Below, in pieces: positions 1 to 43,092 of a stretch of DNA of 43,092 nt. The notes beneath the pieces are model-generated. The model searched no databases, was not told where the DNA came from, and saw only the letters and a list, made by a program, of their open reading frames with translations. This DNA comes from Candidatus Zipacnadia bacterium (GTDB lineage Bacteria > Armatimonadota > Zipacnadia > Zipacnadales > UBA5352): positions 1 through 43,092 of the forward strand of contig JALGVE010000020.1 in assembly GCA_029820045.1 (NCBI GenBank), read 5' to 3'. How positions within the stretch are numbered: position 1 is the stretch's first letter; every line of letters begins with the position of its first letter. A program made the position numbers and the translations under genes.

Positions 1-424
1 CTCCATGGGGCGCGTCCATACGGCCCCGGCCCGGCATCCCGCCCGATGGGCGGGACGCCCTACACCGAAAAGAAGCTTGCACGCCCGTCAGCCAGCTAAA
101 AACGATGCTCCTGCTCCTTCGAGCAGCAGCATCGGTCTTCTTATCAGTGGGGCCGACATTCTTGTCGGCCAGTTCCGCGGGCAGGCATCCGCGCTCAAGC
201 GACATCGCGCGAAAGCCTACCAATGCGGGCCTCTCTCAATCGGAGGAAAACCTGCGTGCACGCCCCGCAGCCCAAACCGATGCTCCTGCTCCTTCGGGCA
301 GCACCCTTGGCGTTCGTAGGTGGCAGCAGGAGCCTCAACCTACGTGGAGAGCAACTGCGGAAGGGTACTGCGTCCTCTGCGTTGAACTTGCCCCGCAACT
401 CAGCCCACCCGGAGGTCATGACCG
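1..424. other. Intergenic region with one GACATT-type palindrome
   Basis: No credible gene is visible. Short open frames on both strands are rich in Arg, Ala and Pro and resemble no family I know. At 151-170 there is a 20-nt imperfect palindrome, GGCCGACATTCTTGTCGGCC, with 8-bp arms. It belongs to the same family as the six-unit array at 26389-26563. A GGAGGT Shine-Dalgarno at 411-416 belongs to the gene starting at 425. Confidence 0.6.
151..170. repeat. Solitary GACATT palindromic repeat
   Basis: GGCCGACATTCTTGTCGGCC has 8-bp arms (GGCCGACA / TGTCGGCC) around a short loop. It differs from the array units at 26389-26563 only in the outer G:C pair and in the loop. This shows that the unit occurs singly as well as in tandem. 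Confidence 0.75.
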
Positions 425-2194
425 ATGGCACAGCTTGCGACCGCGTATCTGTGGGATGATGAGCTGCGCGAAGAGGCGAACGCGCGCGGCGAGAACTACT
501 GGTTCGCATACACCCAGGACCTCTTCGAGCGCATCGGAGCGCCCGCCGTCCGGCTTGCACCCATGGCCCTGCGAGCCCCGGGGGCGCTCTCGGGGATCAG
601 CACCCTCGTGCTGCCGAACCTGGCCGCCGACTATCTGGACGCGGAGCAGAAGGGTAACCTGGAGGCGTGGGTCCGCGCCGGTGGCTTGCTGATAGGCTTC
701 GGCGCCGAGGGCCTCGATGGAGTCTTCGGCGTAGAGGGCGATGGCCTCCTCAAGCAGCCGGGTGATCCCTGGGAACTCACGGCCACGCTGCGCTTCACCG
801 ACGGGGACCTGGCGCGGCCCCTGCACCATCCCGACCGGCCCGACCCGGAGTTGCTGGCGGTCTCCGACGTCCGGCTGCTGCACGCCACCGAGGCGCAGGA
901 GCTAGCTGCGCTCGGCGACCTGGAGGGCAACGCGCTGGGGCGCCCCGCCATCACGCTCAGGCAGGTGGGTGTCGGTCATGCGGCGCTGTTTGCCTTCGAC
1001 CTGGCTCACACTGTCTGGGCGCTTCAGCAGGGCCGGCCCATTGACGCCGACTACAACGGCGATGGCTACCTCCGCTTCAGCGATGCCATCATCATCGGGC
1101 AGCGCGAGCGCGAAGTGCCGTACGCCGACCTGCTGACCTTCCTGCTCCGCAACCTGGTCGCGCTGACCGGCCAGCCCTTCATCTACCAGCTCCCGGCCCT
1201 GGAGGGCGGCGTCCCGGACGCGCTGCTGTTCTGGGGCGGCGATGACGAGGGGGCGGCGGGCACCCAGGTCAAGGCCTCGAACTTCATGGCCGAGCGTGGC
1301 CTGCCCTATCACATTAACATCATGCCGCGCGAGGGACGCTTTCATCTTTCCCGCGAGGAGTTCGACCAGCTCCGCGCCAACGGCACCGAACCCTCGCTGC
1401 ACTTCAACTTCATTGACGGCTACGAGCACCCGCTCAGGTTCACGGAGGAGGATATGCGCGGGCAGATCGAGATGTACCGCGAAGCCTTCGGCGAGACGCC
1501 GGTGTGCAGTGTTTTGCACTGGACTCTGTGGCATGGCTGGACCGAGCCGGCCGAGTGGATGTGCGCCGAGGGCATCCAGGCGGACAACTCGCGCATCAAC
1601 ACCGGCTCGCCCCCGCTCAACCCCACCGACACGCTCGGCTACGCCTTCGGCACCAGCTTCCCGTTCTTCCTCCGGCAGGACTGGCGCGCGGGCAACGAGC
1701 GGCTGGACTTCATCTCCGAACCGATCACGGCGTATGAGGTCGGCTACCTCCGCGGCGAGCGGACGGACTTCCCACCGCTGCACCGCACGCTCTCCAACGC
1801 CGCGTACTGGCACCTGACGACCGACATGTTCTACCACCCGGTCTGTGTGTTCAGCTACCCGGAGTGCCGCGAGGCGATTGAGGAGGCGCTGCGCTTCATT
1901 GAAGAACAGGGCATCCGCGCCGTGCACATGGGCAATGATGAGGTGAATCGCTGGTGGCGCGCCCGGACTGCCGCGACCATCGAGCAGGCAGGCACCGGCG
2001 ACGAAGGCCTTTCATTCACGGCGGAGTGTGACTGGGATGACGGCTACGTGGTGGTCATTCCGGTCAGTAGGGGAGAGGTAACCGTCGAGGTGGACGGTGC
2101 GCCGACCGAGGCCGAACTCAGGGAGGAGTTCGGCCGCCGTTGGGCCTACGTCCCCTTGCCGGCGGGTCGTTACGAGGTGCAGGTTAGCGGCTAA
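425..2194 (+). CDS. Two-domain protein: amidotransferase-like N-terminus and NodB/polysaccharide-deacetylase-like C-terminus
   Basis: 589 residues. The ATG follows GGAGGT by 8 nt. Residues 1-190 have the alternating strand/helix look of the class-I glutamine-amidotransferase-like or beta-galactosidase trimerisation fold (a LVLPNLAADYL strand-helix, then AGGLLIGFG), with no clear catalytic Cys. Residues 207-218 (DADYNGDGYLRF) resemble an EF-hand/dockerin calcium loop. From about residue 260 the segment FWGGDDEG (D273, D274) followed by SLHFNFIDGYEH (H326, H335) resembles the metal-binding Asp/His/His set of NodB polysaccharide deacetylases. The enzyme may act on a carbohydrate, but the substrate is unknown. 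No signal peptide is visible. It stands alone, convergent with the next gene. The deacetylase assignment is an inference from spacing, not a certain family match. Confidence 0.7.
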   Translation: MAQLATAYLWDDELREEANARGENYWFAYTQDLFERIGAPAVRLAPMALRAPGALSGISTLVLPNLAADYLDAEQKGNLEAWVRAGGLLIGFGAEGLDGVFGVEGDGLLKQPGDPWELTATLRFTDGDLARPLHHPDRPDPELLAVSDVRLLHATEAQELAALGDLEGNALGRPAITLRQVGVGHAALFAFDLAHTVWALQQGRPIDADYNGDGYLRFSDAIIIGQREREVPYADLLTFLLRNLVALTGQPFIYQLPALEGGVPDALLFWGGDDEGAAGTQVKASNFMAERGLPYHINIMPREGRFHLSREEFDQLRANGTEPSLHFNFIDGYEHPLRFTEEDMRGQIEMYREAFGETPVCSVLHWTLWHGWTEPAEWMCAEGIQADNSRINTGSPPLNPTDTLGYAFGTSFPFFLRQDWRAGNERLDFISEPITAYEVGYLRGERTDFPPLHRTLSNAAYWHLTTDMFYHPVCVFSYPECREAIEEALRFIEEQGIRAVHMGNDEVNRWWRARTAATIEQAGTGDEGLSFTAECDWDDGYVVVIPVSRGEVTVEVDGAPTEAELREEFGRRWAYVPLPAGRYEVQVSG

Positions 2195-2331
2195 CGTACT
2201 GCTGCCACTTGGCATTGTCGTTAGGCGTTGCCCACTCTGGATCGTTACGGCTGGGTTTCCTGATTGTGGGCAGACGGTGCCAGCTCTGGGCGTGGGATGA
2301 CGGCAAGCGATGGAGGTTCTGACCTTCCGTT

Positions 2332-2408
2332 GGAGGGGCCGGGCTTTAGCTCGGCCCCGCCGTTCAGGTTGAAGCCACATTCCGGCCGAGCTAAAGCCCG
2401 GCCGCTCC
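2332..2408. repeat. Inverted pair of GGGCTTTAGC repeats between convergent genes
   Basis: Two copies of a GC-rich palindromic element face each other: GGGGCCGGGCTTTAGCTCGG (within 2332-2356) and its near-exact reverse complement CGAGCTAAAGCCCGGCCGCT (within 2382-2408). They are separated by about 25 nt. Each copy can form a hairpin, and together they form one long stem. They lie between the 3' ends of two convergent genes (stops at 2194 and 2461), a position suited to a bidirectional terminator, although no U-tract is present. Copies recur at 34093-34202. Confidence 0.75.
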
Positions 2409-2460
2409 ATTCACGGCACCGGCCGGACTCAGTTGCCGCCAGTCTGAACTCGCCCCGTCG

Positions 2461-3018
2461 TTACCTTGCCTGCTTCTCGGCGAGGTCAGAGATGACGGGG
2501 ATATTGACCTTCTGTCGGTTGCTGGCCCTGATGGCGAACAGGATGGAGATGATCAGCCAGGCGGGAACCAGCAGGTTGCGCACCATGAATAGCAGCCTGA
2601 CCAGCGGCCTTCCGATGAAAGGCATGAGCCCGGTGACGACTGCCAGCATCCAGAAGGCGGCGAGCAGAACCACGAGCGCCAGCCCCCAGAACAGCCCGTT
2701 GTAGGCGTGGTACCGCATGTATCGGGAGCCCTTGTAGTTGGCGCTCGCCAGCGGGATGACAGGGAGGATGAAGCTCAGCGGCGCCACTATCCACGAAAAG
2801 TAGCAGGCCGCCGCCAGGCCGGTGGACTCGGTGGTGCCGCCGGCAGCGGCAGTGGCGCCTATCGCCGCACTGGGCGGCATCTCCATCGGTTGGGGCAGGT
2901 GCTCGGCGCAATATGACTTGCCGTCCGCCCCGACGTGCCGACACTCCTCGCACAACTCCGCACCGCAGACCACGCACATCGCGACGCTTTCTCGGTCCGG
3001 ATGGAACTTGCAGGCCAT
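2461..3018 (-). CDS. B-box-type zinc finger membrane protein
   Basis: 185 residues. I chose the ATG at 3018 because a perfect AAAGGAGG lies 7 nt upstream; the frame extends 11 codons further. Residues 3-40 hold a B-box-like zinc-binding set: C3, H6, C15, C18, C23, C26, C37 and H40. After an Ala/Gly-rich linker there are three or four hydrophobic segments (about residues 70-95, 110-140 and 150-170). The middle part, SRYMRYHAYNGLFWGL, resembles DUF4870-type small membrane proteins, where R-x-H-A-x-Q/N is typical. The likely topology is a cytoplasmic zinc finger on a membrane anchor. Its job is unknown. It is the last gene of the long minus-strand block, 36 nt after the flavoprotein gene. Confidence 0.8.
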   Translation of the reverse strand: MACKFHPDRESVAMCVVCGAELCEECRHVGADGKSYCAEHLPQPMEMPPSAAIGATAAAGGTTESTGLAAACYFSWIVAPLSFILPVIPLASANYKGSRYMRYHAYNGLFWGLALVVLLAAFWMLAVVTGLMPFIGRPLVRLLFMVRNLLVPAWLIISILFAIRASNRQKVNIPVISDLAEKQAR

Positions 3019-3054
3019 CGCGACGCCTCCTTTGTGGATCGTCCCACGCACACC

Positions 3055-4788
3055 TCACCCTTCGAGCTTCGCCTGCAGGCCGGCCAGCCCTGCCGGCAAC
3101 GCTATCTTGTCCAGCTTCACCGCCCGCACCTCACCATCCTCCATTGTGAGGCGAATCTGCCGCTGCCATTCGGGGTCATTGACCGCATCGCAGTCCACAC
3201 GGTAGTGGGTCCCGCGGCTCTCGCTCCGCATCCGGGCTGGGATTGCGACGCACTGGCCCAGCAGTGCCAGGTTGCGAAGCTCCGCCCGCTGGCGCAGGGA
3301 GCCACCAGCGTCCGCCACCTGCTCGGCTGCGCGCTCTGCTGCGCTCAACGCCGCGGTCAAGCTATCCTCAGTGCGCACCACGCTCGCGCCCTTCCACATC
3401 TCCCACGACAGCTCGCCACGTATGTCGGTGACTGACCGGCCATCTCCGCCCTCGCTCAGATCGGCAAGCCCGGCCTCGGCTATCGTCTGCACAACGCTCG
3501 CCTCCGCCTCGGCGGACACGGCGGCCGCCGAGGCGCCGGCGAGCTGGCCGAAGACCTGGGAATCCGCGAGCGCGTTGCCGCCTGGGCGATCCGCGCCATG
3601 CTGGCCTCCGGCGTTCTCCCCGGCGGCGAAGAGGCCCGCCAGCGGCGTCGCAGCCCTCACGTCAACCTGCGCGCCGCCGTTGAAGTGCTGGACTGCCGGC
3701 GCGAACTCGATGGCCTCATGGCGCAGGTCCAGGCCGTTCTTGAGCAGATGCTCGAAGGGCACCTTAGCCTCGGTCTCGATGACCTCATCGGGCTGATGGG
3801 CGATGCTCATGAAGACGCCGTTGTGGTCGGTGCCGCGGCCCTCAGCGATCTCAGTGAAGACGCCGACATCAACCCACTTGCTGGCATTGCGCACGGTGAA
3901 GGGGTACGAGACGCCCTTGAGGTAGATGGCCTCTGCAATGTCCACGCCCTCGGGGATGTACTTCGGGATGAACTCCTCGCCTTGAGTGTTGGTTATCCTC
4001 GGGTCCAGCCGCCAGAAGACGCCGGACAGCGCGAAGTGTATCGGGTGGACAATGCTGGGGCCTATCTGGATGAACTCGAAGTTAAGCAGTGGCACGCCCG
4101 CGCGCAGCGCCATCGCGTAGCCATCGCCGGTGGCGTGCTCGGGGAAAACGTTGACCTCGAAGAGCTTGCCCGCGCCGCCTGCTGCCAGCACCACGGCGGG
4201 CGCGGCGATGGCGACCGGCTCATCGTCCTCCATCCCCAGGCCCCAGGCGCCGTGCACGGCCGCTCCGTCCACCGCCAGGTCTACGATCATGGTGTTCGGC
4301 AGGAACTGCACCGATCCGGGCCCCTCGCGGGTGACCCGCTCGCACTGCTCCATCAGGACCTTGACTATGATCGGCCCGGTGTCGGCGCCCCGACCGCAGG
4401 CGCGCGGGTAGCGCGCCCCATCGCTGAGTATCTGCTTGAACTTGCCGTCCGGCGTCTTGTCGAAGTCGCCACCCCAGTCCTCCAGCTCCTGGAAGCGGTC
4501 GGGCGCGCCCTCGGCGATGGTGCGGGCCAGCTCGGGCGTGCAGACCAGCCCGCCCTTGACCATGATGTCAATCCAGTGCTCAGTCGGGCTATCCGCCGGG
4601 TCGGCATGGCCGAAGGCGGCGCCGAAGGCCATCCAGTCCGAGGCGGCGGTGAAGGTCGTGCCGCACTCCCCGGGGACGCCTTTCGCCGCGACGATGACGT
4701 TAGCGCCGGCGCTGGCCGCTTCGAGCGCGGCACGCAGCCCGGCGCCGCCCGACCCTACGACGAGAACATCGCACTGATGAAGCTGCAT
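3055..4788 (-). CDS. FAD-dependent fumarate reductase / succinate dehydrogenase flavoprotein-like oxidoreductase
   Basis: 577 residues. The ATG at 4788 follows GGGAGGACGCATT, and an upstream in-frame extension lacks family similarity. The N-terminus holds the FAD Rossmann motif VVGSGGAGLRAALEAASAG. The middle has the substrate-domain signature around HPIHFALSGVFWRLDPRI and NTQGEEFIPKY. The C-terminal FAD segment reads AGLFAAGENAGGQHGADRPGG with NALADSQVFG, as in SdhA/FrdA, AprA and NadB. A C-terminal helical domain follows. No iron-sulfur (SdhB) or membrane-anchor gene is adjacent, so it is either a stand-alone reductase or its partner lies elsewhere. The substrate cannot be told from sequence. 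I prefer a fumarate-reductase-like label over L-aspartate oxidase because of its length and the lack of nad neighbours. Confidence 0.85.
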   Translation of the reverse strand: MQLHQCDVLVVGSGGAGLRAALEAASAGANVIVAAKGVPGECGTTFTAASDWMAFGAAFGHADPADSPTEHWIDIMVKGGLVCTPELARTIAEGAPDRFQELEDWGGDFDKTPDGKFKQILSDGARYPRACGRGADTGPIIVKVLMEQCERVTREGPGSVQFLPNTMIVDLAVDGAAVHGAWGLGMEDDEPVAIAAPAVVLAAGGAGKLFEVNVFPEHATGDGYAMALRAGVPLLNFEFIQIGPSIVHPIHFALSGVFWRLDPRITNTQGEEFIPKYIPEGVDIAEAIYLKGVSYPFTVRNASKWVDVGVFTEIAEGRGTDHNGVFMSIAHQPDEVIETEAKVPFEHLLKNGLDLRHEAIEFAPAVQHFNGGAQVDVRAATPLAGLFAAGENAGGQHGADRPGGNALADSQVFGQLAGASAAAVSAEAEASVVQTIAEAGLADLSEGGDGRSVTDIRGELSWEMWKGASVVRTEDSLTAALSAAERAAEQVADAGGSLRQRAELRNLALLGQCVAIPARMRSESRGTHYRVDCDAVNDPEWQRQIRLTMEDGEVRAVKLDKIALPAGLAGLQAKLEG

Positions 4789-4893
4789 AATGCGTCCTCC
4801 CGGCTTGAGTGTGCGCGACAGCCGAGCCCGCCCGGGCTCGGCTGGCCATATTCGCCCGCACACGTCCTGCGCTCAGGACTACGCCGGCCAAGC

Positions 4894-5445
4894 CTAGGCC
4901 CCGCGCGCGCTTTGCTGGTGTTCTGCGGCGTAGTGCTCCTGCAGAACCTTGATATCTTCGAGTGCCTGTCTGATTTCGGGCACCTTACCCGCAAACTTGG
5001 GTTTCGCCCTGACCACCGTCTTCACGGCATCCCCACGGCTCTGGCCACGCGCCTCCCAGAAGAGTATTGAGTCAATAAGCTCCATGTCGCGGGCGCGGCG
5101 CTTACTGTGCAGTTCCCTAACAAGGTGCTCGAAGTTGCCCTTGATCTTGGCACGCTCTCCTAGCTCTCTCAAGAACTTGCGGCCAAGAGGAGTAAGGCTA
5201 TAGGTGCGAGTATCATACTTCCCGCTCTTGCTCTCACGTGTCTTGACGAGCCGAGCCGATACCAACTGCTTCAGCTTGAGGGCTAGAGAAGGCGAGTACG
5301 GACCATGTCTGTACCACTCGAAATGTTCGTCCAGCGGGTATCCGAGTACTTGGGCAACATAGACCACCTTGTGGAGCTTAGTGGTCCCCTTGAAAGTACC
5401 CACGGTATCAATGATCTGGCATATCTTCACCAGACTGTCGGCCAT
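4894..5445 (-). CDS. YwgA-like protein (SocA/Panacea-like fold suspected)
   Basis: 183 residues. The ATG is preceded by GGAGGAAACACC. The segment LHKVVYVAQVLGYPLDEHFEWYRHGPYSP at residues 24-52 matches the pattern of the YwgA family and, more loosely, SocA/Panacea (DUF4065) proteins, in which a 'YGPYS' loop follows a helix containing 'LQKLVYLAQ'. A winged-helix-like stretch follows (LVKTRESKSGKYDTRTYSLT), then a charged helical C-terminus. It sits 21 nt downstream of the HD phosphohydrolase. I recall ywgA also lying beside the HD protein gene ywfO in Bacillus, so the pair may be a conserved functional unit. A regulatory or inhibitory role toward the HD enzyme is an inference. Confidence 0.75.
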   Translation of the reverse strand: MADSLVKICQIIDTVGTFKGTTKLHKVVYVAQVLGYPLDEHFEWYRHGPYSPSLALKLKQLVSARLVKTRESKSGKYDTRTYSLTPLGRKFLRELGERAKIKGNFEHLVRELHSKRRARDMELIDSILFWEARGQSRGDAVKTVVRAKPKFAGKVPEIRQALEDIKVLQEHYAAEHQQSARGA

Positions 5446-5466
5446 GGTGTTTCCTCCTCGTCTCCT

Positions 5467-6774
5467 CTAGCTGCCACGCAGGAAACCTTCGACTTTGCCC
5501 CGCCTCGCGTGCGGGGCATAGATTCTCGCACACGCCGTCACATCCATGAGTGTCCGCACCACTGCAGAGCAATTCGATATGTCCTCAACATGCGTCCCTC
5601 GCAGTACCTCAATCCGCGTCGCATCCTCTGTTTGGGTGTCTTCCCAATAGGGCACGAGGTCGTACCCGACCTCCGATGAGCCGTCTACGACCAAGAAGTA
5701 CTGGCTCGGATACCCAGCATCATCGAGATAACGCCCAGCCTCCGCGAGTCTGTCCATCGGGCCCGGGGCCTTGACCCACTCCGCCACAACCTTGAAAGGC
5801 TTCCTGCATACAAGGGCATCCGCAAGCCTGCTGAGTGTTCTGTCGCCACGCCATTGCTTAGTCCACTTGGCCGCCACAACAACTTCGTTGTCGTCTAGTG
5901 CGAGGAAATCCGCCAGACCAGCCTCCCCACGCAACAGCCGCCCCAGAGGCGACGCTGCGATCTCCTCGGGGAGTCTACCTTCAGAGTCAAGATCCTGCGC
6001 CCGTCTCAGCCATGACCTGTACACGGCCTCCATGCCGCGTGTCGTCTTGTGGAAGTAGACCTTTTGGTACATGAAATGCCTGGCAATGAGGAACTCCTCG
6101 ATTGTAGTGATGTTCTTCTCCAGCACCACGATCCTGCTTCCCTGCCAGACAGTGAGACCATCCAGGAGCCTCGGCACATCCACCAAGCCAGTCTTGAGCC
6201 CCGTATGCACCGAGTCCCGCATCAAGAAGTCCAATCTGTCCACGTCGAGGTTGCCGCTGAGAAGGCCGCGCAAGGCCTGTTCCGTGCTACCAAGTTCTGG
6301 GCTGCCCCGCAACAGCATCATGACCAGCCGAGGCAGGTAGTTGCCGTAAGACATCAGAACCTGCCTGACTGCCGTGTCTCCTCCGATGATTTCCTGCGTC
6401 CAGTCCTCATGCTTTCTCAAGTTGGCAATCGAGTGCCCCAGTGCGGTCTCCGTCGCATGCGAAAAGGGGCCATGCCCAACGTCGTGCAGCAGGGCTGCGG
6501 CAATCATTGCGCGGCGCTGGCGGACACCGAACCTAAGGCCACGCTCGCGTAGCTTGTCCAGCGCCAGCCTGCAGATGTAGGCAGCACCCACCGCATGTGC
6601 GAACCGCGTATGCTCTGCGCCGGGGTACGTCACCGAACTGAACCCCAGCTGGCGTATCCGACGCAGACGCTGAACCTCCGGACATGCGAGGAGCTTCCTG
6701 ACGAGAGCCGCATCCTCTCCCTCAAAGGCCACGTGATCGTGGGCTGCGTCGCGTATCCAGAGGTCCTTCGCCAT
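5467..6774 (-). CDS. HD-domain phosphohydrolase, YwfO/dNTPase-like (COG1078 type)
   Basis: 435 residues, beginning MAKDLWIRDAAHDHV. The metal-binding HD set is intact: H55 in AEHTRFAH, H97-D98 in LLHDVGHGPFSH with H101 and H106, and the later RLDFLMRDSVHTG. These are the hallmarks of the YwfO/EF1143 branch of deoxynucleoside triphosphate triphosphohydrolases. Members hydrolyse dNTPs to nucleoside and triphosphate, often with allosteric dNTP activation; the exact substrate here is not visible. The C-terminal third (about 290-435) is less conserved. It lies 61 nt after the class II aldolase gene and 21 nt before the ywgA-like gene. No strong Shine-Dalgarno is seen (GGTGGGG only), so the start rests on homology of the N-terminus. 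Confidence 0.88.
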   Translation of the reverse strand: MAKDLWIRDAAHDHVAFEGEDAALVRKLLACPEVQRLRRIRQLGFSSVTYPGAEHTRFAHAVGAAYICRLALDKLRERGLRFGVRQRRAMIAAALLHDVGHGPFSHATETALGHSIANLRKHEDWTQEIIGGDTAVRQVLMSYGNYLPRLVMMLLRGSPELGSTEQALRGLLSGNLDVDRLDFLMRDSVHTGLKTGLVDVPRLLDGLTVWQGSRIVVLEKNITTIEEFLIARHFMYQKVYFHKTTRGMEAVYRSWLRRAQDLDSEGRLPEEIAASPLGRLLRGEAGLADFLALDDNEVVVAAKWTKQWRGDRTLSRLADALVCRKPFKVVAEWVKAPGPMDRLAEAGRYLDDAGYPSQYFLVVDGSSEVGYDLVPYWEDTQTEDATRIEVLRGTHVEDISNCSAVVRTLMDVTACARIYAPHARRGKVEGFLRGS

Positions 6775-6835
6775 GTCATCCCCACCGGTGCTCGGCTGTC
6801 GGTGCTGGCTCGATACGCTCCTCCGGCTGAGGCCG

Positions 6836-8068
6836 CTACCAGCCGAGCGCCTCCATGCACTCGGGGCCCTTCTCGAAGCTGCCCGTGGTCAGGATGCGGC
6901 TCATGGCAGACTCGTAGTTGGCCTTCAGGTACACCTCAGTCTCAACATCCGTGCCGCAGATCTTCTTGTCACCGCCCATCACGGCATCGGGGTCGGCCGC
7001 GAAGTGCTTGTAGCGGGCAATGGACCCGTCCACCAGGAACTGGGTGTTCACGTTGGTCTTGCCGACCAGGCCCTTGGTGACCTCCGCCGCGCCTGTGCCG
7101 CCGTGCTGGGCGAAGGCAGCGTAGACGCCGGTGTTGTCAATGATGCGCTTCTGGACGGTCTCAAGCTTCCTGACATCGGGCTCGTGCTTCTCGGCGGCTT
7201 TCGCCGCGTGCTTCATGCCGATGTCGTAGGCAACGCCCTCAGCGCCTGTGTACTCGACAAAGCCCGCTGTGAGCTCCGCGAACTCGTCAAGCTCCTCGTC
7301 GCTCATCTCATGGTACTCGATCTCGTCACCGCTCTGGCCGGTCTCGCCCAGCTCGGCCTCAAGCATCATGTCGTGGTTACCGAGTTCGCCGCGGACCGCG
7401 TCGGCGATGTCGCGGGTGATGGCGAAGTCCAGCACCGGCGGGATGCCCTCGGTGTCTATCATGCCCCAGGCGGGCTGGATGACGATGACCGTCTCCTGGA
7501 AATCGGAGCGGAACTGCTGGTACTCGTCGCTGGTCAGGTAGGCCACATACTTGTCCCGGAGACCGCCGGACATATCCTCCATGGCGCCGCCCAGGCCCTT
7601 AGCCTCCAGGAACGCGATGGCCGCGTCCACCACATCGGCGTAACCGGTGGCGACCGCACGCTGGTCGTAGTCCTTCTCGGCATCGAACTTCGGCACTGCG
7701 AAGTGGTCGAGCGACACGGCCACCAGGTCCGCGGCCCACGCCTCGGCCTCCATCTCTATCCAAGAGGCCATGGCCCTACCGCCGTTGATAACAGCGTTGG
7801 CGCGATAGCCGAGACCCTCCGGCGCGAAGACCTTCCCCGGCGCGCCGCCGATCTTCGTGTTGGCGTTGTGCGAGAACTGGACGATGATCGGCGACTGCTT
7901 GCCGGTGGCGGCAAGTTGCACGAAGGCGCGCGTCTGCCACCAGTTGTTGGCGTTTGCGGCAAGCAACGTCACCTGCTCATCATCGGGCTTGAGGTTCCCG
8001 TCCTCATCGAACGGGCAGAAGTGATCGAAGATCTTGCGCAGTTGTCGTCCCGTCAGAAGCTTACTCAT
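6836..8068 (-). CDS. Class II fructose-bisphosphate aldolase family protein (long form)
   Basis: 410 residues. AGGTGA lies 7 nt before the ATG. Class II aldolase landmarks are in order: SPIIVQFSHNA near residue 62, VSLDHF (catalytic Asp plus Zn-ligand His), a His in AYDIGMKHA that probably corresponds to the second Zn ligand, HGGTGA (third Zn ligand), and TNVNTQFL, the phosphate-binding N-V-N-T loop. It would cleave fructose 1,6-bisphosphate or a related ketose bisphosphate to dihydroxyacetone phosphate and an aldehyde. At 410 residues it is longer than the usual 280-350. The first His of the common HxDH motif is Ser here. It directly follows a class I aldolase gene, so the two may differ in substrate or conditions of use. 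Confidence 0.85.
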   Translation of the reverse strand: MSKLLTGRQLRKIFDHFCPFDEDGNLKPDDEQVTLLAANANNWWQTRAFVQLAATGKQSPIIVQFSHNANTKIGGAPGKVFAPEGLGYRANAVINGGRAMASWIEMEAEAWAADLVAVSLDHFAVPKFDAEKDYDQRAVATGYADVVDAAIAFLEAKGLGGAMEDMSGGLRDKYVAYLTSDEYQQFRSDFQETVIVIQPAWGMIDTEGIPPVLDFAITRDIADAVRGELGNHDMMLEAELGETGQSGDEIEYHEMSDEELDEFAELTAGFVEYTGAEGVAYDIGMKHAAKAAEKHEPDVRKLETVQKRIIDNTGVYAAFAQHGGTGAAEVTKGLVGKTNVNTQFLVDGSIARYKHFAADPDAVMGGDKKICGTDVETEVYLKANYESAMSRILTTGSFEKGPECMEALGW

Positions 8069-8219
8069 CTGTGGTTCACCTGTACTGTCTGGTACATCGG
8101 GGAAGTCATGCGTCCCCCGACGTACGTGGATTATTGGCCGTCAGCTCAAGATGCTGACCGCCATTGCTGGTTCTGCTGACACCGCATAGCTACCGTTAAG
8201 CGCAGCGAAGCCGCCGCGC

Positions 8220-9302
8220 TCAGGCCACGGTCACGTCATCGCACAGGTAGACGTCCTGCACCGCGTTGAGGATCTTGACGCCCTCCTCCATCGGCTTCTG
8301 GAACGCCTTGCGACCGGTGATCAGGCCCATGCCCCCAGCGCGCTTGTTGATGACAGCAGTGCGCACTACCTGAGCGAGGTCGTCGCCGCCCGTGGAGGCG
8401 CCGCCGGAGTTGATCAGGCCGACACGGCCCATGTAGCAGTTGACGACCTGCCAGCGGGTCCACTCGATGGGGTGGTCCGGGATCAGTTCTCCGTTGTACA
8501 GCCTGTCGTTGGTGCGGCCGTACTTCTGGTCCCGCGACATCGCCGGGTACCCTCCGTTGCACTCAGGCTGCTTTTGCTTGACGATGTCGGCCTCGATGGT
8601 CACGCCCTGGTAGTTGGCTTGGCCGGTGAGGTCCGCTGCGAGGTGGTAGTCCTGATCTCGCTTGAACTCGGGATTGCGCAGGTAGGTCCACAGGACCGTG
8701 AACATCCCCAGTTCATGTGCGCGCTGGAAGGCTGCCGTTACCTCCTGCATCTGCCGGTTGCTCTCCTGCGAGCCGTAGTAGATGGTAGCGCCGACGCCCA
8801 CCGCGCCCAGATTCCACGCTTGCTCGACCGTGCCGTAGAACACCATGTCGGATTTGTTCGGATAGGCCAGAAGCTCGCTGTGGTTGAGCTTCACGAACAT
8901 CGGGATCTTGTGGGCATACTTGTCTGCAACCGCCCCCAGTACCCCGAGGGTTGAGGCGACGCCGTTGCAGCCGCCCTCAATGGCCAGCTTCACGATGTTC
9001 TCGGGGTCGAAGTAGATAGGGGCTGGTGCAAAGGAGGCCGCTGCGCTGTGCTCCATGCCCTGGTCCACCGGCAGAAACGACACATAGCCTGTCCCCGCCA
9101 GACGACCGTGGTCGAAAACGCGCTGAAGGCTTGTCTTGACCTGAATTGACCGGTCGCTTTCTGCCACCACGCGGTCTATGAAGTCGGGCCCAGGCAGGTG
9201 CAGGTCCTCAGAGCTGATACCTTTGCACTCGTACTCCAGCAGGTCGCTGGCCTCGTCACCCAACAACCTCTCAATCTCGCCTGTCTCTACGGATGTTGCC
9301 AT
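8220..9302 (-). CDS. fbaB: Class I fructose-bisphosphate aldolase (DhnA/FbaB family)
   Basis: 360 residues. I chose the ATG at 9302 because AGGAG lies 8 nt upstream; the frame extends 6 codons further. It shows the archaeal/bacterial DhnA-type TIM barrel: [13 protein letters not shown] near the N-terminus, [24 protein letters not shown], and [12 protein letters not shown] with [12 protein letters not shown] near the phosphate-binding end. A Schiff-base Lys mechanism is expected. It catalyses reversible aldol cleavage of fructose 1,6-bisphosphate and is often used in gluconeogenic metabolism. A 151-nt gap separates it from the unrelated-fold class II aldolase downstream. A PfkB kinase lies upstream, but I do not assume the kinase makes the aldolase substrate. 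Confidence 0.88.
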
Positions 9303-9446
9303 GGTACGCACTCCTCTCACCCAGAAAAGCTCTTACTTGTGATGCGCCTAGTTACGTGCGTCGCCTTCATGTACTAGTTCGGGGCAGCGTGCCTTAATCC
9401 TCCTTCGACTTGTGGGTTTCGCCCGTGGAATGCGGGGCTACGGGAG

Positions 9447-10367
9447 CTAGAGCCGGATCGGTTCGAACTGGACCATCTCGCGAAGCCCGTCGCAGCGCAC
9501 GAGCAGCTCGGAGGTATGAAGCTGCTTCAGACCATCGAGCCCGAAGTCTTCAATGCTTGCGGAGGCTGCGATGGTTCCCACCACGACTGCCCGACGCAGG
9601 TCTCGGCTCTGGCAGTTGTCCTGGTGGGCCAGGAAACCGATCATGCCACCGGCGAAGCTGTCACCTGCCCCGGTGGGGTCCACGACATGGGCCAGCGGGT
9701 ACGAGGGGATGCCGAAATGCTCATCCCGGGACACTAGCGCCGCGCCGTATTCGCCCTTCTTGACGACGATGTAGTCGGGACCCAGGTCGAGCACTCGCCG
9801 GGCGGCGTCAGCGAGGTTCGGCGTGTCGGCGAGTTGGCGTATCTCCGTGTCATTGAGCAAAGCCAGGTCAACGCGGGAGAGCACCTCAAGCAGCGCCTCG
9901 CGCTCGTTATCAATCCAGTAGTTCATAGTATCGCACATCACGAAGCGCGCGTCTTCAAGCTGCTCGAGGACCGAGAGCTGAACCTGCGGCTGGATATTCG
10001 CCAGGAAGCAGTAACGGCTCTGGCGGAAGCTCTCCGGCAGCGTCGGGTGGAAGTCGGCGAAGACGTTGAGTTGTGTGTCCAGCGTCTCACGGTCGTTCAG
10101 GTCGTAGTCATAGACGCCGCTCCAGTAGAAGGACTTCCCTTCGGGCACTCGCTTGACCCCCGCCAGGTCCGCTCCTCTCGCTACCAGGAAGTCGAGCGCC
10201 TCCTGCGGGAAGTCACCGCCGACAATCCCAACCACGCGGGGCGTAGCCATCAGACTAGCCGCGGTCGCCGCGTACACCGCGGCTCCGCCGACTACTCGGT
10301 CCACCTCGCCGAACGGGGTCTTCACACTATCCAGCGCCATCGAGCCGACTATGAGGACTTCATGCAT
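9447..10367 (-). CDS. PfkB-family sugar/nucleoside kinase
   Basis: 306 residues starting at MHEVLIVGSMALDSV. A longer frame upstream only reads the opposite part of the glycosyltransferase gene region and has no family similarity. Ribokinase-fold marks are the N-terminal GGAAVYAATAAS and the C-terminal DPTGAGDSFAGG, which holds the catalytic Asp and anion hole. The middle (TLDTQLNVFADFHP, FLANIQPQVQLSVLEQ, CDTMNYWI) is typical of a widely distributed PfkB subgroup whose substrate is not established. It lies 57 nt downstream of the WecG/TagA fusion and one gene beyond ahcY. Adenosine, the product of AhcY, is a conceivable substrate, but this is speculation. No convincing Shine-Dalgarno is seen; a GTG two codons upstream is an alternative start. 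Confidence 0.85.
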   Translation of the reverse strand: MHEVLIVGSMALDSVKTPFGEVDRVVGGAAVYAATAASLMATPRVVGIVGGDFPQEALDFLVARGADLAGVKRVPEGKSFYWSGVYDYDLNDRETLDTQLNVFADFHPTLPESFRQSRYCFLANIQPQVQLSVLEQLEDARFVMCDTMNYWIDNEREALLEVLSRVDLALLNDTEIRQLADTPNLADAARRVLDLGPDYIVVKKGEYGAALVSRDEHFGIPSYPLAHVVDPTGAGDSFAGGMIGFLAHQDNCQSRDLRRAVVVGTIAASASIEDFGLDGLKQLHTSELLVRCDGLREMVQFEPIRL

Positions 10368-10423
10368 GTCCACGCACCGCGCTTGAAGTGTCCCAGCATG
10401 AGCCTGGGGGAGTGGGGAACGGT

Positions 10424-12232
10424 TCAGCACCTGTCCTTTGCGGTGCAGTCCGGTTCGACGGGCAAAGTCTCGGGCCGTTCCGAGTTGAACAGGAGGCTGT
10501 GCAGCGTCATCACGAACATCCTGGGCAGCGCGGCGAGCCGCGGGAGCCGTCGCGGGCGCTGGAGAGTGCGGTAGAGCCACTCCAGTCCCCAGTGACGCAT
10601 CCATACCGGCGCCCGTCTCACGTGACCGGCTATCACGTCAAAGCTGCCGCCCACGCCTATGCATACGGGCACCCCCAATTCCTCCAGGTGCCGCTTGATC
10701 CACTTTTCCTGCTTGGGTATGCCCATGGCCACGAACAGGACGGCAGGCCGACGCGCCTGTATATCCCGCACGACCTCCGCCTCTTCGTCCTCCGAGAAGT
10801 AGCCGTCCCGGCAGCCCGCCACCAGCAGACCGGCATATTGGTCCTGAAGCCGATCCGCAGCCTCCCGCGCGACGCCGGGCGCCGCGCCCAGCAGGTAGAC
10901 AGGTTTGCCCAGGCGAGCAGCTATCGCACACAGCCGCTCCATCATGTCCACGCCCGAAACGCGCGCGCTTATCGGCAGGTTCAGCAGGCGCGCCGCCACT
11001 ATGACGCCCTGGCCGTCCGCAGTAACCAGGTCAGCCTCGTTGATGATGGCTCGCAGCTCCTCATCGTCCTGCGCCCGCACCACGCTGGAGGTGTCGCTGG
11101 TGACAATCATGTGCGGGCCGCCCTCCCGGATGAAGCTCTCGGCGATCGTGAGGGCCTCATCCATCGTGACTGCGTGCAGCCGCACGTTAAAGAGGTTCAC
11201 TGCCGGCGGGCCTCCGACAAGGGAAGGCTGCGGCTCGTGCCTCAGCATTCGCAGTATCACAAAGAACACGAAGGGCCCGACGCTGATGCCGAACATCAGT
11301 GTCAGCAACTTCACCCAGAAAGGCTTGGCAATGAGCAGCACCAGCAGTATCCCCAGCGCACACATGTACGCGGCAACGCCGATGAGCACCCCGAAGACCT
11401 GGCTCTGAGAGTACCCCTGCTCGAGCAGCAACTCGTGCAGGTGGCGGCGTCGCTGGCCGATGTGCAGCCCGCGCCATCCCTCGCGGAGGCCTGACGCATA
11501 GGTAAAGGTCGCGCCGAAGAGGGGCACGCTGATAACAAAGAGCGGAAGCAGGGCGACCAGGGAAGCCGTGTGCTTGAGCGCCCCGGTCACGGCCAGACTC
11601 CCGATGAGCAGGCCCATGCCGTAGCTGCTCGGGCCTGCGGCCCCCCCGCAGATCTGCCCACAGGACAGAAGCTGGGCCAGGGACACTCCAGCAATCGCCA
11701 GCGCCAGCATTGGTGCGGTGTCGCCCGTGGCCCACGGAACGAGCCAGCAGACCACGTAGAAGGTCAAACCGCTCAGGGCGGCGATGCCGAACGACACACT
11801 TGGGATGGAACCCGCCCGCCCGAACAGCGATGCGCACAGCAGCAGCCACGCCGCGGTGATGACGGGGGAGAACCAGCCGAGGGGGTAGTATATGCTTGTG
11901 CCTGGGAGCTTGAAGGTATCAATGGCGACACCCTGCGTGGTCAGCGCCACGGCCACGGTAGCCACGAAAGCGATGCGAGTGATGGGGGGGGTCTCCAGGA
12001 CATCGGTCACGGCGACGAAGAGATAGAGCGCCACCGCCCCGATGACCGGGGCCAGCGCCTCTCGCGAGGCTCCGAGGAAAAACAGCACCAACAGCGGGAC
12101 AAAGAACAACAAGCCTCTCGCGTCCAGCCGCGTCCCGGGCTTGCCTTGCACTGGCTGCAGAAGCCAGCGCAGCAGGGAAGCCACTGCCAGCGTTCCTATG
12201 AGAATGGTCGTGAAGAGCGCCGCGTCTGCCAT
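10424..12232 (-). CDS. Fusion of degenerate MraY/WecA-like membrane domain with WecG/TagA/CpsF (GT26) glycosyltransferase
   Basis: 602 residues; AGAGGT lies 5 nt before the ATG. Residues 1-330 form about ten membrane segments with the outline of polyprenyl-phosphate GlcNAc-1-phosphate transferases: the end of a TM at 70-80, then LGWFSPVITAAW, then the loop near 194-210, then HLHELLLEQGYSQSQ at 264-278. The catalytic positions are replaced. The D-D motif is T76-D77, the NLIDGLDG region reads LFGRAGSIPS, GDSGS reads G197-A-A-G-P201, and IFDT reads LFGA (238-241). Residues 345-580 are an intact GT26 domain: VTADGQG with D406, ARVSGVDM, VAMGIPKQEKW. It probably transfers a sugar to a lipid-linked precursor at the inner membrane, using the front domain as anchor or acceptor-binding platform (inference). 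It lies 22 nt after ahcY. Confidence 0.85.
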   Translation of the reverse strand: MADAALFTTILIGTLAVASLLRWLLQPVQGKPGTRLDARGLLFFVPLLVLFFLGASREALAPVIGAVALYLFVAVTDVLETPPITRIAFVATVAVALTTQGVAIDTFKLPGTSIYYPLGWFSPVITAAWLLLCASLFGRAGSIPSVSFGIAALSGLTFYVVCWLVPWATGDTAPMLALAIAGVSLAQLLSCGQICGGAAGPSSYGMGLLIGSLAVTGALKHTASLVALLPLFVISVPLFGATFTYASGLREGWRGLHIGQRRRHLHELLLEQGYSQSQVFGVLIGVAAYMCALGILLVLLIAKPFWVKLLTLMFGISVGPFVFFVILRMLRHEPQPSLVGGPPAVNLFNVRLHAVTMDEALTIAESFIREGGPHMIVTSDTSSVVRAQDDEELRAIINEADLVTADGQGVIVAARLLNLPISARVSGVDMMERLCAIAARLGKPVYLLGAAPGVAREAADRLQDQYAGLLVAGCRDGYFSEDEEAEVVRDIQARRPAVLFVAMGIPKQEKWIKRHLEELGVPVCIGVGGSFDVIAGHVRRAPVWMRHWGLEWLYRTLQRPRRLPRLAALPRMFVMTLHSLLFNSERPETLPVEPDCTAKDRC

Positions 12233-12254
12233 CGGGACCTCTGCCTGCGGCAGG

Positions 12255-13556
<1,302 letters not shown>

Positions 13557-13697
13557 TTAGATACTGCACACGTGTATCGCTCTGGGCGCCCCCATATTCC
13601 ACCCCAGCGCCGGGTTTGCCCAGCGCGCGGAAGGTAAGCACTGCACTGCGGGAAGGGGACTCGGCGCCGCAGGGGCCAGCAACCGCTGGTCGGAGGC

Positions 13698-14735
13698 TTA
13701 CTCGGCGCCGCGTCGCTCGCCTCCGAGCGCCAAGCTGCTTGGCTGCCAGACTCGCAGGCCCTGGTGGTCGAAGTTGAACTCGATGCACTGCCCGCCAAGG
13801 TCTTCGACGGCCCTGCGCACGAGGTGTTCCCGGTCCGGCTGGCACAGCAGAACGATACAGCCCCCACCGCCGGCGCCGCAGGCCTTTCCGCCCAGCAGCC
13901 CGGCTGGCTGCGCGACCGAGAACAGCGCCTCGATCTTGGGGGTAGTCATCTCGTCATACAGACGTTTCTGGTTCTCCCAGTTGAAGTTAAGCACCTCGCC
14001 CATGCGGCGCAGGTCCTCGGAGGCGAAGGCGTCGCGCATCTCCAGAGCCGCTTCCCTCAGGTTCATCAAGGCCTCCGTTACCCCCGGCTCCTGCCGCTGG
14101 TAGGCGCCCATAACGCGACTGATGATGTCGCCTGACAGCCGCGACTTTCCGGTGTACACGAGCAGCAGCGCCTTCTCCAGCTCCAGAAGGAAGTCCTCGG
14201 AGGGCTCGATCTGCTCGACCTGAACCACGGAGTCCTCGAAGGTCTGAAAGGTCAGGCCGCCGTACGCCGCGATATACTGGTCCTGCTTGCCGCCCTGGAT
14301 GCCGAGTTCGTCAACCTCAAGCTCGTTTGCCATCGCTGCGATCTCGTGACGGGTCATGCTCCCGCCCTGGATCGCGTCTACGACGCCGATGAGCGCCACG
14401 CCCATCGAGGCGCTGGAGCCGGTGCCCGAACCCGGCGGCGCCTCGGAGCGCGTGAGCAGGCGGCCGCGGAAGTCCAGGTCCTTGTGCACCACGGCGGCCT
14501 TCAGCAGGTCAAGGGTCCCGTTGTATTCGAACTGCCGGATGTCCTTGACCTGGACGTACTCGTCATAGTCGGCGGACTCGAGCGCGAACTCGTCGGTGTC
14601 GCCGGGGATCAAGGTGGCATAGGAGCACCGGCTGATAGCGGCATTTACCACGTACCCACCCTTCTCCGTGCTGAAGGGTGGGACGTCCGTCCATCCGCCC
14701 GCGAAGTCTATGCGTACCGGCGCCCGTGCGCGCAT
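13698..14735 (-). CDS. GHMP kinase, D-glycero-D-manno-heptose-7-phosphate kinase / fucokinase-like
   Basis: 345 residues from the ATG at 14735, chosen because the family normally begins a few residues before APVRIDFAGGWTDVPPF. GTG at 14762 is an alternative, and the frame continues upstream into the preceding gene. The three GHMP motifs are present: the N-terminal RIDFAGGWTD (substrate), the ATP-binding PPGSGTGSSASM at about residues 100-111, and the C-terminal KACGAGGGGCIV. The closest recognised types are HddA, which phosphorylates D-glycero-alpha-D-manno-heptose 7-phosphate at C1, and bacterial L-fucokinase-like proteins. Context with an RmlD-type reductase and a GT26 enzyme supports a role in nucleotide-sugar or envelope-glycan synthesis. 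The exact sugar is not determined. Confidence 0.85.
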   Translation of the reverse strand: MRARAPVRIDFAGGWTDVPPFSTEKGGYVVNAAISRCSYATLIPGDTDEFALESADYDEYVQVKDIRQFEYNGTLDLLKAAVVHKDLDFRGRLLTRSEAPPGSGTGSSASMGVALIGVVDAIQGGSMTRHEIAAMANELEVDELGIQGGKQDQYIAAYGGLTFQTFEDSVVQVEQIEPSEDFLLELEKALLLVYTGKSRLSGDIISRVMGAYQRQEPGVTEALMNLREAALEMRDAFASEDLRRMGEVLNFNWENQKRLYDEMTTPKIEALFSVAQPAGLLGGKACGAGGGGCIVLLCQPDREHLVRRAVEDLGGQCIEFNFDHQGLRVWQPSSLALGGERRGAE

Positions 14736-14770
14736 CGCCTTGGGCTTGTCCAACGCTATCACACCCTTGC

Positions 14771-15643
14771 CTATTGCGTCTTGCCCATCGTGCGCACGTA
14801 TTCGACCAGGGCTTCCCGCCATGGACGCAGCGGCTCCAGACCCAGAGCCGCAAGACGCGTGTCGCCAAGCACGGCGTTGGTGGGACGTCTGGTAGGGCTA
14901 TCCCAGGCCGCGCTAGGGATGCCCTCGACTTCGATGTCGCTCAGCCCAGCCTCCTCAAGCGCAGCGAGCGCCAACTCCAAGCGCGTACATGCGCCTCGGT
15001 TGGTCACATGCACGATCCCCGTGGCCTCGGTGTGCAGGAGCCGCCAGATGGCTTCTGCCAGGTCCGGCGCGTAAGTCGGGCAGCCCCGCTCGTCATGCAC
15101 CACCTGCAGCCGTTTGCGCGAGCGGGCGGCCTTCAGGATGCTGGCGACGAAGTTCTTCCCGCCCGGCCCGTAGAGCCACTGGGTGCGCACAATGAGATGG
15201 TCAGGCAGGATGGCCGCGACCGCGCGCTCTCCCGCCAGCTTGCTCTCGCCGTAGACGGTCAGGGGCGCCGGCTCATCGTCCTCCAGGTACGGTTCGGCCT
15301 TTGTGCCCTCGAACACGTAGTCGGTGCTGACGTAGAGCAGCCGCGCCTGCAGCGCTTGAGCCGCATCAGCTACGTTCTCGGTCGCAACGGCGTTGCTTGC
15401 CCATGCCCGGTCCGGATCCCGGGTGCAGCCGTCCACATCGGTGTAGGCGGCGCAGTGTATGATGATCTCAGCATTCGTGGCCTGAAGGGCGTCCTGCGCC
15501 TGCTCGCGCACGCTCAGGTCGCCGTCGTCCCTGGTAAGGGCCGCCACGGACGCCCACGCAGGCGCGCTCTCGCAGACCTTGTGCCCGAGCATTCCGGCCG
15601 CGCCGGTGACTGCGACTCTGGTCAAGGCTGATTCCACCGTCAC
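14771..15643 (-). CDS. rfbD: dTDP-4-dehydrorhamnose reductase-like SDR protein (RmlD/RfbD)
   Basis: 290 residues with a GTG start at 15643. There is no clear Shine-Dalgarno, and GTG at codon 3 is an alternative. It is an extended short-chain dehydrogenase: the NADPH motif VTGAAGMLGHKV near the start, IIHCAAYTDVDGC, then STDYVFEG with the catalytic Thr/Asp region and YGESKLAGE (catalytic Tyr-x-x-x-Lys). RTQWLYGPGGKNFV is typical of RmlD, which makes dTDP-L-rhamnose in the last step of that pathway. No rmlA, B or C genes are in the window. It is the first gene of the minus-strand block and diverges from relA with a 118-nt gap. Because related RmlD-like enzymes act on other sugars, the rhamnose role is likely but not proven. 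Confidence 0.88.
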   Translation of the reverse strand: MTVESALTRVAVTGAAGMLGHKVCESAPAWASVAALTRDDGDLSVREQAQDALQATNAEIIIHCAAYTDVDGCTRDPDRAWASNAVATENVADAAQALQARLLYVSTDYVFEGTKAEPYLEDDEPAPLTVYGESKLAGERAVAAILPDHLIVRTQWLYGPGGKNFVASILKAARSRKRLQVVHDERGCPTYAPDLAEAIWRLLHTEATGIVHVTNRGACTRLELALAALEEAGLSDIEVEGIPSAAWDSPTRRPTNAVLGDTRLAALGLEPLRPWREALVEYVRTMGKTQ

Positions 15644-15697
15644 GAGGCTAGGTTAGCAGGTTGACCCTGCCGTGTCAACGTATCGCTTCTCGCGCAA

Positions 15698-15726
15698 TTG
15701 CGCGCTCATGCGCCGCGTGGTATACT
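15698..15726 (+). promoter_or_regulatory. Sigma70-like promoter of the Rel/SpoT gene
   Basis: TTGCGC at 15698-15703 and TATACT at 15721-15726 are separated by exactly 17 nt, which fits a -35/-10 pair. Transcription would begin near 15733, leaving a leader of about 30 nt that contains the AGGAGAAGG ribosome-binding site at 15751-15759. It lies in the divergent gap between the RmlD and Rel genes. Confidence 0.6.
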
Positions 15727-15761
15727 TCATAAGGCAAGACACGAGAGCGCAGGAGAAGGGC

Positions 15762-17954
15762 ATGGCAACCAGGCGACGGGGTACTATCCAGGACCTGCTT
15801 AGCCGGGTCAAGTACTACTGGCCCGAGCCTGAGATCGCACGGCTGCACGAGGCGTACGAGTTCGCGGCGGAGGCGCATCGTGACACTCCCCCGCGTCTCA
15901 CCGGAGACCCCTTCATCACCCATCCCCTCGCGGTTGGCGCGCTTCTGACCGAGATTGAGGCGGACCCTGCTACGGTGATCGCAGGTCTACTGCACGACAC
16001 CGTTGAGGACACCCAGGTGGAAGTCGAAGACATCGAGGGCCACTTCGGTGAGACGATAGCCGCCCTGGTGGACGGCGTGACAAAGCTGAAGCGCCTGCAG
16101 TTCACCAGCAGGCAGGAGGAGCAGGCTCGCAACCTGCGCAAGATGTTCCTCGCCATGGCGCGCGACCCCCGGGTCGTCATCGTGAAGTTTGCTGACCGCC
16201 TCCACAACATGCGCACGCTCGATCCACTCCCCCCGGAAAAGCGGGAGGCCACCTCCGTGGAGACGCAGCACATCTTCGCTCCGCTCTCCCACCGCCTGGG
16301 CATCTGGCGGTACAAGTGGGAGTTGGAGGACCGCGCCTTTCGTTATCTCGATTCGGCTCGGTATTATGAGATAGCCCGTCTGCTGGGGGCGGGTCGTGAG
16401 GAGCGCGAGCGCAGGATAAACGCCGTGCGCTCGGCGGTCATGGAGCGGCTCTCGGACGTCGGGATTCGTGCGCGAGTGCAGGGCCGAGCGAAGCACATCT
16501 ACTCCATCGCCCAGAAGATAGAGAAACAGGACATACGCTTCGAGGAGATAGCCGATCTCGCCGCTATCCGCGTCATCACCGATTCCGTGGAGAGCTGCTA
16601 CGGAGCGCTGGGCCTGGTGCACGATCTGTGGATGCCCATTCAGGGCGCCTTCACTGACTACATTGCCAAGCCCAAGTCGAACCAGTATCAGTCCCTGCAC
16701 ACGAAGGTCATCGGCCCCGACAACCAGCCGCTGGAGGTGCAAATCCGCACCTGGGGCATGCACCGGCTGGCCGAGTACGGGGTGGCCGCCCACTGGCGCT
16801 ACAAGGAGGGCCGAACGGATCTCCGCCTGGATGAGCAGATATCAATCTTGCGCCAGGTGCTGGAGCTGGACACCGACCTGAGCGAAAGCCACGAGTTCCT
16901 TGAACTGCTTGAGATGGACCTGTTCAGCGACCAGGTCTTCGTCTTCACCCCGGACGGAGATGTGATTGACCTGCCGGCCGGCGCGGGGCCCATTGACTTC
17001 GCATATCGCATTCACACCGAGGTCGGCCACCACTGCGTAGGCGCCCGCGTTAACGGGCACCCCGTGCCACTGAGCTACGAGTTCCAGAACGGCGACATCG
17101 TTGAGATCGTGACCTCCTCAAGCGCGGAGCCGAGCCGTGACTGGCTGGACCTGATAAGGACCTCGAAGGCCAAGGCCAAGGTGCGACGTTTCCTGCGCGC
17201 TAAGATGCGGGACGAGAACATTGCGGCGGGCCGGGGAGCCCTGCGCGACGCGTTGGATCGCCATCCTCTCGCGCTGCGCAATCAGGTGAACCTGGGCGAC
17301 CTCAGGAGCATGACAGAGAAGTTCAGCTTCTCAACCCCCGATGACCTGCTGGCGGCCGTCGGCTACGGCGACGTCGAGGCCGACACTGTGATTCGCGATC
17401 TGCTGGCGGAAACCGTTCAGCCCGGCAGCTTCGCGGAGGAAGCGCAGCAGCTCCTGCCCCAGGGGACTACGGCAAGCGCATCCGTGAGCGCTTCGGGCGA
17501 CTTGGTCAGCGTTGACGGCTTTGACGGTTTCAGTTGCCGCCTCAGTAAGTGTTGTAGCCCCCTGCCGGGAGACGACATCACCGGTTACGTCACGCGGGGC
17601 AGAGGTCTGACGATCCACCGCAGCGACTGCAAGAACCTCCTCTATCGCGCCGAGCGTGAGCCGGATCGCATTATCCCGCTGACATGGTCTGCCAAGGGGG
17701 AGGAGGCTGTCTTCCTTCACGATGTCGAGATCGTTGCGGTTGACCGGGTCGGCCTGTTGTCGCATATTACCGCCATCATCAGTGACTGCGGGATCAACAT
17801 CGTGGCCTCTCACACGCACACCACCGATTCCGGCCGCGCCCATCTGCATCTGACGCTGGAGATTCGCCGGCGCCAGGACCTCGACCGCGTCATGGCGCGG
17901 CTCGGACAGCTCATTGACGTGTTGAGCTGCCGCCGACTTGCTCCGACGCACTAG
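15762..17954 (+). CDS. Bifunctional (p)ppGpp synthetase/hydrolase, Rel/SpoT family
   Basis: 730 residues. The ATG at 15762 follows AGGAGAAGGGC; 30 upstream in-frame codons are not family-like and would include the promoter. Domain order is as in long RSH proteins. The hydrolase HD domain (about 30-190) has H54, H78-D79 and E82-D83 in LLHDTVEDT, and DRLHNM. The synthetase domain begins at GRAKHIYSI (241-249) and continues through IAKPKSNQYQSLHTKVIGP and VQIRTWGMHRLAEYG. A TGS domain (DQVFVFTPDGDVIDLP) follows, then the conserved-Cys region KCCSPLPGDDITGYVTRGRG and a C-terminal ACT domain. All hydrolase residues are present, so it should both make and degrade (p)ppGpp. It is monocistronic or followed after 127 nt by the DegT gene. 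Confidence 0.95.
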   Translation: MATRRRGTIQDLLSRVKYYWPEPEIARLHEAYEFAAEAHRDTPPRLTGDPFITHPLAVGALLTEIEADPATVIAGLLHDTVEDTQVEVEDIEGHFGETIAALVDGVTKLKRLQFTSRQEEQARNLRKMFLAMARDPRVVIVKFADRLHNMRTLDPLPPEKREATSVETQHIFAPLSHRLGIWRYKWELEDRAFRYLDSARYYEIARLLGAGREERERRINAVRSAVMERLSDVGIRARVQGRAKHIYSIAQKIEKQDIRFEEIADLAAIRVITDSVESCYGALGLVHDLWMPIQGAFTDYIAKPKSNQYQSLHTKVIGPDNQPLEVQIRTWGMHRLAEYGVAAHWRYKEGRTDLRLDEQISILRQVLELDTDLSESHEFLELLEMDLFSDQVFVFTPDGDVIDLPAGAGPIDFAYRIHTEVGHHCVGARVNGHPVPLSYEFQNGDIVEIVTSSSAEPSRDWLDLIRTSKAKAKVRRFLRAKMRDENIAAGRGALRDALDRHPLALRNQVNLGDLRSMTEKFSFSTPDDLLAAVGYGDVEADTVIRDLLAETVQPGSFAEEAQQLLPQGTTASASVSASGDLVSVDGFDGFSCRLSKCCSPLPGDDITGYVTRGRGLTIHRSDCKNLLYRAEREPDRIIPLTWSAKGEEAVFLHDVEIVAVDRVGLLSHITAIISDCGINIVASHTHTTDSGRAHLHLTLEIRRRQDLDRVMARLGQLIDVLSCRRLAPTH

Positions 17955-18081
17955 CCCTCGCCCCTCGTGTAACTTTTTCGCCCCGCGAGTCTCTAACAGT
18001 CAAAGCGACGAAGGCCAACGGACAAGGAATGGGCTGTCCCCCGTTGCCTATTGCCTGCTGTTCCACGGAGGAATCTCAACG

Positions 18082-19182
18082 TTGTCGATCCCCCTGGTAG
18101 ACCTGGTCACGCAATATGAGGGACTGCGCGAGGAAGTCCTGGCCGCCCTCGATGAGACACTCTCGGGCATGCAACTGAACCTGGGCCCGAACGTCCAGGC
18201 GCTGGAGGAGGAATGGTCGGAGTACTGCGGCGTGGCGCATTCCGTGGGCGTGGCCAACGGCACCGATGCGCTTTATCTGCTGCTGCGCGCGCTGGGCATC
18301 GGCCCGGGCGACGAGGTTATCACTGTCTCCTTCACCTTTATCGCCACCATCGAGGCCATCATTCACGTCGGCGCCACGCCCGTGCTGGTTGACATTCAGC
18401 CTGACACCTTCTGCATTGAACCCGCGAAGGTGCTCGGGAAAGTAACGCCCCGCACGAAGGCCATCCTGCCCGTGCACCTCTACGGTCATCCGGCGGACAT
18501 GGATGCGCTGAACGCGATTGCGAAGGAACATGACCTTCTGGTCGTCGAGGACGCGGCACAGGCGCATGGCGCGTCGTATAAGGGGCATCGCGTTGGTGCG
18601 CTTGCGGACGGCGGCACCTTCAGCTTCTACCCGAGCAAGAACCTCGCCGCCTACGGCGAAGGGGGCATGATCACCACCGACGACGAGGCCTTGGCCGACG
18701 AGCTTCGCGCGCTCCGCGTCCACGGGTCAGGCGAGAGGTTCGTCCATCGGGTCGTCGGCTACAACAGCCGCCTGCACGAGGTTCAGGCGGCGGTGCTGCG
18801 CATCAAGCTGAGACGGCTGGAGGGATGGAACGAGCAGCGCCGCCAGCACGCGGCTCGGTATAACGAGCTTCTATCAGACCTCGATGTGACGCTGCCCACC
18901 GAGCAGGCCTGGGCGCATCACGTCTACCACCTGTACACGATCCGCACGCCTCGGCGCGACGAGATAGCAGCCGCCCTCGAGGCCGCTGGCATCGGCTACG
19001 CTCTGCACTACTGCAAGCCCTCGCACTTGCAGGAGGCGCTCGCGGAGTATCATTTCGATCCGGCGGAGCTTCCCGAAACCGAACGTGCCGCGAGCGAGAT
19101 CATCTCCCTGCCGATGTACCCGGAGCTGACCGACGAGCAGATAGAGCAGGTCTGCGACGTCGTGCACCAGGGCCTGTGTTGA
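18082..19182 (+). CDS. DegT/DnrJ/EryC1/StrS-type PLP-dependent sugar aminotransferase
   Basis: 366 residues. I chose the TTG at 18082 because GGAGGAA lies 8-10 nt upstream and the family begins with IPLVDLVTQY. The frame extends 48 codons upstream without similarity. Fold type I marks are ANGTDALYLLLRALGI (phosphate-binding), SFTFIATIEAI, ILPVHLYGHPADM, VVEDAAQAHGA (D157, Q160) and TFSFYPSKNL with the PLP Lys at about K186. VVGYNSRLHEVQAAVL completes the pattern. It transfers an amino group to a keto-sugar nucleotide (for example dTDP-3-oxo or UDP-4-oxo sugars) in amino-sugar synthesis for surface polysaccharide. The exact substrate is not visible. It fits the theme of the divergent RmlD/GHMP/GT26 genes. 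Confidence 0.92.
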   Translation: MSIPLVDLVTQYEGLREEVLAALDETLSGMQLNLGPNVQALEEEWSEYCGVAHSVGVANGTDALYLLLRALGIGPGDEVITVSFTFIATIEAIIHVGATPVLVDIQPDTFCIEPAKVLGKVTPRTKAILPVHLYGHPADMDALNAIAKEHDLLVVEDAAQAHGASYKGHRVGALADGGTFSFYPSKNLAAYGEGGMITTDDEALADELRALRVHGSGERFVHRVVGYNSRLHEVQAAVLRIKLRRLEGWNEQRRQHAARYNELLSDLDVTLPTEQAWAHHVYHLYTIRTPRRDEIAAALEAAGIGYALHYCKPSHLQEALAEYHFDPAELPETERAASEIISLPMYPELTDEQIEQVCDVVHQGLC

Positions 19183-19398
19183 GCTTGACCTCTGAGCCTG
19201 ACCAGCGGATGCACCTTCGTACTTGCCATCAGGTAGGTCTGTGAGGCACCGGCGTCGAAGTCGCCTTCCAGGGTGTTGGTGAACGTGGGGATGCGTGGGA
19301 GGCCGTGATGCCTCCCGACGCGCGAGAGGGTTTCTGGCGCGCGCGAGTCAGAGACCTCAAGCCCTGAGCAGCACAGAATAGGAGGGCTGGGATTCTAC

Positions 19399-19935
19399 AT
19401 GGAACACGCCGAGCCGTCACCCGCGCAGCCTATCATACGGCACCCTCGCGGGAGCGCACCCCAGGGTGTCACCGACGGTGATAGCCGTATCGGGGCCCTG
19501 CCTCAGGTGCTGTACACTGTTGGGTATGAGGGGCGATCCACAAGTGAGTTCTTTGGCATCTTGCTTGCCTCCCACGTGACGAACATGCTGGATGTGCGCT
19601 ACTCGGCATCGTCCCGCAAGCGTGGGTTCTCTGGCAAAGCCCTCGCGAGGTTTGCGGGCAGGCTCGGGATGCACTACTGGCATCTCCCGGAGCTTGGTGT
19701 CCCGAAGGAGCATCGGCCCGCGTTCGCACGTGCAGAAACGCGGAGGGAGGCTCGGTCTCGGTACCGCCGCGAAGCTGAGCGCGACGCCGCCCTCGTACTA
19801 GAGGAAGCAGCACGGCTGTGCGAGAGCGGACTGACGGCCCTCGTATGCTACGAGCGCGACCCAGAAGGCTGCCACAGGTACCCGCTGTCGAAGCTGCTGT
19901 CTACCATGACAGGGCTAGAGGTGCGGCACCTGTGA
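19399..19935 (+). CDS. DUF488 family protein
   Basis: 178 residues. Typical DUF488 features are YTVGYEGRSTSEFF near residue 39, MLDVRYSASSRKRGFSGKAL, MHYWHLPELGVPKEHR, and C-terminal LVCYERDPEGCHR, a conserved Cys/His end. The biochemical role of the family is not established. The ATG at 19399 is 13 nt after GGAGG, a long spacing, and gives about 36 extra N-terminal residues. GTG at 19507, just before the LYTVGYEG strand, is an alternative start. Its stop overlaps the next gene in GTGA, so the two are translationally coupled and probably act together. Confidence 0.85.
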   Translation: MEHAEPSPAQPIIRHPRGSAPQGVTDGDSRIGALPQVLYTVGYEGRSTSEFFGILLASHVTNMLDVRYSASSRKRGFSGKALARFAGRLGMHYWHLPELGVPKEHRPAFARAETRREARSRYRREAERDAALVLEEAARLCESGLTALVCYERDPEGCHRYPLSKLLSTMTGLEVRHL

Positions 19936-20738
19936 CCCGCGTGCTCCCGCGCCCGTTTCGGGTCCTTATCACTGTGAAGACCTATCCCCGGCCCTCCAGG
20001 CAGTACGAAGAGCTGGTGTGCATGGCTGGCGTTGAGCCTACGCTTGGGTTCGTGCGGCTCTATCCCATCAGCTTCCGCCGACTGCCTTACGAGCAGCAGT
20101 ACAGGAAGTACCAGTGGATTGAAGTCACCGCAATCAAGAACGCAAGTGACCCGCGCCCAGACAGCTACCGCCCCCGCGCCGACACCATTCGTGCCGTGGG
20201 GAAGCCTCTGCCCGCCGGCGACTGGGCCGAGCGCAAGGACGTAGTCCTGCCATTCGCGTCGGAGTCACTAGAGCAGATCCAGCATGCGCGCCGAGAGGGT
20301 GGGCCCTCGCTGGGCCTATTCAAGCCCGAGGCGGTGTCGGATTTCGACTGGGAGGCGACACACCGGGACTGGACGCCCCCACAGCGTGCACGCCTCAGTC
20401 AGGGGAAGCTCTTCGCAGAGGATCTGACGCCGCTAGAGAAGATCCCCTATGACTTCCGATACAGGTTCAGATGCAACGCGCCTGGTTGCCGCACCCATCA
20501 CATTGGGATATCGGACTGGGAAGTTGGCAGGCTGTACCTGCGGATGCGCGAGCAGTACGCGGAGAGCACGGCTCTTGAAAAAGTGAGGGACAAGTTCCTG
20601 ACTCAACTGTGCGGTCCGACAGTGGACACGTATTTCTTTGTTGGGACCTCGCGCATTCCGTACGAGACGTGGATCATACTGGGCGTGTTCTACCCTCCAC
20701 GGCAGGATCAGGTGCCCCTGCCGATTGCAGACTCGTAG
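19932..20738 (+). CDS. Conserved unknown protein coupled to DUF488, with possible Cys2-His2 metal site
   Basis: 268 residues from the GTG at 19932, which overlaps the DUF488 stop as GTGA; this is why I prefer it to upstream starts. The N-terminus (RPFRVLITVKTYPRPSRQYEELVCMAGV) and the later GFVRLYPISFRRLP suggest a beta-rich small domain. FKPEAVSDFDWE lies near the centre. C181, C186, H189 and H190 form C-x4-C-x2-H-H followed by IGISDWEVGRLYLRM, a plausible zinc site. The C-terminus TYFFVGTSRIPYETWIILGVFYPP is hydrophobic but not clearly transmembrane. I do not recognise the family. Tight coupling suggests a two-component unit with DUF488, perhaps acting on nucleic acid, but nothing in the sequence proves it. 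Confidence 0.75.
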   Translation: MTRVLPRPFRVLITVKTYPRPSRQYEELVCMAGVEPTLGFVRLYPISFRRLPYEQQYRKYQWIEVTAIKNASDPRPDSYRPRADTIRAVGKPLPAGDWAERKDVVLPFASESLEQIQHARREGGPSLGLFKPEAVSDFDWEATHRDWTPPQRARLSQGKLFAEDLTPLEKIPYDFRYRFRCNAPGCRTHHIGISDWEVGRLYLRMREQYAESTALEKVRDKFLTQLCGPTVDTYFFVGTSRIPYETWIILGVFYPPRQDQVPLPIADS

Positions 20739-20784
20739 ACCGACCACAGCCGCGGTGTGCCTGTGTGCCTGAACACTCCCGCCG

Positions 20785-21234
20785 TTACAGCCCATACACT
20801 TCCGTCGCCGGCAAGGCGACGATGTTGTTCTCCCTGAGCACCTCGACGGTCTTGTCGAGCACGGCGTCGTCCACCTTGAAGAGCACTACTGCGTCGCCCT
20901 CGACGGTGATGAAGAACGCGTACATGTACTCGACGTTGATGCCCCTAGCCTCCAGGTGCAACAACACGCCGCCGAGCCCCCCCGGCACATCGGGGATACG
21001 CAGCGCCAGCACCCCCGTGCTCCCCACGGAGAAGCCGCGCTCCTCCAGGACCGTCACCGCCTCCTCGGGCTTGTCCACGATGAGTCGGAGGATGCCGAAG
21101 TCCGAGGTGTCCGCAATGCACAAGGCGCGGATGTTGATTCCGCTCTCGCCCAGGCTCTGACAGACCTCCGCCAACCGGCCCGACTTGTTTTCCAGGAACA
21201 CCGACACTTGCTGAGTCAACAGTTCGCTATTCAA
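20785..21234 (-). CDS. Tandem ACT-domain amino-acid-binding protein
   Basis: 149 residues. It starts with TTG at 21234, placed 7 nt after GGAGGG that lies inside the end of the upstream ligase gene. Two ACT domains occur in a row: residues 6-70 (QVSVFLENKSGRLAEVCQSL, GINIRALCIADT) and 75-149 (VLALRIPDVPGGLGGVLLHL, GINVEYMYAF). Such stand-alone ACT pairs often sit beside PaaK/IorAB genes and probably bind an aromatic or branched amino acid. It is the last gene of the aromatic 2-oxoacid operon, 3 nt after the ligase stop. A regulatory role is inferred from the fold and neighbours. Confidence 0.88.
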   Translation of the reverse strand: MNSELLTQQVSVFLENKSGRLAEVCQSLGESGINIRALCIADTSDFGILRLIVDKPEEAVTVLEERGFSVGSTGVLALRIPDVPGGLGGVLLHLEARGINVEYMYAFFITVEGDAVVLFKVDDAVLDKTVEVLRENNIVALPATEVYGL

Positions 21235-21237
21235 CTC

Positions 21238-22539
21238 TCAGCCCTCCTCGCGCAGGTCAATAATGCGCTTGGCCTTGCCCTCACTGCGCTCGATAGTCTT
21301 CGGTTCGACCAGCTTTACGGCTACGCGAATGCCGAGCGCACTGTTCACCCGCTCGGCGATCTTCTGCTCGATCTCCTCCAGGTGGCGCACCTCGTCGGAG
21401 AAGATGGCCGGTGACACCTCCACCTGTATCTCAAGCTCGTTCATGCGCTTGGGCCTGGTCAGCACGAGCTGATAGTGCGGCTCCACCTCCTCGATGCTGG
21501 TGAGCACCTCCTCGATCTGCGACGGGAACACGTTTACGCCGCGGATGATGAGCATATCATCCGTGCGTCCCGTGACTCGCTTCATGCGCGGCTGAGTGCG
21601 GCCGCACTCGCATTTCTCGTAGTCCAGGCTGGTAATGTCGCGCGTGCGGAACCTGATGATCGGGAACGCGCGCTTGGTGATGCATGTGAAGACCAGCTCC
21701 CCCTCTTGGCCGGGCGGCAAGGGCTCCTCGGTCTCGGGGTCAATGATCTCCGGGATGAAGTGGTCGTCGAAGATGTGCAGGCCGGCCTTCGCCTCGCACT
21801 CGGCCGCAACGCCCGGGCCGATTATCTCGGTCAGCCCGTAGATGTCATGCGCGGAGATACCCATTCTCTCCTCGATGGTCTCCTGCGCGCCCTGGCTCCA
21901 CGGCTCGGCGCCGAACAGACCAATCCTGAGCGGCAGCTTTCGGATGTCCACGCCTACCCTCTCCGCCTCGTCTATGATAGTCAAGGCGTAGGAGGGCGTA
22001 GCGCACAGGATGGTGCTGCCGAGGTCCTGCATCAGCATGAGCTGGCGCGCGGTGTTGCCGCCGGAGATGGGGATGACCATGCAGCCCAGCCGCTCCCCGC
22101 CGTAGTGCAGCCCCAGCCCGCCCGTGAACAGCCCGTAGCCGTAGGCGTTCTGCAGCACATCCTTGCTGGTGCCGCCTCCGCAGGCGATGGTGCGGGCGAT
22201 GGTCTCGGCCCAGATGTTGATGTCCTCGGGCGTGTACCCGGCGATCACGGGCTTGCCGGTGGTACCTGAGGAGGCGTGGATGCGCACACACTCCTCGAGC
22301 GGCACCGCGAAGAGGCCGAAGGGGTAGGTCTCCCGCAGGTCGTCCTTGGTGGTAAAGGGCAGCAACCGCAGGTCGTCCAGCGACTTGATGTCATGCGCGG
22401 TGATGCCTTTCTCCTTGAATCGCTCGCGGTACCACGGCACATTCACCTCCAGCCGCGCCACGGTCTCTCGCAGCCGCCGCACCTGCAGTTCCGCGCGCTG
22501 CTCGGGGTCCATGCACTCGTACAGTGGGTCCCATATCAT
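21238..22539 (-). CDS. Phenylacetate-CoA ligase family enzyme (copy 1)
   Basis: 433 residues. I chose the ATG at 22539 because AGGGAG lies 8 nt upstream and the family starts [11 protein letters not shown]; two further ATGs upstream lack suitable spacing. It is an ANL-superfamily adenylating enzyme: P-loop-like [15 protein letters not shown], then [31 protein letters not shown] (aromatic/adenine-binding motif), and the C-terminal hinge [20 protein letters not shown]. It activates an aryl acid such as phenylacetate with ATP and CoA. Placed after iorAB, it probably acts on products of aromatic amino-acid degradation. A second, clearly divergent copy opens the same operon at 24933-26243. Confidence 0.92.
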
Positions 22540-22601
22540 CGTCAACATCTCCCTGACGGACGTATTACGCACTCAAGAACGCACATGGCCCCACCGAGGC
22601 C

Positions 22602-23201
22602 CTATGTTCCCTCCATCGCCTCGCGCGCTAGCTCTTTGCCGATCTCGAAGGCTGTCAGATTGACTTCCAGTGTCTTAGGTTTGAGACCTGCCCTCAGTGC
22701 CTGCTCCCACGCCTCCGGCGGCAGGTCCAGCAAGGTCGAGGCGGCGCCCAGCATCACCGTATTCGCTGCCCTCGGCTCGCCCAGCTCCCGCGCACGCGCA
22801 TAGGCGGGGATGAGCGTGATCTCCCGTCCGCTATCCGTCAGCCGCTCGAGGCAGTCTTCGGGATACGCGTAGGCGCCGGTGCTGACGGTGATGGGCCGTA
22901 TCCGGCTGTCCTCCAGCAGCGCTCTTGCGTCACCCCTGGTCTGCTTGATCTGGCGCAGCGCCTCCAGCGGCTCGAAGGCCAGCATGAGGTCGGCGGCGCC
23001 CTCCGGGATAAGCGGCGAGCGCACGGGTTCATCGCGGCTGAAGCGCACGAAGCTCATGACACTCCCGCCGCGCTGGCTCATGCCGTGCACTTCGCTCTTC
23101 TTCAGGTTCCACCCTGCGAGGCGGCAGGCCTCAGCCAGTACGCTGCTGGCCGTGATGATCCCCTGCCCGCCAACGCCCGTGAGAAGCACACTCGTGATCA
23201 T
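22602..23201 (-). CDS. iorB: Indolepyruvate:ferredoxin oxidoreductase, beta subunit
   Basis: 199 residues. The ATG directly abuts the TAG stop of the preceding iorA part (no gap). It matches the gamma-domain-type subunit of 2-oxoacid:ferredoxin oxidoreductases: LLTGVGGQGIITAS at the start, the conserved KKSEVHGMSQRGGSVMSFVRFS, and ANTVMLGAAS. With IorA it would oxidatively decarboxylate indolepyruvate and other aryl pyruvates to aryl-acetyl-CoA, reducing ferredoxin. The subunit looks intact, unlike its partner. Confidence 0.93.
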   Translation of the reverse strand: MITSVLLTGVGGQGIITASSVLAEACRLAGWNLKKSEVHGMSQRGGSVMSFVRFSRDEPVRSPLIPEGAADLMLAFEPLEALRQIKQTRGDARALLEDSRIRPITVSTGAYAYPEDCLERLTDSGREITLIPAYARARELGEPRAANTVMLGAASTLLDLPPEAWEQALRAGLKPKTLEVNLTAFEIGKELAREAMEGT

Positions 23202-23885
23202 CTAAGCCTCCCCCTGCTCTGCCGGAGCCTTGAGCGCGCCCACAGGACAGACCTGAGCGCACAACATGCACCCGGTGCACATCTCCTCGTCTATCTGCGG
23301 GAAGGGCCGATCGCCACCGTCATCCACGGCTGAGATCGCCGGACAGCCGATGGAGATACACCTGCCGCAGCGCGTGCATGCCTCCAGGTCGAACTCAGGA
23401 GGAGACTCGCGCTCCCGCGAGAGCAGCACGCATTGGCGCCGGGCGATGACCACCGCTGGCTCGGGCGACTCGATGGCCTGGCGCAGGGCTTCCTCGGTCG
23501 CCTCCAGATCATAGGGGTCAACCACAGCGACATTCTCGATGCCCACGGCGCGGACCAGGGCCTCGAAGTCGAGCCTCCTGCCCGGCTCACCGGAGAGGGT
23601 CATGCCGGTGCCGGGGTGAGGCTGGCCGCCGGTCATGGCCGTGGTGCCGTTGTCCAGGATCACCACCGTACTGCCCCCATTGTTGTAGGCGATGTTGACC
23701 AGGCCGGTAATGCCTGAGTGCACGAAGGTCGAATCGCCGATGACCGCGACTGCCCTGGCGTCCGTCCCGCGCACCTTCTGCATCCCATGCACCTGCCCGA
23801 TTCCCGCGCCCATGCACAGGCAGGTGTGCAGCGAGGCGAGCGGCGGCAGCGCGCCCAGGGTGTAACAGCCGATGTCGCCGGTCAC
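23202..23885 (-). CDS. iorA: IorA C-terminal part (fragment of a disrupted iorA): TPP and 2x[4Fe-4S] domains
   Basis: 227 residues if translated from the GTG at 23885, which overlaps the previous stop (GTGA). It begins at TGDIGCYTLGALPP, corresponding to the middle of the TPP-binding domain, then IGDSTFVHSGITGLVNIAYNN (TPP diphosphate and Mg site). It ends in two ferredoxin clusters, CTRCGRCISIGCPAI and CTGCMLCAQVCPVGAL. In complete IorA, CPGCPHR and about a dozen more residues precede this point; here they are missing. Reading the frame upstream gives LRKLKAYVTGDIG, so this is the same gene interrupted by a deletion of 3n+1 nt. Either the gene is broken, or the two parts are translated separately by coupling, or the assembly has an error. 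Confidence 0.85.
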   Translation of the reverse strand: MTGDIGCYTLGALPPLASLHTCLCMGAGIGQVHGMQKVRGTDARAVAVIGDSTFVHSGITGLVNIAYNNGGSTVVILDNGTTAMTGGQPHPGTGMTLSGEPGRRLDFEALVRAVGIENVAVVDPYDLEATEEALRQAIESPEPAVVIARRQCVLLSRERESPPEFDLEACTRCGRCISIGCPAISAVDDGGDRPFPQIDEEMCTGCMLCAQVCPVGALKAPAEQGEA

Positions 23886-24940
23886 GTAAGCCTTGAGCTT
23901 GCGCAGGGCGGCCGTGGCGGAAGGTCGTCATCGGGAGCCGTGTCAGGGGCCGCCTCGCCGGTGACCATGGCTCTGACGCGGCCTGGGGTAAGTTCACCGA
24001 GGCGGAAGCTCTCCTCCACCGGCTCGACCGTCATCCCCATCGCCCGTATCTGCTCGGTGAGGAACGGGTCCAACTCCTCGATGACGTACAGCTTCTCGAC
24101 TGATTCCGCGAACCTGCGCAGTCGCTCCGGCGGCAGCGGCCAGACCAGGCCCAGCTTGAAGAAGGAGGCTTCCGGGAAGACCTCGCGCGCGTACTGGTAC
24201 GGAACGCCGGAGGAGACGATGCCGATGGAGGCATCCCCGGGCTCCTCGCGGTTGAGGTCAGTCTCCTCGGCAAGGGCGATAAGCCTTTGGGTCCGCTCCG
24301 CCATCGCCTGTCGTCTAACACGTGCGTGGGCCGGGACCATGACGTACTTGGGCGGATTCGGCTCAAACTCGCCGCGCAGCGGGACCTCCTCCCGCTGACC
24401 TACGCTCACCAGGCCGTCGGAATGCGACAGGCGCGTGACCAGCCGCAGCAGCACGGGCGTGTCGAACTCCTCACTCATTTCAAAGGCGCGCATGCAGAGG
24501 TCGCGGGCCTCCTGGCTGTCGCTTGGCTCCAGCATCGGGATTTTCGCGGCGCGCGCGTAGTTACGGTTGTCCTGCTCGTTCTGCGAGCTGTGCATGGAGG
24601 GGTCATCAGCCGAGACGATCACCAGCCCGCCCTCGACGCCGGTGTAAGAGAGCGTGAAGAGCGGATCGGAGGCGACGTTGAGGCCGACGTGTTTCATGGT
24701 GACGAGCGCTCGCGCTCCGGCCAGCGAAGCCCCGGCCCCTGCCTCCAGGGCACACTTCTCGTTCACGGACCACTCGACGTACGCCTCGCCCAGCGCGGCC
24801 AGCGCCGGCAGTATCTCCGAGGAGGGCGTCCCCGGGTAGCCGCTGCCGAAGCGCACCCCGGCTTCCCATGCCCCGCGCGCCACGGCCTCATTCCCGGACA
24901 GCAGCACATGTTCGCTCAGCTTCCTGTCAGCCTCAGCCAT
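23882..24940 (-). CDS. iorA: IorA N-terminal part (fragment of a disrupted iorA): pyrimidine-binding domain
   Basis: 352 residues. The ATG at 24940 overlaps the upstream ligase stop by 8 nt (ATGGCTGA), supporting coupled translation. It matches the N-terminal half of indolepyruvate oxidoreductase alpha: LLSGNEAVARGAWEAGVRFGSGYPGTPSSEI, EWSVNEKCALEAGAGAS, MKHVGLNVASDPLF, DDPSMHSSQNEQDNR. A typical central domain follows (IVSSGVPYQYAREVFP, KLYVIEELDPFLTEQIR). After DDDLPPRPP the normal sequence should go on to ALCPGCPHR; instead the frame runs into CASSRLT and stops at 23882. The last seven residues are therefore out-of-frame product. A complete IorA is about 600 residues. Confidence 0.85.
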   Translation of the reverse strand: MAEADRKLSEHVLLSGNEAVARGAWEAGVRFGSGYPGTPSSEILPALAALGEAYVEWSVNEKCALEAGAGASLAGARALVTMKHVGLNVASDPLFTLSYTGVEGGLVIVSADDPSMHSSQNEQDNRNYARAAKIPMLEPSDSQEARDLCMRAFEMSEEFDTPVLLRLVTRLSHSDGLVSVGQREEVPLRGEFEPNPPKYVMVPAHARVRRQAMAERTQRLIALAEETDLNREEPGDASIGIVSSGVPYQYAREVFPEASFFKLGLVWPLPPERLRRFAESVEKLYVIEELDPFLTEQIRAMGMTVEPVEESFRLGELTPGRVRAMVTGEAAPDTAPDDDLPPRPPCASSRLT

Positions 24941-26243
24941 GGTTCTTAGCCTGCCCCCGCTTTCGCTTGTCAACTACGCGGACGGCCTTGCCCTCGCCCA
25001 CGGGCAGGGCTCCTGGCTCGTGGAGTTCCACCTCAGGTGTCACATCAAGCTCGGAACTCAGCCGCCGCACGATGCGCTCGCGCAGGGCGTTGAGTTCTCG
25101 CATGTTATCCGCGAACGCGTCCTGGGCCAGCTCCACGTTGACGGTTAGCCGGTCGAGGTCGGCCGGCCTGTCTATCTCGATGAGGTAGTTGCGCCCGACC
25201 TCCTCTATGTCCATCAGGGCCCGCTCGATCTGCATCGGGTAGACGTTGACGCCCTTGATGACGAGCATGTCATCCGTGCGCCCGAGGATGCGCGACACGC
25301 GCCGATGCTGACTGCCGCAGGGGCACGGGTCGGGCAGAACCTGCGCCACGTCCCGGGTGCGGTAGCGGATCAGCGGCATTGCCTCGCGCCGCAGGGTGGT
25401 GAGGACGATCTCGCCGGTTTCCCCCGGCTCTACCGGCTCGATCGTCTTGGGATCGAGCACCTCCAGCAGGAAGTGGTCCTCGCACACGTGCAGCCCCTCC
25501 TGCTCAGCACATTCCATGGCTACGCCCGGGCCGCACATCTCCGACAGCCCGTAGCAGTTGTACGTCTTCGCGCCGAAGCCGTCCTCGATGCGCCGCCGGA
25601 GCTGGTCGGTGTGCGGCTCGCCGCCGACGAAGATGATGCGCACCTGGAGGTCTCGGCGCGGGTCAATCCCCTGCTGCTCGCACAGGTGCAGCACCCGCAG
25701 CGCGTAGCTGGGGATGACGTGCAGGACGGTGGAGCCGAAGGTCTGCATGAGATGAATCTGCCGGTCGGTGTTGCCCGAGGAAGCGGGGATGGTCATGCAG
25801 CCCATCAGCTCACCGGCATAGTGGAAGCCCAGGCCGCCGGTGAAAAGCCCGTAGCCCATCATGTTCTGGAACACATCATCAGCGGTCACGCCCGCCGCCA
25901 GCATCCCGCGCGCGACGCACTCGGCCCACCAGCGCAGATCATTTCTCGTGTGATAGACCGAAGTCGCCAGCCCGGTCGTGCCGGACGAGTAGTGCATCCT
26001 GACGACCTCGCGCTTGGGCGCCGCCAGGAAACCCTCAGGCATGCCCGCCCGCAGGTCATCCTTGCTGGTGAGTGGGAGCTTTCGGATATCATCCGGAGTC
26101 CTGAGGTCCTCGGGGGCCACGTCGAGCTTGCCCTCATAGGCGGGTGAGAGTCTTGCCCGCTGAAGCGTTTCCCTCAGCAATTCGACCTGCATCTCATCGA
26201 GCTGCTCGCGCGTCAAGTTGATGCCCTGATCGGTATACTGCAT
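24933..26243 (-). CDS. Phenylacetate-CoA ligase family enzyme (copy 2)
   Basis: 436 residues. I place the start at the ATG at 26243 (MQYTDQGINLTREQLDEM). The open frame continues more than 100 codons upstream, but that part only reads the tandem palindromes at 26389-26563 and is not protein-like. AGAGG lies 10 nt upstream. ANL motifs are [49 protein letters not shown] and GRTDDMLVIKGVNVYPMQIE. It is the first gene of the operon and overlaps iorA. The two ligase copies differ throughout, for example TGLAT versus TGKPV after SGTTG, so they may activate different aryl acids. Confidence 0.9.
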   Translation of the reverse strand: MQYTDQGINLTREQLDEMQVELLRETLQRARLSPAYEGKLDVAPEDLRTPDDIRKLPLTSKDDLRAGMPEGFLAAPKREVVRMHYSSGTTGLATSVYHTRNDLRWWAECVARGMLAAGVTADDVFQNMMGYGLFTGGLGFHYAGELMGCMTIPASSGNTDRQIHLMQTFGSTVLHVIPSYALRVLHLCEQQGIDPRRDLQVRIIFVGGEPHTDQLRRRIEDGFGAKTYNCYGLSEMCGPGVAMECAEQEGLHVCEDHFLLEVLDPKTIEPVEPGETGEIVLTTLRREAMPLIRYRTRDVAQVLPDPCPCGSQHRRVSRILGRTDDMLVIKGVNVYPMQIERALMDIEEVGRNYLIEIDRPADLDRLTVNVELAQDAFADNMRELNALRERIVRRLSSELDVTPEVELHEPGALPVGEGKAVRVVDKRKRGQAKNHG

Positions 26244-26314
26244 CCTGCTGTTGCCTCTGTGGTTGAGCCGGTACACATGTAGGGAAAACGCTGTTTCGCT
26301 CTTGCCTGCCCGGA

Positions 26315-26336
26315 GACCTTCCTGTGTGGGAAGGTC
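26315..26336 (-). promoter_or_regulatory. Hairpin in the leader of the ior/paaK operon
   Basis: GACCTTCC and GGAAGGTC form a perfect 8-bp stem with a 6-nt loop about 70 nt upstream of the operon's first start codon. It lies between the tandem palindromes and the gene. It could be a transcript-level element or another small repeat. No known riboswitch class was recognised. Confidence 0.35.
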
Positions 26337-26388
26337 ACGGGCGTGGGGCCGTGAAACATGGCATGGACGTTGCGGTCGCGAAGCAGGG

Positions 26389-26563
26389 GCCCGACATTCG
26401 TGTCGGGCGGACACAGAGGGCCCGACATTCCTGTCGGGCCGACACAGGGGGCCCGACATTCGTGTCGGGCTGACACAGGGGGCCCGACATTCCTGTCGGG
26501 CTGACAGAGGGGGCCCGACATTCGTGTCGGGCGGACACAGAGGGCCCGACATTCCTGTCGGGC
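26389..26563. repeat. Six-unit tandem array of 20-nt palindromes, exact 31-bp period
   Basis: Units start at 26389, 26420, 26451, 26482, 26513 and 26544, exactly 31 nt apart. Each is GCCCGACATTCGTGTCGGGC or the same with CCT in place of CGT in the loop. The two versions alternate strictly (1, 3, 5 = CGT; 2, 4, 6 = CCT). The 11-nt linkers are near-identical (GGACACAGAGG; CGACACAGGGG; TGACACAGGGG; TGACAGAGGGG; GGACACAGAGG). Every unit can form an 8-bp-stem hairpin on either strand. The array lies between the divergent starts of the ior/paaK operon and the methylase gene. Constant linkers and the absence of cas genes argue against CRISPR. A single related unit lies at 151-170. Confidence 0.92.
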
Positions 26564-26593
26564 GGTGAGTCTGAAGGAACGAGGGCTTGACTC

Positions 26594-27565
26594 GTGCGCC
26601 TTGGTCAGTTCTTCACCCCGCGCCCGGTCGTGGACTTCGCCTACGACGCCCTTGAGCTGGTTGGCGCTGAACTGAAGCGCGCGACGCTCATTGATCCGTC
26701 CTGCGGCCCGGGTCAGTGGCTGCTCGCCGGGCTGGAGCGAGGTCCTCAGCTTACCATCGGGTGCGATTGCGACCCCGCAATGATCGAAGGCTGGCGCGCT
26801 GCCGGGCTGACCGAGCATCCCGACTGTCTGCTGCAGGTCGCGAACGCCCTGCTGCCTGGCGTGCTGCCCGAGGAGCACTTCGATCTGGTCGTTGGCAACC
26901 CGCCCTTCGGCACCAACCTGAGCGACGCCGCTGAACACACGCTGAGGGCGATCGCCGGCAGCTATGAGCTCTGGCGTCCTCCCGGCCCCCCGCGTCTCCT
27001 TGCGCATGGGATGACGAGCGCGGAGAGGACGCGACTGCGCCGCTTGCCGTTGGAGGTGCTGTTCCTGGAGAGGTTCGTGCAGCTCTGCCGGCCGGAGGGG
27101 TGGATCGCCATCATCCTGCCTGAGGGGATCATGGCGAACGCCCGCTGGCTCCATGTGCGCGAGTGGCTGCTGGACACGGTGACCGTCAAGGCCGTCGTGG
27201 GTCTTCCCCGCCGCACCTTTCACCGCCACGGTACTACCGCTAAGACATGCCTGCTGCTCGCGCAGAACACACCGCCGTCCGAAGATGGCCGTTCCCTTCC
27301 CCTCGTCCCGCTGCGTGGGACTACGGGTGACAGGCCGCCACGCAGGGCAACAGGGCGGTTCAAGACCTCCCGAAACGACATTGTCGGGCTGGAAGCCCGA
27401 CCTACGCGGAGTCTTGAAACAGCTTCCAGCATCGTTGCGCTGGCCGAGGTGGATGAGTGCACAGCGGAGTGTTTCGCGGCGCTGCTCGCGGCCTGGCGCG
27501 CGGGGCATGAGCTGACTGATGACCTGCCTGACGGCCTGCTCCCACCGCCGGTGATGCGCTTGTAG
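26594..27565 (+). CDS. N-6 adenine DNA methylase-like protein (HsdM/Eco57I type), orphan
   Basis: 323 residues from the GTG at 26594, with GAGGG 8 nt upstream. The N-terminus LGQFFTPRPVVDFAYDAL is the usual start of type I and related gamma-class N6-adenine methylases. DPSCGPGQWLLAGL is the AdoMet motif I, and VVGNPPFGTNL is the catalytic NPPF motif. EVLFLERFVQLCRPEGWIAIILPEGIM is also family-typical. No specificity (HsdS) or restriction subunit is nearby, and it is shorter than HsdM (about 500). Residues about 235-275 are an Arg/Thr/Pro-rich linker produced by palindromic DNA inserted in frame (27358-27420). It may be an orphan methylase or a degrading remnant of a restriction system. Confidence 0.8.
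   Translation: MRLGQFFTPRPVVDFAYDALELVGAELKRATLIDPSCGPGQWLLAGLERGPQLTIGCDCDPAMIEGWRAAGLTEHPDCLLQVANALLPGVLPEEHFDLVVGNPPFGTNLSDAAEHTLRAIAGSYELWRPPGPPRLLAHGMTSAERTRLRRLPLEVLFLERFVQLCRPEGWIAIILPEGIMANARWLHVREWLLDTVTVKAVVGLPRRTFHRHGTTAKTCLLLAQNTPPSEDGRSLPLVPLRGTTGDRPPRRATGRFKTSRNDIVGLEARPTRSLETASSIVALAEVDECTAECFAALLAAWRAGHELTDDLPDGLLPPPVMRL
27358..27420. repeat. Palindromic repeat inserted in frame within the methylase gene
   Basis: Inside the coding sequence, GTCGGGCTGGAAGCCCGACC (within 27383-27405) forms a hairpin. It is the same element as the intergenic copies at 35471-35532. It is flanked by an outer inverted pair, TTCAAGAC (27359-27366) and GTCTTGAA (27411-27418). The whole is about 63 nt, a multiple of three, so the frame stays open and encodes roughly 21 residues (RFKTSRNDIVGLEARPTRSL). 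Confidence 0.75.
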
Positions 27566-27631
27566 AGGACTCAGGTTCGCTTAACTGCGCTGCCAGCGAA
27601 GCTAGTACTTACTTGCGCGGGTCCGCGACGT

Positions 27632-27682
27632 TATGGAGGGGCCGAATGGGGAAACGGCCCGCAGGGCCGTGGGGCCCCCATC
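27632..27682. terminator. Large stem-loop after the methylase gene
   Basis: ACGGCCC and GGGCCGT form a perfect 7-bp stem with GCA loop. It is enclosed by GGGGCCGAATGGGG pairing imperfectly with CCCCATCCGGCCCA. It lies about 70 nt past the methylase stop. There is no U-tract, so intrinsic termination is uncertain and it may simply be another repeat. Confidence 0.4.
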
Positions 27683-27961
27683 CGGCCCACCGGCTCCCTT
27701 GATGGGCGCCGCCACCTCGGGGATGGTGGGTGCCACTGAACTTGCACGGCAGTTAGCGCGAGGACGCACGTACGTGTATACGATGTGGTAGAACGGGGAG
27801 CAGTGACAGGCGTCAACCCGTTTGTGCCGGCAGCTCCCCCACGTCCCTCGAAGCCCCGCAGGGGCAGAGTGGGATCACCTGCCGAAGCTTTGGGCAGACG
27901 AGGGCCTCGCGCCTTCCAGAAATGCAGAGGGCTCGGCAGACGAGCAATGTCGTTGCCGCGC

Positions 27962-28144
27962 GGAGGGGCCGGTTTCCACACCGGCCCGTCGCGCGAAGCG
28001 CGACACGTCGTAGGTCCTTGAGTTGCCCGCCAACCCCGGGGCTGTGCTAGCGCCCTGCACCGCGAAGGGCGCCGGGCCTCCCGCCTTCGCCGAGGCCTCG
28101 GCGGACGAGGCGGCCCGCGGGCCGGTGTGGAAACCGGCCCCTCC
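27962..28144. repeat. Perfect 26-nt inverted repeats flanking about 131 bp
   Basis: 27962-27987 and 28119-28144 are exact reverse complements over 26 nt. The core GGCCGGTTTCCACACCGGCC is itself palindromic (7-bp arms, 6-nt loop). The enclosed 131 bp have no open frame with family features. Outside this pair, a looser inverted pair (about 27892-27931 with 28208-28250) gives a nested arrangement. It could be a short non-autonomous element or two repeats inserted in opposite orientation. Confidence 0.75.
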
Positions 28145-28368
28145 ATTAGGGCGCCATCGCCTTCGGAGGTCGGATGCCGACCGCCGCGAGGGGTTCCTGC
28201 TCATCCCCGGTCGTCTCGCATTTCTGGAAAGTGACGAGGGCGTCTGCCCTCACAATAGCCGCGTCCAGCCTTCGCAAGCGCTTCGTCTGCGCGTCACCGC
28301 GCGGACGGAGGCCTCCACCGGGTGAGCGCGGGCAGGTGAAAGCGCGCCCGCGGTCAATAGAGCAGGTA

Positions 28369-29037
28369 ATGAGCCTGATGAGGTCACGAGGTGCACCCGG
28401 CTCTTGCATGGCGGCATGCGTCGCGGCCATCCTCGCGGCGCTGCTCAACGCTGGCTCGTGCGCTGCGAGCCACGCGGACGGGTTGGCCGCTGACTTCGCC
28501 GCCGACCGGGAGGGCGCTGGCCGCGCCGCGCTCGTGTTGGCGCGGGAGGCCTTCGACGCGTGGTGCCTCCGCCACGAGCAGATTGAGCCGCCCGATGACC
28601 TCCCGCCTCCGCTGATGCGGCGCAGTGGCGTGTTCGTGAGCGCGATCCTCGGCGACGCCCCGCGCTGCTGCATGGGGACTCTCTACCCGACGAGGGCGAC
28701 GCTGGCCCAGGAGATAGTCGCCGCCGCTACCGCCGCGGCCGGCATGGACCTTCGCTTCCCGCCTATCAGACCGGACGAGCTGAAGCGGCTTCGCCTCGTT
28801 GTCTCCATCGTTGACCCCCCGCAGCCCATCTCTGACCCCGCGCCTCTCGACCCTGTTACCGATGGCCTCGCGGTCAGGAGCAGCCTGCGTTGGGGCGTGG
28901 TGCTGCCGGGTGAGACGCCGCACCGGGACCTTATGATCAAGTGGGCCCGCATCCGGGCCGGGGCAAGCGAGAATGATGCCGTGGACTTCTTTCACGTCCG
29001 CGCTTTCAGGATAATCGAGCCGACGCGCGACGAATAG
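28369..29037 (+). CDS. AMMECR1-domain protein with probable signal sequence
   Basis: 222 residues from the ATG at 28369; ATG at 28378 is equally possible and Shine-Dalgarno support is weak. The N-terminus (RSRGAPGSCMAACVAAILAALLNAGSCAASHADG) looks like a signal peptide, with cleavage near SHA-D or a weak lipobox at AGSC. The rest is AMMECR1-like: GVFVSAIL, then PRCCMGTLYPTRATLAQEIVAAA in place of the usual LRGCIG motif, then DLRFPPIRPDELKRL and VVSIVDPPQPI. The function of AMMECR1 is not established, and most members are cytoplasmic, so export is unusual. It lies 21 nt before the alpha-2-macroglobulin gene, suggesting one operon. Confidence 0.75.
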   Translation: MSLMRSRGAPGSCMAACVAAILAALLNAGSCAASHADGLAADFAADREGAGRAALVLAREAFDAWCLRHEQIEPPDDLPPPLMRRSGVFVSAILGDAPRCCMGTLYPTRATLAQEIVAAATAAAGMDLRFPPIRPDELKRLRLVVSIVDPPQPISDPAPLDPVTDGLAVRSSLRWGVVLPGETPHRDLMIKWARIRAGASENDAVDFFHVRAFRIIEPTRDE

Positions 29038-29058
29038 GCGAACTTGGGAGGGACCGGG

Positions 29059-32000
29059 ATGAAAGCGAACCTCAGGCTCAATCTGCTCGCCGTCATGGCG
29101 TACGTGGTAGCGACTGCTCTCGCGTTGCCTGCTCTCGGAGATAACGACTCCGAGGCTTACCGCCAGGCACACGCCGCGAACGTGGGCATTGATGTCTCTC
29201 AGCGCATCTTCCCGGTGGGGGAGAAGGCTGAGATACGCGCTTGGCTCTACAACACGAAGCGGGCGGACTTCCGCGCCTACGAGGTGCCGCTGGAGAAACT
29301 TGCTCCGAACGCCTTCGCCGTGCACGAATCCGACGAGGACAAGGAAGGCAGTTTGCCTTACAGGCTCAAGCGCCTGGACCTTGGAGCCATCCCACCCGCC
29401 GCGAAGTGGACGCTGAAGCTCGAGAAGATCTACGAGGACTCCTGGGAGAGCAAGGACCTCAAGATCCCGAAGCTTGGCCCCGGAGTGTACGTCATCGAGA
29501 TGACCGGCGGCGGGGTGTCGGCGCGGACCTGGCTCGCCATCTCTGACCGAGCGCTGGTGAGCAAGCGCTCGCCCGACGTCGTTCTCGGCTGGCTGGTCAA
29601 TGCGAAGACCGGTCAGCCCGTCGCCGGCTCCTGGGTGCACCTCTACGACCGCAAGGGCCGCGTGGCCGCAAAGAAGACTGAGAAGGACGGCACAGTGGAG
29701 TTCCCGCCCCCGGCGCCCCACGACATCTGCTGGATGGCCGCGACCGGCGGCGACCCGGCCTTTGTCATGCCCGCCGCGCCGGACAAGGTTGACCCGTACG
29801 AGGCCTTCGTGTACACCGACCGGCCCATCTACCGGCCGGGGCACCTGGTCAGGTTCCGGGGCGCAGTCCGCAGCGTTGAGCGTGGGCAATACGACATGCC
29901 CAGGGACGTGAAGACCGTCCAGGTCGAGATCAAGACCAGCGGCGACCCGGTCTACCGCAAGGACCTCCCGCTCAACGAGTGGGGCAGCTTCGCCGGTGAG
30001 TTCCAGCTTGCCCCGGAGCCGCCGCTGGGCAGATATGACCTGGTCACCACCGTGGATGAGGGCGCGAAGCGAACGCGCTTCTACAAGACCTTCGAGGTCG
30101 AGGCCTACCGCAAGCCGGAGTTCGAGCCGAAGGTGACTATCCCTGAGGATCACTACCTTCAGGGAGCGACCATCCCGGTCACGATCTCCGCTGACTACTT
30201 CTTCGGCAGCCCGGTCTCCGGCGGCAAGGTCGAGTACGAGGTGAGCTTCTCCGGCCAGGGTAGCTCGGTACCCCAGCGCGTGCGTGACGCCGCCGGGCTG
30301 GGCACCACGGAGGCCATGAAGATCGAGGACAACTTCTCGGGCGAGGGGCGGCTTGACCAGGAAGGCAAGCTCGTGCTGGAGGTCCCGACGCGCTACGCCA
30401 CGCAGAACCGCAGCATGTACGTCGAGGCGACGGTCAGCGAGCTGGCGCTGCGACCGCGCACAGCGAGCGCCTCCACGCTCATTACCGCCGCTAACTTCCG
30501 CCTGTCCGTGCAGACGGACAAGTGGAAGTACTACATGGGCGACACGGTGGTCATTTCCGTGACGACGCAAGACTACGATGGCAACCCGGTGTCCGCGGGC
30601 GTCACGGTCACCATCATCGAGACCAAGCAAGACCGCGAGGGCCGCTACTACGAGGAGCGCACCGACTATCCGACTGAGACCAACGATGAGGGCCAGGCGA
30701 AGATTACCTTCAAGCCCGAGCGCCCCGCGAGCTATGAGATCCAGGCCTGGGCCAAGGACGCGGAGGGCAACCCGGTCTATGACGAGGACAGCTTCCAGGT
30801 CGAGAAGAAGCGCGAGAAGCCCGAGTGGCCGGCCCTGTCGCTTGATGCCGACAAGAGCAGCTACGAGCCCGGCGAGGTCGCGCTCGTTCATACCAAGACG
30901 AACCTGGTCGGCTCGTGGATGCTGCTGACCGTGGAGGGCGAACGGCTCTTCGACCACGTCGTGCACAAGCTGCAGAGCAACGAGTTCGACCTGAAGGTCC
31001 CCGTGCTGGAGGAGTACAAGCCCAACGTCAGGGTCAAGGTTACCGTTGTCAAGAAGGGCGACAGGACCTCAGCGCACGAGAGGCTGTTGGTGCCGCACAC
31101 CGAGAAGCGTCTTGAAGTCATCATCGCCCCGGACAAGGAGACCTACGCGCCCGGTGAGCAGGCCCGCTACAGCCTCGTGACCCGCGACAGCCAAGGAACC
31201 GGCGTGCCCGCCGAGGTCGGCCTCGGCGTGGTGGACGAGAGCCTCTACGCCATCAGGGAGGACAACACGCCCGACCCGTTCTCCGTGTTCTGGGGGCCGC
31301 GCAGGTCCCGCGTCACCACGGACTTCTCCCACGCGCGGATGTATCCCGGCGGCGGCGCGCAGGCTTATCTTCCTCCCGCTGCTCGCGCCCCCGGGAAGCA
31401 GAGGGCGCAAGAGGTTCCGGTGGGTGAACCAGAGGCCGAGGCGGGCGGCGAGGGCATCCGCGTGCGCCGTCGCTTTGCTGACACAGCGTACTGGGCCCCG
31501 TTCGTGGTGACCGGGCCGGACGGCAGCGCGCAGGTCGAGTTCGAGATGCCCGACAACCTGACCACCTGGCGCGCCACCGCCCGCGGCCTGCGCAAGGACG
31601 CCTCCGCCGGCGAGGGCAAGCAAGACGTCACCGTGACCATGCCGCTGCTGGTTCGCCTGGCGCTGCCTCGCTTCTACGTGGCCGAGGACGAGGGCACCGC
31701 GGCGGCCATCGTGCACAACTACACGGGCGAGGAGAAGAGCGTCAAGGTCACTCTTACGGGCAAGGGCGTGCAGGTGCAGGGCGAGCCGCAGCAGACCATC
31801 AAGCTCGCGGCTGACGGCATCAAGCGCCTTACCTGGAAGGTCACCGCGACCGGGCCGGAGGAGGCCGTCTTCCTCGTCTCCGCTGATGGCGGCGAGGGTG
31901 CGCAGGACGCCATGGAGGCTCGCCTGCCCGTCATCCCCAACGGCGTCAAGAACGTGGACGCCTTCGCCGGCTCCAGCGACGGCGATGTGCGGCAGGCGGT

Positions 32001-33549
32001 ACCCCTGCCAGCGGATGCTATCCCTGGCAGCGCAGAGCTCACTATCACGCTCTCACCCTCGCTCGCCGGGCCGATCTTCGAGGCGCTTGACTACCTGACC
32101 CGCTATCCCTACGGCTGCGCCGAGCAGACCATGGACAGCTTCCTGCCGGACGTGATCGTGGCGCGCACCCTTGAGAAGCTCGGCGCCAAGCGGCCCCGGC
32201 CGGAGAAGCTGGACCGCTACGTCAACTTCGGCCTGCAGAAGCTGCTGCGCTATCAGCACGATGACGGCGGCTGGCACTGGTGGGAGTTCGACGAGAGCGA
32301 CCCGTACATCTCCGCGTACATCGTCTACGGCCTCAAGATCGCGCACGAGGCCGGCTATGTGACGGCCACCGCCCCGCTCAGGCGCGGCGTCGGCTACCTG
32401 CTGAACGCGCTTCAGGAGGAGGACTTCCGCCAGGCCCAGGCCTACCTGCTCTGGGCGCTGGCCTACGCGGATGTCTGGAACAAGGACTCCTGGGATGCGG
32501 CCATCGAGGTCGCGGCTGACCTCGAGGAGAGCCGTGAGAAGCTGGACGTCTTCAGCCGCGCCAGCCTCGGGCTCGCCGTAGAGTACCTCAGCCGCAGCGT
32601 CAAGGAGGAGGACCGGGAGCGGATAGCGGGGCTGGCTGCGGAGATGGCCGATGAGCTGGACGCCCTCGCCATCAAGGAGGGCATCGGCGCCCACTGGGCC
32701 GCCGAGGGCCAGGCGAAGTACTCGTGGCTGAACAACGACGTCGAGGTCACCTGCCACGTGCTTCATCTGCTGCTGGAGGCCAAGCCAGACAGCGAGAACA
32801 TCCTGCCGGCGGTGCGCTGGCTGATGTCCATGCGTCGCGGTAAGTCCTGGCGCTCCACCAAGGACACCGCCGCCGCCGTGCTCGCGCTGACCGCTTACCT
32901 GGAGCGCTCTGAGGAACTTCAGCCGAAGTACGCCCTCACGGTCTCGGTTGGCGACAAGCGGGTTGGCGAGGTGAACATGACCGAGGAGAGCCTCTTCGCC
33001 GACGCGAACGTCATCACGGTCGCGGCTGAGGACCTGAAGACGGGCGACAATCAGCTTGCCATCGTCAAGGATGGCCCGGGCATCGTGTACTGGTCAGCGC
33101 GTTTGAGCTACCTGCTCCCGGCAGCCAAGGCGGTGCCGACGACCGGCGACCTCGTGGTCAAGCGTGAGTACCGCGTGCCAGCCGCGAACCCGGTCGAGGC
33201 TGGCACTCAGCAGCCTGGACAGGTCGTGCAGGTCACGCTCGGTCTTATCAGCAAAGAGGACCTGCACTACGCCATGCTGGAGGAGCCGATCCCGGCCGGC
33301 TGTCAGATTATCACGGGCGAGGACGAGCCGTGGCGCGAGGTCTGGGACCGCCGCGAGGTCTGGGACAACCGCCTGGTGTTCTTCTTCGACTACCTGTCGA
33401 AGGGCCTGCACGAGGTGAGCTACCTCATGCGCACCGAGGCGCCGGGGCAGTACAACATCCTGCCCTCGACGGCCTCCCTGATGTACTTCCCGGAGGTCCG
33501 AGGTTACAACAAGCTGGTGCGGATGCGCGTCGCGGACGTGGAGGAGTGA
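29059..33549 (+). CDS. Bacterial alpha-2-macroglobulin with intact thioester motif
   Basis: 1496 residues. I chose the ATG at 29059 because GGGAGGG lies 6 nt upstream and a signal peptide follows (LNLLAVMAYVVATALALPALGD). The N-terminal two thirds are repeated beta-sandwich MG domains, including the family signature DRPIYRPGHLVRFRG near residue 255. A flexible bait-region candidate is near residues 760-800 (Pro/Ala/Glu-rich). VTGPDGSAQVEFEMPDNLTTWRATA precedes the thioester domain. The thioester motif YPYGCAEQT is intact (C1020, E1022, Q1023), followed by alpha/alpha-toroid repeats such as YQHDDGGWHWWE. The C-terminus is a receptor-binding-like beta domain. It should trap foreign proteases in the periplasm. 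The usual partner pbpC (PBP1C) is absent; neighbours are AMMECR1 and a TlpA-like protein. Confidence 0.93.
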   Translation: MKANLRLNLLAVMAYVVATALALPALGDNDSEAYRQAHAANVGIDVSQRIFPVGEKAEIRAWLYNTKRADFRAYEVPLEKLAPNAFAVHESDEDKEGSLPYRLKRLDLGAIPPAAKWTLKLEKIYEDSWESKDLKIPKLGPGVYVIEMTGGGVSARTWLAISDRALVSKRSPDVVLGWLVNAKTGQPVAGSWVHLYDRKGRVAAKKTEKDGTVEFPPPAPHDICWMAATGGDPAFVMPAAPDKVDPYEAFVYTDRPIYRPGHLVRFRGAVRSVERGQYDMPRDVKTVQVEIKTSGDPVYRKDLPLNEWGSFAGEFQLAPEPPLGRYDLVTTVDEGAKRTRFYKTFEVEAYRKPEFEPKVTIPEDHYLQGATIPVTISADYFFGSPVSGGKVEYEVSFSGQGSSVPQRVRDAAGLGTTEAMKIEDNFSGEGRLDQEGKLVLEVPTRYATQNRSMYVEATVSELALRPRTASASTLITAANFRLSVQTDKWKYYMGDTVVISVTTQDYDGNPVSAGVTVTIIETKQDREGRYYEERTDYPTETNDEGQAKITFKPERPASYEIQAWAKDAEGNPVYDEDSFQVEKKREKPEWPALSLDADKSSYEPGEVALVHTKTNLVGSWMLLTVEGERLFDHVVHKLQSNEFDLKVPVLEEYKPNVRVKVTVVKKGDRTSAHERLLVPHTEKRLEVIIAPDKETYAPGEQARYSLVTRDSQGTGVPAEVGLGVVDESLYAIREDNTPDPFSVFWGPRRSRVTTDFSHARMYPGGGAQAYLPPAARAPGKQRAQEVPVGEPEAEAGGEGIRVRRRFADTAYWAPFVVTGPDGSAQVEFEMPDNLTTWRATARGLRKDASAGEGKQDVTVTMPLLVRLALPRFYVAEDEGTAAAIVHNYTGEEKSVKVTLTGKGVQVQGEPQQTIKLAADGIKRLTWKVTATGPEEAVFLVSADGGEGAQDAMEARLPVIPNGVKNVDAFAGSSDGDVRQAVPLPADAIPGSAELTITLSPSLAGPIFEALDYLTRYPYGCAEQTMDSFLPDVIVARTLEKLGAKRPRPEKLDRYVNFGLQKLLRYQHDDGGWHWWEFDESDPYISAYIVYGLKIAHEAGYVTATAPLRRGVGYLLNALQEEDFRQAQAYLLWALAYADVWNKDSWDAAIEVAADLEESREKLDVFSRASLGLAVEYLSRSVKEEDRERIAGLAAEMADELDALAIKEGIGAHWAAEGQAKYSWLNNDVEVTCHVLHLLLEAKPDSENILPAVRWLMSMRRGKSWRSTKDTAAAVLALTAYLERSEELQPKYALTVSVGDKRVGEVNMTEESLFADANVITVAAEDLKTGDNQLAIVKDGPGIVYWSARLSYLLPAAKAVPTTGDLVVKREYRVPAANPVEAGTQQPGQVVQVTLGLISKEDLHYAMLEEPIPAGCQIITGEDEPWREVWDRREVWDNRLVFFFDYLSKGLHEVSYLMRTEAPGQYNILPSTASLMYFPEVRGYNKLVRMRVADVEE

Positions 33550-33552
33550 GCG

Positions 33553-34077
33553 ATGAGCGGCCTGTGCGTCGTCATCTGCGCGTTGATCGCCATCTCGGCG
33601 GCCGGCGAGCCGGAGACGGCTTCTCAGCCGCCGCCCACGGGCGTGCCGATGCCGGACTTCACCCTCTTCGACCTGGAGCAGCGCCCCGTGCGCCTCTCCG
33701 ATCTCCAGGAGCCGGTGGTGGTGCTCAACTTCTTCGCCTTCTGGTGCGACACCTGGATTGAGCAGCTCCCCCAGCTTCGCGAGCTGGCCGCGCAGCAGGA
33801 GCAGATGGGCTTTCAGTTCGTGTCCATCAGCGTTGACGGCGCCTGGACGGATCAACTTCAGGAGGTCTGCGGCGAGGAGGGAATGCCCGTCTCGGTGATC
33901 GTGGACAAGGGCAGCCGGCTGTCGAGTGAGCTGGGCCTCCGGCATATCCCGACGATCTTCGTGCTGGACGCAGACCGCACGGTGCGCTTCGTCTATGAAC
34001 ACCACCCCGGCAACCTGGTCCTGCTCCGGGCGATCCGCGCGGCCCTGAGCGCGTCTTCGCAGGCGTCACGCGAGTGA
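33553..34077 (+). CDS. TlpA/ResA-like thioredoxin-fold protein with CxxW instead of CxxC
   Basis: 174 residues. It starts 3 nt after the alpha-2-macroglobulin stop, with GGAGGAGTGAGCG as ribosome-binding site, so it is cotranscribed. The N-terminus SGLCVVICALIAISAAGEP is a signal peptide or membrane anchor. The thioredoxin fold is clear: MPDFTLFDLEQRPVRLSDL, VVVLNFFAFWCDTWIEQLPQL (64-75), FVSISVDG, and the cis-Pro loop LRHIPTIFVLDADRTVRFVY. The active site that should read WCxxC is W64-C65-D-T-W68; the resolving Cys is missing. Dithiol oxidoreductase activity is therefore unlikely; a monothiol, peroxiredoxin-like or non-redox role is possible. Periplasmic location fits its neighbour. Confidence 0.85.
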   Translation: MSGLCVVICALIAISAAGEPETASQPPPTGVPMPDFTLFDLEQRPVRLSDLQEPVVVLNFFAFWCDTWIEQLPQLRELAAQQEQMGFQFVSISVDGAWTDQLQEVCGEEGMPVSVIVDKGSRLSSELGLRHIPTIFVLDADRTVRFVYEHHPGNLVLLRAIRAALSASSQASRE

Positions 34078-34092
34078 GTCGGTCTGCCTTTT

Positions 34093-34202
34093 CGGCCGAG
34101 CTAAAGCCCGGCCGCTCCGTACGGCAGTCTATTGTGGAGCGGCTGGGCTTTAGCCCCCGTCGTTACGTCGTTCTTGCGGGCGAGCTAGAGCCCGGCCGGT
34201 CC
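34093..34202. repeat. Three copies of the GGGCTTTAGC element
   Basis: Copies at 34093-34118, 34136-34156 (opposite orientation) and 34178-34202. The shared core is CGAGCTAAAGCCCGGCCG or its reverse complement. The same family occurs at 2332-2408. They fill the gap between the TlpA-like gene and the convergent oxidoreductase gene. Confidence 0.75.
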
Positions 34203-34271
34203 TCAAGGACGTCTCGCGTCCCCGAGACGACGACAGCATGCGACACGCCCATCCCATCGGGCCAGCGAGGC

Positions 34272-35324
34272 CTACTCATACGGCACCTGTTCGGTCTGCC
34301 CACTCTTGGACGACTTCTCGGCGGCCTCGAAGACCCCGATGACGCGCCGCCCGGCCTCGCCTGACACCGGCGCCGGCCCGCCTCGCAGCAGATGATCCGC
34401 GAGGTCCTGCCAGTAGTTGTACCAGTCGCACTCCGCGTAGGGCACGTCGCGCTCCTCTCGCCGCTTCCCCCCGTCGCCCACCGTGATGAGCTTGAGACTC
34501 CCGCCTGACGGCGCCGATACCTGATGTTCGTAGCCGGTGGTAGCGCCCGCCGCGGTGTCCACGATCGCGCCCTTCGTGCCCAGGATGCGCCAGGTGGGCC
34601 TGCCCGCCGCCGCGATGTGCGACCAGGTGACATCCGCGACCACGCCATTCTCGAAGCGAATCAGCGCGCGCGTCTGATCCTCAATGCTGACGTGGTCCCA
34701 GACCAGCTTGTGGAAGAACCCGGTCACGCCGGCGATGCGGCTCGGCACCAGGTCCAGCACCCAGTCAACCGCGTGCGGCCCCCAGAAGTAGAAGGCCCCG
34801 CCCGACTTCTCCTTGTCGGTATACCAGCCGTGCTCCGGGTCGCGGTAGCCGCCGGCCGTCAGGTCAATCTGAAAGACCTCGCCTATCGCGCCGTCCTCGA
34901 CGAGTTGCTTGATGCGGCGGAAGTTCCCGTCGTGGCGGCGGTTGTGATGCACCGCCAGGGTCCTGTTCGCCGCGCGCGCCGCCTCGATCATCTGCGTCGC
35001 CTCATCCACGTTCAGGCACATGGCCTTCTCCACCACGACATGCTTGCCGGCGGCGAAGGCCTCCAGCGCCAGGGGGCAGTGCGTGAAGTGCGGGGTGACG
35101 ATGGAGACCAGGTCAATGTCGGCTCCTTCGTACATGTCGGCGGTGGAGTTGTAGGTCTCGATGGACGGCCAGTCCTCTTTCGCGGCCTCGGTGCGGGCGG
35201 GGTCAAGGTCGCAGACCGCGACCAGGTCAAGCTCTGGCGTATGATCAATCCAGGCGCAGTGCGCCCAGCCGAAGTTGTGCATGGGGCCGTAGCCGATGAC
35301 GGCGCAACGGATTCGTTCTGACAT
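34272..35324 (-). CDS. Gfo/Idh/MocA family oxidoreductase
   Basis: 350 residues. GAGGAA lies 8 nt before the ATG. The N-terminal NAD(P)-binding domain begins CAVIGYGPMHNFGWAH (a modified G-x-G-x-x-G) and continues through VAVCDLDPAR, DLVSIVTPHFTHCPLALEAFAAGKHVVVEKAMCL, where EKAM replaces the usual EKP. The C-terminal alpha/beta domain contains AGGYRDPEHGW and the catalytic-region SGGAFYFWGPHAVDWVLDL (H in place of the usual D-x-x-x-H pattern). Members oxidise or reduce sugars, inositols and related polyols. The substrate is not identifiable. It stands alone, with repeat-rich gaps on both sides. Confidence 0.92.
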   Translation of the reverse strand: MSERIRCAVIGYGPMHNFGWAHCAWIDHTPELDLVAVCDLDPARTEAAKEDWPSIETYNSTADMYEGADIDLVSIVTPHFTHCPLALEAFAAGKHVVVEKAMCLNVDEATQMIEAARAANRTLAVHHNRRHDGNFRRIKQLVEDGAIGEVFQIDLTAGGYRDPEHGWYTDKEKSGGAFYFWGPHAVDWVLDLVPSRIAGVTGFFHKLVWDHVSIEDQTRALIRFENGVVADVTWSHIAAAGRPTWRILGTKGAIVDTAAGATTGYEHQVSAPSGGSLKLITVGDGGKRREERDVPYAECDWYNYWQDLADHLLRGGPAPVSGEAGRRVIGVFEAAEKSSKSGQTEQVPYE

Positions 35325-35687
35325 CAGACGGTTCCTCTTCCTTCGCGTAGGTCGGGCATCCTGCCCGACGTCGTGCTTCGCCGATCCTCTGAAGCGCGTC
35401 GGGCTGGATGTTACTTCTCGTAGGCGCGTAACGTTCAGCCCTTTTCAGCGTTTCATAACCTTTCCTCACAGTAGGGCGGGCTTCCAGCCCGCCACGATTG
35501 ACCTCGCCAGGCGGGCTGGAAGCCCGCCCTACCAAGGACAAGAGACCCATTATACCGCGGTAGTCCCGCCAGGGAGGTTGGCCGCCCGGCCCATGATCGC
35601 CCTTGATGCGACGTTATGACATCGTGACACATGCTGCGTTATGCTCCTTCGATAAGTAACAGGAAAGCCCGACCTACGCGTGTGAGT
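35325..35687. other. 363-nt repeat-rich intergenic region
   Basis: No gene is visible. TAGGTCGGGCATCCTGCCCG at 35347-35366 is one hairpin. GTAGGGCGGGCTTCCAGCCC (start of 35471-35493) and its reverse complement within 35510-35532 form a perfect 23-nt inverted pair, each also self-palindromic. A half copy, GCCCGACCTACGCG, lies near 35668. The element is the same as the one inside the methylase gene at 27383-27405. Confidence 0.65.
35471..35532. repeat. Inverted pair of GGGCTTCCAGCCC palindromes
   Basis: 35471-35493 and 35510-35532 are exact reverse complements over 23 nt, 16 nt apart. Each half is itself a hairpin (GGCGGGCTTCCAGCCCGCC). It lies upstream of the Gfo/Idh start and downstream of the fused E1 stop. 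Confidence 0.85.
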
Positions 35688-37766
35688 CTAGCCTGACCAC
35701 ATCTCCCGCGCGACCCGCGCGATGTCCGCCGGCTGCGGGATGCAGGCGTCCTCCAGCGGCGGGCTGTACGGCATGGCGGTATCCGCGCCGGCAAGAACGC
35801 GCGGCGCTGACTTCAGTAGATCGAAGCCCGCCGCCGTCACGCGCCGCACGATCTCCCCGCCCGCGCCGCCGCGCGCCGGCGCCTCGTGCACCACCAGCAG
35901 CCTGCCGGTCTTCGCGACCGAGCCCAGGATGGTGTCCAGGTCCAGCGGTGCCAGCGTGCGCGGGTCAATGACTTCAACGCTGATCTCATCGGCGAGGGCC
36001 TCGGCCGCCTGGAGCGCCTTGGGCACCGCGTAGGACAGGGCGACGATAGTCAGGTCCTCGCCCTCGCGCTTGACGGCCGCTTTCCCCAGCGGCACCAGGT
36101 ACTCACCTTCCGGCACCTCGCCTTCCATGCGGTGCAGCAGCCGGTGTTGGATGAAGACCACCGGGCCATCGTCGCGGATGGCGGACTTGAGCAGGCCCTT
36201 GGCGTCGTACGCGTCCGAGGGCATGACGACCTTGAGGCCGGGCGTGTGCATGAACCAGGCCTCGTGGCTGCCGCTGTGATGGCCGCCCTCGCGGGTGCCG
36301 CAGCCGGCCGGCGTCTTGATGACCAGCGGCACGTTGATCCGGTTGCCCGACATCAGGTGCAGCTTGGCCGCCTGGTTGACGATCTGATCGAAGCAGACGG
36401 TCACGAAGTCGCAGTACATGATCTCGATCACAGGCCGCAGGCCGGCAGTGGCCGCTCCGACCCCGAGGCCGACGAACCCGGCCTCCGAGATCGGGGCCTG
36501 CCAGACGCGACGCTCGCGGAGGGCCTCCCAGAGCCCCTCCCGCTCGCGCACCGGCCCGATATCCTCGCCGACTATGAACACGTTCTCATCGCGCGCCATC
36601 TCCTCGCGGAGAGCCTCACTCACCGCTTGCGCGTAGGTGATCTCGCGCGTGCCTGCGGCGGGCGGCTGGATCACCTCGCGGCTGGGCTTGGCCTCGACAG
36701 CGGGAACGGTCTCGGAGACCGACGGCCGCTCCGTGACTTCAAGGATATCCACGCTCGGGAACGGGCTATGCTTTGCGAACTCGACCGCCGCGTCCATCTC
36801 TGCCAGGACCTGCGCGCGCATCTGCTCCTGGTCGTCAGCGGTCATGACGCCTTCGTCTACGAGCTTGCGCTCGAAAGTGGTGATGGGGTCATGCTTCCGG
36901 CGCTTGGCGAGTTCCTCCGGGTCCTGGTGAGCGGGCAACCCGCCGCCGCAGTGAGCCTCGAAGCGATAGGTCTTGGCCTCGATGAGCGTGGGACCTTCTC
37001 CGGCGCGGGCCCTGGTCACTGCCTCCCGGGCCACCTCGTAGACCGCCATCGCGTCCATGCCATCCACGGCGATGCCCGGAATACCGTAAGCACAGGCGCG
37101 CTCCGCGACGTCGGGGAGGGCCATGGTGATCTCCGCCGGTGTGCTGGCCGCCCACAGGTTGTTCTCGCAGACGTAGATGACCGGCAGCTTCCAGAGGGCG
37201 GCCATGTTCAGCGCCTCGTGGAAGGTACCCTGGTTGGCGGCGCCATCACCGAAGAAGCCTACCGAGACCCGGCCGGTTCCAGCGTACTTCGCCGCGAAGG
37301 CGGGCCCCAGCGCGATGGGGATGCCGCCGCCAACGATGCCGTTACCGCCGAGCAGGCCGTCCTCCAGGCTGAAGATGTGCATGGAGCCGCCGCAGCCACG
37401 CGAATAACCCGTCTCCCGGCCCATGAGTTCGGCGAGCATGCGGTCGAGGCTGAGGCCCTTAGCGATGGCGTGACCGTGGCCGCGATGCGTGCTGACCACG
37501 TAGTCGCCCTCCTCCAGCGCCGCGCAGACCCCGACCGCCACGGCCTCCTCTCCGATGTACAGGTGCACTGCGCCACCGATCATGCCCTGGCTCTCGAAGT
37601 CGTACATGACCGAGGTGAGCAGGCCCTCCGTGATGGTCGCATCGCCCTGCATGGCCTCCTCTCCATAGAAGCCCCGGTAGTCGTAGAACTCCCTGAGCCG
37701 CTCCTCGAAGAAGCGGATGCGGTACATCTTGAGGAGCATGTCGGTGAGCTTTGCGGCGTCAGGCAT
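35688..37766 (-). CDS. Fused alpha-beta thiamine-dependent 2-oxoacid/acetoin dehydrogenase E1
   Basis: 692 residues from the ATG at 37766, with GAGGTGA 7 nt upstream. The frame's upstream part reads repeats. Residues about 1-340 are the E1 alpha part: HLYIGEEAVAVGVCAAL, STHRGHGHAIAKG, MGRETGYSRGCGGSMH, and the TPP motif GDGAANQGTFHEALNM to CENN. A Pro/Glu-rich linker of about 40 residues follows. Residues about 375-692 are the E1 beta part: ITYAQAVSEALREEMARD, VFIVGEDIG, EAGFVGLGVGAA, and EVIDPRTLAPLD with VVHEAP. It would decarboxylate pyruvate, a branched-chain 2-oxoacid or acetoin. No lipoyl E2 or E3 gene is nearby. The GCGGSMH form resembles acetoin or pyruvate E1 more than branched-chain E1. 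Confidence 0.9.
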   Translation of the reverse strand: MPDAAKLTDMLLKMYRIRFFEERLREFYDYRGFYGEEAMQGDATITEGLLTSVMYDFESQGMIGGAVHLYIGEEAVAVGVCAALEEGDYVVSTHRGHGHAIAKGLSLDRMLAELMGRETGYSRGCGGSMHIFSLEDGLLGGNGIVGGGIPIALGPAFAAKYAGTGRVSVGFFGDGAANQGTFHEALNMAALWKLPVIYVCENNLWAASTPAEITMALPDVAERACAYGIPGIAVDGMDAMAVYEVAREAVTRARAGEGPTLIEAKTYRFEAHCGGGLPAHQDPEELAKRRKHDPITTFERKLVDEGVMTADDQEQMRAQVLAEMDAAVEFAKHSPFPSVDILEVTERPSVSETVPAVEAKPSREVIQPPAAGTREITYAQAVSEALREEMARDENVFIVGEDIGPVREREGLWEALRERRVWQAPISEAGFVGLGVGAATAGLRPVIEIMYCDFVTVCFDQIVNQAAKLHLMSGNRINVPLVIKTPAGCGTREGGHHSGSHEAWFMHTPGLKVVMPSDAYDAKGLLKSAIRDDGPVVFIQHRLLHRMEGEVPEGEYLVPLGKAAVKREGEDLTIVALSYAVPKALQAAEALADEISVEVIDPRTLAPLDLDTILGSVAKTGRLLVVHEAPARGGAGGEIVRRVTAAGFDLLKSAPRVLAGADTAMPYSPPLEDACIPQPADIARVAREMWSG

Positions 37767-37825
37767 GAGCTTGTCACCTCGCGTGTCGCGCGGTCGGCAG
37801 TCGGGAACGATGGACGGCGATGGCC

Positions 37826-37912
37826 GCCTCACCCCTGAGACCGCTTGAGACTGCCGCCGCAGTCTCAAGCGGTCTCCTTCCCCTCTCCCTCGCAAACAAC
37901 AGCTCGGGAGAG
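37826..37912 (-). repeat. CCTCTCCC interspersed repeat carrying a nested 18-bp-stem hairpin
   Basis: Read on the minus strand, this copy begins CCCCTCTCCCGAGCTGTTG, continues GCGAGGGAGAGG, and ends GGGGTGAGGCGGCC. A second copy at about 42511-42563 on the plus strand has the same order but only about 5 nt (AGCCG) between the last two blocks. Here that place holds a perfect hairpin at 37837-37876: stem GAGACCGCTTGAGACTGC, loop CGCC. So one repeat appears inserted into another. It lies between the E1 and UroD-remnant genes. Confidence 0.8.
37837..37876. repeat. Perfect 18-bp hairpin nested in another repeat
   Basis: GAGACCGCTTGAGACTGC pairs perfectly with its complement at 37859-37876 around CGCC. 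No U-tract follows on either strand. It sits downstream of the UroD genes and upstream of the E1 start, so it could also end the UroD transcript. Confidence 0.8.
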
Positions 37913-37952
37913 GGGCAACGCCCCCGAGGCGTACGCGCTCCCACCGAGGCCA

Positions 37953-38135
37953 TTACTGGATCGGGTACTGCCCGAACTCCAGGCCCGTCTCGTAAGCCGC
38001 GACGATGTTTTCCGGCGACGTCTTGGGCTGGATGTTGTGATCCGGGTTGAACACGAAGCTGCCACCGAGGTCAAGCGGCGCCCGATCGGGCTCTTCGTGG
38101 TTGATGGCCGCCAGCACACGCTCTCTGCTGGTCAT
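37953..38135 (-). CDS. 60-residue UroD-family remnant with internal deletion
   Basis: MTSRERVLAAINHEEPDRAP, then LDLGGS, is the standard N-terminus of UroD-like methyltransferases. It runs directly into FVFNPDHNIQPKTSPENIVA and AYETGLEFG, the standard C-terminus; compare GPCHNIQPVSPPENVVAMYE at the end of the 39202-40263 gene. About 280 residues that should lie between, containing the barrel and active site, are absent, and the frame is kept. The ATG is 2 nt past the stop of the upstream UroD gene with GAGG nearby, so it is probably still translated. It is most likely a decaying third member of the cluster, without catalytic function. A pseudogene label would be equally fair. Confidence 0.8.
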   Translation of the reverse strand: MTSRERVLAAINHEEPDRAPLDLGGSFVFNPDHNIQPKTSPENIVAAYETGLEFGQYPIQ

Positions 38136-38137
38136 GC

Positions 38138-39205
38138 TCAGCCTCGTGGCCTCCCGAAGTCCTGGATGGCCCTGATGATCTCCGGATAGCTCGTGCGCCA
38201 GACGCCCGGCGGCACGTTCTCGGATATCTGAATCTGCAACTGCCCCGAGTGTCCGGCCTCCTCTAGTATCCGCATGGCCGTCTCGTATATGGTCTGTGGC
38301 GGCTGCAGGTGGACTGAGGAGGGGAAGTTCACCAACAGCCTCATGTGGGGCCACCTGCGGAGTGCCTCGGCCGGGCTGTTGTCGTTGTCGGGCTGCGGAG
38401 CGAAGGAATCGATGCCGCCGACTCCTGAGCGTCCTATTGAGTTATGCAGCGGCCCCAGATCGCCGTCCATGTGCACGAAAACCGGCGCCGGCTGCTTGCG
38501 CTCATTCAGCAGGGCCGCTAGCTCGTCGTAGGCCGGAACGCAGTACTGCTCGAAGTACTTCACGCCGATGGCAGGGGCAGTGATGTTGTCGCCGATGTCT
38601 ACGAGCTGCGCGGGGGAGCGCGCCACTATCTCAAAGACCTGACTCTGTATCCGCTCCATCTCGCTGATGCAGTCACCCACCAGCTCGGGGTAGTCAACCA
38701 GATAGAACACCAGGTCGGTGAGCGAAATCCACTGCACCCAGAGCTGCTGGTAGGGGGTGCGACCGGTGTTGACCAGTGACAGGCCGTCCTCTCCCAGCTC
38801 CCTGCGGTTGGTCTCGTACTGGGTCAGGTCCTCCACCACGGTGACGTCGCGGAGGTAGCTGATGAGTACATGCAGGTCGTCCGGCTCCTTGACGAAGTGC
38901 TGGTAGATGTTCGCGGTGCCGTAGACCGGTTCATGGCGTCGCATCTCCGTAAGGTCGCCGGCGGGCGTATGCAGGGTCCTGCGCGTTATCCTCGGCCCAT
39001 CACTGGGCACGTCCTCGCTGGAGAACCCGCAGTTGGGCGCCACGAACCGGTGCACGCTTGTCCAGCGCAGGACGCCCGTGCTGTCCCGCCCCAGTTCCGA
39101 CCACACCTCCTCGTTAGGCGCCCCCAAGTTGTTGTACTGCACGAAGGGCACGCGGTCCAGCTTGCGCCCGAGTATCACGGCCAGAATCCGCTCGCGGTTG
39201 GTCAT
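38138..39205 (-). CDS. Uroporphyrinogen decarboxylase-like protein (putative methyltransferase family)
   Basis: 355 residues. The ATG overlaps the upstream stop as ATGA. The longer frame upstream reads the other UroD gene out of frame. The N-terminus TNRERILAVILGRKLDRVPF is family-typical. VFVHMDGDLGPLHNSIGR occupies the site where MtaA/MtbA-type enzymes hold a His-x-Cys zinc motif; here it is H-M-D-G, without Cys. GIDSFAPQPDNDNSPAEAL and INGDGDI-like features are replaced by a more divergent C-terminus (SENVPPGVWRTSYPEIIRAI). The family includes haem-pathway UroD and corrinoid-linked methyltransferases; true UroD is unlikely given the divergence. The lost Cys makes zinc-thiol activation doubtful. 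The substrate is unknown. Confidence 0.85.
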   Translation of the reverse strand: MTNRERILAVILGRKLDRVPFVQYNNLGAPNEEVWSELGRDSTGVLRWTSVHRFVAPNCGFSSEDVPSDGPRITRRTLHTPAGDLTEMRRHEPVYGTANIYQHFVKEPDDLHVLISYLRDVTVVEDLTQYETNRRELGEDGLSLVNTGRTPYQQLWVQWISLTDLVFYLVDYPELVGDCISEMERIQSQVFEIVARSPAQLVDIGDNITAPAIGVKYFEQYCVPAYDELAALLNERKQPAPVFVHMDGDLGPLHNSIGRSGVGGIDSFAPQPDNDNSPAEALRRWPHMRLLVNFPSSVHLQPPQTIYETAMRILEEAGHSGQLQIQISENVPPGVWRTSYPEIIRAIQDFGRPRG

Positions 39206-40263
39206 GCGAAGTCTCCGGGCGACATCCAGCCGTACTCGTAACCGGCCTCGTACATGGCGACGACGTTTTCCGGCGGACTGACCGGCTGGATGTTGTGACA
39301 TGGGCCGAGCATGTATCCGCCGCCCTTGCCCAGGATGCGGATGTTGTCCTGGACCTCCTGCCTGACCTCTTCGACGGAGCCGAAGGCCAGGGTGTATTGG
39401 TTGTCCATTGCCCCGTGGAATGCGATTCGGTCGCCGAAGTCGCGCTTGAGGCCCTCGCGCTCCATCCCCTTGCAGCGCCACTGCACGGGGTCGAGCACAT
39501 CTATGCCGGCTTCGATCATCTGCGGGACGTTGTCACGCACCGCGCCGTCACTGTGATGGAAGACGTAGGCTCCGGCCTCGTGAACCAGGTCAATCATCCG
39601 CTTCATGTGGGGGAGACAGAACTCGCGGATATGCTCAAGAGACATGAGCAGGCTCTCCTGGGTGCCGAAGTCCTCGGCGACCCAGGTCCAGAGGACCTTC
39701 CCCGGTATCTGCTCGTAGATGCGGTAGCAGCGCTCATAGGCGAGGTCGGTCAGCTTGTTCATGCAGTAGTGGACCATCTCCGGCTTCTCGATGAGGTCCA
39801 CATAGCCGCGCGCGACGCCTCGGAGGTCCTTGTAGGTCGCGAACTCCTCGTAGTGCCCGCCGCGGATGACGCACTCCTCCTTGCCCACGATCTGCTCGGG
39901 AATGCCCGAGTAGTCGTACCAGTCCGGGCTCGGCCAGTGGTAGTTGCGCTCGATCTCCTCGACACTCTCGTACTCGGCCAGCGGATGGGAGACAGCCTCG
40001 TGGTAGGTGCCGGCGCCGTAGTCAATGTCGGCGTAGCCGATGCCGAAGACGTCGGTATTGGGGGGCAGGTCCGGGCCTACGTACCTGGGGCCGACGGTCA
40101 CGACCGGGTCAATATGCAGCCGCTCGCGCACGGCCTCCATGGTGTCACAATCCAGGTACGCCATGAGGTCACGCGTGACCTCGGCGGTAGCGCGGTAGTC
40201 GAGGGGCACGCGGTCGAACTGCTCCCGGTTGAGAAGCGCTAGCCAACGCTCACGTGGCGTCAT
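39202..40263 (-). CDS. Uroporphyrinogen decarboxylase-like protein (putative methyltransferase family)
   Basis: 353 residues. GGAGG lies 6 nt before the ATG. N-terminus TPRERWLALLNREQFDRVPL, central AYVFHHSDGAVRDNVPQMIEAGIDVLDPVQW and C-terminal YMLGPCHNIQPVSPPENVV are all characteristic of the large UroD-like group common in environmental bacteria with many paralogues. The HHSDG motif stands where classic methyltransferases have H-x-C-G. First gene of a three-gene translationally coupled set (ATGA overlap, then a 2-nt gap). No corrinoid protein or reductive activator gene is adjacent. A role in demethylating or otherwise processing plant- or sugar-derived compounds is possible but unproven. 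Confidence 0.88.
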   Translation of the reverse strand: MTPRERWLALLNREQFDRVPLDYRATAEVTRDLMAYLDCDTMEAVRERLHIDPVVTVGPRYVGPDLPPNTDVFGIGYADIDYGAGTYHEAVSHPLAEYESVEEIERNYHWPSPDWYDYSGIPEQIVGKEECVIRGGHYEEFATYKDLRGVARGYVDLIEKPEMVHYCMNKLTDLAYERCYRIYEQIPGKVLWTWVAEDFGTQESLLMSLEHIREFCLPHMKRMIDLVHEAGAYVFHHSDGAVRDNVPQMIEAGIDVLDPVQWRCKGMEREGLKRDFGDRIAFHGAMDNQYTLAFGSVEEVRQEVQDNIRILGKGGGYMLGPCHNIQPVSPPENVVAMYEAGYEYGWMSPGDFA

Positions 40264-40940
40264 GTCAACCTCCGGAATCGGCAGTGGCTACGGCATAGGA
40301 TGGCCCGGCGAAGCCATGGGCCTCCTCCGATGCAACTTCGCTCTCCGGGTGCCGCTGTCCTTCTGCGAGCCTCGTCTTGGTCGTGCGCAGGTCGTACCGA
40401 GGTCGTACGGAGCGCGGGGCTTCAGCCCCGCTGACGGTTCCGGCGGGTAACATGCGTCAGCCGTGGCAGGACTGAAGTCCTGTCCTCCGCACGGCACGGC
40501 GCCATGCGGCAAACGGCCATGCGGAGCGAGCGTCGGCCTGGTCGTGCGCAGGGCGAGGCTTCAGCCCCGCTGACGGTTCCGGCGGGTAACATGCGTCAGC
40601 CGTGGCAGGACTGAAGTCCTGCCCTCCGCACGGCACGGCGCCATGCGGCAGACGGTCATGGGGAGAGAGCGTCGTCTTGGTCGTGCGGAGGGCGGGGCTT
40701 TAGCCCCGCCGGGCGTTCTGATGGCGGACATGCGTCAGCCGTGGCACGACTGAAGTCCTGCCCTCCGCAGGGCGCGGCTGGCTGCGGTACGGCTGCCGGA
40801 GAGGCTGGTGATGATGGCATGGCGCAGGGAGCCAGGGAGGAATCTCACTCGCGCGGGACAAGTACACCCTTACGCACACGCTGCATCACCATCCCGCGGC
40901 GAGGCCGCATGCGCGCTGCCGATGAAGGAGCTGCGCCGTC
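40264..40940. other. 677-nt divergent intergenic region with triple tandem repeat
   Basis: It lies between divergently transcribed genes. It contains three tandem copies of a roughly 140-bp unit (about 40380-40790, described separately). Before and after these there is no gene with family features. Short frames in it only translate repeat DNA. Promoters for both flanking operons must lie here, but I cannot point to convincing -35/-10 pairs. Confidence 0.6.
40380..40790. repeat. Three tandem copies of a ~139-140-bp structured unit
   Basis: The core TTCAGCCCCGCTGACGG recurs with period 139-140 (40421, 40560, 40700). Each unit contains, in order, GTCGTGCG, a GGGGCTTCAGCCCC hairpin, CATGCGTCAGCCGTGGCA, the hairpin GGACTGAAGTCC followed by CCTCCGCA, and GGCACGGCGCCATGCGGC in the first two. 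The first copy has about 22 extra nt near its start. The third copy is more diverged (GGGGCTTTAGCCCC). The units are longer and more complex than the other repeats in the window. Confidence 0.8.
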
Positions 40941-41243
40941 GTGCCCAAGATCCGGCAGTTCGCCAACATGATCGCCGCCGGCCTTGACGTGGACGGGCAT
41001 TTCCTCACAGAGGCCGACGTGGACGGCGAGGCGATCAAGACCACCGGCCACCCGGTCGGCGACCGCGAGAAGGTGGTCATCAAGTACGCGGACGAGTACA
41101 TGCGCGAGGATGGCAAGTTCGCCAGGCAGGTCGTCGGTCCGAACGACTTCGAGTGCGGTGACAGCTTCGAGTACCCGACCACGAACGGGAAGTACGTCAT
41201 TGACTTCAGCGGCTACCCAAGGATTGAGCTCGTGGAGGGCTGA
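40941..41243 (+). CDS. Small unknown protein upstream of the UroD-like gene
   Basis: 100 residues from a GTG, with AAGGAG 10 nt upstream. The sequence begins PKIRQFANMIAAGLDVDGHF and is acidic and soluble, with a high proportion of Asp, Glu and Gly and no membrane segment or motif I know. The C-terminal half (DEYMREDGKFARQVVGPNDF, YVIDFSGYPRIELVE) suggests beta-strands. It lies 5 nt before the next gene, so the two form an operon. Codon use (strong third-position G/C) supports a real gene. No function assigned. Confidence 0.65.
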   Translation: MPKIRQFANMIAAGLDVDGHFLTEADVDGEAIKTTGHPVGDREKVVIKYADEYMREDGKFARQVVGPNDFECGDSFEYPTTNGKYVIDFSGYPRIELVEG

Positions 41244-41248
41244 ACGGG

Positions 41249-42478
41249 ATGAAGAGTCCTCACGACGTGCAACTCATCCGCGACCTCGCGAAGCGCTACG
41301 CCGAGATCGCGGCCAAGCCCATTCAGGACGAGCGCCGCGACCTGTGGCGCAGGCACAACAGCCTCCAGCGCACGCGGCCGCTCATCTACATGCGCTGGCT
41401 CGCCGCCTGGAACGAGCATCCATGGGCGCAGCCGGAGTGCGAGGACCCTTTCTGGCAGGGCCACGAGCGCTTCCTCAAGCAGATGATCGTGCAGGACACC
41501 ATCGGCGACGACTATGTCATCGAGCCTTGGATCACTCAGCGGGCGAGCGTGAAGATGCCGCCGGATGGGCCGTGGGGCGTCAAGTACAACCGTATTCCCA
41601 GCACCGAGCCAGGTGGCGCCTGGAAGTACGACCCGCCGCTCAAGGAGCTCGACGACATCAACAAGCTGGTCGAGCCGCACCACGTGATTGACGAGGAGAC
41701 AACCCGGCGCAACTTCGAGCGCCTCCAGGACGCCGTGGGTGATATTCTCGAGGTGAGCCTGGACCGCAGCCCGGCGTACACGGTCTGGCGCGCGGACCTC
41801 TCGACCGACTTGGGGTACCTGCGCGACATCGGTCAGGTCATGTGGGACATGATGGACAACCCTGAGTGGCTGCACCGGCTGCTCTCGTTCATGAGCCACG
41901 GGGTGCAAACTGTACACGAGGAGGCGGAACAGGCCGGCGACTGGCGCCTGTGCAACCATCAGAACCAGGCGATGCCCTACGCGCTGGAGTTGGAGGACCC
42001 GCGCGCCAACGGCGAGCCGGTGACGCGCGACAAGCTCTGGTGCTTCATGGCCGCGCAGGAGTTCGCGCTCATCTCCCCGGCGATGCACGAGGAGTTTATG
42101 TTCCGCTATCAGTTCCCGATATTGGAGAAGTTCGGGCTGGTGGCTTACGGCTGCTGCGAGGACCTGACCCGGAAGATAAATTACCTGCGTCCGTTGCCGA
42201 ACCTGCGCCGCATCGCCGTGACGCCGGTGGCGGACGTAGCGAAGTGCGCGGAGCAGATTCAGGAGGACTACGTGTTCTCGTGGCGGCCGAATCCGGCCGA
42301 GGTCATGTGTTGCGGCTTCGACCGCGAGCACATCCGCAAGGTCATACGCGACGGGATGGAAGCCTCAAAGGGGTGCTACGTGGACATCACGCTCAAGGAC
42401 GTGCAGACCATCGAGCACGAGCCCGAGCGCCTGCCCGAGTGGGTCCGCATCGTGCGCGAGATCACGGACGAGTACTGA
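41249..42478 (+). CDS. Divergent uroporphyrinogen decarboxylase-like protein
   Basis: 409 residues. It starts 5 nt after the preceding stop; weak Shine-Dalgarno (GAGGGCTGAACGGG). The N-terminus (LIRDLAKRYAEIAAKPIQDERRDLWRRHNSLQRTRPLI) replaces the usual UroD start with a longer helical region. Signature parts are GLVAYGCCEDLTRKINYLRP, NLRRIAVTPVADVAKCAEQI and YVFSWRPNPAEVM with CCGFD. It therefore has Cys pairs where the two UroD-like proteins at 38138-40263 have none, so metal-thiol chemistry is more plausible here. This subgroup is seen in environmental genomes with no assigned substrate. It is divergent to the other UroD genes across the tandem-repeat region. Confidence 0.82.
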   Translation: MKSPHDVQLIRDLAKRYAEIAAKPIQDERRDLWRRHNSLQRTRPLIYMRWLAAWNEHPWAQPECEDPFWQGHERFLKQMIVQDTIGDDYVIEPWITQRASVKMPPDGPWGVKYNRIPSTEPGGAWKYDPPLKELDDINKLVEPHHVIDEETTRRNFERLQDAVGDILEVSLDRSPAYTVWRADLSTDLGYLRDIGQVMWDMMDNPEWLHRLLSFMSHGVQTVHEEAEQAGDWRLCNHQNQAMPYALELEDPRANGEPVTRDKLWCFMAAQEFALISPAMHEEFMFRYQFPILEKFGLVAYGCCEDLTRKINYLRPLPNLRRIAVTPVADVAKCAEQIQEDYVFSWRPNPAEVMCCGFDREHIRKVIRDGMEASKGCYVDITLKDVQTIEHEPERLPEWVRIVREITDEY

Positions 42479-42510
42479 GGGACGGAACCGACAGGTTCGC
42501 CCTGTCGTTC

Positions 42511-42563
42511 TCCCCTCTCCCGAGCTGCTGTTGCGAGGGAGAGGAGCCGGGGGTGAGGCGGCC
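42511..42563 (+). repeat. CCTCTCCC interspersed repeat, uninterrupted copy
   Basis: CCCCTCTCCCGAGCTGCTG, then GCGAGGGAGAGG, then AGCCG, then GGGGTGAGGCGGCC. The arms CCTCTCCC / GGGAGAGG form a hairpin about 35 nt after the UroD-like stop. It is the intact counterpart of the interrupted copy at 37826-37912. Similar CCTCTCCC...GGGAGAGG elements are widespread in GC-rich bacteria. Confidence 0.75.
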
Positions 42564-42610
42564 GTTCGTCGTGAGTCCGAGGTCCGACCTGCCCAGAGGT
42601 GGTGTCACCC

Positions 42611-42817
42611 ATGCGCGCGGAACTGCTGAGGTCCCCGAGAAGCGCCCCCGCCCCATCGCTCTTCCTCTGCCTGGCAGTGTTTCTTTGCAGTCTTCTGCCT
42701 TTACCGGCGAGGGCGCAGGAGACGGACCGTTACTGGGAGCTTCGAGTGGGTTGCCACCTGGGCGGCCTGGGCGCTCACGCTCGTCGGTGGGCGCAAGGAG
42801 TTCCGTGCTACTCCTGA
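42611..42817 (+). CDS. Possible small secreted protein or truncated gene start
   Basis: 68 residues from the ATG at 42611; GAGGT lies about 10 nt upstream. Residues 14-34 (SLFLCLAVFLCSLLPLPARA) with an Arg-containing start look like a signal peptide cleaved before QETD. Only about 32 residues follow (QETDRYWELRVGCHLGGL...), then a stop. Another frame overlapping this end continues with WAAWALTLVGGRKEFRATP, so the gene may be a frameshifted or truncated remnant of a longer exported protein. Weak evidence. Confidence 0.3.
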   Translation: MRAELLRSPRSAPAPSLFLCLAVFLCSLLPLPARAQETDRYWELRVGCHLGGLGAHARRWAQGVPCYS

Positions 42818-43092
42818 CAATCTTCCGGGGGGTACAGTACGCACACCAACCTGCCTCTGGGCGGGGTCCATCCACGCCCTCCGGGCCGACAACCTGAGTA
42901 GTTACGTCCTTTGTAGGTCGCCGCTCCTGTTAGGGAGGCCGCTGTCGCCGTCATGGAGGGCCGCCCGAAGGCGCCGAAGCCTTCTCGTCGCCCGTAGCCT
43001 TGGCGAAGGGGGAGGCGAAGGCGCCTGAGGCCGGCCCGCGTCCGTCGCTGCCTGGCAGGTTTGTCGCCGAGCCTCGGCGGATGCAGATGCAG

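Follow-up and report, generated by a model that had tools for sequence, protein, structure and literature searches.

The occurrence of a palindromic repeat within a small N6-adenine DNA methylase gene raises the question of whether a mobile element has inserted in frame into a working gene, or whether the repeat-like stretch is native protein, a lesion in a dying gene or a fault of assembly. The window (i.e., the whole stretch of 43,092 nucleotides that was analysed) is contig C113 of a 2.6-Mb host genome of 173 contigs, about 60% complete, from the uncultured and GC-rich lineage Candidatus Zipacnadia/WS1 (Armatimonadota).

The Methylase Gene and Its Insertion

The gene and the stretch of interest within it are located as follows.

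26594-27565, plus strand: host gene, small N6-adenine DNA methylase of 323 aa (open frame, N6_Mtase match, orthologues)
About 27287-27430, plus strand: stretch with the insertion (net 141 nt or 47 residues, plus one ancestral codon)

The methylase frame consists of 323 codons without any stop that would mark a dead gene, and its product matches the N6_Mtase profile (PF02384) with E=2e-13. Orthologues of this protein were detected in 22 of the 46 genomes of the class, the host's own counted, and each of the nine other genomes searched in the family has one. Single-sequence scans of genome contigs and viral contigs revealed no close relatives of the methylase, and its plasmid and phage matches are distant, with best listed identities of ~33% or less, most of them ending before the insert. 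Positions 26386-26565 are occupied by a 5.8-copy tandem array of a 31-bp palindromic unit (GGGGCCCGACATTCCTGTCGGGCGGACACAG), the end of which lies 28 bp upstream of the methylase start.

The window protein was aligned (MAFFT) with 14 orthologues, all from outside its genus. A block of 47 residues is unique to the window protein and is absent in all 14 orthologues, none of which carries these residues as native protein, and both flanks of the block align. The residues preceding it (TAKTCLLLAQNTPPSED) have counterparts in the orthologues, the tail following it (IVALAEVDEC...LLPPPVMRL) is conserved in them, and the codon-position GC is coding-like on either side; one of the peptides that run across the insert is NDIVGLEARPTR. 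Because the orthologues lack this stretch but retain the protein sequence that flanks it, the stretch is, as judged from these sequences, a genuine in-frame insertion of 141 nt net. A sequence-only reading of this DNA, which had placed a palindromic repeat in frame in the methylase gene, is borne out in this respect, but its estimate of about 63 nt and 21 residues covers only a part of the 47-residue insert.

Composition of the Insert

The insert is a mosaic of two repeats, namely an 80-bp composite element and a stretch of about 62 nt that resembles a second and looser family of GTAG-tagged palindromes. The parts of this mosaic, together with related sites in the window, are listed below.

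27287-27348, minus strand: left half of the insert, diverged second GTAG-tagged palindrome, (Y)TGTCNNCCGTAGTCCC...GGGAC (C90 match, related sites)
27349-27428, minus strand: composite element with imperfect terminal inverted repeats around a GTAG-REP core (alignment, covariance model)
27359-27366, plus strand: left inverted repeat, inner part, TTCAAGAC
27383-27405, minus strand: GTAG-REP core, GTAGGTCGGGCTTCCAGCCCGAC (genomic copies, copies in relatives)
27411-27418, plus strand: right inverted repeat, inner part, GTCTTGAA
35347-35369, plus strand: variant REP core with a compensating A/T change, GTAGGTCGGGCATCCTGCCCGAC (core match)
35471-35532, no strand assigned: two REP cores in inverted orientation (BIME-like pair), intergenic

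The REP core is present in 57 copies in the host genome (at most 3 mismatches; control matches 0) and in 11 of the 21 genomes searched, the host's included. Four matches are found in the window, at 27383, 35347, 35471, and 35510, where 0.00 were expected. As in GTAG-tagged REPs, which bear this tetranucleotide at one end of a palindrome of 20-40 nt and are dispersed in many copies far above chance, GTAG is found at the palindrome end in the methylase core and in most of the other copies. The helix of the core is 95% paired and shows compensating changes (both-sided changes at two pairs, and GCATCCTGC variants), in a small sample for which shuffles of the whole structure give similar pair-change counts. 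Inverted pairs of REPs, an organisation of the BIME/REPIN type, were observed at 35471/35510 and on contigs C7, C91, and C4. A tandemly amplified REP cluster, in which copies of GTAGGTCGGGCTT(T/C)CCAGCCCGAC lie ~84 bp apart, was also noted at G000:C62:8347-9101 (L088). The possibility that the insert is native methylase sequence resembling a palindrome by chance, or a lineage-specific domain, is in keeping with the frame being open throughout, but it can be given next to no probability when the residues are missing in every aligned orthologue, the core is a genomic repeat for which no copies are expected, the segment is predicted to be disordered and REP inserts recur in unrelated genes (see below).

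The 80-bp unit around this core aligns nearly gap-free with copies on contigs C57, C22, C157, C49, C170, C146, and C72. Its terminal inverted repeats, with the consensus TAGARGCYGTTTCAARACC and the end motif GARGCYGTTTCA, comprise 18 pairs with 74% of cells paired, as is characteristic of MITEs. The structure of the whole unit is 81% paired versus 28-44% when slid, and, as DNA, the 81-nt element folds more favourably than its shuffled versions (z=-2.8). A covariance model built on eight copies recovered all eight of them with E<1e-12, thus giving eight strong genomic copies, and detected four weaker copies in the host genome plus related ones chiefly in one sister genus, G003; for the window copy, which was in the training set, model R1 gave E=3.9e-15 and ends at 27349-27428. 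The tetranucleotide CTAG is present at both ends of the C57 and C22 copies and at one end of other copies, and the dinucleotides flanking the methylase copy are AA/CA, with no clear target duplication visible there. The outer inverted pair that had been pointed out earlier exists as described, with TTCAAGAC and GTCTTGAA flanking the minus-strand core, and this arrangement at the methylase spacing is found at a single place in the 2.6-Mb genome (control 0). The same element had also been said to lie at 35471-35532; the two sites do share the 23-nt REP core, but the outer pair belongs to the copies on the seven contigs named above. The 35471 copy was accordingly rejected as an example of the 63-nt unit, as only the core is common to both.

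The left half of the insert contains the GTAG-tagged palindrome GTAGTCCCACGCAGCGGGAC on the minus strand (27305-27324) and shows a 52-nt match of 81% identity (E=4.8e-6) to contig C90. Among the loci examined, 11 sites related to this family were found when up to 4 mismatches were allowed, and the reversed control gave 0. A stricter, fixed-length pattern for this second palindrome family matched no more often than in the control, and hence the assignment of the left half is less certain; by sequence resemblance, it may be a member or a fragment of a second GTAG-tagged repeat.

Probable Tolerance of the Insert by the Methylase

On the strand that is read in the methylase gene, the sequence of the REP core contains no stop codon in any of the frames. 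An AlphaFold model based on 15 sequences has a mean pLDDT of 80.5 and a pTM of 0.81, and pLDDT values below 50 are limited to residues 1-3 and 234-277. Residues 234-277 are modelled as a disordered loop between the strands 218-224 and 282-286, with a well-defined catalytic fold. The inserted residues thus probably form a floppy loop in an otherwise intact methylase fold. All columns that are invariant across the 15 aligned methylases (the 14 orthologues and the window protein), including the NPP motif, are retained in the window protein, and from its sequence and predicted fold we infer that the enzyme still works. The gene could instead be dead or dying, with the frame across the insert open by luck: an insertion of random length keeps the frame one third of the time, the comparison is with proteins of other genera, and the N-terminus, near the tandem repeat, is ~5-7 residues shorter than in the orthologues. 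We regard this as unlikely, however, given the retention of the invariant columns, the lack of any stop, the well-formed fold that is predicted and a tail that still matches the orthologues beyond the insert.

It is also conceivable that the insert has been selected for a function, such as an mRNA hairpin or a new loop tuning the methylase. REPs near the ends of genes can act on mRNA (Di Nocera et al., 2013; PMC3733652), and the folding of the 81-nt element as DNA noted above would be consistent with such a role. However, as RNA the whole insert shows nothing unusual in its folding (z=-0.97), the insert is conserved in no orthologue and no REP of the methylase kind is found at the orthologous genes, making a selected function very unlikely.

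Other In-Gene Copies of the Repeat

The REP copies at the loci whose flanking DNA was retrieved were also searched for ORFs that span the REP and have coding-like codon-position GC on both sides. The sequence-only reading had proposed scanning the genome for other in-frame copies, and two further genes of the host genome stood out, one of them a firm case and the other a probable one. The first, a PfkB-family sugar kinase (G000:C38:33732-34871; L208), has 58 extra residues in frame around the same REP. These residues are absent from all nine family orthologues, and the catalytic GAGD motif lies downstream, in frame; the kinase insert is composed of several palindromes. The second is a lytic transglycosylase on contig C106, which probably carries another in-gene insert, with the REP in a variable linker ahead of the SLT domain and the exact extent of the insert uncertain. 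In an order-level relative, the REP likewise lies within long coding-like frames at loci L125 and L135, which are candidate in-gene copies.

The recurrence of the same kind of insert in a second gene also bears upon the suggestion that the methylase insert is an assembly chimera in a MAG. Short repeats can mislead assemblers, and the locus was judged from the assembly, but a chimera would rarely rejoin one gene in frame and the in-frame junctions lie within a 43-kb contig, so that we consider this explanation extremely improbable.

Relationship to Known Repeat Elements

REPs of the GTAG and CGTC types lying within genes, among them clusters of repeats that encode 43-82 residues, were published in 2013, and GTAG REPs lie within many genes of Opitutus terrae, Thauera, and others (Di Nocera et al., 2013; PMC3733652). 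In-gene GTAG REPs are thus already described, and the methylase case adds to a known kind. The elements studied here resemble those REPs in their GTAG tag, GC-rich hairpin, high copy number and inverted pairs and in forming in-frame inserts as single or grouped repeats, but their sequence is different and a part of the copies reside in an 80-bp unit that is bounded by terminal inverted repeats. No report of REPs in the host's phylum was found in the literature examined.

In-frame palindromic elements were known in Rickettsia (Ogata et al., 2000, 2002; reviewed in PMC10969869) before the 2013 work on REPs, and each of them, according to the review, encodes a conserved peptide (PMC10969869). The likeness to these elements that had been suggested holds for the outcome, i.e., a palindromic repeat in frame in functional genes, absent from orthologues and tolerated in the protein, in genes whose function we infer. 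It does not extend to the element itself, which is of the GTAG-tagged REP type. The peptides encoded by the REP in the three genes (VGLEARPTR, VGRASSPPR, and RRSGFQPDI) are unlike one another and are read in different frames or from different strands, the scale is far smaller (two firm cases and one probable) and the lineage is unrelated and GC-rich. An uncultured GC-rich phylum joins the lineages whose proteins have gained sequence from palindromic repeats, and for two of its genes the orthologues provide a clean control.

The MITEs of TA-targeting DDE transposons of the IS630/Tc1-mariner type are short elements without coding capacity that have terminal inverted repeats. The composite unit shares all of these features, and CTAG is found at the ends of several of its copies. 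It differs from MITEs in that its core is a GTAG-REP hairpin, the methylase copy is without TA at its ends and no transposase with matching ends was found by an end-pattern search. The two inverted REP cores at 35471-35532 and elsewhere are similar to BIME or REPIN pairs, whereas the in-gene unit consists of a single core of the REP family and a different palindrome.

Proposed Mobilisation and Placement at Stop Codons

The host genome contains two genes for transposases of the RAYT (REP-associated tyrosine) family that score above the NCBIfam cut-off and one just below it. No copy of the REP found in the methylase flanks the three RAYT genes of the host, in a genome ~60% complete, or at the RAYT loci of relatives that were examined. 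Locus L038 has a RAYT-like gene with flanking AAATAGGTGACTGTCCCTATTT repeats, which are not of the methylase type. A TA-targeting DDE transposase would also be compatible with the inverted ends of the unit and with the terminal CTAG of several copies; the end-pattern search for an autonomous partner with matching ends gave short units only.

Overall, the explanation that we favour, with a probability of roughly 0.87, is that a mobile GTAG-REP unit inserted in frame and antisense in the methylase gene. A non-autonomous GTAG-tagged palindromic repeat of the REP type, within an 80-bp unit with terminal inverted repeats, would have entered the 3' part of the gene at a site adjoining what may be a fragment of the second GTAG-tagged repeat. 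The gene would have survived through an orientation of the REP that is free of stops in any frame, a net gain of 47 whole codons, and an exposed loop near the C-terminus as the site, and because the insert is placed in this loop, between two strands, the enzyme would still fold. The spread of the unit may depend upon a transposase that works in trans, which could be a RAYT-type HUH enzyme with the GTAG hairpin as its substrate or a DDE enzyme with the terminal repeats as its substrate, and a benefit to the host would be unnecessary.

The least expected result concerns the placement of the composite unit relative to genes. In the host genome, 7 of the 12 composite copies have, at one of their two ends, three final bases that are also the stop codon of an ORF that is coding-like and at least 100 codons long, at an offset of exactly 0, and 3 of the 7 copies examined from the sister genus are likewise positioned on a stop codon at offset 0. 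In GTAG REPs, TAG stop codons are frequently provided by the repeat termini (Di Nocera et al., 2013; PMC3733652), whereas here it is the end of the unit, rather than the GTAG tag, that coincides with the stop. This placement could reflect either the avoidance of damage or insertion into a CTAG target that genes seldom contain other than at their stops. On a tentative reading, to which we give clearly less than even odds, the unit would be a transposable element homing on the ends of genes and spreading harmlessly via stop codons, and the methylase copy would be a rare in-frame miss that was tolerated. The placement provides a testable example of how a repeat can spare its host. The loci with offset 0, at all of which the stop of the neighbouring coding-like ORF is TAG or TAA, are L232, L237, L243, L245, L247, L249, and L253 in the host genome and L233, L238, and L248 in the sister genus.

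The window region downstream of the methylase (27566-28383) is rich in further palindromes. These include a perfect 27-bp inverted pair, GGAGGGGCCGGTTTCCACACCGGCCCG, at 27962/28118, and at 40401-40817 a 139-bp unit is found in three tandem copies, each with two different palindromes, GGGCGGGGCTTCAGCCCCGC and GGCAGGACTGAAGTCCTGCC.
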